A DNA stretch of 64,000 bases from Lachnospiraceae bacterium (GTDB lineage: Bacteria; Bacillota; Clostridia; Lachnospirales; Lachnospiraceae): the NCBI GenBank assembly GCA_024684085.1, contig JAIKXM010000005.1, positions 1-64,000 on the forward strand, in the 5' to 3' direction. Made by a program: the position numbers and the translations under genes. Every line of letters begins with the position of its first letter. The first letter of the stretch is position 1. Of this stretch, positions 1 through 64,000 are shown piece by piece. The notes under the pieces were generated by a model that worked only from the letters and a program-made list of their open reading frames with translations, did no database searches and was not told where the DNA came from.

Positions 1-77
1 TGAGTTGACTTAAACAGAATAAAACTAGATTTGCATTCAAGCAAATTAAGAAACGAACGTCATCAGACGCTCCTGAA

Positions 78-107
78 TACGCTGAATAGGCTGATACGCT
101 GAATAGG
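78..107. repeat. Short direct repeat, 13 bp with period 17
   Basis: The 13-mer TACGCTGAATAGG occurs at 78-90 and again at 95-107. It lies downstream of the rpsI terminator. No function is evident. Confidence 0.5.
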
Positions 108-123
108 AATAATCAAATATAAA

Positions 124-151
124 ACCGGAAGCCTTGGAACAGGCTTCCGGT
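124..151 (-). terminator. Rho-independent terminator after rpsI
   Basis: A perfect 10-bp stem (ACCGGAAGCC at 124-133, GGCTTCCGGT at 142-151) with an 8-nt loop lies 60 bp beyond the rpsI stop. Read on the minus strand it is followed by a T-rich run. It would end the long ribosomal transcript. Confidence 0.85.
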
Positions 152-211
152 AAATGAAATCTTTGATAATTCTCGTATAAAGAAATACTGTACTCTGGTA
201 AACCAGACTGA

Positions 212-613
212 TTATCTCTTACTGAACTGAGGAGCACGACGAGCTGCCTTTAAGCCGTACTTCTTTCTTTCCTTCATACGAGGATCTCTTGTAAGATATC
301 CTGCCTTCTTAAGTACAGGTCTGAACTCTTCATCAACCTGAAGAAGTGCACGTGAAATACCATGACGAACCGCACCGGCCTGACCTGTGTATCCGCCACC
401 CTTAACTGTAACCTTAACATCATACTTATCTGTTGTCTCGGTTGCTACGAGAGGCTGACGAACGATAACCTTAAGTGTCTCCAGCCCAAAATATTCATCA
501 ATACTTCTCTTATTGATTGTTATATTTCCATTACCAGGTACTAAATATACTCTGGCGATTGAACTCTTTCTTCTACCAGTACCATAATACTGAGATGTCT
601 TAGCCTTTGCCAT
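212..613 (-). CDS. rpsI: 30S ribosomal protein S9
   Basis: Encodes 133 residues, the usual length of bacterial S9. S9 is a small-subunit head protein whose C-terminal tail reaches the P-site tRNA. The tail here ends in the typical Ser-Lys-Arg, after the conserved basic stretch [13 protein letters not shown] start at the ATG (611-613) of [11 protein letters not shown], because an upstream in-frame start would add six residues lacking in the family and this ATG follows a good GGAG site. It is the last gene of the operon, 24 bp after rplM, and a terminator follows at 124-151. Confidence 0.97.
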
Positions 614-637
614 TTTGTAATCTCCTTTCAACCTCTA

Positions 638-1066
638 CTAAAATGTTAATACTTCAGGCTTCTGAGCTGCATGAGGATGCTCTTCACCGGCGTATACGAA
701 CAACTTCTTATACATATCTCTTCCAAGAGGTCCCTTAGGAAGCATTCCCTTAACAGCAAGCTCGATAACTTCTTCAGGCTTCTTAGCTAACTTCTCACGA
801 AGTGTTGTCTCCTTCATACCGCCAACATAGTCTGAATGATGATAATAAATCTTCTGATCAAGCTTCTTACCTGTTACAGCGATCTTCTCAGCATTGGTAA
901 CGATCACGTAATCACCTGTATCAATATGAGGTGTGAAAATAGGCTTATTCTTACCTCTTAAAACCTTAGCTACTTCAGATGCAAGACGACCTAATGTCAT
1001 GCCTGTAGCATCTACAACATACCATTTTCTATCAATTGTAGCCGGACTAGCCATAAATGTCTTCAT
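638..1066 (-). CDS. rplM: 50S ribosomal protein L13
   Basis: Encodes 142 residues. L13 is an early-assembly 23S rRNA-binding protein. The sequence shows the family signatures [16 protein letters not shown] near the N-terminus and a [16 protein letters not shown] segment near residues 108-123. A strong Shine-Dalgarno GGAGG precedes the ATG. It pairs with rpsI as in nearly all bacteria. It has its own promoter at 1224-1252 and a structured leader, so the rplM-rpsI pair can be transcribed independently of truA. Confidence 0.97.
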
Positions 1067-1229
1067 AGTATTTCCTCCATATTATTAACCTGTTCCAAGA
1101 AAACATCAAATCGGGGCTATTGATCTGATATCTTCAAACTGCTTATCTTACGCGATAAGCCAACGGCGTGTCTCTTGATTCACTTCGGGGCTAATGAAGT
1201 TCCTCTACAGACCACACTGAGATATTTTA
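1067..1229 (-). ncRNA. Structured leader of rplM-rpsI (possible L13 leader)
   Basis: About 150 nt of untranslated leader lie between the promoter and the rplM ATG. It contains a perfect hairpin at 1141-1160 (GCTTATC / GATAAGC) and two similar GGGGCTA(T/A)TGA segments. Firmicute rplM operons often carry an autoregulatory L13 leader. I see structure but did not match a consensus, so the identity is an inference. Confidence 0.35.
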
Positions 1230-1252
1230 CTACATCATTTCCCCTGTGTCAA
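1224..1252 (-). promoter_or_regulatory. Sigma-A promoter for rplM-rpsI
   Basis: On the minus strand the -35 box is TTGACA (1247-1252, a perfect consensus match), the spacer is 17 bp, and the -10 box is TAAAAT (1224-1229). Transcription would start near 1217, about 150 nt upstream of rplM. Confidence 0.85.
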
Positions 1253-1344
1253 TAATATTTTCCTGTCCCTAATCACCCCTGATCACACCTCTGAAATGCG
1301 CTAAAGATCATAAGTTGCCTTTACATTTTCCTAACGAATATGAC

Positions 1345-2106
1345 TTACTCCATATCGACGATCCGCGCTAGTACCAGTCCCTGTGGCGGAGCAGTCATTG
1401 CGCCTCTGCGTCTGTCTTTATTATCCAGAATCTCTTTAATGTCAGCCGCCGTCTTTTTGCCACGACCTGCTTCCACAAGAGTTCCTGTAATTATCCTTAC
1501 CATATTATACAGGAAACCATTACCTGTAACACTTATGACAACCCTGTCATTATCCTGTATTACCCTAGATTCTTCTTTTATGACAGATATGTCAGTTATC
1601 GTACGAACATTACTGAGTGCCGTTCCCTTAACCGAACAAAAGCTTGTGAAATCATGTTCTCCCAACAGGACTTTAGCCGCCTCATTCATCTTATCAACAT
1701 CAAGCTTATAAGGAACGTGCCACGCAAATCTGGCCCCTATCGGATCGGCAATCCTCCCGCAATCAAGCACATACTCATAGGTCTTTAATGTCGCGCATTT
1801 TCTGGGATGCCAATAGGGCTCTGTTTCCCTGGCAGACACCACACGAATATCCTCCGGAAGTTGACTGTTCAATGCCATCGGCCAATTCTCAGCCGGAATT
1901 GCAGATGATGTGTCAAAAACAGCTCGATTGCCTCTTGCATGCACGCCGGCATCCGTACGGCTCGCACCGATCACCTGAATATCTTCTCCGGTGATCGCAT
2001 TAATAGCAGCATTCAGTTCACTTTCGATAGTCTTCACATTATCCTGTAGCTGCCAGCCATGATAATCCGTCCCATCGTAAGCCACATATATCAATATCCT
2101 TCTCAT
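1345..2106 (-). CDS. truA: tRNA pseudouridine(38-40) synthase
   Basis: Encodes 253 residues. TruA isomerises uridines 38-40 in the anticodon arm of many tRNAs. The catalytic motif SRTDAGVHARG with the nucleophilic Asp is present near residues 54-60, and the N-terminus IYVAYDGTDYHGWQ is typical. I start at MRRILIYVAYDG (ATG 2104-2106), because a longer frame would run back into the preceding peptidase gene. In clostridia truA normally follows ecfT directly. Here an M15 peptidase gene lies between them, 22 bp upstream. Confidence 0.96.
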   Translation of the reverse strand: MRRILIYVAYDGTDYHGWQLQDNVKTIESELNAAINAITGEDIQVIGASRTDAGVHARGNRAVFDTSSAIPAENWPMALNSQLPEDIRVVSARETEPYWHPRKCATLKTYEYVLDCGRIADPIGARFAWHVPYKLDVDKMNEAAKVLLGEHDFTSFCSVKGTALSNVRTITDISVIKEESRVIQDNDRVVISVTGNGFLYNMVRIITGTLVEAGRGKKTAADIKEILDNKDRRRGAMTAPPQGLVLARIVDME

Positions 2107-2128
2107 TATATCTTCGCCACGCAAATCG

Positions 2129-3043
2129 CTATTTCTTCTCAAAATGCTGGTAATCCTTAGAGCTGTTCCAATCACCGCCCCATGTAAACCCATGCTCCGT
2201 AAAAAGCTTATAGCACAGATCCTCCCTGTCTATCTTATAAGGGAACGGCTTATCCCGGTCGACATATTGTTCGCTTCCGATGGGCGTGATCACAGTCTCC
2301 CCATTTTTCCGATAGACAATATATGGATTGTATAGGGGATTGATGTCTACCGCCATTCCGAGTGCGTGATTCGAGAGTTTGTCCGTGCCTGCCACCACTC
2401 TGTAGCAGAAAGAGCTCGTATTATCAGCCTCCATGGACAGTTCGTCATCCGCATCAAAGTCATCTATCAGTCTAACGCTCTCCAGCCGATAATCATTCGC
2501 ATTCAACTCATAGAATATCTCAAGGATATCATCCGCTATGGCCTTATTGACCACCATCTCGCCATCGACCTCATCACCGTCAAAATTATGATATTTGAGA
2601 CGCACATACCTGAGGTCATCGAAGCTTATCTTGCTCTCATCCACTGTATCCGGATAAGAACGGCCTTTCATCCTGGCCTTCACTTCTTCCGGTATCGGTT
2701 CATAATAAAAATCATCCCCGTAATATACTCTTTCATTCACAGCATCAGAGACCTCCGATCCGTTAGTTTCGTCCTTCGTATCTGTATCCGTCTCAACGAC
2801 AGTATCCTCTTCGTCCTTCGTATCTGTATCCGCCTCATCGACAGTATCCTCTTCCTCATTCGTCACAGTCTCAGAAGTTTCAGTAACACCCTCTTGTGAC
2901 TGATCATTATCCTTAGCATAATCAGCCAACGTCTCCGAACCTCTTAGCATTCGCGCAAGGAAGGCAAATACTATGATCAAAACCGCAAGATATATGATCA
3001 TCTTCCACATAGAATCAGGCATTTTAATTTTAGTTAATCTCAT
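2129..3043 (-). CDS. Membrane-anchored M15 family D,D-carboxypeptidase-like protein
   Basis: Encodes 304 residues from the ATG at 3041-3043. One N-terminal membrane segment (about residues 11-28) is followed by an acidic Thr/Asp/Glu-rich linker containing two near-identical 14-residue repeats, then a C-terminal M15 peptidase domain. The zinc-site motifs are SNHALGMAVDINP (SxHxxGxAxD) and DYQHFE near the C-terminus. Family members trim the D-Ala or peptide part of peptidoglycan, so it probably acts outside the membrane on cell wall. The substrate cannot be told from sequence. It sits 56 bp after ecfT and 22 bp before truA, an unusual position. Confidence 0.85.
   Translation of the reverse strand: MRLTKIKMPDSMWKMIIYLAVLIIVFAFLARMLRGSETLADYAKDNDQSQEGVTETSETVTNEEEDTVDEADTDTKDEEDTVVETDTDTKDETNGSEVSDAVNERVYYGDDFYYEPIPEEVKARMKGRSYPDTVDESKISFDDLRYVRLKYHNFDGDEVDGEMVVNKAIADDILEIFYELNANDYRLESVRLIDDFDADDELSMEADNTSSFCYRVVAGTDKLSNHALGMAVDINPLYNPYIVYRKNGETVITPIGSEQYVDRDKPFPYKIDREDLCYKLFTEHGFTWGGDWNSSKDYQHFEKK
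2769..2852 (-). repeat. In-frame 42-bp tandem duplication in the M15 peptidase linker
   Basis: Two adjacent 42-bp units (2769-2810 and 2811-2852) differ at two positions and encode 14 residues each of the acidic linker. The linker length may vary between strains. Confidence 0.85.
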
Positions 3044-3099
3044 ATTTTTCCAATCATTTATAATAAACGCGCTTAGATACCGCCTGTCCGCACAGGGAT

Positions 3100-3900
3100 T
3101 CACCAATAGATACCGGCCAGAATGCATGCCGTCAGATATAATGCGAGTACGCATAAACTGATATAATCTCTTTTCTTATATATAAGAGGCTTCATCTTGG
3201 TACGACCGACGCCGCCCCTGTAACATCTGGCCTCCATAGCCATTGCAAGATCGTTGGCTCTTCTGAAAGCCGATATAAAAAGTGGAACCAAAAGAGGAAC
3301 CATACTCTTGGCCCGCTTGAGTATACCGCCCGACTCGAAGTCAGCGCCTCTTGCCATCTGAGCCTTCATTATCTTATCGGTCTCATCCATAAGTATAGGG
3401 ATGAATCTGAGAGCGATCGACATCATCATGGCCACTTCATGAACCGGAACCCTGAACTTTTTAAGGCCGCCAAGAAGACTCTCTAAACCGTCTGTAAGGT
3501 TATTGGGCGTTGTAGTCAGAGTAAGTAAGCCTGAGGCAAGTATCAGGAAGATAAGTCTGAATGCCATCTGTATTGCAAGCCTTACTCCTTCCATAGTGAT
3601 CTTGAATCTCATAAAAGACCAGATCACTGTTCCCGGTGTCAGGAACAGATTGAATATCACTGTAATGATCAGGAAGATGACAATAGCCTTCATTCCTTTC
3701 AGCATAAAGCGAAGAGGCACACGGCTCATTGCGATAAGGATCATCACAAAAGAACCTGTGATAAGACCACCGATCAGATTGTTACCTGCAAATATACCGA
3801 TTATTATAGCTACTATCCCTAAGAGCTTCACTCTGGGGTCCATTCGATGCAGCAGGGATTCAGTATGATAATATTGTCCTAATGTTATATCCTTTAACAT
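3100..3900 (-). CDS. ecfT: ECF transporter transmembrane subunit EcfT
   Basis: Encodes 266 residues with several hydrophobic helices. EcfT couples the two EcfA ATPases to interchangeable S-components that bind vitamins or metals. The coupling-helix motifs are recognisable: MARGADFESGG around residues 185-195 and MEARCYRGG near 221-229. The second shows Cys-Tyr where Arg-Gly is common. Its start overlaps the ecfA2 stop by 7 bp, so translation is probably coupled. No S-component gene is in the window, as expected for group II ECF systems. Confidence 0.95.
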   Translation of the reverse strand: MLKDITLGQYYHTESLLHRMDPRVKLLGIVAIIIGIFAGNNLIGGLITGSFVMILIAMSRVPLRFMLKGMKAIVIFLIITVIFNLFLTPGTVIWSFMRFKITMEGVRLAIQMAFRLIFLILASGLLTLTTTPNNLTDGLESLLGGLKKFRVPVHEVAMMMSIALRFIPILMDETDKIMKAQMARGADFESGGILKRAKSMVPLLVPLFISAFRRANDLAMAMEARCYRGGVGRTKMKPLIYKKRDYISLCVLALYLTACILAGIYW

Positions 3901-4742
3901 TTAAGTGCCCTCAGGATCTCAGCCGTGGCTTCACCTATAGTCGTTATATCGGTATTGACATCCATTCCGATACTTTTCAGTCTGTTCATTATATATGTCA
4001 TCTGCGGAGCGGCAAGCCCCACACTTTCAAGTTCTTCGATATGCATGAATACCTTCGAAGGGATATCATCAAAGATAAGCTTCCCCTTATTCATTACCAG
4101 TATCCTGCTCACATAATTGGCAACATCTTCCATACTGTGAGATACAAGTATAACGGTCAATCCGTATTCATCATGAAGCTTACTGATACTGTCCAGTATC
4201 TCATCTCTCCCTCTGGGATCAAGACCTGCGGTCGGCTCATCAAGTATAAGTACTTTGGGTTCCATCGCTAGAACACCGGCTATAGCCACTCTTCTCTTCT
4301 GTCCGCCTGACAGCTCAAAAGGAGAACTGCCATACAGTTCCTCGGCGATACCTGCCATTTCAAGAGCCTTTTTTGCTCTCTCCCTGCATTCTTCCGAAGA
4401 TAATCCGAGATTCTTGGGACCAAAGCATACATCATCAAGAACCGTCATCTCGAAGAGCTGGTGTTCGGGATATTGAAAGACAAGTCCTACCTTCTGTCTT
4501 AGAGTCTTAAGCGGGTATTTTTTCTCACAGATATTCTCACCGTCGACTATTATCTCTCCGCTTGTCGGCTTAAGCAGACCGTTGAGATGCTGGATAAGAG
4601 TTGACTTGCCGGAACCCGTATGGCCGATAAGACCGATAAAGTCTCCGTCATTGATGGTAAGATCTATATTATCGAGTGCCTTAACAGACATTTCGCTATT
4701 TGAATCGTATATATGACTTACATTGGTTAGTACGATAGACAT
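3894..4742 (-). CDS. ecfA2: ECF transporter ATP-binding subunit EcfA2
   Basis: Encodes 282 residues. An ABC ATPase with Walker A GHTGSGKST, signature ELSGGQKRRVAIAG, Walker B VLILDEPTAGLD and an H-loop in VSHSMED. It forms a heterodimer with EcfA1 to power the shared ECF transporter. The start codon overlaps the ecfA1 stop by one base and its end overlaps ecfT, so the three genes form a tight unit at the end of the alpha operon. Confidence 0.95.
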   Translation of the reverse strand: MSIVLTNVSHIYDSNSEMSVKALDNIDLTINDGDFIGLIGHTGSGKSTLIQHLNGLLKPTSGEIIVDGENICEKKYPLKTLRQKVGLVFQYPEHQLFEMTVLDDVCFGPKNLGLSSEECRERAKKALEMAGIAEELYGSSPFELSGGQKRRVAIAGVLAMEPKVLILDEPTAGLDPRGRDEILDSISKLHDEYGLTVILVSHSMEDVANYVSRILVMNKGKLIFDDIPSKVFMHIEELESVGLAAPQMTYIMNRLKSIGMDVNTDITTIGEATAEILRALKC

Positions 4743-5602
4743 TAATTCCAGCCTTTCAACTTCTTAAGTTCCGTTACAAGTTCATCAATGGTAAGTATAC
4801 CATCCGGCAGGTCAACACCGTTCTTCTTAAGGTTAAGTGCAAGGAGCGTGATCTGAGGAACATCAAGTCTCAGTTCCTTAAGCTCATCCGCTCTTGAGAA
4901 TATCTCCTTAGGAGTTCCCGTCATCCTGATCTCTCCGGCATCCATTACAATGACTTTATTGGAATAGATGACCTCTTCCATATAATGTGTTATGAGGATG
5001 ACTGTTACATTCTCCACCTCATTAAGCGCTCTTGCAGCCCTTATCACATCTTTTCTTCCGTTAGGATCGAGCATCGCGGTAGGCTCATCCAGTATTATAC
5101 ACTTGGGATGCATGGCAATTATACCTGCAATGGATACACGCTGCTTCTGACCGCCGGAGAGCTTGTTGGGACTGTGTTTTCTGAACTCATACATGCCCAC
5201 AACTCTGAGACTCTCCTCAACCCTCTCCCAGATCTCCGATGTAGGTATACCTATATTCTCAGGACCGAAGCCAACATCCTCTTCCACGACCTGTCCGATG
5301 ATCTGATTATCGGGATTTTGGAAGACCATTCCGGCTCTTTTCCTTACTTCCCAAGTATTAGCCGCATCTCTTGTATCAAGCCCATCTACCATAACCGTAC
5401 CTTCAGCCGGCATAAATATGGCATTAAGGTGCTTGGCGAGAGTCGACTTACCCGAACCGTTAGAACCGAGTATGGTAACAAAATCCCCCTGTTCAACGGT
5501 AAAATCTATATCTTTAAGAGCCCTTTTTACAGACTCAATATTGCCATTTTCATCGTATTTCTTATAATCAAAAGATAATTTATCTGTTTTTATTAAACTC
5601 AT
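4742..5602 (-). CDS. ecfA1: ECF transporter ATP-binding subunit EcfA1
   Basis: Encodes 286 residues from the ATG at 5600-5602 (MSLIKTDKLSFDY). A GTG at 5635 would add 11 residues, but its AGGA lies directly against the start and is poorly placed. ABC ATPase motifs: Walker A GSNGSGKST, signature KLSGGQKQRVSIAG, Walker B CIILDEPTAMLD. Partner of EcfA2. It follows rplQ by 92 bp; I saw no convincing terminator between them, so cotranscription with the ribosomal genes is possible. Confidence 0.93.
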   Translation of the reverse strand: MSLIKTDKLSFDYKKYDENGNIESVKRALKDIDFTVEQGDFVTILGSNGSGKSTLAKHLNAIFMPAEGTVMVDGLDTRDAANTWEVRKRAGMVFQNPDNQIIGQVVEEDVGFGPENIGIPTSEIWERVEESLRVVGMYEFRKHSPNKLSGGQKQRVSIAGIIAMHPKCIILDEPTAMLDPNGRKDVIRAARALNEVENVTVILITHYMEEVIYSNKVIVMDAGEIRMTGTPKEIFSRADELKELRLDVPQITLLALNLKKNGVDLPDGILTIDELVTELKKLKGWN

Positions 5603-5694
5603 TCTCTTCGTGCCTACAGATGTGTACCGTTTCACTTCCTATGAAAAAATGGCTCGACGTACCGCCGAGCCATCTTAACATTATCGATCATTTA

Positions 5695-6219
5695 CTATAC
5701 AAGCTCAAGTAAAACTTCCATAGCGCCATCGCCCTTACGCTGACCGATCTTAACGATTCTTGTATAACCACCGTTACGTGCAGCATACTTAGGTGCTATT
5801 TCGTCGAATAACTTAGCAGGCATATCGATTGACTTAGTATTTCTCTTTCTTCCGGCTGCTTCAGTAGGAACAACTGTTACAGGAACAAGAGTCTTAAGCA
5901 TCTGTCTACGAGCATGAAGTCTTGAAGGCATATCCTTCTTGATCTCCTTATCGATCTCTGTATAAACAGTCTTCTTGTTCTCCTTAACTCTCTTGCCGTC
6001 CTTATCCTTAAGAGGAACCTTAGCCTTAACTGTTACCATCTCGAAGTTATCCTTCTCCTTAACAGCGAGTGCTATAAGGCCTTCGGCGATCTTCTGTACT
6101 TCCTTAGCCTTAGCCTCGGTTGTAACGATCTTACCATTGAATAATAAAGCTGTTACCTGATTTCTAAGTAAAGCTCTTCTCTGATCTGATGTTCTGCTTA
6201 ACTTTCTGTACTTTGCCAT
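5695..6219 (-). CDS. rplQ: 50S ribosomal protein L17, long clostridial form
   Basis: Encodes 174 residues. L17 lies at the exit-tunnel side of the large subunit. The N-terminal core ([18 protein letters not shown]) and C-terminal core ([16 protein letters not shown]) are standard. An extra lysine-rich segment around residues 60-105 makes the protein about 45 residues longer than typical L17. I recognise this as a form common in Lachnospiraceae. It follows rpoA by 104 bp. Confidence 0.96.
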
Positions 6220-6323
6220 TTTTACTCTCCTTCTTCAAGCTGTCCGCGCTTATGTAGTCTTACCGGACATCCATTGAGATGCGGTCATCCGCCTTTGGTC
6301 TTACGACAACCGTAGTTAATAGA

Positions 6324-7277
6324 TTACTCTTCGCTCTGATTAAGCTCAAGACCAAGTTCTTTCAACTTAGCGAGTACTTCATCAAGAGACTTCTTGCCAA
6401 GATTACGAACCTTCATCATCTCATCGGGAGTCTTGCTTACAAGCTCCTTAACTGTGTTAATGCCGGCTCTCTTAAGGCAATTATATGAACGAACTGACAG
6501 TTCAAGCTCATCTATAAGGATGTTCTGCTTGTTAGTCTCGTCCGCTTCCTTCTCATTAGATGCAAGGATAGTTGTCTTGCCACCTGCCTCAGACAGATCA
6601 ATGAAAAGATTAAGATGCTCACTTAACACCTTAGCTGCAAGGCTTACAGCCTCTTCGGGAAGTAAAGTTCCGTTTGTGAGTACGTCAAGAGTGAGCTTAT
6701 CAAAATCAGTAGTATTACCTACACGAGTATTGTTAACTGTTACATTAACTCTCTCAACAGGTGTATAGATCGAATCGATCGAGATAACACCGATGGGAAT
6801 ATTGTCGCTCTTGTTCTTATCAGAACTTACATATCCTCTGCCCTTGGTGATAGTAAGCTCCATATAGAGCTTTCCTGAGCTGAGTGTTGCGATAACCTGA
6901 TCGGGATTCATGATCTCGATATCAGGAGTTACCTGAATGTCGGAAGCCTTAACAACTCCCTCACCCTGAAAATCAATGATAGCTGTAATAGGTTCATTGG
7001 ACTCGCTGTTATTCTTAATTGCGAGGCTCTTGATATTCATGATGATCTCAGTAACATCTTCCTTAACTCCGGGGATGGAACTGAACTCATGAAGAACGCC
7101 CTCAATCTTCACCTGGCTGACTGCAGCACCGGGAAGTGATGAAAGCATGATCCTGCGAAGGGAATTGCCCAATGTAATGCCATAACCTCTCTCAAGCGGC
7201 TCTACGACAAATCTACCATACTTCTTATCTTCAGAAATCTCTGCAACCTCAATACTGGGCTTCTCAAATTCAAACAT
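6324..7277 (-). CDS. rpoA: DNA-directed RNA polymerase subunit alpha
   Basis: Encodes 317 residues. The N-terminal assembly domain carries [16 protein letters not shown]. After a flexible linker near residue 245, the C-terminal DNA- and activator-binding domain carries [17 protein letters not shown] and [12 protein letters not shown]. Lies between rpsD and rplQ, the standard alpha-operon order. Confidence 0.98.
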
Positions 7278-7327
7278 GTAGTATACCCCTCCTTGTGAAA
7301 ATGCAATACAATAAAACCAGCTGATTC

Positions 7328-7921
7328 TTACTTAGAATATAACTCGACGATAAGCATCTCATTAACTGGTACATCAATCATCTCACGAGAAGGTAAATTC
7401 TTAACTGTTCCCTTAAGACTCTGAATATCAGCATCAATCCACTCAGGTACAAGTCTTCCTGATGTTACCTCAAGAATATCCTTATATCTCTGTAATGACT
7501 TAGACTTCTCTCTGATCTCGATAACGTCGCCTGCCTTGATAAGGTATGAAGGAATATTAACCGACTTACCGTTAACAAGTACATGCTTATGTCCAACGAT
7601 CTGTCTTGCTTCTCTACGTGTTCTTGCAAATCCCATTCTGAATACTACAGAATCAAGTCTGCTCTCAAGGAGTGTCATCAGGTTATCACCTGTCATTCCC
7701 TTCATTCTGTCTGCCTTCTCATAATAATTACGGAAAGGCTTCTCAAGAATGCCATAGATAAACTTAGCCTTCTGCTTCTCACGTAACTGAAGACCATACT
7801 CACTCATCTTCTTGTTGCCGTGGATCTTAGTTCTGGTAGACTTCTTGTCATATCCCAGGAAAGTGGGATCAAGGTCGAGAGATCTGCATCTCTTAAGTAC
7901 CGGTGTACGATTTACTGCCAT
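7328..7921 (-). CDS. rpsD: 30S ribosomal protein S4
   Basis: Encodes 197 residues. S4 nucleates 30S assembly. The S4 RNA-binding domain (about residues 90-150) includes [20 protein letters not shown] and [14 protein letters not shown]. The N-terminal four-cysteine zinc site of some S4 proteins is absent, with only one Cys near residue 12, so this is a zinc-free form. The 120-bp gap before it contains a GCGTATATACGC palindrome that could be part of an S4-responsive site. I cannot confirm that. Confidence 0.97.
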
Positions 7922-8041
7922 TTTTATTATCTCCTTTTGATGTTTACAGCGCGTATATACGCGTCTTCTTCCAACTGTTATTAATTCTGTCCGCCATGAT
8001 CGAATCTGTCTTCGAAAAACAGCGGGATATTAAGTGTTCAA

Positions 8042-8437
8042 TTACACACGACGTCTCTTAGGAGGACGACATCCGTTATGAGGAACAGGTGTAACGTCAC
8101 GGATACTCTGAACTTCAAGACCTGCAGCCTGAAGAGCACGAATAGCTGCCTCACGTCCTGAACCGGGTCCCTTAACGAATACATCTACCTTCTTAAGACC
8201 ATGAACAAGAGCTGCCTTTGTAGCTGTCTCTGATGCCATCTGAGCTGCGTAAGGTGTAGACTTCTTAGAACCTCTGAATCCAAGTCCACCTGCAGAAGCC
8301 CATGATAATGCATTACCCTGATCATCTGTCAATGTTACGATTGTGTTGTTGAATGAAGCCTGAATATGAGCCTGACCATGCTCCACATTCTTCTTAACAC
8401 GCTTCTTTACAACTTTCTTTGTTGCTGCTTTAGCCAT
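8042..8437 (-). CDS. rpsK: 30S ribosomal protein S11
   Basis: Encodes 131 residues. S11 forms part of the 30S platform. Conserved segments include [29 protein letters not shown] and the C-terminal [11 protein letters not shown]. Lies 92 bp after rpsM. Confidence 0.98.
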
Positions 8438-8529
8438 TTTATTTACCTCTTTCTTCCTATTGACCTACTCCACTGTGAGTAGAGGATCCGTCCGCACTAT
8501 GCATGACGCATCCTGACAGTAAGAAAATC

Positions 8530-8898
8530 TTACTTCTTCTTATTAGCTATTGTCTTCTTGGGACCCTTACATGTTCTTGCGTTAGTCTTAGTCTTCTGAC
8601 CACGACAAGGAAGTCCACGTCTGTGACGGATTCCTCTGTAGCATCCGATCTCCTGGAGTCTCTTAATGTTAAGAGCTACATCTCTACGAAGATCACCTTC
8701 TACAAGATAATCTGCATCAATAACTTCGCTAAGCTTCTTAACCTCTTCATCGGTTAAGTCTCTTACACGAGTGTCAGGATTAACCTGAGCCTTTTCAAGA
8801 ATCTTTGTTGCACTTGCGCGACCAATACCATAGATATAAGTTAAACCGATCTCGATTCTCTTATCTCTTGGTAAGTCAATACCAGCAATACGAGCCAT
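8530..8898 (-). CDS. rpsM: 30S ribosomal protein S13
   Basis: Encodes 122 residues. S13 bridges the 30S head to the large subunit and contacts tRNA. Signatures: [20 protein letters not shown], the helix-hairpin-helix YGIGRASA, and the tail [19 protein letters not shown]. It follows rpmJ by 187 bp. Confidence 0.98.
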
Positions 8899-9085
8899 TT
8901 TGTCTCCTCATCTTTCTGCCGAATTCCGGCGATACTAATTGATTGGGGTGTTATCACACCCGGCCGACCACTATGATCGGCTTTTCCGATACTGTGTTAC
9001 ATTATTCTCGGTATCAAAAAGCAATAAACCGCATTGTGCGGATAAATATCTCTCTTGAACTCTTAAATAATGCGAGCGGGAATGA

Positions 9086-9199
9086 TCATCCCTGTCTCTG
9101 CTTGTGCTTAGGGTTCTCACAAATAATTCTGATAGATCCCTTTCTCTTTATAACCTTGCACTTTTCACAAATCGGCTTTACTGACGATCTTACCTTCAT
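9086..9199 (-). CDS. rpmJ: 50S ribosomal protein L36, zinc-binding form
   Basis: A 37-residue protein (ATG at 9197-9199, stop TGA at 9086-9088), too short for routine ORF finding. It begins [15 protein letters not shown] and keeps the zinc ligands: Cys11, Cys14, Cys27 and His32. A strong GGAGG lies just upstream. It stands between infA and rpsM as in other bacteria, but it is separated from infA by 297 bp because a repeat element occupies 9308-9493. Confidence 0.96.
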
Positions 9200-9307
9200 G
9201 TTAAGACCTCCTTTCCATTTTGTGCATACATGCGCTTCATCACTACACAAAGCGACCGTTTAACATTATAACACTAAGAAATAATGTTGTAAATAAGAAA
9301 TTCAATT

Positions 9308-9493
9308 ATTACTGTTCAAAGTCGCGTTTTTTGGACAGCAGCAGGTCAATATTTTCACAAGAAACGCCTAGTCAAACGTCGGTACTTAGCAAGGCAACGC
9401 CGAGCTTAGTATTCGCTACGCTCACATCGGAGCGAGAGCGCCGTTTCGGTGAATATATTGACCTGCTGCGTAAAGATACCCGTAAACAGTAAC
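9308..9493 (-). mobile_element. MITE-like element, copy 1 (variant-stem subfamily)
   Basis: A 186-bp non-coding element in the infA-rpmJ gap, reversed relative to copies at 43474, 50328 and 59196. The ends are ATTACTGTTC and AACAGTAAC. The inner stem is GCAGGTCAATATTTTCAC against GTGAATATATTGACCTGC, a different sequence from the other copies but still complementary. The core shares the GTACCGACGTTTGACTAGGCG type of sequence with copy 2. I see no target duplication, so it may be older. It ends 3 bp from the infA stop and is transcribed as part of the ribosomal mRNA. Confidence 0.85.
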
Positions 9494-9496
9494 TTA

Positions 9497-9715
9497 CTAT
9501 TTATCTCTCCAGATGATCCTGCCCTTTGTAAGATCATAAGGACTAAGTTCAAGTGTTACCTTGTCACCCGGAAGGATTCTGATAAAATTCTGTCTGAGCT
9601 TACCGCTTATATGAGCCAATACCTTATGTCCGTTCTCAAGTTCAACCTGAAACATGGTGTTGGGAAGCTTCTCAACAACTGTTCCTTCTATTTCTATTAC
9701 ATCAGCCTTTGACAT
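9497..9715 (-). CDS. infA: Translation initiation factor IF-1
   Basis: Encodes 72 residues, the invariant IF-1 length, forming one OB-fold that binds the 30S A site. Conserved stretch [18 protein letters not shown] is present. It follows map by 52 bp. The KOW-domain protein gene that many clostridia carry between map and infA is absent. Confidence 0.98.
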
Positions 9716-9767
9716 TAATAATTTCCTCCTATAATAATCGAATGCATATATCTGACTCCATGTCTGT

Positions 9768-10520
9768 TTAAAGCAAAGTTAAGATCTCAGGTTCTCCGTC
9801 CGTAATAAGGATCGTATTCTCATAATGCGCTGAGGGAAGTCCGTCTGCCGCAACTACCGTCCAGTCATCATCAAGCCATTCAACATCCGCTCTGCCTAAA
9901 TTGATCATCGGTTCAATTGCAAGTGTCATTCCCGGTACAAGCTTTGGTCCTTTTCTCTTCTGTCTGAAGTTTGGGATCTGCGGATCTTCATGAAGATGTG
10001 TTCCGATCCCGTGTCCGACAAGCTCTCTGACAATCCCGTAACCGTGGGGTTCTATATAATCGGCAATGGCATTGGAGATATCAAACAGATAATTACCGGC
10101 CTTTGCCATCTTGATCCCTTCAAAAAAGCTTTCCTTTGTGATACGTACAAGTTCCTCAACTTCCGGGGCGACTCTTCCGACCATATAAGTTCGCGCCGCA
10201 TCTGAATGATATCCTTTATAAATAAGTCCCGCGTCGAGACTGACTATATCGCCTTCCTGCAATATCCTGTCTTTCTTCGGTATACCGTGAACGACTTCTT
10301 CATTAACGGATACGCAGATCGAAGCCGGATAACCGTTGTAATTAAGGAAGTTCGGAACACAACCGTAACTTCTTATAAGCTTGTCACCCAGGCGGTCGAT
10401 ATCGTAGGTCGACATACCGGGCTTGATATTTGCACCGAGTTCATCGTGCACTTTTGCAAGAATCTTACAGGATTCTCTCATTAACTCGATTTCTCTATCT
10501 GATTTAACTGTAATAGCCAT
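9768..10520 (-). CDS. map: Methionine aminopeptidase, type I
   Basis: Encodes 250 residues. Removes the initiator methionine from nascent proteins. Metal ligands are visible in the usual order: Asp in VSLDAGL, Asp in YHSDAART, His in [10 protein letters not shown], Glu in LAIEPM and a final Glu in HYENTIL. Lies 5 bp after adk, so the two are cotranscribed. Confidence 0.98.
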
Positions 10521-10525
10521 AACTT

Positions 10526-11167
10526 TTATCCCAATATAGCAACAATTGCCTTGAATACTTCACTGCTGTCTACCGTACCGTCAACTTCCTTAAGGATCTC
10601 TCTCTTATTATAGAAGTCGATAAGAGGCTGTGTCTGCTTATGATATACATCAAGTCTGTTCTTAACAGTCTCAGGCTTATCATCATCTCTTAAGATAAGC
10701 TCACTTCCACACTTATCGCATACACCTTCTGTCTTCGGAGGAATATGTACAACATGATAAGTAGCACCACATGTAACACATGCTCTTCTTCCTGACATAC
10801 GGTTAATGATGTTCTCATCGGGAACATCAACATCTATTGCATAATCGATCTTATCGCCTAATTCATTAAGAGCGTTCTCAAGTACCTCTGCCTGGGGAAT
10901 AGTACGAGGGAAACCATCAAGTACATATCCGTTCTTGCAATCATCGGCAGCAACTCTGTCGAGAAGGATCTTAACTGTAAGTTCATCAGGAACAAGCTGT
11001 CCTGCATCCATGTATTTCTTAGCTTCCATTCCCAACTCAGTGCCGTTCTTGATATTAGCTCTGAAGATATCACCTGTTGAGATATGAGGAATGCTGTATT
11101 TTTCTGCTATCATTTTAGCCTGGGTACCTTTTCCGGCTCCCGGGGCTCCTAACATAATTATCTTCAT
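10526..11167 (-). CDS. adk: Adenylate kinase, zinc-LID form
   Basis: Encodes 213 residues. Catalyses ATP + AMP = 2 ADP. P-loop [10 protein letters not shown] at the N-terminus, AMP-binding region with DGFPRT, and a LID domain with four cysteines (CVTCG and CDKCG), typical of the structural-zinc form of Gram-positives. It is separated from secY by 236 bp that include a terminator-like hairpin. Confidence 0.98.
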
Positions 11168-11367
11168 ATTAACTCTCTCTATACTTTCTTATATATTTGC
11201 ACAAAAGATCCGGTATCTGAGCCTTCTGCCACATAAGCGCATACCCTAAGTATAATATGCACCGGATGATCTGCTCTTATAATGACATATTAAATAAGCA
11301 TACCGGCAAATAGGCTCTGTTCATAACGCACTAAAGGACAATGAATTACATTGCCCTGTTTTAAATC

Positions 11368-11397
11368 CGGTTTCGGAAGCCGAAACTTCCGAAACCG
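11368..11397 (-). terminator. Hairpin after secY, possible partial terminator
   Basis: A perfect 12-bp inverted repeat, CGGTTTCGGAAG (11368-11379) and CTTCCGAAACCG (11386-11397), lies just beyond the secY stop. The following minus-strand bases (GATTTAAAAC) are only weakly U-rich. It could be a partial terminator or an mRNA stability element between secY and adk. Confidence 0.5.
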
Positions 11398-11403
11398 ATT
11401 TGC

Positions 11404-12720
11404 TTAGTCATTTAAGAAACCCTTGTAATTTCTTACAAGCATCTGAGATTCAATCTGCTTGATCGTCTCAAGTACAACACTTACGATGATGATAAGACTT
11501 GTTCCGCCGAATGAAACGCTGGCATTGAACAATCCGTTGAATACGAAAGGAAGTACTGCTACAATGATCAGTCCGCAGGCACCGATAAAGATGATATAAT
11601 TCAGGATCTTTGTCAGGTACTCAGTTGTAGGCTTTCCGGGTCTGATACCCGGTATGAATCCGCCGCTCTTCTTCATGTTGTCAGAGAGGAGCATGGGATT
11701 GAATGTAATTGATGTATAGAAGTATGCAAAGAATACTACAAGTATTATATATACCAAAAGTCCTATAGAATACTGAGGTGTCTTTGTATTACACCAGTTA
11801 CTTGAGCTCATACCCTTGAATATCTCAGCCCAAACACCTGTAGGATTGATACCTGCAAGTGAGCAGATGATGATAGGTGTCTCAAGGATAGAACTTGCGA
11901 AGATGATAGGAATAACACCTGCGGTATTAACCTTAAGAGGGATGTTCGAAGAAGAACCTCCGACAAGTCTTCTTCCCTGCATCTTCTTGGAATACTGTAC
12001 GGGGATACGACGCTCTGCATCATTAAGAAGTACTACAAGAACAACCATACCCACGATAATTGCTATTATGAACAAAGCAACCAAAACTGCTATAGCCAAT
12101 GACTTGGAAGGCTTAACGAATGACTCATAAAGAGTTCTCATATCTTCGGGAATACGAGAGATGATATTGATCGTAAGTACTACGGATATACCGTTACCTA
12201 CACCATTCTCAGTGATCCTCTCACCGATCCACATAAGGATCGCAGAACCTGCAGTAAGAGCAACGATAACTGTAAGAACATAATATGCATTATATTTTAC
12301 AAGGATACCGCTTCTTCCAAAACCTATAGCCATTGCAGTAGACTCGATCAATGCAAGTCCGACTGTAACATACCTTGTGATAGATGCGATCTTCTTACGA
12401 CCTTCATCACCGTCTTTCTGCATCTCTTCCAGCTTAGGTATAGCAATAGTCATAAGCTGCATAATAATAGATGAAGTAATATATGGTGTGATGTTCAAAG
12501 CGAAGACTGACATCTTCAGGAACGAACCACCGGTAAATGCATTAAGGAAATTAAAGGTGTCGCCTGATTTCTGCTCGAACCAGCTTGCAAACTGCGCTGT
12601 ATTAACACCCGGCACGGGAAGCTGTGATCCAAAACGGATCACAACAAGCATAGCCAGTGTATACAGAAGCTTAAGTCTGATTTCTTTAATCTTAAAAGCA
12701 TTCTTAAGTGTCTTAAACAT
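11404..12720 (-). CDS. secY: Preprotein translocase subunit SecY
   Basis: Encodes 438 residues with about ten membrane helices. SecY is the pore of the SecYEG channel. Signatures: the plug region after LPVPGVN, and ALNITPYITSSIIMQL in TM2. The start overlaps the rplO stop by one base. SecE is encoded at 45634-45831 in this window. Confidence 0.98.
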   Translation of the reverse strand: MFKTLKNAFKIKEIRLKLLYTLAMLVVIRFGSQLPVPGVNTAQFASWFEQKSGDTFNFLNAFTGGSFLKMSVFALNITPYITSSIIMQLMTIAIPKLEEMQKDGDEGRKKIASITRYVTVGLALIESTAMAIGFGRSGILVKYNAYYVLTVIVALTAGSAILMWIGERITENGVGNGISVVLTINIISRIPEDMRTLYESFVKPSKSLAIAVLVALFIIAIIVGMVVLVVLLNDAERRIPVQYSKKMQGRRLVGGSSSNIPLKVNTAGVIPIIFASSILETPIIICSLAGINPTGVWAEIFKGMSSSNWCNTKTPQYSIGLLVYIILVVFFAYFYTSITFNPMLLSDNMKKSGGFIPGIRPGKPTTEYLTKILNYIIFIGACGLIIVAVLPFVFNGLFNASVSFGGTSLIIIVSVVLETIKQIESQMLVRNYKGFLND

Positions 12721-13160
12721 TAGATCACCTCTGCAGTTCCACCAAGTGCCTCAATCTTTTCCTTAGCGGAAGAGCTGAAAGCATTAGCCTGTACATTAAG
12801 CTTCTTGGTAAATTCTCCATTTCCGAGGACCTTAACACCGTCACATACGTCCTTGATAAGTCCGGCTTCAATCATCTTCTCGATTGTAACTGTTGAACCG
12901 CTTCTGAACTGCTCAAGGGAACTTATATTAACTGTAACGATTTCCTTAGTATTGCGATTGGTAAAACCTCTCTTGGGAAGACGTCTGTATAAAGGCATCT
13001 GACCACCTTCGAAACCGATTCTGGGAGCTCCGGAACGAGCCTTCTGACCCTTATGTCCCTTACCGGCAGTCTTGCCGTTGCCTGAACCGTGTCCACGACC
13101 TCTTCTAAAATTATCACTCTGCTTAGAGCCAACTGCAGGCTGAAGATTAGATAATTCCAT
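12720..13160 (-). CDS. rplO: 50S ribosomal protein L15
   Basis: Encodes 146 residues from [12 protein letters not shown] (ATG 13158-13160, strong GGAGG upstream). Contains the glycine/lysine-rich N-terminal extension [20 protein letters not shown] typical of L15 and the C-terminal [10 protein letters not shown] segment. A longer open frame upstream overlaps rpmD and is not part of the protein. Confidence 0.97.
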
Positions 13161-13180
13161 TGTCGAAAACCTCCTTCTAT

Positions 13181-13372
13181 TTATTCTGCATCCTCTACCT
13201 TGAGCATATATCCAACCTTCTGGATCATGCCCTTGGTACAATCATTGTCCGGTAATAAAACAGACTTATTCATCTTGGTAAGACCCATGGCTTCAATTGT
13301 AGCCCTGTTCTTGGGAACAGCACCGATAGGAGATTTTACCAATGTGATCTTTAACATTTTCTGCTTAGCCAT
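13181..13372 (-). CDS. rpmD: 50S ribosomal protein L30
   Basis: Encodes 63 residues. Core motif [20 protein letters not shown] followed by LGL-like [10 protein letters not shown]. Lies between rpsE and rplO in standard spc order, with 15- and 20-bp gaps. Confidence 0.97.
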
Positions 13373-13387
13373 TTTTCAATCCTCCTA

Positions 13388-13897
13388 TTAGCCTAAGATC
13401 TCTTCAACTGACTTGCCTCTCATCTTAGCAACCTGCTCAGGAGAAACAAGCTCGCTCAGACCGGTAATAGTAGCAAGAACAACGTTCTGCTTATTATTAG
13501 ATCCAAGAGACTTTGTTCTGATATTCTTGATACCTGCAAGTTCACATACGCTACGTGCGGGACCGCCGGCGATGATACCTGTACCTTCGGGAGCCTTCTT
13601 AAGTAAAACTGTTGCAGAACCAAACTTACCTAAATGATCATGTGTAACTGAGTTGTTTTCGTCAAGTGAAACCTCTACGAGATTCTTAATAGCATCTTCT
13701 TTACCCTTACGGATAGCTTCGGGAATCTCTGTAGCCTTGCCTAAACCTGCGCCAACGTGTCCGTTGCCATCTCCTACTACAACCAATGCAGCGAAGCGCA
13801 TGTTACGACCACCTTTAACAACCTTTGTTACACGCTTGATAGAAACAACCTTTTCGGTTAATTCCATGTTTGCTGTATCTATGATAGTACGTTTCAT
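13388..13897 (-). CDS. rpsE: 30S ribosomal protein S5
   Basis: Encodes 169 residues from [16 protein letters not shown] (ATG 13895-13897). The double-stranded RNA-binding-like N-domain includes [20 protein letters not shown], and the C-domain includes [12 protein letters not shown]. The extra 16 residues of the longer open frame would overlap rplR and have no family counterpart. Confidence 0.97.
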
Positions 13898-13913
13898 GTT
13901 TATTCTTCCTTTC

Positions 13914-14282
13914 CTAGAATTCCAAACCGGCTTCTCTAGCTGCATCAGCTAATGCCTGAATCTTGCCCTGATAGATAAAACCGCCTCTATCGAAGACAAC
14001 TTCCTTGATTCCCTTTTCAACTGCTCTCTTGGCAATCAAAGTTCCTAAATATGCTGCAGCCTCAACGTTGTTGGTCTTCTCAAGCTCACTCTTAACTTCT
14101 TTCTCAAGAGTAGATGCTGCTACAAGAGTATTACCAACTGTATCATCAATAATCTGAGCATACATATGATTATTGCTTCTGAAGACTGCGAGACGAGGTC
14201 TCTCAGCTGTACCACTGAAACGGTTACGAGTCTTCATGTGCTTCTTAACACGAATTTCCTGTCTTGATTTCTTACTAACCAT
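13914..14282 (-). CDS. rplR: 50S ribosomal protein L18
   Basis: Encodes 122 residues. L18 binds 5S rRNA. Conserved: [18 protein letters not shown] and [20 protein letters not shown]. Located between rplF and rpsE. Confidence 0.97.
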
Positions 14283-14299
14283 GGTTTACTCTCCTTGTT

Positions 14300-14842
14300 T
14301 TATTTCTTACCAGTCTTACCAACTTTACGTCTGATAGTCTCATTAGCATACTTGATACCCTTGCCCTTATAAGGCTCAGGTCTACGCTTGTCTCTGATCT
14401 CAGCAGCAAACTGGCCAACCTTCTCTTTATCAATACCCTTAACGATAATGATATTCTGTCCTTCAAGTACTGTCTCAATACCTTCGGGATCAGTCATTTC
14501 AACCGGATGAGAATATCCAAGGTTAAGTGTAAGTACGTTACCTGCCTTAGATGCACGATAACCGACACCATTTACTTCAAGCTTCTTCTCATAGCCTTCT
14601 GTAACACCTACAACCATGTTGTTGATGAGTGTTCTTGTAAGACCATGTAAAGACTTCATTCTCTTAAGATCATTAGGTCTTGATACTGTAATCTCAGCGC
14701 CCTCAGCCTTGATCTCCATCTCCTGGGGTAATACTCTCTCAAGTGTACCCTTAGGACCTTTTACAGTCACTTTATTATTTTCTGCCACATCTACAGTAAC
14801 ACCTGCAGGAATGGCGATTGGCATTCTTCCTATACGTGACAT
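14300..14842 (-). CDS. rplF: 50S ribosomal protein L6
   Basis: Encodes 180 residues forming two tandem L6 domains. The N-terminus [15 protein letters not shown] and the C-terminal [16 protein letters not shown] are diagnostic. L6 lies near the GTPase-associated centre. Confidence 0.98.
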
Positions 14843-14854
14843 GCCCGTACCTCC

Positions 14855-15256
14855 TTACCAAATAAATGCAAGTACTTCTCCGCCTACGCCGAGCTTTCTT
14901 GCTTCCTTATCAGTTATAACACCCTGGTTGGTTGAAATAATAGCTGTACCTAAGCCACCAAGAACCTTAGGTAAGTTCTCCTTGTTTGCATATACACGTA
15001 AGCCGGGCTTAGAGATTCTCTTAAGACCAGAGATGATCTTCTCATTCTTGTTAGCGCCGTACTTAAGAGTAATGCGGATAGTCTGGAAGCCGCCTTCCTC
15101 AACTAAATCATATTTTGCAATATATCCTTCATCTACAAGAATGTTGGCAATAGCCAGCTTCATCTTAGATGATGGAACGTCTACTGTATCATGTTTTGCA
15201 GTGTTAGCATTACGGATTCTTGTAAGCATATCTGCAATAGGATCGCTCATAGTCAT
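14855..15256 (-). CDS. rpsH: 30S ribosomal protein S8
   Basis: Encodes 133 residues. S8 is a central-domain assembly protein and in E. coli the spc-operon regulator. Conserved: [15 protein letters not shown] and the C-terminal [20 protein letters not shown]. The start could be Met1 or Met3. Confidence 0.97.
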
Positions 15257-15271
15257 TTGATTTTGCCTCCT

Positions 15272-15457
15272 TTACCAACTTGACTTCTTAACTCCGGGAA
15301 TCTGTCCCTTGTATGCCAGTTCACGGAAACAAACTCTGCAGATTCCGTACTTTCTGAGCACAGCATGTGGACGACCACAGATATTACAACGTGTATACTC
15401 TCTTGTAGAGAACTTCTGCTTACGCTGCTGCTTTATCTTCATAGCTGTCTTAGCCAT
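15272..15457 (-). CDS. rpsZ: 30S ribosomal protein S14, zinc-binding type Z
   Basis: Encodes 61 residues with the zinc ligands CNICG and CRVCF, followed by the type-Z ending [11 protein letters not shown]. The short zinc form is standard in Firmicutes. Confidence 0.97.
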
Positions 15458-15469
15458 CTTAAATCCTCC

Positions 15470-16012
15470 TTAATTCTTAGCAAAAGGCATGTTGAACATT
15501 GTCAACAGTTCCTTAGCTTCTTCATCAGTCTGCGCTGTAGTAACAAAGATGATATCCATACCTCTAACCTTGTCTACCTTATCGTATTCAATTTCAGGGA
15601 AGATGATCTGCTCTTTGATTCCTAAAGCGTAATTGCCTCTACCGTCGAAAGAATTAGGATTGATACCTCTGAAGTCACGTACTCGGGGTAAAGCGAGGTT
15701 AACAAGACGATCAAGGAATTCGTACATCTTCTCGCCACGTAATGTAACCTTACAGCCGATAGGCATGCCTTCTCTTATCTTGAAGTTGGCAACAGAATTC
15801 TTAGCCTTTGTAAGAATTGCCTTCTGGCCTGTGATAGTCTCAAGATCCTTAACAGCTGATTCAAGAACCTTAGCGTTCTCCTTAGCTTCGCCAACACCCA
15901 TGTTGATAACGATCTTATCAAGCTTCGGTACCTGCATAACGTTCTTATATCCAAACTTTTTCATTAATGCATTAACAATTTCATTATTATACTGCTCTTT
16001 AAGTCTGCTCAC
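15470..16012 (-). CDS. rplE: 50S ribosomal protein L5
   Basis: Encodes 180 residues. L5 binds 5S rRNA and contacts S13. Conserved: [35 protein letters not shown] and [17 protein letters not shown]. Confidence 0.98.
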
Positions 16013-16033
16013 GAAAAATGCCTCCTTCCTTTA

Positions 16034-16372
16034 TTAATCAATTTCTTTTCCTGTTGCCTTAGCAACACGAATGGCCTTAGTCTTGCCCGGACGCTTCTCA
16101 TCCGGAACTCTCTTAATACCAACTTTGGTCATCTTACCGCCAACAACAAGCATTACGTTGGAAGCATCAATAGGAGCTTCCTTTGTGATGATACCGCCAT
16201 TCTGGTTAGCAACTGAAGGCTTTGTATGCTTCTTGATAAGGTTAACGCCCTCAACAACAACTTTATTGTTCTTAGCGTCTACAGAAAGAACCTTTCTGTC
16301 CTTAGATGCATCTTTATCTGATCCGGCGATAACTCTTACTGTATCGCCCTTTTTAATCTTAAATGTTGCCAT
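16034..16372 (-). CDS. rplX: 50S ribosomal protein L24
   Basis: Encodes 112 residues from MATFKIKKGDTVRVIAG (ATG 16370-16372). A KOW motif fold follows. NLIKKHTKPS is the family hallmark. The 13 extra codons of the longer frame overlap the Shine-Dalgarno region and are excluded. Confidence 0.97.
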   Translation of the reverse strand: MATFKIKKGDTVRVIAGSDKDASKDRKVLSVDAKNNKVVVEGVNLIKKHTKPSVANQNGGIITKEAPIDASNVMLVVGGKMTKVGIKRVPDEKRPGKTKAIRVAKATGKEID

Positions 16373-16382
16373 GCTACACCTC

Positions 16383-16751
16383 CTATAATACTTCCGGTGC
16401 GAGAGACACAATCTTCATAAACTGCTTATCACGAAGCTCTCTTGCTACCGGTCCAAAAATACGTGTTCCTTTTGGAGTCATATCATCCTTGATGATAACT
16501 GCAGCATTCTCGTCAAATCTGATGTAAGAACCGTCTTTACGACGAGCTCCCTTAACTGTACGAACTACAACAGCCTTAACTACATCACCTTTCTTTACAA
16601 CGCCGCCTGGTGTTGCATCTTTAACGGAAGCAACGATCACATCACCTATGCTCGCATATCTTCTTGTAGAGCCGCCCATAACTCTGATGCAAAGCAATTC
16701 CTTGGCACCTGTGTTATCAGCAACTTTAAGTCTGGTTTCCTGCTGAATCAT
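16383..16751 (-). CDS. rplN: 50S ribosomal protein L14
   Basis: Encodes 122 residues, the standard length. Begins [20 protein letters not shown] and ends with REKQF-like [20 protein letters not shown]14 lies at the intersubunit bridge. Confidence 0.98.
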
Positions 16752-16791
16752 GCTTTATCTCCTTCCAATAATGAAACAAAATGTTCCATTC

Positions 16792-17046
16792 TTACTTTGC
16801 TCTCTCAACGATCTCAACAAGTCTCCATCTCTTGTCCTTAGACAGAGGTCTTGTCTCCATAACCTTAACTGTATCACCAATATGACACTCGTTATTCTCG
16901 TCATGTGCCTTAAGCTTATATGTTCTCTTAACGATCTTACCATACAGGGGGTGCTTTACATTGTCCTGGATTGCAACAGTGATTGTCTTATCCATCTTAT
17001 CGCTTACAACCCTGCCTACACGAGTCTTTCTCAAATTTCTTTCCAC
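16792..17046 (-). CDS. rpsQ: 30S ribosomal protein S17
   Basis: Encodes 84 residues, an OB-fold protein of the 30S body. Conserved: [16 protein letters not shown] and [20 protein letters not shown]. Starts 2 bp after the rpmC stop. Confidence 0.97.
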
Positions 17047-17048
17047 GG

Positions 17049-17252
17049 CTATTTCATCTCCTTCTGTTTGATGAGTGTCTGAATGCGTGCGATGTTCTTA
17101 CGAACTTCCTTAATTCTTGCTGTGTTGTCCAGCTGATTTGTAGCATTCTGGAATCTCAGGTTGAAAAGTTCATTCTTAGCAGCAACCAACTCGTTAGAGA
17201 GTTCTGCAGAGTTCTTGCTGTTTAAGTCTTCTAAATACTTCTTAGTTTTCAT
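17049..17252 (-). CDS. rpmC: 50S ribosomal protein L29
   Basis: Encodes 67 residues of an antiparallel helical hairpin. The motif [20 protein letters not shown] is diagnostic. Its start overlaps the end of rplP by 11 bp, indicating translational coupling. Confidence 0.97.
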
Positions 17253-17679
17253 TTGCTACACTCCCTTCCAAGTCTGCTTTTGAAACGATCTTACACTTTA
17301 CAGGCAGCTTGTGCATAGCAAGACGAAGAGCTTCTCTTGCAACTTCTTCAGATACGCCACCGATCTCAAACATTACACGACCGGGCTTAACTACTGCTAC
17401 CCAATATTCCAGTGTACCCTTTCCGGAACCCATACGAGTCTCGGCCGGCTTAGCTGTTACCGGCTTGTCAGGGAAAATCTTAATCCATACTTTACCACCA
17501 CGCTTTGTATAACGTGTCATTGCGATACGAGCTGCCTCGATCTGGTTAGATTTGATCCAGCAGGGCTCTGCTGCAACCAGTCCGAACTCACCGTTTGTAA
17601 TTGTATTACCACGAAGCGCCTTACCTGCCATAGTTCCGCGGAACTGCTTACGACGCTTAACTCTCTTAGGCATTAACAT
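17242..17679 (-). CDS. rplP: 50S ribosomal protein L16
   Basis: Encodes 145 residues beginning [15 protein letters not shown]. Conserved [10 protein letters not shown] and [21 protein letters not shown]16 helps position the A-site tRNA. The start overlaps the rpsC stop in a TAATG. A second Met two codons on is also possible. Confidence 0.97.
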
Positions 17680-18347
17680 TATTTATCGCTCCCTTCCAGG
17701 GCCTTCTCTTCCTTATTCTTAGCAGGAAGAACCTCACCCTTGTAGATCCAGACCTTAACACCAACCTTACCATAAGTAGTGTCAGCTTCAGCAAAACCAT
17801 AATCGATATCTGCTCTCAATGTCTGTAACGGAATAGTACCTTCGCTATAGAACTCTGTACGAGCCATATCTGCACCGCCAAGACGTCCTGAAACGCTTGT
17901 CTTGATACCCTTAACGCCCGTCTTCATTGCTCTGCTCATTGTAGACTTCATTGCACGTCTGAAAGAAACACGATTCTCAAGCTGACTTGCTATATCCTCT
18001 GCTACAAGCTGAGCATCCTTATCGGGTCTCTTGATCTCTTTGATATCAACAGTAACCTTCTTGTCTGTGAACTTAGCAAGTTCCTTCTTGGTTACTTCAA
18101 TTTCCTGACCGCCCTTACCGATAACAAAACCGGGCTTAGCTGTATAGATGATAACCTTAACTCTGTCTGAAGCTCTCTCGATCTCAATCTTACTGATCTT
18201 TGCAGTATATAACTTCTTCTTTAAAAATTTTCTGATATTGTAATCTTCAACAAGGCAATCTGCAAAATCAGCGCCGGCATACCACTTGGAATCCCAGTCC
18301 TTAATAACGCCAACTCTCAGACCATGAGGATTAACTTTCTGTCCCAT
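17679..18347 (-). CDS. rpsC: 30S ribosomal protein S3
   Basis: Encodes 222 residues from [19 protein letters not shown] (ATG 18345-18347). KH domain with [11 protein letters not shown] around residues 75-90, then the C-domain with [13 protein letters not shown]. Part of the mRNA entry tunnel. Confidence 0.98.
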
Positions 18348-18360
18348 AACGTTCTCCTTC

Positions 18361-18747
18361 CTACTTCTCGTCAAGCACAACAGTAATATTGCTTGTTCTC
18401 TTCTCGATCCTGTAAGCTCTACCCTGTGCTCTTGGTCTTACTCTTTTCATTGTAGGTCCCTTATCTGCATAACACTCTGCAACATAGAGACTATCACGGT
18501 TCATACCGTTATTGTTCTCAGCGTTAGCGATTGCTGATTCAAGTAATTTCTTAACTACGCTTGAAGCATATCTGGGATTGTAAGTTAAGATCGCAAGTGC
18601 TGTCTCAACATCCTTACCTCTGATAGCGTCTAATACGAAACAAGCCTTCTGTACAGAAACTCGAGCATAAGCCAACTTTGCCGAAGGTCTTGTATCCTTA
18701 TTCGCATTTCTAACTCTCTTAATTTTGGATCTATGTCCCTTAGCCAT
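18361..18747 (-). CDS. rplV: 50S ribosomal protein L22
   Basis: Encodes 128 residues. L22 lines the peptide exit tunnel. Conserved [15 protein letters not shown] and the beta-hairpin [18 protein letters not shown], wild type in appearance. Confidence 0.97.
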
Positions 18748-18787
18748 TATGTAAATCCTCCTTTCAGATTTATACGGCTTCTGTTAA

Positions 18788-19069
18788 TTATCTAACCTTT
18801 GACTTCTTCTCGTCTTTAACGTGACCTCTGTATGTTCTTGTAGCCACAAATTCACCAAGCTTATGTCCTACCATATCTTCTGTAACATATACAGGCACAT
18901 GCTTTCTTCCGTCATGTACTGCGATTGTATGTCCAACGAATGATGGGAAGATTGTTGAACGACGTGACCAGGTCTTAATAACCTGCTTGTTGCCTGACGC
19001 ATTCATAGCATCAACTGCCTTAAGAAGGCTTGCATCTGCGAATGGTCCTTTTTTAAGTGATCTAGCCAT
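18788..19069 (-). CDS. rpsS: 30S ribosomal protein S19
   Basis: Encodes 93 residues. Conserved [12 protein letters not shown] at the N-terminus, [20 protein letters not shown], and [17 protein letters not shown]19 complexes with S13 in the 30S head. Confidence 0.98.
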
Positions 19070-19083
19070 TTTATCTCCTCCTG

Positions 19084-19929
19084 CTATTTAATAGCTCTAC
19101 CGTCTCTTCTTCTTACGATTAACTTGTTGGAAGCCTTCTTCTTCTTACGTGTCTTAAGACCGAGTGCAGGCTTGCCCCAAGGTGTACATGGACCGGGACG
19201 TCCGATAGGCGCTCTACCTTCACCACCACCGTGAGGATGGTCATTGGGGTTCATAACGGAACCGCGAACTGTAGGTCTGATACCCATGTGACGCTTACGT
19301 CCTGCCTTACCAAGATTGATAAGGTTATGATCGCCGTTACCTACAACACCAACTGTTGCACGGCAAACGATAGGAACCATTCTCATCTCGCCTGAAGGAA
19401 GTCTTAATGTTGCATACTTACCTTCCTTAGCCATCAGCTGTGCACCGTTACCGGCACTTCTTACAAGCTGACCGCCCTTGCCGGGATACAACTCGATGTT
19501 GTGGATCATTGTACCCACAGGAATGTTGCTTAAGGGGAGGCAGTTACCGGGTCTTACTTCTGCATCGACACCGTTCATGATCTTCATGCCAACCTTAAGT
19601 CCTTCGGGAGCAAGGATGTATGACTTCTCGCCATCTGCATAGCAGATAAGAGCGATATTGGCTGTTCTGTTAGGATCGTACTCGATAGACTTAACTACTG
19701 CAGGGATTCCATCCTTGCTGTTACGCTTGAAATCTACCATTCTGTACTTTCTTCTGTTACCACCACCCTGGTGTCTAACAGTTATCTTACCCTGATTGTT
19801 ACGTCCAGCGTGCTTCTTAACCGAAGATGTAAGGCTCTTCTCAGGAGTTGACTTTGTGATCTCTGAGAAATCCGATCCGGTCATGTTACGTCTGGAAGGT
19901 GTATATGGGTTATATGTCTTAATTCCCAT
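19084..19929 (-). CDS. rplB: 50S ribosomal protein L2
   Basis: Encodes 281 residues. L2 is needed for subunit association and peptidyl-transferase function. Conserved [19 protein letters not shown] and the C-terminal [20 protein letters not shown] with the functional His. It follows rplW by 65 bp. Confidence 0.98.
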
Positions 19930-19994
19930 GATTAAATCTCCTTTTCTGTTTATTATCGTGCTTCATCTGCACATACTTGTGATCTGATCACATT

Positions 19995-20294
19995 TTAAAG
20001 ACCTGAGAAAATCTCAATGTCCTTGCTGTCCTCTGACAACCATACAACAGCTTTCTTGGTCTTAGCTGTTCTTCCGACTGTCATACCACGTCTCTTCTTC
20101 TTGCCGTCCTGGTTAAGGGTGTTAACCTTAACAACCTTTGTTCCTTCGAACATCTTCTCAACAGCTTCCTTAATCTGAGACTTGTTAGCTTCGGGATGTA
20201 CAAGGAAGGTATACTTCTTGTCGCCCATAGCGTCCATACTCTTCTCGGTTATAACCGGCTTAAGGATTACATCATAATACTTAACGTCTGCCAT
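19995..20294 (-). CDS. rplW: 50S ribosomal protein L23
   Basis: Encodes 99 residues. L23 sits at the tunnel exit and docks trigger factor and SRP. Conserved [15 protein letters not shown] and [17 protein letters not shown]. Its start overlaps the rplD stop by one base. Confidence 0.97.
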
Positions 20295-20917
20295 TATGCG
20301 TACACCTCCTCGATTGCTTTAACAGCATCCTGAGTAAGTAATACTGTCTTGGCATTAAGAATATCATATACATTGATCGTATTGGTAAGGCTCATCTTAC
20401 ATGTAGCAATATTTCTTGCTGACAATACAACCTTCTCATCATTCTCATTAATAACTACAAGAGCCTTGCTTGCGATCTTGAGGTTGTCAAGAACCTTCTT
20501 GAAGCTCTTTGTCTTGATCTCATCAAACTCAAGCTTGTCAACTACTACAAGGTTGCCGTTATTAAGCTTATCTGTAAGAGCGCTCTTAAGTGCTGCTCTT
20601 TTTTCCTTCTTATTAAGCTTGAAAGAATAATCTCTGGGTGTGGGAGCAAATACAACTCCACCGCCTGTCCACTGAGGAGATCTTGTAGAACCCTGTCTTG
20701 CGTGGCCTGTTCCCTTCTGTCTCCAAGGCTTTCTTCCGCCGCCTGAAACCTCTGAACGAGTCTTGGCTTTCTGTGTACCCTGACGATTATTAGCAAGCTG
20801 CTGAACAACAGACATGTGTACTAAGTGCTCATTAACTTCAACACCGAATACAGCATCGGAAAGTTCCATTGTTCCAACTTCATTACCTTCCATATTGTAA
20901 ACTGTTACGTTTGCCAT
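20294..20917 (-). CDS. rplD: 50S ribosomal protein L4
   Basis: Encodes 207 residues. The long loop with [20 protein letters not shown] reaches the exit tunnel. In E. coli L4 autoregulates the S10 operon. Whether it does here is unknown, although a structured leader precedes rpsJ. Confidence 0.97.
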
Positions 20918-20944
20918 CTCTAATGGTCCTCCTTTCAGATATTG

Positions 20945-21628
20945 TTAAGCCTCAGCTCTTGTTGTCTCTTTGATTGTAACAAGTGCCTTCTTGGGTCCGG
21001 GAACCGCACCTTTGATAAGAAGAAGATTCTTCTCTGCGTCAACTCTTACAACTTCAAGATTCTGAACTGTAACCTTAACATGGCCCATATGACCGGGCAT
21101 ACCCTTGCCCTTGAATACTCTGCTGGGTGAAGAACATGCTCCGTTTGAACCCTGATGACGGTGGAACTTAGAGCCGTGCTTCATGGGGCCTCTGTGCTGT
21201 CCCAATCTCTTGATAGCACCCTGGAATCCCTTACCCTTGCTGATAGCTGTAGCATCGATCTTATCGCCTACTGCAAAAATGTCAGCCTTGATCTCCTGTG
21301 CAACCGCATATTCATCAGCGTTCTCGAACTTGAACTCTCTAACGAATCTCTTTGCGCTAACACCGGCCTTATTGAAATGACCCATCTCAGCCTTGTTAAC
21401 ACCGTGTCTGTGTGATACAGACTTCTTACCGGCATTATCCTTGGTTACGACTTTCTCTTTCTTCTCGCCGAAGCCAACCTGAACTGCTGAATAGCCATCG
21501 TTCTCAACTGTTTTGATCTGTGTTACGACACAAGGACCGGCCTCAAGTACTGTAACAGGTACTAATGAACCGTTCTCATCAAAGATCTGTGTCATACCGA
21601 TTTTTGTTGCTAAAATTGCTTTCTTCAT
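20945..21628 (-). CDS. rplC: 50S ribosomal protein L3
   Basis: Encodes 227 residues from [16 protein letters not shown] (ATG 21626-21628, GGAGG upstream). The W-finger-like loop region and [19 protein letters not shown] are conserved. A slightly C-terminally extended form ending KETTRAEA. Confidence 0.97.
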
Positions 21629-21703
21629 GTTTTCCTCCTTAACCACCTAATAGCGGAACGCTCTCGCGTTCATACCAGAAGAAGGTTTCTTGTGAATGAT
21701 TGA

Positions 21704-22024
21704 TTAGTTTTTCTTGATGTTCTTGATGTCGATGTAAACACCGGCAGGCATCTCAAGTCTCTGAAGAGTCTCAACTGTCTTCTGTGTAGGTGCAATGATG
21801 TCGATGAGTCTCTTGTGTGTTCTCTGCTCGAACTGCTCTCTCGAATCCTTGTACTTATGAACCGCTCTTAAGATAGTGATAACCTCTTTCTTGGTAGGAA
21901 GGGGTACCGGTCCACTCACCTGTGATCCGCTCTTCTTGACTGTCTCGATAATTTTTTTGGCAGATGCATCAACAAGCTGATGATCGTAAGCCTTGAGTGT
22001 GATTCTCATAACTTGGTTTGCCAT
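21704..22024 (-). CDS. rpsJ: 30S ribosomal protein S10 / NusE
   Basis: Encodes 106 residues from [19 protein letters not shown] (ATG 22022-22024, strong GGAGGCGAC upstream). First gene of the S10 operon. S10 is a 30S head protein and, with NusB, an antitermination factor. The upstream open frame is leader sequence, not protein. Confidence 0.98.
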
Positions 22025-22064
22025 AAAAAAAGTCGCCTCCTTTTCGCACTTTGATATTGAATAA

Positions 22065-22188
22065 GTACGACAAGCGGTGACTGTACACATTTCCGTGTGT
22101 GTCATATGATTGAACGCAATCAATCTCTGCCTTACCACGTTGTTTCTAAAAATGAATTTAGACTTTTCTTGTACAGTGACTTGTCGTC
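22065..22188 (-). ncRNA. Structured leader element of the S10 operon
   Basis: Within the roughly 255-nt untranslated leader before rpsJ, two segments about 80 nt apart are complementary: ACGACAAG followed by ACTGTAC (in 22170-22188) and GTACAGT followed by CTTGTCGT (in 22065-22088). This long-range pairing would close a large domain just upstream of the rpsJ ribosome-binding site. An autoregulatory or attenuation role is inferred. Confidence 0.5.
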
Positions 22189-22285
22189 AGTTTCTAACAT
22201 GACCTTCGCTCCACGGAAAACCTCCCGAGCCTCTCGACCCGACAGCAACCTCACGCTTCATCGCTATCATGTCACAGCACTTGAT

Positions 22286-22314
22286 ATGATACACTATCGC
22301 AATACTAATTGCAA
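22286..22314 (-). promoter_or_regulatory. Candidate sigma-A promoter of the S10-spc-alpha operon
   Basis: On the minus strand a -35 box TTGCAA (22309-22314), 17-bp spacer and -10 box TATCAT (22286-22291) lie about 260 bp upstream of rpsJ. The 386-bp gap 22025-22410 otherwise holds the leader and, near 22396-22401, a plus-strand TATAAT that may serve the divergent lipoprotein gene. Confidence 0.7.
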
Positions 22315-22410
22315 GCATTTTTTCAAGAAAAATTTGTTCATGTATTTCAGCACGCAATAAATACCGCAGATAACCTTTAATTTGATCATATTTCATCTTA
22401 TAATATAAGA

Positions 22411-23403
22411 ATGAAGGCGATGAAAAACAAGTTATTTCTTCTATTATTAATAATATGCCTGTTATGCGGATGCGGCACCGGCCGTTCAGCCGAGGGAACC
22501 TCCGACTTAGATGAGGGAACCCATGCGTCGCAACAGGACACTTCAGCTGACGGTGTATCTTCTTCGGACTCCAGTGCATCGGATATGGTAACAAGAGATA
22601 ATACACCTGTTGTTCTCGTGCCTTCAGCCCCCGGCATCAGGGTCGATGAGAATGAATACATCCGCCTCGACTATTCCAATTCAACCGAAGGATATATCAC
22701 CGCAACCTATCTTGGCAGTAACGAAAAAGTCAAATTACAGATCACCGGACCGGATGATAATATCTATACATATAATATAAGTACGGATCCCGAAGTTTTC
22801 CCCCTTACGGCAGGTTCCGGAGATTATAAGATCCAGGCCTTCGAGCATGTTATCGATTCGCAATACTCACTCGTATTTGACGGAACCGTAACAGTATCAT
22901 CAATCGATGAGTTTGCTCCATACCTGTATCCCAACCAGTATGTCTGGTTCACGGAAGATTCTGCCGCTGTTAAAAAAGGTGCCGAGCTTGCATCAGGTTG
23001 TAAAGACGACATCGAAGTGATCACTTCCATATATAATTATATAATCAGTAACATTACTTATGATTATGATGAAGCAGCAAGCGTTAAGAGCGGTTACATT
23101 CCGGATGTGGACTCGGTTCTGAGTTCGGGACGCGGTATATGTTTCGATTACGCCTCCCTTACAGCTTCCATGCTTCGCAGTCAGAGCATCCCTACCCGCC
23201 TTGAGATCGGATATGTCGGTGACACCTATCACGCATGGATCTCTACCTATGTTGATGAGATAGGATGGGTCAACGGAATAATCGAGTTCGACGGGGTCAA
23301 CTGGAGACTGATGGACCCCACTTTTGCATCATCCAACAGTGAAAAGCGCCTTAAGGAATATATCGGCGACGGCAGTAATTATATACTAAAGTTCAAGTAC
23401 TGA
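22411..23403 (+). CDS. Transglutaminase-like lipoprotein
   Basis: Encodes 330 residues. A lipoprotein signal peptide ends in the lipobox LCGC (Cys21), followed by a Ser/Asp-rich spacer. A beta-rich segment spans about residues 75-165, and a transglutaminase-like core domain spans about 195-310. The probable triad is Cys244 (GICFDYASL), His274 (TYHAWI) and Asp302 (RLMDPTF). It would be anchored on the outer face of the membrane and act as a peptidase or crosslinking enzyme. The substrate is unknown. ATG at 22420 is an alternative start. It is divergent from rpsJ and 143 bp upstream of the pilus-like cluster. Confidence 0.85.
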   Translation: MKAMKNKLFLLLLIICLLCGCGTGRSAEGTSDLDEGTHASQQDTSADGVSSSDSSASDMVTRDNTPVVLVPSAPGIRVDENEYIRLDYSNSTEGYITATYLGSNEKVKLQITGPDDNIYTYNISTDPEVFPLTAGSGDYKIQAFEHVIDSQYSLVFDGTVTVSSIDEFAPYLYPNQYVWFTEDSAAVKKGAELASGCKDDIEVITSIYNYIISNITYDYDEAASVKSGYIPDVDSVLSSGRGICFDYASLTASMLRSQSIPTRLEIGYVGDTYHAWISTYVDEIGWVNGIIEFDGVNWRLMDPTFASSNSEKRLKEYIGDGSNYILKFKY

Positions 23404-23546
23404 TACACGGAACATAATACAGTTCCTTCGGTTGCACTGCATATGCCGCTTATTAATATATCCATATGATATGGTCACCATAGATAAAGCCGGTCATGAC
23501 CATGTGATAAAAGCCAATTCCAACAATACTTACTACGAGGTATTCT

Positions 23547-24590
23547 ATGAAAAAGAAGATATTATCCAACAGAGAACTTTCATCTTTCTGCGAGCAGATG
23601 TCCATGATACTCAATTCAGGTATCACTCCGATAGACGGCCTTAATCTTATGCTGTCGGACGCGTCTGACAAATACACTGCGCAGGTTCTCTCCGACGTGA
23701 TCGAACATACCAAAGAAGGCAACGGCTTCGGCAATGCGCTTGAGGCTTCCGGTTATTTCCCCGACTATGTCATCAGTATGACCAAGATCGGCGAAGAATC
23801 CGGTTCGACCGATACCATAATGACCACTCTCGCCGACTACTACAGTCATGAAGAGAGCATCAGCGACAGCATCCGAAGCGCTGTAACCTATCCGCTGATA
23901 ATGGTCATCATGATGTTCTTCATCATAATCATTCTGATAACGAGAGTGCTTCCCCTGTTCGATCAGGTCTATCTCCAGTTAGGCGCACATATGAGCGGAC
24001 TCTCAGCCCTGCTCCTCTCTCTCGGTAAGAAACTGCAGGCCTACTCGCTCATCCTTCTTATCACACTCGCAGTCATTCTGGTGGTAGCACTTATAATATC
24101 ATTCACACCTTTTGGTCGTAACATCCTTAAAAAAATGCGAGAGAACTCATCTCTCACAAGAAATTTCTACAAGGATATAGCTTACGGACGCTTTGCCGGA
24201 GGAATGTCTCTTATGTTAAAGAGCGGTATCGGTATATTCCAGGCACTCGATATGGTGAGCCGACTTGTCAATAACGGTCCGGTGGAGGCTCAGATCAAAG
24301 ATTGCAAGCACAATATTGAAGAAGGATGCAATTTCGCTGAGGCACTCAATAAGTCCTCTATTTTTTCCAAGCTTTATTCACGTATGATCTCTGTAGGCGT
24401 GAAGACCGGCGACGTTGACAAGGTTCTTGGCAAGATAAGCAATCTGTATGAGAGGGAGACCGATCGTAAGATACAGTCCTTCATATCCATAATCGAACCG
24501 ACTCTTGTTATCATACTTTCACTTGTGGTCGGAGTTATATTGTTATCGGTTATCTTCCCGCTTCTCGGAGTTATGACAGGAATTGACTGA
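23547..24590 (+). CDS. Type II secretion / type IV pilus inner-membrane protein, GspF/PilC family
   Basis: Encodes 347 residues with two tandem GspF domains (about residues 5-130 and 205-330) and three membrane segments (near 110-140, 165-190 and 318-345). Conserved FCEQMSMILNSGITPIDGL and KIGEESGSTD belong to the first domain, and FAGGMSLMLKSGIGIFQAL to the second. GspF/PilC proteins form the membrane platform of pilus or pseudopilus assembly. The four following small genes encode membrane-anchored, partly pilin-like proteins. No assembly ATPase or prepilin peptidase gene is nearby, so those must be supplied from elsewhere if the system works. Confidence 0.9.
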   Translation: MKKKILSNRELSSFCEQMSMILNSGITPIDGLNLMLSDASDKYTAQVLSDVIEHTKEGNGFGNALEASGYFPDYVISMTKIGEESGSTDTIMTTLADYYSHEESISDSIRSAVTYPLIMVIMMFFIIIILITRVLPLFDQVYLQLGAHMSGLSALLLSLGKKLQAYSLILLITLAVILVVALIISFTPFGRNILKKMRENSSLTRNFYKDIAYGRFAGGMSLMLKSGIGIFQALDMVSRLVNNGPVEAQIKDCKHNIEEGCNFAEALNKSSIFSKLYSRMISVGVKTGDVDKVLGKISNLYERETDRKIQSFISIIEPTLVIILSLVVGVILLSVIFPLLGVMTGID

Positions 24591-24646
24591 TCGCCAGACT
24601 TTTGATCGCAGAAGTATACAGAACCCAGATGGAGGATATTGCTGAC

Positions 24647-24985
24647 ATGGGCAATTTCACTATTAAAAAAAGAAAAGCCTTCCGGCATCCAATAGCTATC
24701 ATCGTGAGTATAGTCGCAATAGTTGCGATATTCCCGGCTCTCAGATTCGAGGACAATTCGACAATCACATCCGAGAAGAAGGCCTTAAGCCAGGCCGTTG
24801 AGAGATGCATAGTCAGCTGCTACGCCGAGAACGGTTTCTACCCGCCCTCTCTCGAGTACCTTGAAGAGAATTATAATATCATATACGATCACGACATATT
24901 CTTTATTGATTACAGACCGATCGCTACCAATATATATCCTTATTTCAGTATCATAGCCAAGGGAGATTATGATGAAGGCGAATAA
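24647..24985 (+). CDS. Small membrane-anchored protein of the pilus-like cluster
   Basis: Encodes 112 residues from ATG 24647, chosen because GGAGG lies about 11 bp upstream. A TTG at 24602 would add 15 residues. A basic N-terminus (KKRKAFRHP) precedes one hydrophobic segment (about residues 12-30), then an extracytoplasmic domain with Cys residues in VERCIVSCYAENGFYPPSLEY. The FYPPSL-type stretch resembles pseudopilin-like proteins, but there is no clear prepilin cleavage motif. I do not recognise the family. Confidence 0.7.
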   Translation: MGNFTIKKRKAFRHPIAIIVSIVAIVAIFPALRFEDNSTITSEKKALSQAVERCIVSCYAENGFYPPSLEYLEENYNIIYDHDIFFIDYRPIATNIYPYFSIIAKGDYDEGE

Positions 24986-25463
24986 TAACAAAGACAGACA
25001 TTTCCATACCGTTGATATGTTATTTGTGATAGCCTTATTCTTCACATTTGCCGTATCCGCTTCTTTGCTGATCGCATTCGGGGCTAATACCTACCGCAAT
25101 ACTCTTCACAGTTTCGATGAGCATTTTACCGTAGCAACAGCAGCATCTTACCTTAAGCAGAAGATACGTCAGCACGATATTCCCGGTGGGGTCAATGTTA
25201 CCGAATTCGGCGACGGCAAGGCTCTATGCCTTCTTGATACGATTAATGACAGGAATTATATCACTTATATCTACCTTAAGGATGGATATATCAAAGAGAT
25301 CCTTGTTCCCGAAGGGGCAGATATCGTTCCCGAATCCGGTCATAATATAATCGAATCTTCCAACCTCGATATCAACTTTGTCCGTGACAATATCATCTGG
25401 ATAGGACTCGGAGATATGGAAGATTCATACTCTGATTTCGTTCTTTTACTTGAAAGCTACTGA
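24969..25463 (+). CDS. Membrane-anchored protein of the pilus-like cluster (DUF4860-like)
   Basis: Encodes 164 residues with one N-terminal membrane segment (about residues 16-38, LFVIALFFTFAVSASLLIAF) and an extracytoplasmic domain. The layout and position downstream of gspF resemble DUF4860 proteins of clostridia. The name is from memory of the family and should be searched. Its start overlaps the preceding gene by 17 bp. Confidence 0.7.
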   Translation: MMKANNNKDRHFHTVDMLFVIALFFTFAVSASLLIAFGANTYRNTLHSFDEHFTVATAASYLKQKIRQHDIPGGVNVTEFGDGKALCLLDTINDRNYITYIYLKDGYIKEILVPEGADIVPESGHNIIESSNLDINFVRDNIIWIGLGDMEDSYSDFVLLLESY

Positions 25464-25504
25464 TACTATCTTCACGGTCACCACCATATACCAAGGAGTC
25501 AGCA

Positions 25505-25867
25505 TTGAATAATTCAAAAGCAGGTTTGCTCTTACTTGAACTTACAATTTCAATATTGTTCTTCACCTTATCCTGTGTTGTTATCATCAGTCTGTTCGTA
25601 AGATCGCATAACACCACCAAGGAAGCTAACGGAATAGCAGATGCCATTGTCGTAGCAGAGAACATCGCCGAACAATATCGCTCAGGTATCATAAGTTATG
25701 AACGTCTCTCTGCAATAGAATATGACAAGTACGATGTTCTGCTGGAAGAAAACATAGATGAAGATATGTATACACTCAGTATCCATGTATTTGACAAAGA
25801 GAATTATATCAACTATTGCAATCTTGAGGTCAAAAAATACCTCCCCGAAGGAGGTATCGAACAATGA
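25505..25867 (+). CDS. Type IV pilin-like protein with class III signal
   Basis: Encodes 120 residues from a TTG start that follows a strong AAGGAG at 25492-25497. The N-terminus NNSKAGLLLLELTISILFF fits the prepilin pattern: cleavage after Gly7, Glu at +5 of the mature protein, then a hydrophobic helix. A small extracytoplasmic domain follows. It would be a minor pilin or pseudopilin. Its stop overlaps the next start (ATGA). Confidence 0.75.
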   Translation: MNNSKAGLLLLELTISILFFTLSCVVIISLFVRSHNTTKEANGIADAIVVAENIAEQYRSGIISYERLSAIEYDKYDVLLEENIDEDMYTLSIHVFDKENYINYCNLEVKKYLPEGGIEQ

Positions 25868-26271
25868 GACGTAATATATCCGGAATCAATATAGGTTCTT
25901 CTTCCCTTCTCCTTATCTTCGTAGTACTGTCTCTTGTATCCTTTGCGGTTCTCTCGCTCTCCTCAGCAACAGCCGACAGGAAGCTTGAGCAAAAGGCATT
26001 GGATCACACTTATGCATACTATAATGCCTGTAATGAAGCAGAAGAAGAATATGCGGTTTATGACAGAAAGGTTCGTGCATCCTACAGGCTTGGACTTGAA
26101 TTGCCCCAGCCCTACAGCTTCACGGAATACATCAATGACACTCAGGAATTACATGTCTGCATAGAAGCTCATGAACCCGATGAAAGCGGTAACTTAACTA
26201 CCATCACCGAGTGGCGTATAGTCAATGTCAATATTCCCGAGATCGACGAACACCTGAATGTGTTCGAATAA
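25864..26271 (+). CDS. Membrane-anchored protein, last gene of the pilus-like cluster
   Basis: Encodes 135 residues. N-terminal hydrophobic helix (about residues 12-34) followed by a charged extracytoplasmic domain rich in Glu and Tyr. Translationally coupled to the pilin-like gene by a 4-bp overlap. It lacks a Gly/Glu prepilin motif, so whether it is processed as a pilin is unclear. The stop abuts a strong bidirectional terminator. Confidence 0.7.
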   Translation: MRRNISGINIGSSSLLLIFVVLSLVSFAVLSLSSATADRKLEQKALDHTYAYYNACNEAEEEYAVYDRKVRASYRLGLELPQPYSFTEYINDTQELHVCIEAHEPDESGNLTTITEWRIVNVNIPEIDEHLNVFE

Positions 26272-26310
26272 GTAGAAGGAGCATGTTACCAGTAACATGC
26301 TCCTTCTACT
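26271..26310. terminator. Bidirectional terminator hairpin between convergent genes
   Basis: A perfect 19-bp stem (26271-26289 and 26292-26310) with a 2-nt loop lies between the convergent pilus-like and GT-D-like genes. On the minus strand it contains the last codons of the GT-D-like gene, so the hairpin is partly coding. No strong T-run follows on either side. Confidence 0.7.
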
Positions 26311-27155
26311 ATTGAGATATTATCGGGACGCTCTTCTTCAGAAGGCGTAACCCAACTATCGTTATATACTATGTCCATAAAACCCGGGAAATTCTTCCAT
26401 CTCTGTCCTATGATCCCGAACATACACTGAGTGGCACCGCCCAGATGAATGGCACCCTTCCCCATCTTCTTGATCCTTGCCGCAAGCGGATAACCATAAG
26501 CTCCACAACCAAGAACAGCCACATCAAAATCGATCTTCGAGATCTCATCACTCATCCAATCAAGTGCTTCGAACCAGTCTTTGAACCGGGGATCTTTATT
26601 GCCGGCTATCGTCTGTACCGACTTGAATACCTTAAGATCAAATTCAGGCAGGATCTGATCAGCCGGTAAGAGCTTTGCGAATATCTTCTCCCTGTTATTG
26701 GAATATTGCTTCATGATAGACTTGGCAAATGGATGAACCACCAGAACCTTCTTACCCTTTAGAGCTGCACTCCAAGGCAATTCTGTCATCTCGGTATATT
26801 TATATCTTTCCCACGGTGTAATGTATCCAAGCTTAGTTCTCTTCGGATCATTACCCCAGGCCTTAAGCAACTCGTCCTCAAACGCCATATCCCAGGTTGC
26901 CTGAATATCAACCTGTTCAGTTGCCTTCTTCATCTCCTCACAGAATCTCTTCTGCAGGAACAGATTATTCGGGAAAAACCCGCCTGAATCATGAAGAAGA
27001 TTGACCATGTGATAACGATGCCTCAGATTACATCTGTGCTTGATATAAGCCTCCATCATAAGCATCTCGGAATTACCGTAACGTCCAACCATAAAAGGCT
27101 TTCCTTCCTCTATGTACCTGGCCATAAGTATGGCCGTTTCATTGATATCTAACAT
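26286..27155 (-). CDS. Possible GT-D fold glycosyltransferase
   Basis: Encodes 289 residues, no signal peptide or membrane segment, so cytosolic. The N-terminal FMVGRYGNSEMLMM and the later DVAVLGCGAYGYPLAARIKKMGKGAIHLGG resemble the RFGDGE-like and nucleotide-sugar-binding segments of the GT-D (formerly DUF1792) family. A conserved-looking LVVHPFAKSI lies in the middle. The assignment is by pattern only. It follows the subtilase-vWA gene by 16 bp and would be the last gene of that unit. Its last codons lie within a terminator hairpin. Confidence 0.55.
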   Translation of the reverse strand: MLDINETAILMARYIEEGKPFMVGRYGNSEMLMMEAYIKHRCNLRHRYHMVNLLHDSGGFFPNNLFLQKRFCEEMKKATEQVDIQATWDMAFEDELLKAWGNDPKRTKLGYITPWERYKYTEMTELPWSAALKGKKVLVVHPFAKSIMKQYSNNREKIFAKLLPADQILPEFDLKVFKSVQTIAGNKDPRFKDWFEALDWMSDEISKIDFDVAVLGCGAYGYPLAARIKKMGKGAIHLGGATQCMFGIIGQRWKNFPGFMDIVYNDSWVTPSEEERPDNISIVEGACYW

Positions 27156-27171
27156 CTAAATAACCTTTCCT

Positions 27172-29901
27172 TTATTGATCCCGAGCTTTTTCATCTGCCA
27201 TCATGACATTATTAACGATCTTACCTGTCAGAGCAGCTATAATCAGACAGATAATACTTATTAAAAGGCAGACTGCCAAAAACTTACATACTACCGGCCT
27301 GTGCAGCCTCCATTGATGCAAAAGAGCCTTACGAAGGCCTGGGGTATCTGTACTTACAATTGCTGCTTTTTTTCCTGTGGTAACCTCTATACCTCCGGTC
27401 TCCACATCATCACAAGACCATCCGTAAGTATCCGCCTCCATGGAATCAAGCTCTATCACTCCCATTTCATCGGCCACTACAGTGAACAGATGATCATCGC
27501 CCCTGTACAGATCGATCTCCTGCCCTGCAAGTTCAGTGCCCAGATCTGCCGTCGCATCCACCTGCTCGATCATTTCGATCTTATCTATGGAATCAATGAT
27601 CGCCGCGCCGACCTCGGCAGCATTCTCAACATTGACATAGGACCCGCCTGTCCCGTCCGATATCTTATCGAAGAAATCACCGGCCTCCTTGCCGGCATCG
27701 GTGCCAATAGCAAAGACATTGATAAGCGAATCATCAAGACTGTTCGTAACTCTCGCATCCGAATCCTGATAATCTATATTAATATCACAATTAAACAGAG
27801 CAAGCAACACATCCTGATATGTGAAGCCGGTATCCGGCTCCGGATCCAGAGGCCCGGCGTCACCAAGAATGATTATAACCTTTTTAGCCTCATCTCTCCA
27901 GTCAAGTCTCACCGCTGACATAAGTCCGGAATAGACCGTCTCCCTCTCATCACCGCCATCACCGAGATCCAGGCTGTTAACGGCATTGATAATCTCTTCA
28001 TTATCACTTGTAAAAGATGTGCGCACCCGGTAAGGATAATCTCCGGAACTGCCGCTCCGCTCAGGATAATCACGGTAGTCAATAAGCGCTACCCTGTAGT
28101 CTTCACTCTTTTCGAACAAGCGCTCAAGGATATCCTTCATATTCTCCCTGGCATTCTGTATATCATCTCCCATTGAACCGGTTGTATCCACTACAAAACA
28201 CAGATCAAGCCCGTTACTTACCTCTTTACGGAGCACACGCTTTACCGATGTATCAATGCTCCTCTTAGCATTTACAACCGACTGAGCTGCATTCAGCATT
28301 CCGCTGTACTCGTCTCCATGGTAAAATCGCCCCTTAGAAGAATTAACAATGATCTCTTTCACTTCCGGTCCCGTAAGAGAAGGAGCAATCCCAAACACAA
28401 GCCCGGCCACCCCGGATACATGGGGAGTAGCCATGGATGTTCCGCTCATCAAAGTATATCCGTCGGCAGACAGACTGTATATATCCTCTCCGGGCGCAAC
28501 TACATCAACCCTGGCTCCGACATTGGAAAAATACGAATAAGCATATCTTGTACGGCTTCCGGTCGATGCATCTTCATCTATGCCAACAGAACCCACAACG
28601 ATCACTCTGTCCTTGACCTTGGGATCGTCCATAAGATTTAGGAAGTTATTATACAGAGCAAGAGCGCCGCCTCTTTCGCCTCGCCAGCCAAAGGCGTATT
28701 TCAGGCTCTCCCACATATTCATATGCTCCCTGTATCCATATACGGCACTGTCATCCTTGTAATAATATGTATGATTACTGTTGCCTGCAGCAACGCAGAT
28801 CACGAAGTCAGGCTTATCATTTTCCTCACGTTCGTTGATTATCCTGGCCAGCCCCTTCTCCGCCATATCCGACTGCCGTGTAAGATAATCTATCGCATTG
28901 GCATTGCCATGACTTGCAGCAAATCCCACGAGCCTGCCTGTATTCTGACTGATATTGATCACCTGAACATCCCGGTCTATCAGCGTCTTCAAGGCAAGCA
29001 GATAACTGTAAGCTGTAGCATACTTAGAACTGATCCTGCCATTATTTTCATAGTATACGTCACAATAATGCAATTCGCCCTTTCCTGCCATAATGCCGGA
29101 CACTCCAAGGGAATTATTCCATTTTGCATCCATTATCCCGGAGACGTGCGTACCATGATCATCAGCAGCTATCTCATACACATTCTGTCTTGTGATCCCG
29201 TTCTCTTCATTGGTAAAAAAGCAGGTAGACTGAACAACTGTAAGATCCTCATGATCCGAAGCCGGCATGGAATCTATCAGCCCTATCCTGACCGTTGTCA
29301 ATTCATCCGAATATCCCCATGCACCCGGAGCATCTATAGCCTCCTGGCCCCAGTTCTCACCCCGGGGAACCTTAACATTCCATTCATCTTTATTCCATGT
29401 ATCATTGGGATAAATCGGTTCCCTGTATTCAGGTTCCTCTTCATCGGAATGAATATCCGCGCCTGTCTCACTCACATAATTAATAAATGCATCTTCTACA
29501 AGCGGATTAGACTTCAGGACTTTTATCTTAGTCTCAAGCTCTTCATATGACATGGCTTCAGTAAAAATCAGTCTGTATATTCCTATATCTTTCATTGAAT
29601 CATCTGCCATTACATCCATTGAAGATAAGAGCCTTTCGGTCTCTTCATCCGATGCGTACTCATCCATATATACTATGATCTCGTTATTGATGTATAAGAT
29701 CCCCTTATCAGTATTGAAGTCGATCACATTTGATCCGCCGGATATCTCAATATACTGTGCCTCCTCTGTATTCTCGGAATTATTATTGCGGATCCCAAAA
29801 GGATTATAAATGATCGCTGCCGTTAACAACAATGCCAGGATAACGGTCAGAATGATCAGAATCTTCACAATTTTTCTGATCCACTTCATTCTTTCACTCA
29901 T
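27172..29901 (-). CDS. Subtilisin-family protease fused to a vWA domain, anchored at both ends
   Basis: Encodes 909 residues. Order: short cytosolic N-terminus, membrane segment (about 11-31), an inhibitor-like prodomain (about 50-145), then an S8 protease domain (about 185-545). The catalytic residues are Asp210 (GLIDS), His249 (DDHGTHVSG), oxyanion Asn374 (AAGNS) and Ser489 (SGTSMATPH). A von Willebrand A domain (about 563-775) follows with MIDAS-like DTTGS at 572-576, then a small beta-rich region and a second membrane segment (about 871-892) with a charged tail. Protease and vWA would face outward. The substrate is unknown. Genes for two zinc-ribbon membrane proteins lie directly upstream. 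Confidence 0.88.
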   Translation of the reverse strand: MSERMKWIRKIVKILIILTVILALLLTAAIIYNPFGIRNNNSENTEEAQYIEISGGSNVIDFNTDKGILYINNEIIVYMDEYASDEETERLLSSMDVMADDSMKDIGIYRLIFTEAMSYEELETKIKVLKSNPLVEDAFINYVSETGADIHSDEEEPEYREPIYPNDTWNKDEWNVKVPRGENWGQEAIDAPGAWGYSDELTTVRIGLIDSMPASDHEDLTVVQSTCFFTNEENGITRQNVYEIAADDHGTHVSGIMDAKWNNSLGVSGIMAGKGELHYCDVYYENNGRISSKYATAYSYLLALKTLIDRDVQVINISQNTGRLVGFAASHGNANAIDYLTRQSDMAEKGLARIINEREENDKPDFVICVAAGNSNHTYYYKDDSAVYGYREHMNMWESLKYAFGWRGERGGALALYNNFLNLMDDPKVKDRVIVVGSVGIDEDASTGSRTRYAYSYFSNVGARVDVVAPGEDIYSLSADGYTLMSGTSMATPHVSGVAGLVFGIAPSLTGPEVKEIIVNSSKGRFYHGDEYSGMLNAAQSVVNAKRSIDTSVKRVLRKEVSNGLDLCFVVDTTGSMGDDIQNARENMKDILERLFEKSEDYRVALIDYRDYPERSGSSGDYPYRVRTSFTSDNEEIINAVNSLDLGDGGDERETVYSGLMSAVRLDWRDEAKKVIIILGDAGPLDPEPDTGFTYQDVLLALFNCDINIDYQDSDARVTNSLDDSLINVFAIGTDAGKEAGDFFDKISDGTGGSYVNVENAAEVGAAIIDSIDKIEMIEQVDATADLGTELAGQEIDLYRGDDHLFTVVADEMGVIELDSMEADTYGWSCDDVETGGIEVTTGKKAAIVSTDTPGLRKALLHQWRLHRPVVCKFLAVCLLISIICLIIAALTGKIVNNVMMADEKARDQ

Positions 29902-29915
29902 TCAGAACTCCTAAC

Positions 29916-32108
29916 TTACCATATGATCTCGGAATCCATCTGTTCCTTAACCCAGAATCTTGTTACCCCGGAAGTTATCGGTCGGGACTCTTTTCCATCG
30001 AACAAGAACAGATCCCCTCCCGATATATACATGATCATATCCCTGTCAAGTCTTGCATACTGGGACACATGCCCATTAATAACAGTCTCATTGCCCTTTG
30101 TATCAACTACAACCAGACCATTTCCGTCTCCCAGATAGGCGATGATCCTGCCATCTTCATACAGTTCGAACATATCTGCAGCGATATCCCCGGCAACGCA
30201 CTCGAGCCTGCCATGTTCACTGCGATAAAGATCACATACAGTATCCCCGTATTTTTCAACATTATCGGAACTGTAATACATAATACCGTCTTTGATCGCC
30301 CAAGGTCTTGCATCATCTGAGATCATTTTAAAACTGCCTGCCACTCCGTTGCTTATCTTAGCCATGGATAAGACATCATATTCATCGCTCATATAGATCT
30401 CTTTATCGGTAAAATACAGGTTGACATAACATCCGCTATTATACAGTTCAGCCATTCTTTCCGAGGCTCCGGGTGACATTCTGCTCAGTTTACCTGATCC
30501 CGTGATAATGTAATCCTCTGCAGTATTGAACAGCCCGAACAAAGAGTATACATCATATACCGAATTAATCTCATCAAGAGATATCTTCTCACGGATCATA
30601 TCCACAGTATTAAAGATCAGCCCTCCGGAATATGACTCAACTGTCAGGACGCCGTCTTTGATAAGCCGGCTGTCTCCGTCTTCATAGCAATACAGACTCT
30701 TAACGGGGTAATTCCCCTCTGCACTCTTAAGAAGATCCCTCAATGAGTTTCTGTTCCGGACCGCATTCCATTTATCATAAGCTGCCTGATATGCATCACT
30801 GTCGGTGATCATCCCCGATAGATATCTGTTGTAACACAGCCATATCCACTCTTCTTCAGGAGCCTCGCCGGCCTTAACGATCTCTTTCAGTGCAGCCTTC
30901 ACCTCATCGGTAACGGGTATATATCCATCTTCATTCGCCATGGAAGAAAATCTGTCAATAAAACTCTTAGTGGCGTTTCTGACATCCTCGGTATGGATCC
31001 CCCAATTTCTGTCGAGGGCCTCCTCCATTGAGTATGACCACCAGGTACTCTCTCCATACCAATACAATCGGTCGATACAGGTCGTATACAGATCATCCGA
31101 ATCACTTTCATTAAGATCCGTACCGCCGATCATCTCATAACTGTATTCGGGGATGCTGTAATCTTCCTCTTTGGGTTCTTCTATTACCGCATCAGATCCC
31201 GCATAATCATCGATCACATAATCATACAGATTTATCTCGGAATCACGTACCGTATAATACACCTTGTCTCCCACCATGGCAATATCATAACAATGATCAG
31301 TCAGTTCTCTGTTCTCTTTTGAAAAGCCCGCAACATTGAGGGTACGTTCAACTTCATCACCGGAAGAGAAATATAATATATTCTCAAAATCCTTGGAATC
31401 ATATATATAATCCACCCCTGTTGCAAGGATGATCTTATTCTCCGGATCATTAAAAGAGACTCCCTTAAGATCTTTTCCCGAGATATATATTATCCTGTTC
31501 TCCCCGTCTGTAGAATAATATTCAATATCTTCATCTATATCCGTCTGCTCATCACCATTTATAAGACATAATCTATGATCACCTGTCTCATATAGAAGCC
31601 CATTATCATCTATGCACTTAAAGCCGGGAAGAACATCGGTTGCAAGCACTTCTATATACTTATCAATCTTCCTTGAATCTTTCTTCAGGTTTTTATATTT
31701 TGCCCTGCACAGAGTACCGCTTCCTGTACAATAATTGGTCAGATAATATATATATTTCCCATCAGAAGTAAATACAAGCATATTCCATGTATCGGTAGCC
31801 GAACCTGCTGAGGGGATCTCGATCACCTCTTCCCGATCGAGATCTTTGATCAGCTTATATGTACCTTGTGAAAGATATACACAGGGATCAGCACTACGCA
31901 TAGCAAGGGCAAAAGCCGCGAAAGCCATCAAAGCTAACCCTGATAACAGGGCACAGGCAACTGCAGCGATCTTATGTCTATTACGCTTATTCCCTGATTC
32001 ATTATCATCAACCTCAGATCTATAGGAAGCGTTCTTCAGATCGGCCCCGCATTCACTGCAGAACAAACTTCCTCTCGGTATTTTTTCTCCGCACTTTGGA
32101 CAATGCAT
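29916..32108 (-). CDS. Zinc-ribbon membrane protein with large extracytoplasmic domain
   Basis: Encodes 730 residues. The N-terminal zinc ribbon (Cys3, Cys6, Cys17, Cys20; CPKCGEKIPRG and CSECGADL) is cytosolic. One membrane segment (about 46-69) follows, then some 650 residues with repeated beta-strand motifs such as DGKYIYYLTN and NGLLYETGDHRL, resembling a beta-propeller of the DUF5050/lipoprotein type. A helical insertion lies near 340-470. No enzyme motif is seen. Good GGAGG before the ATG. It is 14 bp upstream of the subtilase-vWA gene, so a common role is likely but unproven. Confidence 0.75.
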   Translation of the reverse strand: MHCPKCGEKIPRGSLFCSECGADLKNASYRSEVDDNESGNKRNRHKIAAVACALLSGLALMAFAAFALAMRSADPCVYLSQGTYKLIKDLDREEVIEIPSAGSATDTWNMLVFTSDGKYIYYLTNYCTGSGTLCRAKYKNLKKDSRKIDKYIEVLATDVLPGFKCIDDNGLLYETGDHRLCLINGDEQTDIDEDIEYYSTDGENRIIYISGKDLKGVSFNDPENKIILATGVDYIYDSKDFENILYFSSGDEVERTLNVAGFSKENRELTDHCYDIAMVGDKVYYTVRDSEINLYDYVIDDYAGSDAVIEEPKEEDYSIPEYSYEMIGGTDLNESDSDDLYTTCIDRLYWYGESTWWSYSMEEALDRNWGIHTEDVRNATKSFIDRFSSMANEDGYIPVTDEVKAALKEIVKAGEAPEEEWIWLCYNRYLSGMITDSDAYQAAYDKWNAVRNRNSLRDLLKSAEGNYPVKSLYCYEDGDSRLIKDGVLTVESYSGGLIFNTVDMIREKISLDEINSVYDVYSLFGLFNTAEDYIITGSGKLSRMSPGASERMAELYNSGCYVNLYFTDKEIYMSDEYDVLSMAKISNGVAGSFKMISDDARPWAIKDGIMYYSSDNVEKYGDTVCDLYRSEHGRLECVAGDIAADMFELYEDGRIIAYLGDGNGLVVVDTKGNETVINGHVSQYARLDRDMIMYISGGDLFLFDGKESRPITSGVTRFWVKEQMDSEIIW

Positions 32109-32120
32109 CCTTTAACCTCC

Positions 32121-32198
32121 AATTCGGAAAGCTTTTATATACCATCAATTCGGAAAGTCTTTATATACTATCAATCCGGAAAGTCTTTATATACCATC
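32121..32198. repeat. Three tandem 26-bp repeats between two zinc-ribbon genes
   Basis: Units at 32121-32146, 32147-32172 and 32173-32198 share the pattern AATTCGGAAAGNCTTTATAT then ACCATC, with a partial fourth unit (ACTTCGG) to 32205. The array begins at the stop codon of the gene at 32197-32868 and runs to the Shine-Dalgarno site of the next gene. 26 is not a multiple of 3, so the repeat is not coding. Confidence 0.9.
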
Positions 32199-32868
32199 AC
32201 TTCGGATCGGCCCAAGCTTCAGCTGCTCCTTCAGCAGAGTCTTTATCATCCCCTGAAACAGTGTCTTTATCATCCCCTGATACAGTGCCTTTATCATCCC
32301 CTGATACAATGTCCTTATCAACACCTGAATCAGTAAGAGGTTTGCCACATTTATTACAGAATTTTGCTCCACCGATACACTTATTACCGCACTCCGGGCA
32401 GATGACACCGGTGTCACTTTTTGTTGAAAGAGCATCCCCGGCCGCCACGGCATACCTTGCCGCCTTATCAAATGTAGATATCTTGAAGTCATCCCACTGA
32501 GAACTCCTGCCGGTTGCTATGATGCACAGAACTGCCAGCAACCCGTAAAAAGCGATATACACAAGCCTGTTAAGATTAACTCCGTACTCCAGACCCAGCA
32601 TATTGTTAAAAGCCATGCATACAAAAGCGATATCCAAAGGGATCAGCTTATTCTGAGCAAAGCTTATGATCACCCCCAACAGATAAGCAATATAGAGTAT
32701 TGCAACTATCATTCCGATGTATTTCAGGAAAAAATGAAGAAATGACACATGTGCCAAAACCTGATATACAGGATAGAGCACCGCCAGCACTCCCGAACAC
32801 TTGCCAAGCGGCTGCAGAAACTTATTATCCTGAACATATTCCAAAATAGATTTTTGAATTGATGACAT
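32197..32868 (-). CDS. Multipass membrane protein with C-terminal zinc ribbon
   Basis: Encodes 223 residues. Three or four membrane segments (about 25-42, 48-72, 76-90 and 101-120), then a zinc ribbon (Cys157, Cys160, Cys171, Cys174; CPECG and CNKCG) and a tail of 8-residue repeats of the type DDKDTVSG. It probably belongs to the widespread zinc-ribbon membrane protein families of Firmicutes, whose function is mostly unknown. It is first in a four-gene minus-strand unit with the propeller-like protein, the subtilase-vWA and the GT-D-like protein. Confidence 0.7.
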   Translation of the reverse strand: MSSIQKSILEYVQDNKFLQPLGKCSGVLAVLYPVYQVLAHVSFLHFFLKYIGMIVAILYIAYLLGVIISFAQNKLIPLDIAFVCMAFNNMLGLEYGVNLNRLVYIAFYGLLAVLCIIATGRSSQWDDFKISTFDKAARYAVAAGDALSTKSDTGVICPECGNKCIGGAKFCNKCGKPLTDSGVDKDIVSGDDKGTVSGDDKDTVSGDDKDSAEGAAEAWADPK

Positions 32869-32955
32869 GATTATCCCCCTTTCTCAATTCGCTTGTTATT
32901 GGATTCACAAAAATTGCCAAGCATTCCTAACTACCTTTTTTATTATATCATAGCA

Positions 32956-32988
32956 AAGAGGCTTTGTACTCATCGCACAAAGCCTCTT
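32956..32988 (-). terminator. Terminator after rpoC
   Basis: A perfect 12-bp stem, AAGAGGCTTTGT (32956-32967) and ACAAAGCCTCTT (32977-32988), lies 35 bp beyond the rpoC stop, followed on the minus strand by TTTGC and further T/A-rich sequence. It separates rpoBC from the accessory block. Confidence 0.8.
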
Positions 32989-33022
32989 CAACTAATTATT
33001 GATCATCTTTTTTACAGTCGAT

Positions 33023-36000
33023 CTATTCTTCTGTAACTTCTACTACTTCTTCTTCAACTTCTTCTGCATCATCGACAACTTCAACTGTATCAAGTTCATC
33101 GAACTCTTCTACAGCCTCCTCATCATCAAGTGAGAATACTTCTTCCTGCTTATAATCGGTATTAAGCTTAACATCTCTGTATCTCTTCATACCTGTACCG
33201 GCAGGGATCAGCTTACCGATGATTACATTCTCCTTAAGGCCGATCAACGGATCGATCTTACCCTTAATAGCTGCTTCTGTAAGAACCTTAGTGGTCTCCT
33301 GGAATGAAGCTGCTGAGAGGAATGAATTGGTAGCAAGAGCTGCCTTGGTGATACCCATCATTATACGGGTACCTTCCATCTTATTCTTACCTTCTGCAAG
33401 AAGCTGTTCGTTAGTCTCTTCGAAATCAAGAATATCCATAAATGTGCCGGGAAGATTCTCCGAATCACCACTCTCTTCAATTCTGATCTTCTTAAGCATC
33501 TGACGAACTATGACCTCAATATGCTTATCGGCGATATCAACACCCTGAAGTCTGTATACTCGCTGAACTTCACGGATCATATAATCCTGAACTGCACGGA
33601 TTCCCTTGATCTTAAGAAGATCATGAGGGTTGATAGAACCTTCTGTCAGCTCATCACCTGCCTCAAGTTCTGTACCGTCAAGAACCTTGATTCTTGAACC
33701 GTAAGGAATAAGATAAGCCTTCTGCGCACCTGTCTCCTTATTGGTGATAACAACTTCTCTCTTCTTCTTGGTATCCCTTACTTCAGCTGTACCGCCGAAC
33801 TCAGCGATAATCGCAAGACCCTTAGGCTTACGAGCCTCAAAAAGCTCTTCTACTCTGGGAAGACCCTGAGTGATGTTATCACCGGCAACACCACCGGTAT
33901 GGAAGGTTCTCATTGTAAGCTGTGTACCGGGCTCACCGATAGACTGTGCAGCGATGATACCTACTGCCTCACCTACCTGTACCATCTCGCCGGTTGCCAT
34001 GTTGGCACCATAGCACTTAGAGCAGATACCATTATGAGAATGGCAGGTAAGGATCGTACGGATCTTAACCTCTTCAATCTCATTATCAATGATCTTCTTA
34101 GCTCTTGAAGGTGTTATCATGTGATTTCTCTTAACGATAACATTACCTTCTTTATCGAAGATATCTTCGCATGAATATCTTCCTGTAACTCTGTCTTTAA
34201 GACTCTCGATAGTCTCCTTACCGTCCATGAAAGCCTTAACCTTCATGCCGTATATCTCTTCCTTGCCTTCACAGCAGTCTGTCTCACGAATGATAAGTTC
34301 CTGAGATACATCGACCATTCTTCGTGTAAGGTAACCTGAATCGGCTGTACGAAGAGCTGTATCCGAAAGACCCTTTCTGGCTCCGTGCGCAGACAGGAAA
34401 TATTCCAAAACATCAAGACCCTCACGGAAATTAGACTTAATAGGAAGCTCGATCGTACGACCTGTTGTATCCGCCATAAGACCACGCATTCCTGCCAGCT
34501 GCTTAATCTGCTGATTAGAACCACGGGCACCGGAATCGGCCATCATGAAGATATTGTTGTACTTATCAAGACCATCCAACAGATCCTTGGTAAGTCTGCC
34601 ATCGATCTCATTCCATGTCTCAATAACTGCTCTGTATCTCTCTTCCTCAGTAATAAGACCTCTTCTGAAATTCTTAGAGATCTGATCAACTGTAGTCTGG
34701 GCCTCTTCAAGAAGTGCGGGCTTAGATGCAGGCACTGTCATATCTGAGATCGAAACAGTCATTGCTGCCTTTGTAGAATACTTATAACCTGTTGCTTTGA
34801 TATCATCAAGTACTTCAGCTGTAACTGAAGCACCATGTGTATTGATAACCTTCTCAAGTATCTGCTTGAGCTGCTTCTTACCTACATGGAAGTCAACCTC
34901 AAGTGCAAGAGCATTCTCAGCCTTTGTTCTGTCCACATAGCCAAGATCCTGGGGAAGGATCTCATTGAAGATAAATCTACCGAGTGTAGATTCAACAACT
35001 CCTGTAACCTCTTCACCGTCTATAACTTTGGTCACACGCACCTTGATCCTTGAATGAAGTGTACATGCCTGATTCTCATATGCAAGAATAGCTTCATTAA
35101 GGTTCTTGAAGTACTTGCCTTCACCTGTAACACCTCCTCTTTCCTGTGTCAGATAGTAGATACCAAGTACCATATCCTGTGAAGGAACGGCAACAGGGCC
35201 ACCGTCTGAAGGCTTCAGAAGGTTATTGGGTGATAAAAGAAGGAAACGACATTCAGCCTGAGCTTCTACCGAAAGAGGAAGATGAACAGCCATCTGATCT
35301 CCGTCGAAATCGGCATTGAAAGCGGTACATACCAATGGATGAAGCTTAATAGCCTTACCTTCTACAAGGATAGGCTCAAAAGCCTGAATACCAAGTCTGT
35401 GAAGTGTAGGAGCTCTGTTAAGCATAACAGGATGCTCACTGATAACTTCTTCAAGAACATCCCATACGCTTGTATCAAGTCTCTCAACAAGCTTCTTGGC
35501 ATTCTTGATATTCTGTGAGATACCACGGCTCACAAGCTCTTTCATTACGAAAGGCTTAAAGAGCTCAATAGCCATCTCTTTTGGAAGTCCACACTGATAT
35601 ATCTTCAGTTCGGGACCTACTACGATTACGGAACGTCCTGAATAGTCTACACGCTTACCCAGGAGGTTCTGACGGAATCTACCGCCCTTACCCTTAAGCA
35701 TATCTGAAAGAGACTTAAGAGCTCTGTTGCCGGGTCCGGTAACAGGTCTGCCTCTTCTACCGTTATCAATAAGTGCATCAACAGCTTCCTGAAGCATTCT
35801 CTTCTCGTTACGAACGATGATATCGGGTGCACCGAGATCAAGAAGTCTCTTTAATCTGTTGTTTCTGTTGATAATACGTCTGTAAAGATCATTAAGATCC
35901 GATGTAGCGAATCTTCCACCGTCAAGCTGAACCATGGGACGAAGATCCGGAGGGATAACCGGAATGGCATCCATGATCATCCATGAAGGCTTATTGCCTG

Positions 36001-36685
36001 ACTCTCTGAAAGCTTCGATAACTTCCAGTCTCTTGATAATCTTGGCTCTCTTCTGTCCGTTAGCATCCTTAAGTTCTTCCTTAAGTTCTACAGACTCTGT
36101 CTCAAGGTCAATAGCCTGAAGCAGTTCTTTGATAGCCTCTGCTCCCATGCCGACACGGAACTTATACCCGTATTCTTCTCTGGCATTAACATATTCCTGC
36201 TCAGAGAGAACCTGCTTATATTCAAGTCCCGAATCCGCAGGATCAAGAACTATATATGAAGCAAAGTACAATACCTTCTCCAGTACTCTGGGAGAAAGGT
36301 CGAGAATAAGACCCATTCTACTGGGTATTCCCTTGAAATACCAGATATGTGATACGGGTGCCGCAAGCTCGATATGTCCCATACGCTCTCTACGTACATT
36401 AGACTTTGTAACCTCAACACCGCATCGATCACAGATAACACCCTTATATCTGATCTTTTTATATTTACCGCAATGACACTCCCAGTCCTTGCTGGGTCCA
36501 AAAATCTTCTCACAGAACAGACCGTCCTTCTCAGGCTTAAGAGTTCTGTAGTTGATGGTCTCGGGCTTGGTAACCTCGCCCCTTGACCACTCTCTTATCT
36601 TCTCAGGTGATGCCAATCCGATCTTGATCGCATCAAATGTCATTGGCTGATAACCTTCCTGTTTTGTTGCTGACATCTTGGACAC
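33023..36685 (-). CDS. rpoC: DNA-directed RNA polymerase subunit beta'
   Basis: Encodes 1,220 residues. The N-terminal zinc finger ([20 protein letters not shown]) is near residues 60-80, and the catalytic triad NADFDGDQM is near residue 460. The second zinc site has Cys residues in [13 protein letters not shown]. It ends in a strongly acidic tail rich in Glu, Asp and Val. It lies 5 bp after rpoB. rpsL-rpsG-fusA-tuf, which often follow rpoC in Firmicutes, are absent; a terminator and accessory genes follow. Confidence 0.98.
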
Positions 36686-36690
36686 TCCTT

Positions 36691-39600
36691 TTATTCTTCA
36701 TAATCCATTTCTTCGTCAAATGATTCTTCATCTTCAACAGCTACAAATTCACCGCTCTCTTCATCAACTTCCTGAGCCTGATAACCATACTCACCAAGTG
36801 ATTCTTCTCCGCGGTCCAATCTGCTCTCATCGCCCATAGTCAGACGATAATCCGGATCGGTATAATCAACTGACTCCAAAATCTCAACTTCGGTTCGATC
36901 TTCGCGAAGGACTCTGACATCAAGTCCCAATGACTGCAACTCCTTAAGCATAACCTTGAATGACTCGGGAATGCCTGCTTCAGGAATATTCTCGCCCTTA
37001 ATGATCGCTTCATAAGTCTTAACACGTCCGATAACATCATCAGACTTTACTGTCAGGATCTCCTGAAGTGTATAAGATGCTCCATAGGCCTCAAGTGCCC
37101 ATACCTCCATTTCACCGAAACGCTGACCACCGAACTGTGCCTTACCACCGAGAGGCTGCTGTGTTACAAGCGAGTAAGGACCGGTTGAACGGGCATGGAT
37201 CTTATCATCAACCAGATGATGCAGCTTAAGATAGTGCATATGGCCGATTGTGACAGGACTGTCAAAATACTCTCCTGTTCTACCGTCACGAAGTCTTACC
37301 TTACCGTCACGTGAGATCGGAACGCCCTTCCATAATTCTCTGTGATCTCTGTTCTCTGAGAGATATTCCATAACCTCAGGAAGAAGTACATCTTTGTACT
37401 TAGCCTCGAACTCTTCCCATGAAGTATTAACATAATCATTGGCAAGATCAAGAGTATCCATGATATCTTTCTCGTCAGCACCGTCAAAGACAGGTGTAGC
37501 AACATTGAATCCCAATGCCTTGGCAGCCAGACTGAGATGGATCTCAAGGACCTGACCGATATTCATACGTGAAGGCACGCCCAAAGGATTAAGGACAATA
37601 TCAAGCGGACGACCGTTAGGAAGATAAGGCATATCCTCTACAGGTAATACACGGGAAACGACACCCTTGTTACCGTGACGACCGGCCATCTTATCGCCGA
37701 CACTGATCTTACGCTTCTGCGCTATATATATTCTGACAGCCTTGCTCACACCGGGAGCAAGATCATCGCCATTCTCTCTTGTGAATACCTTAGCGTCTAC
37801 AACGATACCATATTCACCATGAGGAACCTTAAGCGAAGTATCTCTTACTTCTCTTGCCTTCTCACCGAAGATAGCTCTTAAGAGTCTCTCTTCAGCAGTA
37901 AGCTCTGTCTCACCCTTTGGTGTAACCTTACCTACAAGGATATCACCGGCGCGAACCTCGGCACCGATCCTTATGATACCTCTGTCATCAAGGTCCTTAA
38001 GGGCATCCTCACCGACACCGGGAACATCTCTTGTGATCTCCTCGGGTCCGAGTTTTGTATCTCTTGCTTCAGCCTCATATTCCTCGATATGAACTGAAGT
38101 ATATACATCATCCTGAACAAGTCTCTCTGACAGAAGAACGGCATCCTCGTAATTGTAGCCTTCCCATGTCATGAATCCGATAAGAGGATTCTTACCAAGG
38201 GCAAGCTCGCCACCGTCTGTAGAAGGACCGTCAGCTATAACCTGACCTTCTGCTACACGATCTCCCTTGAATACGATAGGCTTCTGATTGTAGCAGTTAG
38301 ACTGATTGCTTCGTGTGAACTTACTTAATCTGTATGTCTGAAGTTCGCCGTCATCTGTTCTTACCCTGATCTCATCAGAGCATACATATTCGACGGTTCC
38401 TGTCTTATCAGCAACCACGCATACACCTGAGTCAACAGCAGTCTTAACTTCCATACCTGTTCCTACTACAGGAGCCTCGGTAAAGAGAAGGGGCACTGCC
38501 TGACGCTGCATGTTGGAACCCATAAGTGCTCGGTTTGCATCATCATTCTCAAGGAAAGGAATAAGTGCCGTAGCTACCGAGAATACCATTCTGGGTGATA
38601 CGTCCATGTAATCGAACATGGTCTTGGGATATTCCTGAGTTTCTTCCCTGTATCTACCTGATACCGAATTACGAACAAAATGACCCTCGGCATCAAGCCG
38701 CTCATTAGCCTGAGCTACATGATAATTATCCTCATCATCAGCTGTCATATACTTAACTTCATCTGTGACGATAGGATTAAGAGGATCAGTCTTATCGATA
38801 AGACGATAAGGAGCCTCTACAAAACCATATTCATTGATCCTTGCAAATGATGCAAGAGAGTTGATAAGTCCGATGTTAGGACCTTCGGGTGTCTCAATAG
38901 GACACATACGTCCGTAATGAGAATAGTGAACGTCTCGAACCTCGAATCCGGCACGATCTCTTGAAAGACCACCGGGACCTAAGGCAGACAAACGTCTCTT
39001 ATGAGTAAGCTCACCCAGAGGATTGTTCTGATCCATGAACTGTGACAGCTGTGAAGATCCGAAGAACTCCTTAACAGCAGCCTGTACGGGCTTGATATTG
39101 ATAAGTGCCTGAGGAGTAACATCATCAGAATCATGAGTGGTCATTCTCTCTCTTACCACTCTCTCAAGACGGCTGAGACCGATCCTGTACTGATTCTGAA
39201 GAAGTTCACCTACTGCACGTATACGTCTGTTGCCAAGGTGATCGATATCATCATCCTTACCTACACCATACTCAAGATGCATATTGTAGTTAATAGATGC
39301 AAAAATATCTTCCTTTGTTATATGCTTGGGAATAAGATTATGGACATTGCTCTTGATAGCATCCATAAGCTTCTCGGGATCATCACCAAACTCCGAGATA
39401 AGCTCTGAAAGAGCAGGATAATATACGAGTTCGGTAATACCAAGCTGTCTTATATCAACATTATCAAATGAAACCCATGAATTGATATCAACCATGAGGT
39501 TAGAGAGGATCTTAGTCTTACCCTCTTCTGTCTGGAGCCATACACATTCAACTGCGGCATTCTGAATAGTGTCAGCCATCTCGGGAGTTACCTTAACACC

Positions 39601-40536
39601 CGCTTCAGCAAGAACTTCTCCTGTTGAAGGATCAACAACATCCTCTGCCAGAACATGATTACGGATCCTGTTACGGAGCATAAGCTTCTTATTGAACTTA
39701 TAACGTCCGACCTTGGCAAGATCATATCTTCTGGGATCGAAGAACATTGATGTAATAAGATTCTCTGCACTGTCTACGCTGAGAGGCTCACCGGGACGGA
39801 TCTTCTTATATAACTCAAGAAGGCCTTCCTGATAACTGTTGGCTGTATCCTTGGTAAAAGAAGCCTCGATCTTGGGTTCGTCTCCGAACAAAGCCCTGAT
39901 CTCATCATTCGTACCAACACCGAGGGCACGGATAAGAACAGTAATTGGAACCTTACGTGTACGATCCACACGAACATAGAATACATCATTGGCATCGGTT
40001 TCATACTCGAGCCATGCACCTCTGTTAGGGATTACCGTACAAGAGAATAATTCTTTACCGGTTTTATCATGAGAAATTGCATAATATATTCCGGGGGAAC
40101 GAACTAACTGGCTAACAATAACTCGCTCTGCACCATTGATCACAAAAGTACCGGTCTCTGTCATCAACGGCAGATCGCCCATAAAAATCTCATGCTCTGT
40201 GATCTCGCCTTTTTCATTATTGTAAAGGCGCACCCTGACTTTGAGAGGAGCAGCGTATGTTGCATCACGCTCTTTACACTTCTCAATAGAGTATTTAACA
40301 TCATCCTTGCACAACTCAAAATCAACAAATTCCAGACTCAGATGACCTGTGTAATCTGAAATAGGAGAGATATCTCTGAAGACTTCGTTAAGACCTTCAT
40401 CGAGGAACCACTGATAAGAATCCTTCTGGACCTTGATCAGATTAGGCATCTCTAATACCTCTTTTTGTCTTGAGTAACTCATACGTACCTTTTTGCCGCC
40501 ATAGGTAGGTCGTATTCTGTTCTTTTCCATTGACAT
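36691..40536 (-). CDS. rpoB: DNA-directed RNA polymerase subunit beta
   Basis: Encodes 1,281 residues. The rifampicin-binding region [20 protein letters not shown] and [18 protein letters not shown] looks wild type. The C-terminal clamp contains [14 protein letters not shown]-like sequence and an acidic Glu/Asp tail. The start is at [20 protein letters not shown]. An internal promoter and an rplL attenuator precede it. Confidence 0.98.
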
Positions 40537-40644
40537 TTCACCCCGTTCTTAATATTTATGCACATTTTTTATTGAGCATATGCCAAAAGGCACAAAAAAT
40601 GAAACTATGCCGTTCGCATAGCATACCACAATAGTGCATCATCC

Positions 40645-40674
40645 ATGTTACAACAAGTTCCCCCTCATTGTCAA
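40645..40674 (-). promoter_or_regulatory. Promoter for rpoB-rpoC
   Basis: On the minus strand TTGACA (40669-40674, consensus), an 18-bp spacer and TAACAT (40645-40650) lie about 110 bp upstream of rpoB, just past the rplL hairpin. It gives rpoBC a source of transcription independent of rplJL. Confidence 0.75.
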
Positions 40675-40716
40675 GCAATTTTTGATATACGATCCGACAT
40701 GCCAAAACACAACTTA

Positions 40717-40743
40717 AAAGGCACCGCTTATTGCGGTGCCTTT
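40717..40743 (-). terminator. Attenuator/terminator hairpin between rplL and rpoB
   Basis: Perfect 11-bp stem AAAGGCACCGC (40717-40727) and GCGGTGCCTTT (40733-40743) with a 5-nt loop, 28 bp after the rplL stop. On the minus strand it runs into CTTTTAAGTTGTGTTTTGG. This matches the common partial terminator that lowers rpoBC expression relative to L7/L12. Confidence 0.8.
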
Positions 40744-40771
40744 GACAAACCTGATAATATAGGATCTTAAA

Positions 40772-41143
40772 TTACTTAAGAGTAACCTTAGCGCCTTCAG
40801 CCTCAAGCTTAGCCTTGATATCCTCAGCCTCAGCCTTAGCTGCGCCTTCCTTAAGCATCTTAGGAGCTGCATCAACGAGATCCTTTGCTTCCTTAAGACC
40901 AAGACCTGTAGCCTCACGTACAACCTTGATAACCTTAACCTTGTTAGGACCAACCTCTGTTAACTCAACATCAAATGAATCCTTCTCTTCTGCTGCTTCT
41001 GCAGGACCTGCTGCTGCTACAACAACACCTGCTGCTGCAGATACGCCGAACTCTTCCTCACAAGCCTTAACTAAATCGTTAAGCTCTAATACTGTTAACT
41101 CCTTGATAGCATCTAAAATATCCTGTGTAGATAACTTTGCCAT
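40772..41143 (-). CDS. rplL: 50S ribosomal protein L7/L12
   Basis: Encodes 123 residues from [16 protein letters not shown] (ATG 41141-41143). N-terminal dimerisation domain, Ala-rich hinge (about 36-52), and C-terminal factor-binding domain with [20 protein letters not shown]. Recruits translational GTPases. Confidence 0.98.
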
Positions 41144-41261
41144 AATTATGACTCCTTTCTGAATTGAGGATAACCTCATCGATTATATTTGTTTTCAATG
41201 TCTTATCTTAAAAAAGATAAGTTTTACGTGACGGCTGTAACTTCACCGTCTCTGACCCACC

Positions 41262-41861
41262 TTATGCCTCTGCAGGTGCCTCTGCCTCTGCTGCAGGAGC
41301 CTCAGCTGCTGCCTCTTCGGCTACAGGTGCTTCTGCTGTTGCTTCTTCTGCTGCTGCAGGTGCTTCTACTGCTGAAGCGCCGCCTTTCTCAGCAAGCTGA
41401 TTCATGCAACGAGCAAAATTGGTGATAGGTGACTGAATGCTGCCAAGCAACTTAGACAGTAACTCTTCACGTGAAGGAATAGCGGAAATAGTCTTCATTC
41501 CGTCTGCATCATATAAGCATCCTTCTACAACACCGGCCTTAATCTCAAGCTTATCAGCTGTCTTAGCGAACTTAGCAAGTACTCTTGCAGGAGCTGTTGC
41601 ATCTGTAGTAGAAATAGCTACAGCGCTGGGTCCTTCAAGATAAGGGGCAAGTGCCTCGAAGTCTGTGCCCTTAAATGCAAAGTTCATCATTGTGTTCTTG
41701 TACACCTTGTAAGTGATTCCTGCTTCACGAAGTTCCTTACGTAACTTAGTGTCCTGCTCAACCGTAAGTCCACGATAGTCAACAAGTACTACTGACTGTG
41801 CGTCCTTGATCGATGCTGAAATCTCCTCAACGATTGGCTTCTTAATCTCAACCTTTGCCAT
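41262..41861 (-). CDS. rplJ: 50S ribosomal protein L10 with Ala/Glu-rich C-terminal tail
   Basis: Encodes 199 residues from MAKVEIKKPIVEEISASIKD (ATG 41859-41861, GGAGG upstream). The core (VDYRGLTVEQDTKLRKELRE, YKVYKNTMM) is standard. The last 30 residues are a low-complexity Ala/Glu/Pro tail, making the protein longer than the usual 165-175. L10 carries the L7/L12 stalk and autoregulates through the leader upstream. Confidence 0.97.
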   Translation of the reverse strand: MAKVEIKKPIVEEISASIKDAQSVVLVDYRGLTVEQDTKLRKELREAGITYKVYKNTMMNFAFKGTDFEALAPYLEGPSAVAISTTDATAPARVLAKFAKTADKLEIKAGVVEGCLYDADGMKTISAIPSREELLSKLLGSIQSPITNFARCMNQLAEKGGASAVEAPAAAEEATAEAPVAEEAAAEAPAAEAEAPAEA

Positions 41862-41894
41862 TTTTCTCCTCCTATTAGATTTATTAGCCGAATA

Positions 41895-42029
41895 GAAGTT
41901 CAATAAAATAAAAAGCCCTTCTGCCATAAGAACAGAAAGGACTTATCAATTCATGATTCCATTCCTCGGTAGGCGCATCAAAAGTCTTACTGACCCAAAG
42001 GTCAACCTACTGTCTTCGGCACAATTGAC
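41895..42029 (-). ncRNA. L10 leader (ribosomal protein autoregulatory RNA)
   Basis: The region between promoter and rplJ shows the layout of the bacterial L10 leader: an upstream structured part with the complementary ACTGACCC/AAAGGTCA and CGGTAGGC-type segments (about 41969-42020), then a terminator hairpin. Binding of the L10(L12)4 complex would control read-through. Identified by pattern and position. Confidence 0.75.
41914..41943 (-). terminator. Attenuator hairpin in the L10 leader
   Basis: Stem AGCCCTTCTG (41914-41923) against CAGAAAGGACT (41933-41943), allowing one G-U pair and a bulge. On the minus strand it is followed by TTTTTATTTTATTG, a good U-tract, about 50 bp upstream of rplJ. 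Confidence 0.8.
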
Positions 42030-42059
42030 ATCCTAACACACCAAACACACCGATGTCAA
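42030..42059 (-). promoter_or_regulatory. Promoter for rplJ-rplL
   Basis: On the minus strand TTGACA (42054-42059, consensus), an 18-bp spacer and TAGGAT (42030-42035). Transcription starts near 42023 and passes through the L10 leader. Confidence 0.75.
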
Positions 42060-42096
42060 CACCAAAATACGAATATTCGACGATATTCAGTCTTGA

Positions 42097-43359
42097 TCAC
42101 TTTAACGTCACAACGCCGTCCTGATCGATATAGACATTCACAGAGATGCTTCTCATATACTGCAATATCCTATCCCGCTCCGTACCGGTTGCAAGTATGG
42201 TCTTACACCCTGACTGCACCGCAGGAATGAATCTTATCTGTGATCCGTCTTCCGTAAGGTTCACCTCCAGAAGACAGGTATCAAGAGTCTTACTGTTGAA
42301 CCAGTAATTACCCATACTGTATATAACCGGAACACCTTTGACATTATCCAGTCTCTGTAATATGTGCGGATGGTCACCTATGATAAGATCCGCACCGGAA
42401 GATGCAAGCTTACCGGCAAGATCGACCTGCGCCCAGTCAATATCTGTAACGGATTCGGTCCCCCAGTGAATATATGCGATCACATAGTCATACTCAGATT
42501 TCAGTTCCTCTACCTGCCGGCATATCGTATCGTCATACCAGCATCTGTAGGTTCCCGGACTGCTCTCAGTGGCGCCCTTAGTATCCGGATGATCCAAGCG
42601 TTCGATCTGAGTCGCGGAGACTATTGCCACTTTTCTATCTCCGCATACCACAGTGATCGGGTGAGATGCATCACTTATATCAAGTCCACCTCCGGTATAG
42701 ATGATACCTGCATCATTCAATACGGCACACGTATCTCTGAGACTCACCTCGCCGTAATCATAGCAATGATTGTTGGCAAGCGTTACGGCATCAACCCCCA
42801 TGTCACCATATATTGAAACGCTCTGCGGTTTTGCCCTGAATGTAAACTGCTTTCCTTCCAGCGGTTCGCCCCTATCGGAGAAAGTGAACTCATTATTGAC
42901 CATAAGGAAGCTGCTGTTATTCATAAGATCAATGACATCTGTGTCAAAAATCGCATCTATCCTTCGACCGGAATCATTATAGACTGCCATATTGGTATAG
43001 CCTTCGGCGAATGACACGTCACCGGTAAATAAAAGCGAATATTCGCCGTCTGCATCCGGAGATGCAACAAATGTATTGGAAGCGATATCCACAGGTACGA
43101 ATTCTCCGCCCACATCACCTGCACCATCGCTGCCGGAATTGCTTTCTTTATCACCAACCGCATCGGCTGTATCTTCACCTTTGCCGTATATGATATCCTC
43201 GAATATCACATCCTGAAGGACAACATCAGCCCCATCGCTGTTACCTTTAATATGTATAATAGCCAAGACAGAGAACCCTAATGTCAGTACAGCTACAAGT
43301 GTCAGAAAAAACACAAGCCATACTGCACTTCCTCGTCCTCCGGAGGTATTCCTACCCAT
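42097..43359 (-). CDS. CapA-family putative metallophosphatase, membrane-anchored
   Basis: Encodes 420 residues. One N-terminal membrane segment (about 13-35), an acidic Gly/Asp-rich linker, and a CapA/PGA_cap domain (about 105-400). Family motifs: LLFTGDVSFAEGY, ANNHCYDYG, GTESVTDIDWAQV, DLIIGDHPHILQ and VIYSMGNYWFN. CapA relatives act in poly-gamma-glutamate export/anchoring or as calcineurin-like phosphoesterases. The substrate here is unknown and no capB/capC are nearby. It separates rplA from rplJ, normally neighbours. Confidence 0.88.
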   Translation of the reverse strand: MGRNTSGGRGSAVWLVFFLTLVAVLTLGFSVLAIIHIKGNSDGADVVLQDVIFEDIIYGKGEDTADAVGDKESNSGSDGAGDVGGEFVPVDIASNTFVASPDADGEYSLLFTGDVSFAEGYTNMAVYNDSGRRIDAIFDTDVIDLMNNSSFLMVNNEFTFSDRGEPLEGKQFTFRAKPQSVSIYGDMGVDAVTLANNHCYDYGEVSLRDTCAVLNDAGIIYTGGGLDISDASHPITVVCGDRKVAIVSATQIERLDHPDTKGATESSPGTYRCWYDDTICRQVEELKSEYDYVIAYIHWGTESVTDIDWAQVDLAGKLASSGADLIIGDHPHILQRLDNVKGVPVIYSMGNYWFNSKTLDTCLLEVNLTEDGSQIRFIPAVQSGCKTILATGTERDRILQYMRSISVNVYIDQDGVVTLK

Positions 43360-43473
43360 AATAACACCCCTGTTTCCCTTTTATCTGTTCATTTTTACCA
43401 AATCAACTATATCATATACCGGGCACTTTTTCTATTCAGCATACAGACTTACTGTTTTCAGAACAAAATCCGC

Positions 43474-43658
43474 GTTACTGTTCACAGGTATCTGTCCACT
43501 ACAGGAAATATATTCACCGAAACGGCGCTCTCGCTCCGATGTAAGCGTAACGGATACTAAGCTCGGCTTTGCCTCGCTAAGTACCGACGTTTGACTAGGC
43601 GTTTCTTGTGAATATATTTCCTTTAGCTATTCACATTAACACAAGTGTGAACAGTAAC
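43474..43658 (+). mobile_element. MITE-like element, copy 2
   Basis: 185 bp from GTTACTGTTCACA to TGTGAACAGTAAC. The inner stem is CTACAGGAAATATATTCAC against GTGAATATATTTCCTTTAG (one mismatch). The core carries the GTACCGACGTTTGACTAGGCG variant shared with copy 1. Flanking octamers AAATCCGC (43466-43473) and GAGTCCGC (43659-43666) match at 6 of 8 positions, suggesting a decayed target duplication. The 480-bp gap 43360-43839 holds this element and the hairpins at 43730-43816. Confidence 0.9.
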
Positions 43659-43729
43659 GAGTCCGCAAGCGGACTTCGAGTCCTCCATCCCTTCACTCCT
43701 GAGGGGAGCACAGCGGACGAAAGGCGCGC

Positions 43730-43794
43730 GAGTGCGCTTCCTTAGCGGAGCGTCTTTCTTGTGTAATAGGAATTATCCTATTACACAAGAAAGA
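43730..43794. repeat. Second dispersed hairpin repeat, copy a
   Basis: The segment GAGTGCGCTTCCTTAGCGGA followed by GCGT and a perfect 19-bp inverted repeat (43753-43771 with 43776-43794) closely matches 48758-48820, where the hairpin is degenerate. Both copies touch a transcription terminator. Confidence 0.7.
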
Positions 43795-43816
43795 CCGGAG
43801 AATGATCTCCGGTCTT
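43791..43816 (-). terminator. Terminator after rplA
   Basis: Perfect 11-bp stem AAGACCGGAGA (43791-43801) and TCTCCGGTCTT (43806-43816) with a 4-nt loop, 24 bp past the rplA stop. On the minus strand the stem runs into TTTCTTGTG. Its left arm shares 4 bp with the neighbouring 19-bp hairpin, so the two stems cannot be complete at once. Confidence 0.8.
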
Positions 43817-43839
43817 AATCTTACATCACTATATACAGA

Positions 43840-44529
43840 TTAGAACTTAACTGTTGAAACCTTAACGCCGGGTCCCATTGTACAAGCCAATGTAATGCTC
43901 TTAAGGTACTGACCCTTAAGTGTAGCAGGCTTAGCCTTAACGATGGCTGCCATAAGTGCATCAAAGTTCTCCTTAAGCTTGTCCTCGTCGAAAGAAACCT
44001 TACCAACGGGAACATGAATGATATTAGCCTTATCAAGACGATACTCGATCTTACCGGCCTTAATATCAGCGATAGCCTTAGTAACATCCATTGTTACTGT
44101 ACCGGCCTTGGGGTTAGGCATAAGACCCTTAGGTCCGAGAACCTTACCAAGTCTACCAACAACACCCATCATATCAGGTGTAGCAACAACTACATCGAAA
44201 TCGAACCAGCCTTCATTCTGAATCTTGGGAATGAGTTCCTCACCACCAACGAAATCAGCGCCGGCTGCCTGAGCTTCATCAAGCTTGGTACCCTTAGCGA
44301 ATACCAGAACCTTAACATCTTTACCTGTACCATTGGGAAGTACTACGGCGCCACGGATCTGCTGATCAGCATGACGTCCGTCACATCCTGTACGGATATG
44401 TACTTCAACTGTCTCATCAAACTTAGCGGTTGCTGTCTTCTTAACAACGCTGATAGCCTCATCGGGCTCATATACTACTGAGCGATCTACTAATTTAGCA
44501 GCCTCAGCATATTTCTTACCATGCTTCAT
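43840..44529 (-). CDS. rplA: 50S ribosomal protein L1
   Basis: Encodes 229 residues of the L1 stalk protein. Conserved [40 protein letters not shown] and GTVTMDV. L1 helps release deacylated tRNA and often autoregulates rplKA. Lies 15 bp after rplK. Confidence 0.98.
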
Positions 44530-44544
44530 ATCTTACCTCCTAAA

Positions 44545-44970
44545 TTAGTCTTCTACTGTAATACCCATACTTCTGGCTGTACCGGCGATCATGCTCATAG
44601 CTGCCTCGATTGATGCAGCGTTAAGATCGGGCATCTTCAGCTCAGCGATCTCACGGATCTTATCCTTAGAGATCTTAGCAACCTTAGTCTTGTTAGGCAC
44701 GCCTGAACCTGACTTAATATTGCAAGCCTTCTTAAGTAAAACAGCAGCAGGTGGAGTCTTAGTAACGAAGCTGAAACTTCTGTCTGCATATACTGTGATT
44801 ACAACAGGAATGATCAAATCACCCTTGTCTGCTGTAATGGCGTTGAACTGCTTGGTGAACTCAACGATATTAACACCGTGCTGACCAAGAGCAGGTCCAA
44901 CCGGGGGTGCTGGTGTAGCTTTACCAGCAGGGATCTGTAACTTAATGTATCCTTCTACTTTCTTTGCCAT
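44545..44970 (-). CDS. rplK: 50S ribosomal protein L11
   Basis: Encodes 141 residues. Conserved [20 protein letters not shown] with the proline-rich loop, and the C-terminal [10 protein letters not shown]. Part of the GTPase-associated centre. It is 126 bp downstream of nusG. Confidence 0.98.
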
Positions 44971-45096
44971 GATTGGCTCCTCCTATTAAATATATTGTGG
45001 TATGGGATAGGGACCCTCCCACGTGATAATCGGGATATACCCGTTTATACCGTAATACAACCGTGCGTACCGACAATGGCACCTCGCACTCTCTTA

Positions 45097-45612
45097 CTAC
45101 ATACTTCTAACTTCTTCAAAACTGATATCAACAGGTGTCTCTCTGCCAAAGAGTTCAACATTGATAGTAACCGACTGCTTGCTGTAATCGATCTTCTGCA
45201 CACGTCCGACAATGTCCTTCCATGCGCCTGCAACAACAACAACCGAATCACCTTCATTGAAGTCAATGGAAACATTCTCTGTCTTGATACCAAGCGGCTT
45301 CATCTCAGCTTCAGTCAACGGAACCGGCTTGCTTCCGGGTCCAACGAAACCTGTTACTCCTCTGGTGTTACGTACTACATACCATGTCTCATCATTCATG
45401 ACCATGTTAACAAGTACATATCCGGGGAACAGCTTCTTCTGAACTGTCTTATGAACGCCATTTCTCACCTCAACGACTTCTTCCAACGGAACACGAACTT
45501 CCAGAATCGTATCCTCTAAGTGTCTGTTGGCAATTGTCTTCTCAAGGTCAGCTTTAACCTTATTCTCATAACCGGAATAAGTATGGGCTACATACCAATT
45601 AGCTTCTGCCAT
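45097..45612 (-). CDS. nusG: Transcription termination/antitermination factor NusG
   Basis: Encodes 171 residues from the ATG at 45610-45612 (MAEANWYVAHTYSGYENKV). An in-frame TTG two codons upstream is less likely because GAGG lies about 9 bp from the ATG. The NGN domain is followed by a KOW domain with NEGDSVVVVAGAWKDIVGRV. NusG links RNA polymerase to Rho and to ribosomal S10. Confidence 0.97.
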   Translation of the reverse strand: MAEANWYVAHTYSGYENKVKADLEKTIANRHLEDTILEVRVPLEEVVEVRNGVHKTVQKKLFPGYVLVNMVMNDETWYVVRNTRGVTGFVGPGSKPVPLTEAEMKPLGIKTENVSIDFNEGDSVVVVAGAWKDIVGRVQKIDYSKQSVTINVELFGRETPVDISFEEVRSM

Positions 45613-45633
45613 AATCAAACAACCTCACTAACA

Positions 45634-45831
45634 CTAAGATAACAAACTAATACCAAACTGAAGAATATAATCAAGCACTGTGATCAACAGACCGACAACA
45701 ACCGTAACTGCAACAACAGCGATCGTCTGCTTAGCAAGCAATTCTTTGCTGGGCCATGTAATCTTAGACCATTCAGCCTTGACACCTTCGAAGAAGCCTA
45801 CCTTATTCTCTTTCTTAGCGGAATCACTCAT
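45634..45831 (-). CDS. secE: Preprotein translocase subunit SecE
   Basis: Encodes 65 residues, the short Gram-positive form: an amphipathic helix with GVKAEWSKITWPSKELLAKQ and one membrane segment (about 40-62). Clamps SecY. The start overlaps the rpmG stop in TAATG. Confidence 0.97.
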   Translation of the reverse strand: MSDSAKKENKVGFFEGVKAEWSKITWPSKELLAKQTIAVVAVTVVVGLLITVLDYILQFGISLLS

Positions 45832-45980
45832 TATTTTGTCTCCTTGTGTAATGTATGAGCCTTACAGAATCTACAATACTTCTTTGTCTCCATACGATCA
45901 GGATGAGCCTTCTTATCCTTGGTTGTATTGTAGTTACGCTGCTTGCACTCTGTACATGCCAATGTAATTCTTGTACGCAT
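45831..45980 (-). CDS. rpmG: 50S ribosomal protein L33, zinc-binding form
   Basis: A 49-residue protein (ATG 45978-45980, TAA 45831-45833), too short for routine ORF finding. Begins [17 protein letters not shown] and carries the zinc ligands CxxC at residues 9-12 and 36-39 (CRFC). GGAGG precedes the start. First gene of rpmG-secE-nusG-rplK-rplA. Confidence 0.97.
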
Positions 45981-46046
45981 ATCTTCACCTCCACGCTATC
46001 GTGTTTATTGCATAAAAAAAAGACCTAAAACTTGTCTTGCCTTAAT

Positions 46047-46075
46047 AATGTACCATACAGTCTGACCTTAGTCAA
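46047..46075 (-). promoter_or_regulatory. Promoter for rpmG-secE-nusG
   Basis: On the minus strand TTGACT (46070-46075), 17-bp spacer, TACATT (46047-46052), about 70 bp upstream of rpmG. A repeat element ends 31 bp upstream of the -35 box. The 376-bp gap 45981-46356 holds this promoter and the element. Confidence 0.8.
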
Positions 46076-46106
46076 CATCTTTTTAACGAAGACGAACGGC
46101 TTTTTT

Positions 46107-46292
46107 GTTACTGTTCACACCCGTGTTTTTGTAAATAGCTACAGGAAATATATTCACTATAAACGCCTATGTGGGCGTCGGCACTTAGCGAGGCAAAGCG
46201 TAAGCTTAGTGTCCGCTACGCTCACATCGGAGCGAGAGCGCCGTTTCGGTGAATATATTTCCTGTAGCGGACAGACACCTGTGAACAGTAAC
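46107..46292 (-). mobile_element. MITE-like element, copy 3, with perfect target duplication
   Basis: 186 bp between GTTACTGTTCACA and TGTGAACAGTAAC, reversed relative to copies 2, 4 and 5. The inner stem CTACAGGAAATATATTCAC / GTGAATATATTTCCTGTAG is perfect. The flanks GCTTTTTT (46099-46106) and GCTTTTTT (46293-46300) are an exact 8-bp direct repeat, the mark of transposition. Confidence 0.95.
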
Positions 46293-46356
46293 GCTTTTTT
46301 AACAAAGACGGATGGCCAAGATCAGACTTTTTCCCGGGACCGGTTCTTTTTTGATA

Positions 46357-47031
46357 TCATCGCCTCAGGCTCTTTAAGTACTCTTTATGTTCATCGGACA
46401 CACGATAACTCTCTATCGCTTTCTGTATTGCCTTTCTGTGTGTCCACGGCTCAAGCCGACGCTCTCTTATATATATGACACTCTCATCATACCGTTTGGC
46501 CAGCGCCGTTGCAAAATACCAGGCAACCATCATCCTGATATAATAATCCTCGCCTTTCACATTCGAGACAAGCTCAAGGTATTCCTGATCAAAATCCTCT
46601 CCGAGATATTCGTTCATAAGCATCCGTATACCGAACCTTGCGGTATATACATGTTCAGATGCGATCCATTTTCTCACAAACGGAAGAAGCTTCTCATGAT
46701 ACTTAGCGAACACCCCGGGACTTGCCTGGTCGCACACCGGCCAGCAATCCACATAAGGCAGAAACTCTTCAACAGCCTTAACACACTCATCAAAATCCCT
46801 GATCATTGCTATCAGGAAAAAATGCACGAGATTCTCTTCATAATACTCATGCGGAAGTTCCCTAAGGAACGCTTCCGACTCATCAGTCCCCTTTATCTCT
46901 TTGGCGATCTTACGCAGATCGGGTGTCCTGACTCCCAGTATCTTCTCCTTGGGGATATTCGGCACAAGCTTACTCTGGAAATCTCTGTATCCTTCATCGC
47001 GGCAGGCGATCAGTCTCTCATATATTTTCAT
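46357..47031 (-). CDS. AlkD-like DNA alkylation repair protein
   Basis: Encodes 224 residues from MKIYERLIACRDEGYRDF (ATG 47029-47031). All-helical HEAT-like repeat protein of the AlkD family, DNA glycosylases that remove bulky or positively charged alkylated bases. Matching segments: KLVPNIPKEKILGVRTPDLR, LPYVDCWPVCDQ and WYFATALAKRYDE. Family catalytic residues (Trp and Asp) are plausibly in VDCWPVCD. It lies 65 bp beyond the flotillin gene. Confidence 0.88.
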   Translation of the reverse strand: MKIYERLIACRDEGYRDFQSKLVPNIPKEKILGVRTPDLRKIAKEIKGTDESEAFLRELPHEYYEENLVHFFLIAMIRDFDECVKAVEEFLPYVDCWPVCDQASPGVFAKYHEKLLPFVRKWIASEHVYTARFGIRMLMNEYLGEDFDQEYLELVSNVKGEDYYIRMMVAWYFATALAKRYDESVIYIRERRLEPWTHRKAIQKAIESYRVSDEHKEYLKSLRR

Positions 47032-47044
47032 CTTCTTATTATAA

Positions 47045-47070
47045 GGGAGCAGCCGCAAAGGACTGCTCCC
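47045..47070 (-). terminator. Terminator after the flotillin gene
   Basis: Stem GGGAGCAG (47045-47052) and CTGCTCCC (47063-47070) followed on the minus strand by TTATAATAAG. The U-tract is weak. It overlaps the Shine-Dalgarno region of the alkD-like gene. Confidence 0.6.
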
Positions 47071-47095
47071 GATCCATCCATACTATTTAACGATC

Positions 47096-48610
47096 TTAAT
47101 CTGTCAGATTGTCTTTAACTACTTCCTTAACGACTGCTGCGTTCTCAAGACCTGTAACATTAACATTGCGTGTTACCTTTGCATCATATGTATTGGCACG
47201 CATGATCTCGGCGATGTCGATACCTGTTGTCTCTTTAACAGATTCCATTGTCTTGGCAAGCACCTGAGGAACATAGCTTCCCATGCTGCTCACTCCGGAA
47301 TCACCGCCTGCCGAATTACCGCTGTCGATGATAGTAACCTTGTCAATGGAATTGAGAGGTTCTGCCACAGCCTTGGCCATCTCAGGCAATACCTTAACGA
47401 TCATCTCCATCATGGCAGCCTGGCCGTACTTCTTCATAGCCTCGGCCTTCTTCTCCATGGCTTCCGCTTCAGCTACACCCTTTGCCTCAATAGCACGGGC
47501 CTCAGCTTCACCCACTGCTCTGATACCTTCGGCTTCCTGCTTCTTGGCATACATCTCGGCTTCTGCCTGAAGCTTCTTGGCATCCGCTTCCTTCTCCTTC
47601 TCGAATCTCTCAGCTTCTGCCTTCTTCTGTCTCTCATAAAGTTCCGCATCAGCTCTCTGCTGACGAGCGAATCTCTCAGCCTCTGCCTTCTTCTTAACTT
47701 CTGCATCAAGAGCCTGCTCTGTAACTTCAACTTCCTTACGCTTCAGTTCGATCTCTCTCTCCTGCTTAGCGATATTGGCATTGGCAGTTGTAATCTCGAT
47801 CGTCTTACGCTGCTCTTCCTGCTGGATCTGATATGCCGCATCGGCTTCGGCCTTCTTGATATCCGATACTTTCTTAAGTTCAGCCTGCTTGATAGCAAGT
47901 TCATTCTGCTTCTCAGCGATAGCCGTATCCGATGCAACCTGTGCTTCATTGGCTTCACGGGCAGCGTTCGCCTTGGCCTTAGCAATCTCTTTCTCACTTT
48001 CAGCACGCGAGATCGCCGCATTTTTTTGAATACGAACCACGTTATCTACACCGAGGTTCTCAATGACATTGTTGTTGTCCATGAAGTTCTGGACATTGAA
48101 GCTTACGATATCAAGACCCATGGCTGCAAGGTCCGGTGAAGCGTTCTGCTTAACGAGATCCGCGAACTTCTGTCTGTCGGACACCATCTCCTCAAGGTGC
48201 ATACGACCAACGATCTCACGCATATTACCTTCAAGAACTTCACGAGCGACCTGTGCGATGTAATCAACCTTCTTATTAAGGAAGTTCTGGGCCGCCAAAG
48301 ACAACTTAGAGGGCTCATCGCTTATCTTGACATTGACTGCCGCATCGATATTTATATTGATGTAATCGGCTGTCGGAACCGCATTGGAGGTCTTCACATC
48401 AATAGGTATCAACTGAAGACTAAGTTCATCCTTACGTTCAAAAAAGGGAACCTTGATCCCCGCCTTACCGATAAGTATCTTGGGTTTCTTACGAACACCG
48501 GAGATAATATAAGCCTTATCGGGTGCCGCCTTCACATAACCTGTCAACAATAAAACTGCTATAACTACTACAACTACAGCAATTACTATTAAAATAGATT
48601 CTACTTGCAT
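47096..48610 (-). CDS. Flotillin-like membrane scaffold protein
   Basis: Encodes 504 residues. N-terminal membrane segment (about 5-25), SPFH domain (about 28-200), and a long charged coiled coil (about 200-400) with repeated Ala-Glu-Ala runs typical of flotillins. The C-terminal part includes KYGQAAMMEMIVKVLPEMAK. Flotillins organise ordered membrane microdomains (FloT/YuaG of Bacillus). It is longer than FloA and most like FloT. No NfeD partner gene is adjacent. Confidence 0.93.
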   Translation of the reverse strand: MQVESILIVIAVVVVVIAVLLLTGYVKAAPDKAYIISGVRKKPKILIGKAGIKVPFFERKDELSLQLIPIDVKTSNAVPTADYININIDAAVNVKISDEPSKLSLAAQNFLNKKVDYIAQVAREVLEGNMREIVGRMHLEEMVSDRQKFADLVKQNASPDLAAMGLDIVSFNVQNFMDNNNVIENLGVDNVVRIQKNAAISRAESEKEIAKAKANAAREANEAQVASDTAIAEKQNELAIKQAELKKVSDIKKAEADAAYQIQQEEQRKTIEITTANANIAKQEREIELKRKEVEVTEQALDAEVKKKAEAERFARQQRADAELYERQKKAEAERFEKEKEADAKKLQAEAEMYAKKQEAEGIRAVGEAEARAIEAKGVAEAEAMEKKAEAMKKYGQAAMMEMIVKVLPEMAKAVAEPLNSIDKVTIIDSGNSAGGDSGVSSMGSYVPQVLAKTMESVKETTGIDIAEIMRANTYDAKVTRNVNVTGLENAAVVKEVVKDNLTD

Positions 48611-48757
48611 ATATGCCCCTTTCCGATGAAACTATGCTCTTGTCTGCGAATTCTTTGTTTCATCATCCTAATTATAAACGTGCTTTTACGCCGATACAAC
48701 AGCATATTGTTGGCAATCTGTTACAATCCTGTTAACATCGGTTGCGTTTGTATTTTA

Positions 48758-48820
48758 GAGTGCGCATCCTTAACGGAGCGTTTTTGTGTTATAGGAAGCA
48801 ATTTCCTCGTATTATAAAAA
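48758..48820. repeat. Second dispersed hairpin repeat, copy b
   Basis: GAGTGCGCATCCTTAACGGA followed by GCGTTTTTGTGTTATAGGAA matches 43730-43770 at most positions. Its hairpin is imperfect. It lies directly beyond the terminator of the diguanylate cyclase gene. Confidence 0.65.
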
Positions 48821-48822
48821 AA

Positions 48823-48846
48823 GACGCAGGCCTTAAAGCCTGCGTC
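48823..48846 (-). terminator. Terminator after the diguanylate cyclase gene
   Basis: Perfect stem GACGCAGGC (48823-48831) and GCCTGCGTC (48838-48846), followed on the minus strand by TTTTTTTATAAT. A strong intrinsic terminator 37 bp after the stop codon. Confidence 0.92.
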
Positions 48847-48882
48847 GTAAAAGTACATATATTCAAACGGTTGATCGCCGGA

Positions 48883-50211
48883 TCAATCGGAAAACGTATA
48901 GGTATTCTTACCCTTGCGCTTTGATTCATACATGGCTACATCCGTCTTCTCAAAGAGATTGGTAACATCGGTGGCATCCTTACCGTTAACGATACCCACA
49001 CTTATAGATATAGGAGGAAGTCCGTCATCGGTATTGCTAAGTTCTTCTTTGATCTGCTCCACCTTGGATGCGATAAGTCTCTGTGGCATTCCGGAAGAAT
49101 GCGCTATGAATATTACAAATTCATCACCGCCTATACGGCAGATATAATCATCATCACGGAAGATGGCATCAATCACGTTAACCAGCTTGATAAGTATCTT
49201 GTCTCCGACCTCATGTCCGTAATTGTCATTGATACTCTTGAAGTTATCTACATCGAGAAGCATCATATATGTTGATTCCAGATCGATACCCGACAGGATA
49301 AGCTCATATCCCGCACGATTGTATGCTCCGGTAAGTTCATCATGAGATGCCTTGAAGTTAAGATTCTCAAGACTCGTTCTATATTTCGAATACATCTTAT
49401 TATAAGCCTGTGCGAGGTACCTGAATTCATTTGCACCCACCTCAGGGATCGGACTGTCTGATTTGATCTTATCAACAGCCTTTAATACCGGCTTTATTCC
49501 CAGTATCGAAGTAAGTCTTACCATTACTATAATAGAGATGACCTGAATAACGATAACAATCCGAACCAGCAAAAGCTGCTTTCTGAGAAGTGCCATCTTC
49601 TCTTCTTTAACGGAATTTCTCAATATATCAACTTCCACAAGACTTGCCTGCATGTCTTCGCGGATATCATCTTTCTGTTCATAATATTCATCATTCAATA
49701 CAAGCTCTGTAGCCCGCCTTATCTTATCTTCCGAAGACAAGGCCGCATCGGCATCACTCAGAACTACACCATCAAGAACCTCAGGATAATCTGTATAGCC
49801 CTTAGCCTCTATCACAAGACGCATCGCATAATATTCCTGATTCATTAGATTCATGGAATGATCCAGAGCCTGATTGAGACTCTTCAAAGCCGCAACCGTC
49901 TTATCGTCATTATCCATCCTGTCTATCGCTTCCTCACGCCTTTGCGATTCGAATGCCTCCTCAAAATAATTATCCAGGAAACGTCTATCACCGTTTATCG
50001 TGAATCTCTGCACCTGTTCGGTCAGATAATCCGAAGCATCCATAAGTTCATGTGCAGCCTTCTCAAGTTCCGTATGTTCTTCCTCAGCATTGGCAAGACT
50101 TGTGAAACTATTGGTAAGCCTGAATGTAGTTATCAATACCGTGCCCGACCATAAGAACAATGTCACCACCAGCCAAATATGAATCGTACGAAGCGATAAT
50201 CCCTGTTTCAT
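48883..50211 (-). CDS. Membrane-bound diguanylate cyclase (GGDEF)
   Basis: Encodes 442 residues. Membrane segment 1 (about 12-32), a helical extracytoplasmic sensor region (about 33-200), membrane segment 2 (about 210-232), a HAMP-like helical linker, then a GGDEF domain (about 280-440). The active site is IGGDEFV. An RxxD inhibitory site (RDDD) lies five residues before GGDEF, so product inhibition by cyclic di-GMP is expected. It synthesises c-di-GMP from two GTP. The signal is unknown. Confidence 0.93.
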   Translation of the reverse strand: MKQGLSLRTIHIWLVVTLFLWSGTVLITTFRLTNSFTSLANAEEEHTELEKAAHELMDASDYLTEQVQRFTINGDRRFLDNYFEEAFESQRREEAIDRMDNDDKTVAALKSLNQALDHSMNLMNQEYYAMRLVIEAKGYTDYPEVLDGVVLSDADAALSSEDKIRRATELVLNDEYYEQKDDIREDMQASLVEVDILRNSVKEEKMALLRKQLLLVRIVIVIQVISIIVMVRLTSILGIKPVLKAVDKIKSDSPIPEVGANEFRYLAQAYNKMYSKYRTSLENLNFKASHDELTGAYNRAGYELILSGIDLESTYMMLLDVDNFKSINDNYGHEVGDKILIKLVNVIDAIFRDDDYICRIGGDEFVIFIAHSSGMPQRLIASKVEQIKEELSNTDDGLPPISISVGIVNGKDATDVTNLFEKTDVAMYESKRKGKNTYTFSD

Positions 50212-50262
50212 CCCTTTTGATAATTCCTTTCAACCTGAATGAAGATTTTAATTTCCCGCATC

Positions 50263-50292
50263 ATTATACACTAAACGTGCATTAGTGTATAA
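50263..50292 (-). promoter_or_regulatory. Promoter with overlapping palindrome before the diguanylate cyclase gene
   Basis: On the minus strand TATACA (50286-50291), 17-bp spacer and TATAAT (50263-50268). A perfect 11-bp inverted repeat, TTATACACTAA (50264-50274) and TTAGTGTATAA (50282-50292), covers both boxes. It looks like an operator for a dimeric repressor. Confidence 0.6.
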
Positions 50293-50327
50293 GTAAGAAT
50301 TTTGCCGGGGTATCAGCACCTGACCGC

Positions 50328-50510
50328 GTTACTGTTCACAGTGTCTGTCCGCTACAGGAAATATATTCACCGAAACGGCGCTCTCGCTCCGATGTGAGCG
50401 TAGCGGACACTAAGCTCGGTTTTGCCTCGCTAAGTGCCGACGCCCACATAGGCGTTTGTTGTGAATATATTTCCTGTAGCTATTTACAAAACATGGGTGT
50501 GAACAGTAAC
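50328..50510 (+). mobile_element. MITE-like element, copy 4, with perfect target duplication
   Basis: 183 bp with termini GTTACTGTTCACA / TGTGAACAGTAAC and the perfect 19-bp inner stem. The flanks CTGACCGC (50320-50327) and CTGACCGC (50511-50518) are an exact 8-bp duplication. The last base of the right duplication is the first base of the tcdA-like stop codon. The 306-bp gap 50212-50517 holds this element and the promoter above. Confidence 0.95.
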
Positions 50511-50517
50511 CTGACCG

Positions 50518-51273
50518 CTAAATCTTCATCAGATCTTTTACAACTTCTCCGGCTATTATAAGTCCGGCCACCGACGGCACAAAGGCCACGCTTCCCGGCA
50601 CAGGCTTCGGGTGTAAAGTGACACGTGTGTCATCATCGCAGTCTGCATGCGATTCCCCCTCACTATCCGTTGATAACTGCTGCGGTCGTAAGGGAATCTC
50701 TTCGGAATATACCACCTTCAGTTTCTTAATTCCCCTCTTCCTCAATTCACGACGCATAACCTTGGCAAGCGGACACACATTGGTCTTGTATATATCGGCA
50801 ACCCTGAAGGCTGAAGCATCCAGCTTATTGCCGGCTCCCATGGAACTGATAACGGGTATCCCCAGTTCACTGCATCTGACGACAAGAGCGATCTTGGCCG
50901 TTACGGTATCTACGGCATCCACCACATAATCATATTCCTCAAAAGGGAAGTTGTCCGCATTGTCCGGCAGGAAGAAGGTCTTATAGAGCCTGACATCCAC
51001 ATCAGGATCGATATCCAGCATCCGCTCCTTCATCACTTCTACCTTGTCACGGCCGACAGTACTGTGAGTCGCTATGATCTGTCTGTTGATATTGCTCAGG
51101 CTGACCGTATCCCTGTCGATAAGGTCGAAACTGCCGACACCGCTCCGTACGAGCGCCTCGCATACATATCCGCCCACGCCACCTACTCCGAAGACAGCCA
51201 CACGGGCACTCCTAAGGCGTTCTACCGCCGATTCACCTATTAACAGCTTTGTTCTCTCGAATTGATCTGACAT
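50518..51273 (-). CDS. tcdA: tRNA threonylcarbamoyladenosine dehydratase (TcdA/CsdL family)
   Basis: Encodes 251 residues of the ThiF/E1-like family. ATP-binding GVGGVGGYVCEALVRSGVG near residues 29-47, then LIDRDTVSLSNINRQ and DAVDTVTAKIALV. The acidic insertion DSEGESHADCDDDT near 200-215 is variable. TcdA cyclises t6A37 of tRNA to ct6A in an ATP-dependent step. The overall length and GSVAFVPSVAGLIIAGEVVK ending fit TcdA better than MoeB or ThiF. Confidence 0.88.
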   Translation of the reverse strand: MSDQFERTKLLIGESAVERLRSARVAVFGVGGVGGYVCEALVRSGVGSFDLIDRDTVSLSNINRQIIATHSTVGRDKVEVMKERMLDIDPDVDVRLYKTFFLPDNADNFPFEEYDYVVDAVDTVTAKIALVVRCSELGIPVISSMGAGNKLDASAFRVADIYKTNVCPLAKVMRRELRKRGIKKLKVVYSEEIPLRPQQLSTDSEGESHADCDDDTRVTLHPKPVPGSVAFVPSVAGLIIAGEVVKDLMKI

Positions 51274-51845
51274 ATCTGTACTTTCCTGTCTATTATATCC
51301 GTATCCGTGTAATAAATATCCAAAGCAGACATTACATTCCCGAAGCTTACCACTTCCAGATCCAGCTTAGCTGCTATCCGCTTCATCCGCTCATCCATCA
51401 CATGATATACCTTACGAAGCGGCCAGTCCAAATATGATATGTAATCGCGATCACATTGGTCCAGGCATTCGAGTTCTCTGTCGAAGGCTTTTTTATCCTG
51501 ATATATCTTCTTACCGAAATCACATATTGCAAAAGAGCCCGCAACAGGAGGTACACTCTCTTCCATTCGTCTGAAGCTCGTACGTCCAAGCTCATCCGTT
51601 TCTTTAATATAGGTTGTTTTTACATTACCCGAACCGTCCGGTTCCTCCGTAAGTATTATCCCGCGTGACACCAGATGCTTCCAGACAACCGCACTTATCC
51701 TCTCATTCGAGACAGGATACATCAGTCTGTCATGTATCTCCGGAACCGTAAGTCCCAGATCTGCCAGATGTCGGACCGCATCTCCATAGGCCGCGTTATT
51801 GACAAGATCCGCAAGAGCTTCCTCGAAATATCTGTTTTTCTTCAT
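51240..51845 (-). CDS. Unknown protein, 201 residues
   Basis: I do not recognise this protein. It has no signal peptide or membrane segment. The N-terminal half contains AAYGDAVRHLADLGLTVPEI and NERISAVVWKHLVSRGIILT, helix-rich and suggestive of a winged-helix or helix-turn-helix fold; the C-terminal half has YISYLDWPLRKVYHVMDERM. Its last 34 bp overlap the start of tcdA, so the two are translationally coupled and may share a role in tRNA modification. Start at ATG 51843-51845. Confidence 0.75.
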   Translation of the reverse strand: MKKNRYFEEALADLVNNAAYGDAVRHLADLGLTVPEIHDRLMYPVSNERISAVVWKHLVSRGIILTEEPDGSGNVKTTYIKETDELGRTSFRRMEESVPPVAGSFAICDFGKKIYQDKKAFDRELECLDQCDRDYISYLDWPLRKVYHVMDERMKRIAAKLDLEVVSFGNVMSALDIYYTDTDIIDRKVQICQINSREQSC

Positions 51846-51960
51846 GCATGTTCCCCATATACCTAATTACCTCCGATTACTTTATTGTGACATTCAGAGT
51901 AAATATGGCACACATAAGGCGCACCACAAGCGATCACTATCAATAACTGTTCAGAACCCC

Positions 51961-54900
51961 TTATTTCATTTCTGCTTTTTTGATAGTAAAGTTCGCGCTG
52001 AACACTCCTACATAATCGCCCTTACCCTTTAGGATGATCTTTGCTTTTCCGGGCGCATCATTATTGGCGTAATATATCTCGAAGTTCGATAATATCTCTT
52101 CGCCATTATTAATACTAACTCTTCCGATCTTAATGGTATAATCAACTCCCGGGGTCAGGGTTACTTTATCCCCCACGCCTCCGTGTACCTTATTCTTACC
52201 ACTCTTACTGAGTTGCACCTTGGCCTTGTTAACATCCGTTTTGCCGGTACCTTCCACTACATTGTAGCTTACATTCACTGAACCGGCATAATTCTTCGAA
52301 TACTTTGCCGTCACCGTTGCGATAATATCAGCCTCAGGTCCTGACAGAGTTCCCGCTCCAGAATAACTTACTGAATATTCATTGCTGTTCACGATCTGAT
52401 TATCGATCACGATATAAGGCTTGGGATTGTACTTGGCCTTCTTCTGGTATACCATATCACCGACCAGTATGTAATTGGAGTCGTCATCCTTAAGCGCACC
52501 CTCAAGTGTAGGCTTTTTGACCATATATGTCGCATCACCCTCATACTTGGCACCTTTATAATTGCCTTTAAATGTGATCTTATATTTGGCCTTCTCTCCA
52601 CCCTTCTTGTTACCGGAATATTTAACGCTGTAATCTTTTCCCTGAATCAGGTTCTCCGCGGTCTCATTTGCATATACCGTTATCGCCGGCTTCGCGCCGT
52701 CCTTATCATATTCCATTTCGGCAGGCGTACAAGTCACCGTAAAGGTAGCGGTCTTTAAAGGCTTGATCTTGAATGTCTTCTTAACTTTACCCTTATGACT
52801 TCCGGTACCGGTCACTAACAGTGTAACGGTTCCGGCATTAACATTATCGGAATAGCTTACCGTATACTCCGGTGTCTCTTCACCGGTTCCGTCGGTTACT
52901 ATAAGGTACTCATCTACAGTCTTCGGTGTTCCGTCATAGATGAATTCACTGGGTTTTTGATCAGAGAACTTCACCTTGATGGTTGCCTTCTTGGCTTCGG
53001 CCGAAGTCACTATTTCTATGGAATCTGTAATCTCCCCACAGAAATTACCACCTTCTTTGGCCCTGATATTGACAGTCCGATCTTCTTCATTCACTTCATA
53101 TGTATAATCTTTTTTATTAGTGAGCACTTTACCGTTATAAGTGACCACCGGTTTAATATCTTTAGCTTTACTACCGATCAGTCCGCCCACTTTGGCCTCG
53201 CCGATATCACGCCTATCTATAACAAAAGTTGATGTTATCGTACTTGAATAAACCCCTTTGCCCTTAACGGTAACGGTAGCTTCTCCCGCAGATTTGTTAT
53301 TCTTATACGAAACAGAATAATCAACACCTTCAATCAGTAGCTTACCGCTATCTCTGACAACGGCACCAGGCTTCAAGGCGTTTCCGGTATAGGTCATATG
53401 ATATACACCGGCTGCATCCTTAGCCAATTCACTGTCATCCAATTCAACCAAAATACCTTTTTTGAACAGTGTGAAAGTTATCTTACCCGTTTCCCCCGGA
53501 ATCTGTCCGGTAGCAGTCGCCACACTGTTATATGCCGTGGTAAACACAAGCTGTGCGCCGTAACCTCCCGGAATGAATGTCTCCCCTGAGGGTGTCATCA
53601 TAGATGACTCGATCGATGTCCCCAGATAACCTCTTGATGATTCAGGGTAAGTAATGATCTGATATCTCAACGCAATATCCTGAGTCTTCTTAAGATCCAC
53701 AAGACCGGTTACCCTATCTGTGTATGCCCCATCCGCATTCTTATTGGCCCACGCGCCTTCAAGAGTATCCGTATAGACCTTAAGTTCAACATACGGCAAT
53801 ATATACTCGGGAATAAGCTCGGCAGCTTTTGCAGTAACCTGATCGGCATCACCCGTGAAGGTTGTGAATATCTCTCCCGACGTGTCCATCCAGCTTCCGG
53901 TCCTGAACCGGCCGCTGCCGTCCTGATCCGAGACATTAACTCCGGCGAGTACAGTACCGTCTATAGTATACTTATCATCGACTTTGGTAAGCTCCACATT
54001 CTGTCCGTTAATTACCACGATAAGCTTATCTCCCGACGGTTCCGTATATTCTCCGACATTGATCTCTACGCTATCTGATGTAAGTGAGGTCCCTGCTGCC
54101 TTCACCCGGATGTCATATGTTCCGGGAGCAAGTCCGGTTATATTATCACCGGTAACGGCAGTCCATGTCATCTCCTCCGTTTTCTTATATTCCATGGTAG
54201 GATCCACACCCGTGATCATTCCGTTATTATTGCTTACGGTTGTACAATCCTGCTTCTGCAACATTCCTATTACAGCTGCTCTTGTAATGAATACTACCTT
54301 TTTCGCACTCTCCGAACCGTTCTCACCCTTTTGTGTGACAGTAAGAACACCGGGAACAACACCTGTCAGTTCCTGAGTGGTGCCCTCTGCGGTAAAATCT
54401 ACCGGGCTTAAGTTAATATCAGGTTGCTGTGCGGGTTCGTTCCCCTGCCTTCCATTCGTGAACGGTTCAATGGATACCGCATAATCTTCTCCGCTTATCA
54501 GTCCCGTCAAGGTGCCGCTATTATCCCCGGTTGCAACAAATGACACGCCTGTCATAATCTCAAGATTGAAGAAGTCTTCATTATTATCCGCTTCAACCGA
54601 ATTCTTAGTCCAATGTGCCGTATACGATCTGGCCCCTGTCTCATCGGCTTCTATTCTGTCCACACGCTTTGACTGACTGTCAAACCAACCGTCAAATGTA
54701 TAGCCTTCACGACTGACATCAACCGGAAGAACAGCGCCCGTTAAATAGAAGTACATGGACACATTATCATTACCTATACTGCCTCCGGCAGGATCCAGAG
54801 AAACATCATACGACGCAGGCTTATACAGAGCCCGAACTGTTACATCATGATCGGGCATAGTGAATATGGTAGTCGGATCAGTGTCATCCGCTGTTGTCAC

Positions 54901-57900
54901 ATCGGCACTGTCCCATCTGTCAAAGACATATCCGTTCTGAGCTTCACCTGCCGTAAGGGCAACGTTAACTCCGGAAACTGCAGTCCGGCCATCCTCACTG
55001 TCAGGAACGTCAGCCGTCACATTATCACTTGCAGTAATTGTATGCGGAGTATCATATTCTTCGAATATCGCGCGATAATCAGCATCACCCGTTACGGCTG
55101 TAAGTCTTGGTGACCATCCGGCGAATCTGTACGGAGTATCTTCCTCATTCATACACATAAGGGTTTCATTGCTCTCATACACAGGGAAGGTTCCGGCCTG
55201 CACTTCTTCCACAGTGCCCACGATCATCTCCTCTCCCGCATCATCATAAGAGATAAAGTTGACCGTATAGGTATTAGGAAGCCACTGTGCATACAATGTA
55301 ATATCCGTTGCAATATCGGCACTTACGCCGGCCGAATAAGATTCTCCGGTTCCGTCCGGTTTCGTATTCCATCCATCGAATGCATAGCCCGTTCTCGTAT
55401 ATGCACACTCCGGCAATACCGGAGCCGCGCCCTCAAAATCCTCCATCTGACCGGTTCCGCCATTACCTTCGAAACCAATTATGACAGATGTGTCTGAATC
55501 TTTCTGCCATACGGCATAGAGCACAAGATCACTTTCAACTGCTGCCTTATCGGCATAAGAGGTTCCGGTATTGTCAGCTGCGGTATTCCAGTTCTTGAAT
55601 ATATACCCTTCTCTGACAAACTCACATTTCGGAAGCTTTCCACCATTCTTAGCTATACTAACCGTCTGAACATCGGCCGTTGCGCCGCCCGGAATAAGTA
55701 CAACCGTATAAGCATCTTCCGATATAGCTTCTTCCCCTTCGTCAAAGCCGAGCTCATTACCTTCATCGGTCTCATTGCCTTCTCCCGCAACAACGCGGTC
55801 ACCGGCAATTTCCATCGTTGTGACAGGCTCGCCCGTCACGGCCATGGTCTCAAAACTGTCCGCTTCTTCCGTGAAGATCATCAACCTGCTGTTGTATTCG
55901 CCTCCGATAGAATCGCTGCTGAAAGAAGCCGTCACCTCACCGTTGCTGAAGGATTCCTCTATCACGGAATCCTTGCCTATGCCGGCAATCCCTCCCGCAT
56001 AAGTATGGGTCAGGGATATCGAACTAATACCGACATTGGCCTGATTATCAGACTCTGTGATATATCCGCTCTCTATACGTCCCGCTATTCCTCCTGCTCC
56101 GCATAAGATACCATCCGATGCGGCAGGCTCATTGACCGTAATCGCACCCTTATTAATACAATATTCAATGTACGAACCAAAAGCGACACCGACTATTCCA
56201 CCCGTATCGGCAGCCGATGAAGAAACAGCTTTTTCGTTGATACAGGCGCTGATGAATCCATGACTTGTTCCGACTATTCCGCCCGTTGCTTCATATCCTG
56301 TTCCGTTTATTACTCCATTATTGGTCGAGATATTGACAAAGCCTCCGAGATCAAGTCCCACAATACCTCCGGTCGACCGTGCATTATTGGTAATATTGCC
56401 ATTATTGGTACAGTCCTCGATAGTGGCGCCGTTACCAAGCGTTCCAAGAATACCACCCAGATTACTGCCGCCGTTCTGCAATCCGGCATTGTTGGTACAA
56501 TGGTAGATGAAGCCCCCTTTGTAACATATACCCGCTATACCGCCTGCATTAAGGCTGCCCTTTACTATACCCGAATTCTCACAATCTTTTATCGTAACCT
56601 TACGCACAGATCCGGCGATACCACCGATATCACTGCCGCTTCCGTTAATCTCTCCCTTATTGTCACAAGCTGTGATCGAAGCGGCGCAATCTCCGGTCAC
56701 ACCGCCCACATGCGAAGTACCGGTGACACTTCCGTCATTAATACATTTAACAGCCATTCCGAAGGTTGTACCGGCTATACCACCCGTATACTTCTTACCT
56801 GCGACCGTACCCTTATTATTGCAGTTAACGACAGTACTTCCGATGCGGCCCGCAACACCGCCCGTATATATGCTGCCGCTCTCCACACGACCGTTATTGA
56901 TGCAATCCGACATGGTTCCGCTAACTGCCCCGGCGATACCTCCGGTATATTTATCCCCGTCTGCGGTACCTTCGTTCCTGACATTGGCCCCATTAACACA
57001 GTCCGATACCCTGGCTGCATATCCGACCACTCCTCCTATATGACATACACTGCGATCTGTCTCACGTCTGCTGCCGACAACAGTACCCAAGCTCCCATTT
57101 ATGCAGCCGCTGACAGAGCGATCCGCCTTACCTGCAACTCCGCCTATATATTCGATACCTTCCACTTCGCCGCTGTTAGTACAATCGGCCACATCCAGTG
57201 AGGATCTGCCTGCAATGCCGCCGACATACTCAACACCCGTCACCGACGCATTATTACAACAATCCTTGATGCCCTTTATGCTTCCGGCTATACCGCCGAC
57301 ATAACGATCTCCGATAACAGGGCCATTGTTCTCAAGGCCGCTCAGGCTGCAATATGACAGACCAACGATTCCTCCTGTCATATCCCCGATGCCTTCGACT
57401 CTTCCCATGTTACTGCTGTAGATGATGCTGCCGTCTTCATCCACAAATCCGGCTATACCTCCCGTAATGTCATGTCCGGCTACGGAAGATACTGCTTCGG
57501 TTGTCGCGCATTCGGATATTGTTCCACCTTTTACCTCACCTGCTATACCACCGGTTAGCAGATTGCCCGCAACCGTTCCGGAATTGATACCGCCGTTCAA
57601 TGACGATCCGCTCAATCCACCGACGATACCTCCCGTGCATACATCGCCGTTTACCGTCCCTTCATTGGTAAGTCCCACAAGGATTCCGCCGGAACAATAA
57701 CCTACAACGCCTCCGTACATATTATTGGTATATCCGTGATAGAGCTTACCGTTGGCATGGTCAAGCACACCGTCGGCATGTGATTCGCCAATATAGCTTA
57801 CACTACCGCTGAAGTTACAGCCACTGACCATAACAGCCGAACCTGAAACTCCTTCATATGAACCGAACTTCCCGATATCACCATCCGATATCTCAGGCAC

Positions 57901-58935
57901 GCCATCTACCCAGCCGACAATACCGCCGACGCCCATTCCTACGCCCTTTACATCAGCATCGCTTCGACAATCTGTAATCATTCCGTTAAGCAGATCGGAG
58001 CCTGAGATACCGCCCACATAACTGTTACCGGTCACGATGCCCGCAAACGAACAATTCTCTATGATACCGTAATTGGTTCCGACTATACCTCCGACATGAT
58101 CTCCGCCATGCACTTCACCTTCTACATTAAGGTTCTTCACAATACCGGTCAGCATACCGAACAGACCCTGATGATCAGCTGTTCCGGCATTAATATTAAG
58201 ACCGCTTATGGTATGGCCGTCACCGTCCAACACACCGTCAAAGGGAATAGATCCCGTACAGCCGGCAGGCATGTCATATGATATATCATCATAAGGAAGA
58301 TCCGTCAGATCTATATCATTGACAAGCTTAAAATTCACTCCATGATATGAGAGCCCTTCATTAACGTTATATGCCAGTTGAAACATCTGAAATCCGTTAG
58401 ATATCTCATACGGAATATCATCCGTACCTTCTCCGGGCAATTCGAATCCCGCATATATACCGTCACTGTATACGGCCATCTCACCGCTTACCGACAGTTC
58501 GGTACTGTCATCTGACAATTCCTCCGCCCTGGCAGTGGTATCCTCTTCAGTAATATCTTCTGCGGTGATATCCTCAACAGTAATATCCTCAACAGTAATA
58601 TCCTCAACAGTAATATCCTCTTCAGTGATATCTTCGGCAGTGATATCTTCTTCATTGTTATCCTCGGTGTCGATATCCTCTGCGATGATATCTTCTTCGG
58701 TGTTGATATCCTCTGTGGCGATATCCTCTTTACTAACATCCCCTTTGTCGATCTCTTTCTCCGGAATATTCTCCTTAGCTTCCCTCATTCCCGAAGTTTG
58801 ACTGATAATCCCTTCAGCATTATCGCTACCCACTTTGGCCGCATACGCTTCCGCAGGCATGGTACTTACCAACAAGATAAGACTTAGCAAAAGTGCCATA
58901 GACTTCATGAATCTGTTCTTCATTCTGCGATCCAT
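51961..58935 (-). CDS. Giant secreted repeat protein with GLUG, InlB-type and MBG-like domains
   Basis: Encodes 2,324 residues from ATG 58933-58935 (AGGAGG upstream). Signal peptide 1-33 (LLLSLILLVSTMPAEAYA). An acidic low-complexity stretch of EDIT(V/A/E) pentads spans about 60-130. Then come 24 GLUG-like repeats of the GG(I/V)xG type (about 250-1030), expected to fold as a beta-solenoid. InlB B-type repeats with GYIFKNWNT, GYAFDGWNT and GYTFDGWFD follow (about 1090-1500). The C-terminal 500 residues hold MBG/Ig-like repeats with YSGNKKGG and YKNNKSAGEATVTVKG. No LPXTG motif or membrane anchor is seen, so it is released or wall-bound by other means. An adhesin or matrix role is inferred. Confidence 0.88.
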   Translation of the reverse strand: MDRRMKNRFMKSMALLLSLILLVSTMPAEAYAAKVGSDNAEGIISQTSGMREAKENIPEKEIDKGDVSKEDIATEDINTEEDIIAEDIDTEDNNEEDITAEDITEEDITVEDITVEDITVEDITAEDITEEDTTARAEELSDDSTELSVSGEMAVYSDGIYAGFELPGEGTDDIPYEISNGFQMFQLAYNVNEGLSYHGVNFKLVNDIDLTDLPYDDISYDMPAGCTGSIPFDGVLDGDGHTISGLNINAGTADHQGLFGMLTGIVKNLNVEGEVHGGDHVGGIVGTNYGIIENCSFAGIVTGNSYVGGISGSDLLNGMITDCRSDADVKGVGMGVGGIVGWVDGVPEISDGDIGKFGSYEGVSGSAVMVSGCNFSGSVSYIGESHADGVLDHANGKLYHGYTNNMYGGVVGYCSGGILVGLTNEGTVNGDVCTGGIVGGLSGSSLNGGINSGTVAGNLLTGGIAGEVKGGTISECATTEAVSSVAGHDITGGIAGFVDEDGSIIYSSNMGRVEGIGDMTGGIVGLSYCSLSGLENNGPVIGDRYVGGIAGSIKGIKDCCNNASVTGVEYVGGIAGRSSLDVADCTNSGEVEGIEYIGGVAGKADRSVSGCINGSLGTVVGSRRETDRSVCHIGGVVGYAARVSDCVNGANVRNEGTADGDKYTGGIAGAVSGTMSDCINNGRVESGSIYTGGVAGRIGSTVVNCNNKGTVAGKKYTGGIAGTTFGMAVKCINDGSVTGTSHVGGVTGDCAASITACDNKGEINGSGSDIGGIAGSVRKVTIKDCENSGIVKGSLNAGGIAGICYKGGFIYHCTNNAGLQNGGSNLGGILGTLGNGATIEDCTNNGNITNNARSTGGIVGLDLGGFVNISTNNGVINGTGYEATGGIVGTSHGFISACINEKAVSSSAADTGGIVGVAFGSYIEYCINKGAITVNEPAASDGILCGAGGIAGRIESGYITESDNQANVGISSISLTHTYAGGIAGIGKDSVIEESFSNGEVTASFSSDSIGGEYNSRLMIFTEEADSFETMAVTGEPVTTMEIAGDRVVAGEGNETDEGNELGFDEGEEAISEDAYTVVLIPGGATADVQTVSIAKNGGKLPKCEFVREGYIFKNWNTAADNTGTSYADKAAVESDLVLYAVWQKDSDTSVIIGFEGNGGTGQMEDFEGAAPVLPECAYTRTGYAFDGWNTKPDGTGESYSAGVSADIATDITLYAQWLPNTYTVNFISYDDAGEEMIVGTVEEVQAGTFPVYESNETLMCMNEEDTPYRFAGWSPRLTAVTGDADYRAIFEEYDTPHTITASDNVTADVPDSEDGRTAVSGVNVALTAGEAQNGYVFDRWDSADVTTADDTDPTTIFTMPDHDVTVRALYKPASYDVSLDPAGGSIGNDNVSMYFYLTGAVLPVDVSREGYTFDGWFDSQSKRVDRIEADETGARSYTAHWTKNSVEADNNEDFFNLEIMTGVSFVATGDNSGTLTGLISGEDYAVSIEPFTNGRQGNEPAQQPDINLSPVDFTAEGTTQELTGVVPGVLTVTQKGENGSESAKKVVFITRAAVIGMLQKQDCTTVSNNNGMITGVDPTMEYKKTEEMTWTAVTGDNITGLAPGTYDIRVKAAGTSLTSDSVEINVGEYTEPSGDKLIVVINGQNVELTKVDDKYTIDGTVLAGVNVSDQDGSGRFRTGSWMDTSGEIFTTFTGDADQVTAKAAELIPEYILPYVELKVYTDTLEGAWANKNADGAYTDRVTGLVDLKKTQDIALRYQIITYPESSRGYLGTSIESSMMTPSGETFIPGGYGAQLVFTTAYNSVATATGQIPGETGKITFTLFKKGILVELDDSELAKDAAGVYHMTYTGNALKPGAVVRDSGKLLIEGVDYSVSYKNNKSAGEATVTVKGKGVYSSTITSTFVIDRRDIGEAKVGGLIGSKAKDIKPVVTYNGKVLTNKKDYTYEVNEEDRTVNIRAKEGGNFCGEITDSIEIVTSAEAKKATIKVKFSDQKPSEFIYDGTPKTVDEYLIVTDGTGEETPEYTVSYSDNVNAGTVTLLVTGTGSHKGKVKKTFKIKPLKTATFTVTCTPAEMEYDKDGAKPAITVYANETAENLIQGKDYSVKYSGNKKGGEKAKYKITFKGNYKGAKYEGDATYMVKKPTLEGALKDDDSNYILVGDMVYQKKAKYNPKPYIVIDNQIVNSNEYSVSYSGAGTLSGPEADIIATVTAKYSKNYAGSVNVSYNVVEGTGKTDVNKAKVQLSKSGKNKVHGGVGDKVTLTPGVDYTIKIGRVSINNGEEILSNFEIYYANNDAPGKAKIILKGKGDYVGVFSANFTIKKAEMK
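58546..58725 (-). repeat. 15-bp tandem repeats in the N-terminal region of the giant protein
   Basis: Units such as GTAATATCCTCAACA recur with 15-bp period (three near-identical in a row at about 58570-58620) and encode acidic pentads Glu-Asp-Ile-Thr-Val/Ala. Copy number may vary by slippage without frameshift. Confidence 0.85.
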
Positions 58936-59008
58936 CTCAATTCCTCCTCTACATGACCGTTTGAACCTTTTCGCTCGATTTATATTTATCAATGATAGAA
59001 CCAAATCA

Positions 59009-59026
59009 AGTAGGGTGCACCCTACT
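59009..59026. promoter_or_regulatory. Perfect 18-bp palindrome in the 5' region of the giant protein gene
   Basis: AGTAGGGTGCACCCTACT is fully self-complementary. It lies about 75 bp upstream of the ATG and downstream of the candidate promoter, so it is in the transcribed leader. A repressor operator or an mRNA hairpin are both possible. Confidence 0.55.
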
Positions 59027-59060
59027 CGATAACAACGCTGTTGTCCACCTCAAAGCTTTC

Positions 59061-59089
59061 GTTATAGTAACACTAATCTCCGTTTTGAA
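59061..59089 (-). promoter_or_regulatory. Candidate promoter for the giant protein gene
   Basis: On the minus strand TTCAAA (59084-59089), 17-bp spacer, TATAAC (59061-59066). The 578-bp gap 58936-59513 holds this promoter, the palindrome at 59009 and the repeat element at 59196. Confidence 0.55.
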
Positions 59090-59195
59090 CAGCAATTCCT
59101 TCCAAATATCAGGTACAACATTATATTATTATACCATTACAGAATTATGATATAAAGACAATTCAGAAACAGCAACGGAAACCGACACTATCCGC

Positions 59196-59380
59196 GTTAC
59201 TGTTCACAGGTGTCTGTCCGCTACAGGAAATATATTCACTGAAACGGCGCTCTCGCTCCGATGTGAGCGTAGCGGACACTAAGCTCGGCTTTGCCTCGCT
59301 AAGTGCCGACGCCCACATAGGCGTTTCTTGTGAATATATTTCCTGTAGCTATTTACAAAAACACGGGTGCGAACAGTAAC
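59196..59380 (+). mobile_element. MITE-like element, copy 5
   Basis: 185 bp with termini GTTACTGTTCACA / TGCGAACAGTAAC and the perfect 19-bp inner stem CTACAGGAAATATATTCAC / GTGAATATATTTCCTGTAG. Flanking octamers CTATCCGC (59188-59195) and CTGTCCGC (59381-59388) match at 7 of 8 positions, a probable target duplication with one later change. Confidence 0.93.
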
Positions 59381-59513
59381 CTGTCCGCTTTTTGGCCATA
59401 CGCAACGGTCTCTGCATATATACTCCGCCACAACTTAAGTATTTACATCCGCATACTTCAAACATATAATAGGAGCATCGCCGACCATTGCAATAATACG
59501 AGGTTCTTATAAT

Positions 59514-60554
59514 ATGAATATTTATCTGAATATATTCAGTCTGATGATATATCTTATACTGGGATGCATACTTGTAATAGGGAATAAACGCCGAACATCA
59601 GTCACTTCGGACGAATACTTCCAATCCCTCAACTCTCTCAGGGGACTGTTTGCGATCGAGATCGTGATCGGACACTGCGTCCGATACGAGAGTTCATTGT
59701 TGACGCCTTTGGGCAACTTCATGCTCATCAGCGTGGGATTCTTCTTCTATGTATCCGGTTTCGGTCTGGCAAGATCATATCACACCAAGCCCGACTACAT
59801 GAGAAGCTTTATCCTACACCGCTTTCTTCATCTTATATACGTAGCAGTTATTGCACTGTTGATCACAACAGCGGTCGCCCTATTAAGTCCGATATATACC
59901 GGTTACAGGGATATTCCGACTACCCCCGCACTCTTCCTCAGTGCTGTCAGGTTCCGCACCAATTGGTACGTACGGGAGCTTCTGATATTATATCTGTTAT
60001 TCTACCTGATATACCGCTTTTTTGCGAAAAAGAGGTTGACCTTACTCAGCTGCTCTATGATAGTTCTCGCCATCATCCTATATACAACGGGATATACGAG
60101 ATGCTTTCTGGCAAGCATGATATGCTTCCCGCTCGGAATCTTCTCATATGAGAATTACGACCGGATCAGGGCCTTCCTCAGCACCCTGCGCGGCAAATTG
60201 ATCAGCCTGCTCATCCTCATCGCAGGTTTCGCCCTGTCCTACCTTAATTACGAAGTTCTGCTGAACATCTCCTTCCAGTCAAGCGAAGGGATAAAGGCAA
60301 TCTTCAACAATGTACTGTGCCTTGGATTCACAGGTCTTCTATGGATCTTCCTTGACAATTACAAGCCCGGCAATTCTATCCTTAAGTTCCTGACCCGGAT
60401 ATCAACCGAGATATACTTCATGCAGTTCATCTTCATTGCCATCGCCGAAGAGATGAAACTTGCCTATCCTGTCAAGATCATCATGGTAGTTGGCATGGAT
60501 ATTCTGGTATCGCTGCTGTGGAATATGACAGAAAAGAGACTAAGACACAGGTAA
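59514..60554 (+). CDS. Acyltransferase 3 family membrane protein
   Basis: Encodes 346 residues with about ten membrane segments. The family signature LNSLRGLFAIEIVIGHCVRY (about residues 43-62) carries the Arg-Gly and the active His. Such proteins O-acetylate or otherwise acylate cell-surface polysaccharides or antibiotics. The substrate is unknown. GAGG lies before the ATG. Single gene on the plus strand, convergent with the ABC permease pair. Confidence 0.88.
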   Translation: MNIYLNIFSLMIYLILGCILVIGNKRRTSVTSDEYFQSLNSLRGLFAIEIVIGHCVRYESSLLTPLGNFMLISVGFFFYVSGFGLARSYHTKPDYMRSFILHRFLHLIYVAVIALLITTAVALLSPIYTGYRDIPTTPALFLSAVRFRTNWYVRELLILYLLFYLIYRFFAKKRLTLLSCSMIVLAIILYTTGYTRCFLASMICFPLGIFSYENYDRIRAFLSTLRGKLISLLILIAGFALSYLNYEVLLNISFQSSEGIKAIFNNVLCLGFTGLLWIFLDNYKPGNSILKFLTRISTEIYFMQFIFIAIAEEMKLAYPVKIIMVVGMDILVSLLWNMTEKRLRHR

Positions 60555-60576
60555 ATATGAGCTTGTGAAGAGCAGT

Positions 60577-60674
60577 ATACGGCCGGCGGCCGTATCGCTG
60601 TCGAGCAAGGCCAAAAGCCCTGCTCGATGTCCGTTGGCCGTCTGACTTGCATACTTGTTCAAGCACAGTATGCA
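60577..60674. other. Structured intergenic segment with three hairpins
   Basis: Hairpins: ATACGGCC/GGCCGTAT (60577-60595), TCGAGCAAGGC/GCCCTGCTCGA (60601-60627, one mismatch) and TGCATACT/AGTATGCA (60648-60674). Together with the terminator that follows they fill the gap between two convergent genes. A small RNA or a structured 3' end of the acyltransferase mRNA is possible. Confidence 0.4.
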
Positions 60675-60680
60675 GTTAAC

Positions 60681-60732
60681 AAAAAAGAGCGAAGTCTTTC
60701 GCCTATCAGGCTAAGACAGTCGCTCCTTTTTT
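60681..60732. terminator. Bidirectional terminator
   Basis: AAAAAAGAGCGA and TCGCTCCTTTTTT flank an inner stem GTCTT/AAGAC with a small loop. T-runs follow in both directions, so it can end both the plus-strand acyltransferase and the minus-strand permease transcripts. Confidence 0.85.
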
Positions 60733-60743
60733 ATATTATCTTA

Positions 60744-61541
60744 TCAGGAACCGGTTCCGGAATACTTGCTGACGCCATGCATCCAAAAACGATATGATAT
60801 ATAGAAGAACAGTATCCCGTATATCGGCGATATCCATGTGAGCACCGCTACCTCTGCGGGACGTACCAGCAAAAGGCTCGGATAATATGCTATAAAGGCT
60901 ATCGGTATAATAAAGGTGAATAAGAATCTGAAGCCTTTATTGAATATTGTCACAGGATATTTGGCATAATCCCTGAACTTGTTGACCGTACCGATAAGGA
61001 AACCGGTATTGATCAGATAGAAGCAGGATGCCGCCGCAAAGTTCATGATCGCTATGAAGAACAGACTGGCTGCAAACAATGCCACAATTAATTTGATCAT
61101 ACTTAAGAATGTCAGCGGGATCCCAAGCTTATTCCAACTGTATATAAGCGTAAGTATCCCCATGCCCAGCTGTCCCAGCCCCTTGATATCGAATATCTCC
61201 GATATATAATAGAAAAAGATGTTGATCGGTCTGAAACAGTATTTGATAAAATCTCCCCGGCGTACGTACATTGACAGGTTCCAGTTATTCTCGAACAGAC
61301 ACTGCATAGGGGTCAGAGCGATCAGTGAGAAACCGTATAAGAATAACATCTCGTAATAACTCCATCCGCATACGCTGTTAAAATTCTGAAACATGATATA
61401 AAAGGCCATTATCTCAGCCACATTGGTCAATATCATGCCAACCATCGAAATGATAAAGTCCGAGCGATAACTCATCCTGCTCTTGATATCCTGCCCAAGG
61501 ATCTTCACATATATCTTCAAATAAAACGTTATTTTAGCCAT
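60744..61541 (-). CDS. ABC-2 type permease (ABC2_membrane_6-like), second of a pair
   Basis: Encodes 265 residues with about six membrane segments. The pattern (RMSYRSDFIISMVGMILTN, then a CFRPINIFFYYISE segment) matches the ABC-2 permease family found as pairs with one ATPase. It starts 27 bp after the partner gene. The transported substrate is unknown. Confidence 0.82.
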   Translation of the reverse strand: MAKITFYLKIYVKILGQDIKSRMSYRSDFIISMVGMILTNVAEIMAFYIMFQNFNSVCGWSYYEMLFLYGFSLIALTPMQCLFENNWNLSMYVRRGDFIKYCFRPINIFFYYISEIFDIKGLGQLGMGILTLIYSWNKLGIPLTFLSMIKLIVALFAASLFFIAIMNFAAASCFYLINTGFLIGTVNKFRDYAKYPVTIFNKGFRFLFTFIIPIAFIAYYPSLLLVRPAEVAVLTWISPIYGILFFYISYRFWMHGVSKYSGTGS

Positions 61542-61568
61542 GTTTAACTCCTCCGTAACTACTTGATA

Positions 61569-62402
61569 TCAACCGCCATTGACGGTTATCACCCTTTCCG
61601 ACAGCTTCCAGAATATTTTTCCTATAATGATCATAACTATCACCCAGATAAGCTGGTTGAGTAACATTCTCCCAACTTCACATGTCGGAATGTCATTATG
61701 GATCAAAAGCGTCAACGGCGTATTATAGATCGCGTGAAATGGCAGGAACATAACTATCTTATGCAAGGTCTCCGGAAAGAAAGCCAGAGGGACTGTAGCA
61801 CCTGACAGGAATGTCACTAAGATCTGTTTCATAATATTAATGCCCCACACCGAATGTGTATAGAGACAGATCGTACCTACAAAATAATCAACCGCGAAGT
61901 TGATCAGACTGCCGAGTATAACAGCAACCAAATAATACAAAAGGTTTATTCCCATTGGGATCGCCCAGTCTGTTACGATCTGAACGATAAAAAATGTTGG
62001 GATAAATGTCACTACAAAATTAAACAGATTGCCACCGGCTATCAAAAACAACTGAAAAGATTCATAAGACATGGGCTTGATCAACTGAATGACAATATCC
62101 CCGTTCTGTATTCCTCTTCCCATCTCCCACACCAGATATGCCTCCATAAAGGAGAACTGGGCAGAAGCCAGCACCAGATAGATCATGGTGTCCGCGAAAG
62201 TCATTCCGTTCACCGTCGGCGTGTCCACGGAAGCATAAATTGCCTTCCACAGATTGTAAATGATGATCAGATACATCATATTACCGAACAACATGACCAA
62301 CACGCTCATCCTATACTGCATAGACTCCAGTACGGATGATTTCATTAAAGTCAAGTATGCTTTCGGATTGAAAGCATGAAATGTTTTTGCCTGCTCGTTC
62401 AC
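61569..62402 (-). CDS. ABC-2 type permease, first of a pair
   Basis: Encodes 277 residues with about six membrane segments. Segment ESMQYRMSVLVMLFGNMMYL and GDIVIQLIKPMSYE are typical of the same permease family as its partner. The ATPase that usually precedes such pairs is missing here: the upstream position is taken by GNAT remnants and a tandem repeat array. Confidence 0.82.
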   Translation of the reverse strand: MNEQAKTFHAFNPKAYLTLMKSSVLESMQYRMSVLVMLFGNMMYLIIIYNLWKAIYASVDTPTVNGMTFADTMIYLVLASAQFSFMEAYLVWEMGRGIQNGDIVIQLIKPMSYESFQLFLIAGGNLFNFVVTFIPTFFIVQIVTDWAIPMGINLLYYLVAVILGSLINFAVDYFVGTICLYTHSVWGINIMKQILVTFLSGATVPLAFFPETLHKIVMFLPFHAIYNTPLTLLIHNDIPTCEVGRMLLNQLIWVIVMIIIGKIFWKLSERVITVNGG

Positions 62403-62450
62403 TATTTCGCTCCTCCCTGATGGTTCTTCATAGAACTCATTTCATTTCTC

Positions 62451-62570
62451 ACCGTCATGATCACATCTTTCGTGTCATGATCACATCTTTTTCGTCATGA
62501 TCACATCTTTTCCGTCATGATCACATCTTCTCCGTCGTGATCACATCTTTTCCGTCATGATCACATTTTC
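62451..62570. repeat. Six tandem 20-bp repeats
   Basis: Six units of exactly 20 bp (62451, 62471, 62491, 62511, 62531, 62551) with consensus TCCGTCATGATCACATCTTT, each containing TGATCA. The array starts within the stop codon region of the GNAT remnant at 62561 and ends about 50 bp upstream of the permease start. 20 is not a multiple of 3, so it is not coding. Confidence 0.95.
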
Positions 62571-62839
62571 CTTATCATCATATATTCATCCAACAGGGTT
62601 CCGTCTTTCAGGCGGATCGCGTCCGGGCGCACGCCCGTGATCCGAAATCCCATCTTTTCATACAAAGCTCTTGCTCTTGTATTACCCTCCACAAACTCAA
62701 GTTCCAGTTGCATCTCTTCCGGTCTGGTCTGTGCGATCCGAATCATTTCCTCAAACATCTTCGTTCCGATCCCCTGATTCCAATATTCCTTACAAAGCGC
62801 GATGGCTACACTTGCCCTGCCTCCCGGGATCTTATGCAA
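62561..62839 (-). pseudogene. GNAT acetyltransferase, C-terminal fragment
   Basis: Up to 92 codons encode the C-terminal half of a GNAT fold: ASVAIALCKEYWNQGIGTKM with the acetyl-CoA-binding QGIGTK, then EGNTRARALYEKMGF and a C-terminal DEYMMIRKM. The N-terminal 60-70 residues are missing. The frame is preceded by a stop directly before a TTG. Probably non-functional. Confidence 0.75.
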
Positions 62840-62873
62840 TCAATAGTTTCCTCTCATGATCGATCCGCAGCAA

Positions 62874-63004
62874 TTAATTCATATCCTCCGCCGTAATGGG
62901 ATAGGACTCATATCGATCCGAAGTCCATTTGCGGAAAGTCTCCTCATCCTTACACCATGATAAAAATGTCTTCGCGTCACTTTTTTATACGGTCGTAAAT
63001 ACAT
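62874..63004 (-). pseudogene. GNAT acetyltransferase, N-terminal fragment with frameshift
   Basis: Translation from ATG 63002-63004 gives MYLRPYKK. In the next frame it continues DAKTFLSWCKDEETFRKW and DRYESYPITAEDMN, then stops. This is the start of a GNAT of another subfamily. The frames join if one A is restored in the run of six A at about 62980. The rest of the domain is absent. Confidence 0.65.
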
Positions 63005-63040
63005 GAATTCATCCTCACAATATTCCGCTAATTGCGAAAC

Positions 63041-63868
63041 TCATAATTCCGCAGTCTTAATTGTGCAGCTTATACCATCTTCTCCGGTAATCCCCAATAT
63101 CATATCCGGTATCACTTTGCACCTGCCATGCTCATATTGTAACTGTTCTTCCTCGGTATGACCCACAAGTGCAACCCCTGATGCAGAATTGTCCGATACT
63201 ACTAACAGTGCCACTCCCGGAACCTCCATCAGATCCGCCATGAGATAAAAAGAAGCGGTCTCCATCTCGATCAGATCCGTTCCAAATTCCTTGATCTCAT
63301 CTAAATGACTATACTCCAATGCCACGGAATCCGTACAGAACACGGAAGCTTTTTTGATCGTGTGGCCTCTTTCATCCCCCAGTTTGATGACTTGATCTAT
63401 GTACTTTTCATCCGGATACACCCTCTCAAAGGGAACAAAATCTCGCAAAGAATCCTTCAGATAAGTATTCGCCATTCCACCGGAAATACAAAACTTAGGT
63501 GTACAAACATCGCCCAATGAGAATTCTTCTTTCAATGCTCCCACCGCACCGGTAAATATCATTTTCTTGATCTTTAATTCCGCACATATTGCCATATGAT
63601 CTATGGTGTTACCGGCGGAAGATCCTGTTCTGATCCATGCAATCGTCCTTCCATCCTTTTCCACCAAATATCCGGCAGTGTATGCACCTTCCCTCAGTGT
63701 AGTCACCTTGCAATACTCATCCATATGCAGTTTATATGGTGAGTAACCGGGGGCCACCACTAACGCATCGTACACACAATCATTAGAAAAACCAAACACC
63801 TGGAAAGCTAAATTTTCCGAATTGTACTTGTGAAAATTATCTATAATGCGTTGCATTCTCTCTTTCAT
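63041..63868 (-). CDS. Nucleoside phosphorylase
   Basis: Encodes 275 residues of the PNP/UDP phosphorylase superfamily. Signature segments: TGSSAGNTIDHMAICAEL (phosphate-binding region), FTGAVGALKEE, and TDLIEMETASFYLMADLMEV with the substrate-binding Glu-Met-Glu, then VSDNSASG. It cleaves a nucleoside with phosphate to base and (deoxy)ribose-1-phosphate. Purine versus uridine preference cannot be told. GGAGG-like AGGAAGG precedes the ATG. Confidence 0.88.
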   Translation of the reverse strand: MKERMQRIIDNFHKYNSENLAFQVFGFSNDCVYDALVVAPGYSPYKLHMDEYCKVTTLREGAYTAGYLVEKDGRTIAWIRTGSSAGNTIDHMAICAELKIKKMIFTGAVGALKEEFSLGDVCTPKFCISGGMANTYLKDSLRDFVPFERVYPDEKYIDQVIKLGDERGHTIKKASVFCTDSVALEYSHLDEIKEFGTDLIEMETASFYLMADLMEVPGVALLVVSDNSASGVALVGHTEEEQLQYEHGRCKVIPDMILGITGEDGISCTIKTAEL

Positions 63869-63917
63869 AATCCACCTTCCTTTTTATCCTTACCATGTTC
63901 TATTGTTGATTTCTAAA

Positions 63918-64000
63918 TCAATAATATTGCTTCCTGATCTTCCGCATTTCGGCCCACACATTATCTCCGTAATTGCTGACCAGCACAGAGATCATCTGAT
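63918..64000 (-). CDS. C-terminal end of an unidentified gene, cut by the window edge
   Basis: An open frame enters from the right edge and ends at TGA (63918-63920), reading MISVLVSNYGDNVWAEMRKI then RKQYY. About 27 residues are visible, too few to identify. Confidence 0.35.
   Translation of the reverse strand, partial: QMISVLVSNYGDNVWAEMRKIRKQYY

Follow-up and report, generated by a model that had tools for sequence, protein, structure and literature searches.

The closest described element that we found is ISDge4, which belongs to the ISBst12 group of the IS66 family. In the excerpt of its description at hand (PMC12898284), ISDge4 has terminal inverted repeats (TIRs) GTGACTACTCAGCA/GTAACTGCTCAGCA, an 8-bp repeat (CCTCGATG) and a single transposase gene; transposition of the element, with its 8-bp repeat, is reported. 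Here we analysed a short, geneless element that occurs in five copies in one window (a 64,000-nucleotide stretch of a Lachnospiraceae genome, contig C29 in our numbering), together with longer elements of related bacteria that are its likely partners. Set against what the excerpt gives, the partners resemble ISDge4 in the sequence of their ends (GTNACTN.TCA), in the duplication of 8 bp and in a transposase of the IS66 family (PF03050). The partners examined differ in that they are longer (~2.1–2.3 kb), end in GTTACTGTTCAC or a close variant, and carry, ahead of the transposase, an ORF of ~100 aa that belongs to no clear family. The window element has no gene at all.

REP sequences and REPINs are present as many intergenic structured copies, often in inverted pairs, and REP sequences are read by RAYT. 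The ~105-nt core of the window element likewise has many intergenic structured copies, often in inverted pairs, but its fold is much larger and the window element has TIRs and 8-bp duplications. Correia elements are MITEs with long inverted repeats that fold in transcripts. The portion of the streptococcal repeat paper available mentions that Correia elements are cleaved by RNase III (PMC3049150). The window element is like them in being a MITE with long inverted repeats, and differs in having an inner fold conserved across genera. In the same portion, BOX, RUP and SPRITE are intergenic MITE-like repeats of pneumococcus and other streptococci with a predicted RNA fold, and mobilisation by a similar-ended insertion sequence (IS) is proposed for BOX and RUP (PMC3049150). 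As far as that portion goes, the window element matches them as an intergenic MITE-like repeat with a predicted RNA fold, but its core shows covariation across genera, has a GNRA hairpin, occurs in 100 of 249 sampled genera and is found within more than one kind of ends.

A MITE Family with 8-bp Target Duplications

The initial annotation of the window had described five copies of a 185-bp element with inverted termini and a GC-rich core, and had taken them for a MITE-like family with 8-bp duplications. All five copies were recovered where it had placed them, with the inverted termini (Table 1). The length of 185 bp applied to two copies (43474 and 59196) and not to the others, the range being 183–186 bp. 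The exact duplications that it read at the 46107 and 50328 copies (GCTTTTTT and CTGACCGC, respectively) are indeed there on both sides, and the GC-rich core is present in the repeat but is more than a mere part of it, as it represents a conserved fold (see below).

Table 1. Positions of the MITE copies, of the duplications flanking copy 3 and of the structured cores in the window.
Feature	Coordinates	Strand	Details
MITE copy 1	9308-9493	+	186 bp, diverged; 2 mismatches per TIR
MITE copy 2	43474-43658	-	185 bp; flanking 8-mers AAATCCGC/GAGTCCGC, 6/8 match
MITE copy 3	46107-46292	+	186 bp; TIRs GTTACTGTTCACA at 46107-46119 and 46280-46292
Copy 3, left 8-bp target duplication	46099-46106		GCTTTTTT, exact
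Copy 3, right 8-bp target duplication	46293-46300		GCTTTTTT, exact
MITE copy 4	50328-50510	-	183 bp; exact CTGACCGC at 50320-50327 and 50511-50518
MITE copy 5	59196-59380	-	185 bp; CTATCCGC/CTGTCCGC (7/8) at 59188-59195 and 59381-59388
Core in copy 1	9351-9456	+	model R1, 103.5 bits
Core in copy 2	43510-43615	-	model R1, 109.6 bits
Core in copy 3	46150-46256	+	model R1, 105.4 bits
Core in copy 4	50363-50468	-	model R1, 107.9 bits
Core in copy 5	59232-59337	-	model R1, 114.2 bits

The element is short, has 13-bp TIRs and is taken as non-coding: mechanically called ORFs of at least 90 aa overlap copies 1 and 3 (9220-9492 and 46032-46478), neither is contained in the element, and both are taken as chance. 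Copies 2, 4 and 5 lie in the opposite orientation to copies 1 and 3. Fifteen matches to GTTACTGTTCACA with up to two mismatches were counted in the window against 1.17 expected, a number reached in 0 of 100 shuffles. The inner stem of copy 1 differs from that of the other copies, yet it is palindromic (GCAGCAGGTCAATATT...), and by eye this copy had no flanking duplication. The flanks of copy 3 also lie within an older tandem repeat of ~22 bp (TTTTTAACRAAGACG..., by eye), so that their resemblance there extends beyond 8 bp.

The window contains several other features. Rfam models matched an S10-Clostridia leader (22181-22269, minus strand) and an L10 ribosomal protein leader (41900-42037, minus strand), and a PGA_cap gene (42097-43359) separates the L10 leader from the L11 gene. 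An ORF of 2347 aa on the minus strand (51961-59004), with List_Bact_rpt and InlB B-repeat-like domains, probably encodes a large surface protein.

In the host genome (2.36 Mb in 46 contigs, 85.7% complete) the MITE was found in at least 40 places and in both orientations, 40 being those scored among 73 first-look candidates; the 9308 copy is absent from these 40. Since 11 of the 40 places are at contig ends, where one copy may appear twice, the number of distinct copies is ~35 or more. The 13-base end motif, allowing one mismatch, was present 93 times genome-wide compared to three times for a reversed control. The genome-wide density is ~1 copy per 60 kb, which makes the window richer than average.

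Ends were paired within the stretches examined, with up to three mismatches per pair, giving 36 elements of 36–325 bp, 35 of which could be evaluated (the 9308 copy, whose ends total four mismatches, is outside this count). Collection of their flanks confirmed the peak at 8 bp: 17 of the 35 pairs had exact 8-bp duplications and five more matched at 7/8 (22/35 at 7/8 or better), while exact matches at a length of 7 were seen in 1/35 and at a length of 9 in 0/35. Mispaired flanks reached 7/8 in at most 4/35 over 2000 shuffles. All 13 pairs with fewer matches were kept in the count; at least two of them are one-base register shifts and the others are old or chance pairs. Past the 8 bp, identity between the flanks of different copies had a mean of 26–27% and a maximum of 59%, as expected of separate insertions and not of a segmental duplication. 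Duplication of a larger stretch instead of transposition could appeal to the short tandem repeat around the 46107 copy, but it is refuted by the comparison of the 35 end pairs, in which flanks beyond 8 bp are unrelated and exact repeats peak at 8 bp (17/35).

When the flanks of each copy were joined, a spanning ORF resulted in 1 of 23 copies versus 403 of 500 random window positions, a rough control in that its positions come from one 64-kb window and its ORFs are mechanical. For that test 34 copies were tried (two very short pairs were left out and the 9308 copy was added), of which 23 had sufficient flank. Short forms of 52, 56, 60, 81, 81 and 121 bp have exact 8-bp duplications, and one of 69 bp has 7/8; these forms retain both ends but are without most or all of the core. 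Slippage at AATATATT, a sequence repeated in both inner arms, could have produced the 81-bp form. In a 325-bp copy elsewhere in the genome (C4:53504-53828), one inner arm is swapped for ~141 bp of unrelated, hairpin-rich sequence, which recurs at C31:1-160.

A search of relatives found a full-length copy in none of 60 genomes, 19 of them from the same genus. At the one site tested, that of the 46107 copy, the left side aligns up to ~46084 in two relatives (G013 and G003), and the right neighbour was not found in those relatives' loci, so that no clean orthologous empty site emerged. The 185-bp element had no match in plasmid and phage records, nor had the exact 19-base end in viral contigs. 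These data firmly identify the element as a MITE family, non-autonomous and flanked by target duplications of 8 bp, as was first proposed.

IS66-Type Elements with Similar Ends

That no related transposase was visible, as the initial annotation stated, is true of the host genome, in which (at 85.7% completeness) we found neither an IS66 element nor a match to the partner transposase. Relatives, however, carry full-length IS66-type elements whose ends are of the MITE kind; none was found in the host. An IS256 partner was rejected as PF00872 had no match in the host genome.

PF03050 is present in 36 of 116 genomes, and loci with weak matches to this family bear the MITE-type end. The elements at such loci in relatives are divergent IS66-type (ISBst12-like) ISs of ~2.2 kb with ends of the MITE kind, many with exact 8-bp duplications. 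One in the same genus as the host (G010; L147/L149) is 2134 bp long and has GTTACTGTTCACTGGTAAGCCAAAT at both ends, with 14/14 end bases matching and an adjoining repeat of 7 bp, not 8. Others of 2207 bp (G025; L144/L150) and 2308 bp (G094; L151, ends GTTACTTTTCACGG) are without a duplication. In G081 two contigs, which we take to carry the parts of a single element, have the left end GTTACTGTTCACACCCG and the right end GTTACTGTTCACAGG, with ATTGTATT outside both. The MITE ends read CACACCCG and CACAGG, the same left/right asymmetry as in G081, and the GNRA strand of the core, like the G081 transposase gene, points from the CCC end towards the GG end.

The scan of named genomes gave at least 155 confirmed relatives, of which 80 were kept and 51 were tested for ends: the 41 closest of those kept, chiefly records of Lachnospiraceae but also a few of other Clostridia and further groups, and ten picked among the 39 more distant ones. 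Exact 8-bp duplications were present in 10 of the 41 closest among the loci kept and in 7 of the 10 distant ones (two genomes give two each), counts that lean to the expected answer as the test took only ends starting GT.

The transposases of L147 and L144 matched PF03050 at 66.6 and 71.8 bits, above the cut-off of 23.1. Against NCBIfam NF033517 the partner transposase scored 158.2 bits, under the equivalog cut-off of 180, which places it in a divergent branch. An ORF of ~105 aa precedes the transposase in the two best-examined partner elements, and one of 100 aa does so in L151; because of this extra ORF, where the group has a single one, we call the elements ISBst12-like and not filed members. 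None of the 41 IS-bearing loci that were searched contained the core. An IS66-type transposase of the kind in the relatives most likely moved the window copies, and taken jointly, MITE status and an IS66-type partner are very probable.

A Conserved Fold in the Core

One strand of the element forms a long hairpin with a branched core of ~105 nt. The fixed shape of the core comprises an arm stem, which is variable, and a branched junction; its long arm contains a conserved bulge of two bases, a U.U mismatch and tandem G.A, and its short hairpin is capped by a GNRA loop.

Comparison of copies from the host genome and from another genus found through its match to the core (G035) in alignment A2 revealed double changes at 23 of 47 pairs. 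The covariation score was 0.447, while shuffling gave 0.179 and sliding no more than 0.101; among five measures, that of further pair types was not above shuffles (324/500). Alignment A6, which contains 30 matches from 27 genomes and leans to the covariance model to which it was fitted, has double changes at 27 of 32 pairs and a score of 0.588 (0.200 shuffled, at most 0.125 slid). A third alignment, A7, holds 97 distinct gap-free rows from eight genomes; it overlaps A6 and was likewise fitted to the model.

The GNRA loop is present in 30/30 rows of A6 and 97/97 of A7, overlapping sets matched to a model that was itself built from rows carrying the loop. Six types occur (GAGA, GAAA, GCAA, GGAA, GGGA, and GCGA), and 4/30 rows of A6 and 11/97 of A7 have U-A in place of C-G as the closing pair, with one C.A in A7. 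In the GNRA register the small hairpin has only Watson-Crick changes in A6. With the mis-registered hairpin and one shifted pair excluded, G.U exceeded A.C by 18:10 in A6 (p = 0.18) and by 29:8 in A7 (p = 0.0008). A far stronger strand asymmetry (131 versus 23 in A7, without one shifted pair) was rejected as coming largely from the mis-registered hairpin. The outer arms had no strand bias (54:41, p = 0.22). Their sequence turns over quickly while pairing is retained, a pattern suggestive of either selection on pairing or symmetric repair.

At the gathering threshold, Rfam had no match at the core, either in the window or in 20 core-bearing loci, and a permissive search with two cores gave best E-values of 3.8 and 1.6. 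In the open-access papers searched we recognised neither the MITE nor the fold. Overall, the covariation and the constancy of the loop indicate that the core is almost certainly a conserved fold.

Distribution and Surroundings of the Core

A covariance model, R1, built from 15 sequences, detected the core in 101 of 250 Lachnospiraceae genomes, sampled at about one per genus, or 100 of 249 genera (~40%). The median was six hits per core-bearing genome among up to 15 candidates scored in each; 18 genomes had 15 or more hits and 15 had a single hit. In a class-wide draw with stricter filters (E ≤ 1e-4) the core was present in 7 of 291 genomes, all Lachnospiraceae; the 291 include that family, and the share of other families was not itemised. 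The 3.3-Mb genome G035 had 975 first-look candidates for a related core, of which 40/40 scored were matches, and its core copies possibly number in the hundreds.

At least two genera have the core in IS66-ended MITEs, and elsewhere its surroundings are different. In G094, ends like GTTACT[GT]TT[CT]A[TC] (up to three mismatches each) are located around 13 of 15 cores, 12 at matching distance, and exact 8-bp duplications flank 3 of 15 with one more at 7/8, these counts having no separate control. The same genome also has an IS66-type element with ends GTTACTTTTCACGG. In G035 such ends with a 7/8 duplication were seen at 1 of 39 copies (L048). A scan for ends and 8-bp duplications around cores elsewhere gave 25 of 162 candidates versus 27 of 484 when mispaired, and hence only G094 is convincing and L048 of G035 is suggestive. 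No IS66-type ends were found around the core in G129, G123, G174, G149, G090, G270 and G243.

The copies in G090 have different outer repeats, TTTAAAAATCTC and GCGAAACTC. In four composite copies of that genome (L305, L307, L308, and L391) the core and the outer blocks are kept, while the arms of ~15 bp are different perfect or near-perfect palindromes and the spacers differ too, a symmetric hypervariability between conserved blocks. Core pairs less than 600 bp apart were divergent in 15 of the 16 cases among the pairs listed, the exception being a tandem pair at G178:C131. Such close pairs were observed at L322, L313, L345, L352, L355, L305, L307, L308, L391, L340, L339, L244, and L252, and on contigs G421:C28, G421:C3 and G178:C131. 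Three loci of G016 (L036, L039, and L031) contain repeated lone 30-bp palindromes, GCACTTAGCGAGGCGAAGTCGAGCTTAGTGC, which are like one arm of the core. The exact core pattern had no match in viral contigs, a search that is insensitive as the pattern fits only 9 of 89 core-bearing loci.

Possible Roles of the Core

Based on crude ORF calls, 108 of 124 core copies are intergenic and 78 of the 124 lie between genes of the same direction, 36 reading with those genes and 42 against them. Copies read in the sense direction are not better conserved. This random orientation and the lack of better conservation speak against a simple function as read-through RNA, and also against a leader role at particular genes. 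The GNRA loop, a bulge and mismatches that stay constant, and a modest excess of G.U point to a folded single strand, with RNA likelier than DNA. We lean, by a little, towards a role of the core as RNA. RNA rather than single-stranded DNA would be its working form, and the core would serve the element rather than the host.

GNRA-like hairpins are very stable in DNA also. A rather unlikely alternative is that the core acts as a folded single DNA strand, which, for example, a single-strand transposase or a repair enzyme would read, much as RAYT reads REP sequences, and which would later have lodged in MITEs. The many intergenic copies with random orientation to genes, the divergence of close pairs (15/16 among those listed) and the few G.U pairs in the stems are in keeping with this. 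The six GNRA types, however, always have a purine in the third place, which suggests RNA, and the duplications in the window genome and around the G094 copies are of the kind made by DDE-type insertion.

It is also conceivable, though improbable, that the element is an ordinary IS66-type MITE with a passive inside and that the core is an inherited long palindrome without function. MITEs often form long hairpins, the TIRs and duplications suffice to explain mobility, and the outer arms have no strand bias. The nearly coreless short forms (52–121 bp) have exact 8-bp duplications (7/8 for that of 69 bp), but these could be deletions that followed insertion. A passive palindrome is also difficult to reconcile with the constancy of the unpaired bases, the bulge of two bases, the U.U mismatch and the GNRA loop (27 genomes in A6, eight in A7) or with a fold that can be recognised in 100 of the 249 genera sampled.

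That the core is a leader, riboswitch or terminator, acting as a cis-regulatory RNA ahead of particular genes, is very improbable: some copies were seen by eye within ~50–100 nt upstream of an RBS-like site on the same strand (e.g., L261, L265, L266, and L267), but orientation to the flanking genes is random, and the eight proteins scanned next to window copies 2–5 belong to unrelated families or to none. A leader was rejected on the orientation count, 36 with versus 42 against.

A Model for the Element

The explanation that best joins the TIRs, 8-bp duplications, like-ended partners, covariation, GNRA conservation and spread observed here is as follows. An autonomous IS of ~2.2 kb would supply a DDE transposase in trans, which would recognise the ends GTTACTGTTCACA, insert the element between genes and duplicate 8 bp. 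Inside the ends are inverted arms and the ~105-nt core, which would be an independent Lachnospiraceae module that rides IS66-ended MITEs in some genera and has other surroundings elsewhere, and which most likely acts as a structured RNA once the element is transcribed. That the element is an IS66-type MITE with an independent core module, most likely acting as RNA, is in our estimation a probable statement as a whole. By it an orphan MITE gains a likely transposase family, and its spread is explained.

More tentatively, the core could represent an undescribed class of structured RNA, confined to Lachnospiraceae among the genomes searched, present in ~40% of the sampled genera of that family and spreading through MITEs with different ends. 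On that reading it would be a mobile RNA module independent of any single transposon family, and its carrier may benefit in transposition or tolerance. If instead the core is passive, the persistent palindromy of the arms despite the turnover of their sequence is itself unexplained. A conserved fold that had no match in our Rfam searches is repeated in the genomes of a family that is common in the gut and rumen. If the core is a working RNA, many of the copies between genes may affect transcripts or transposition in these bacteria.
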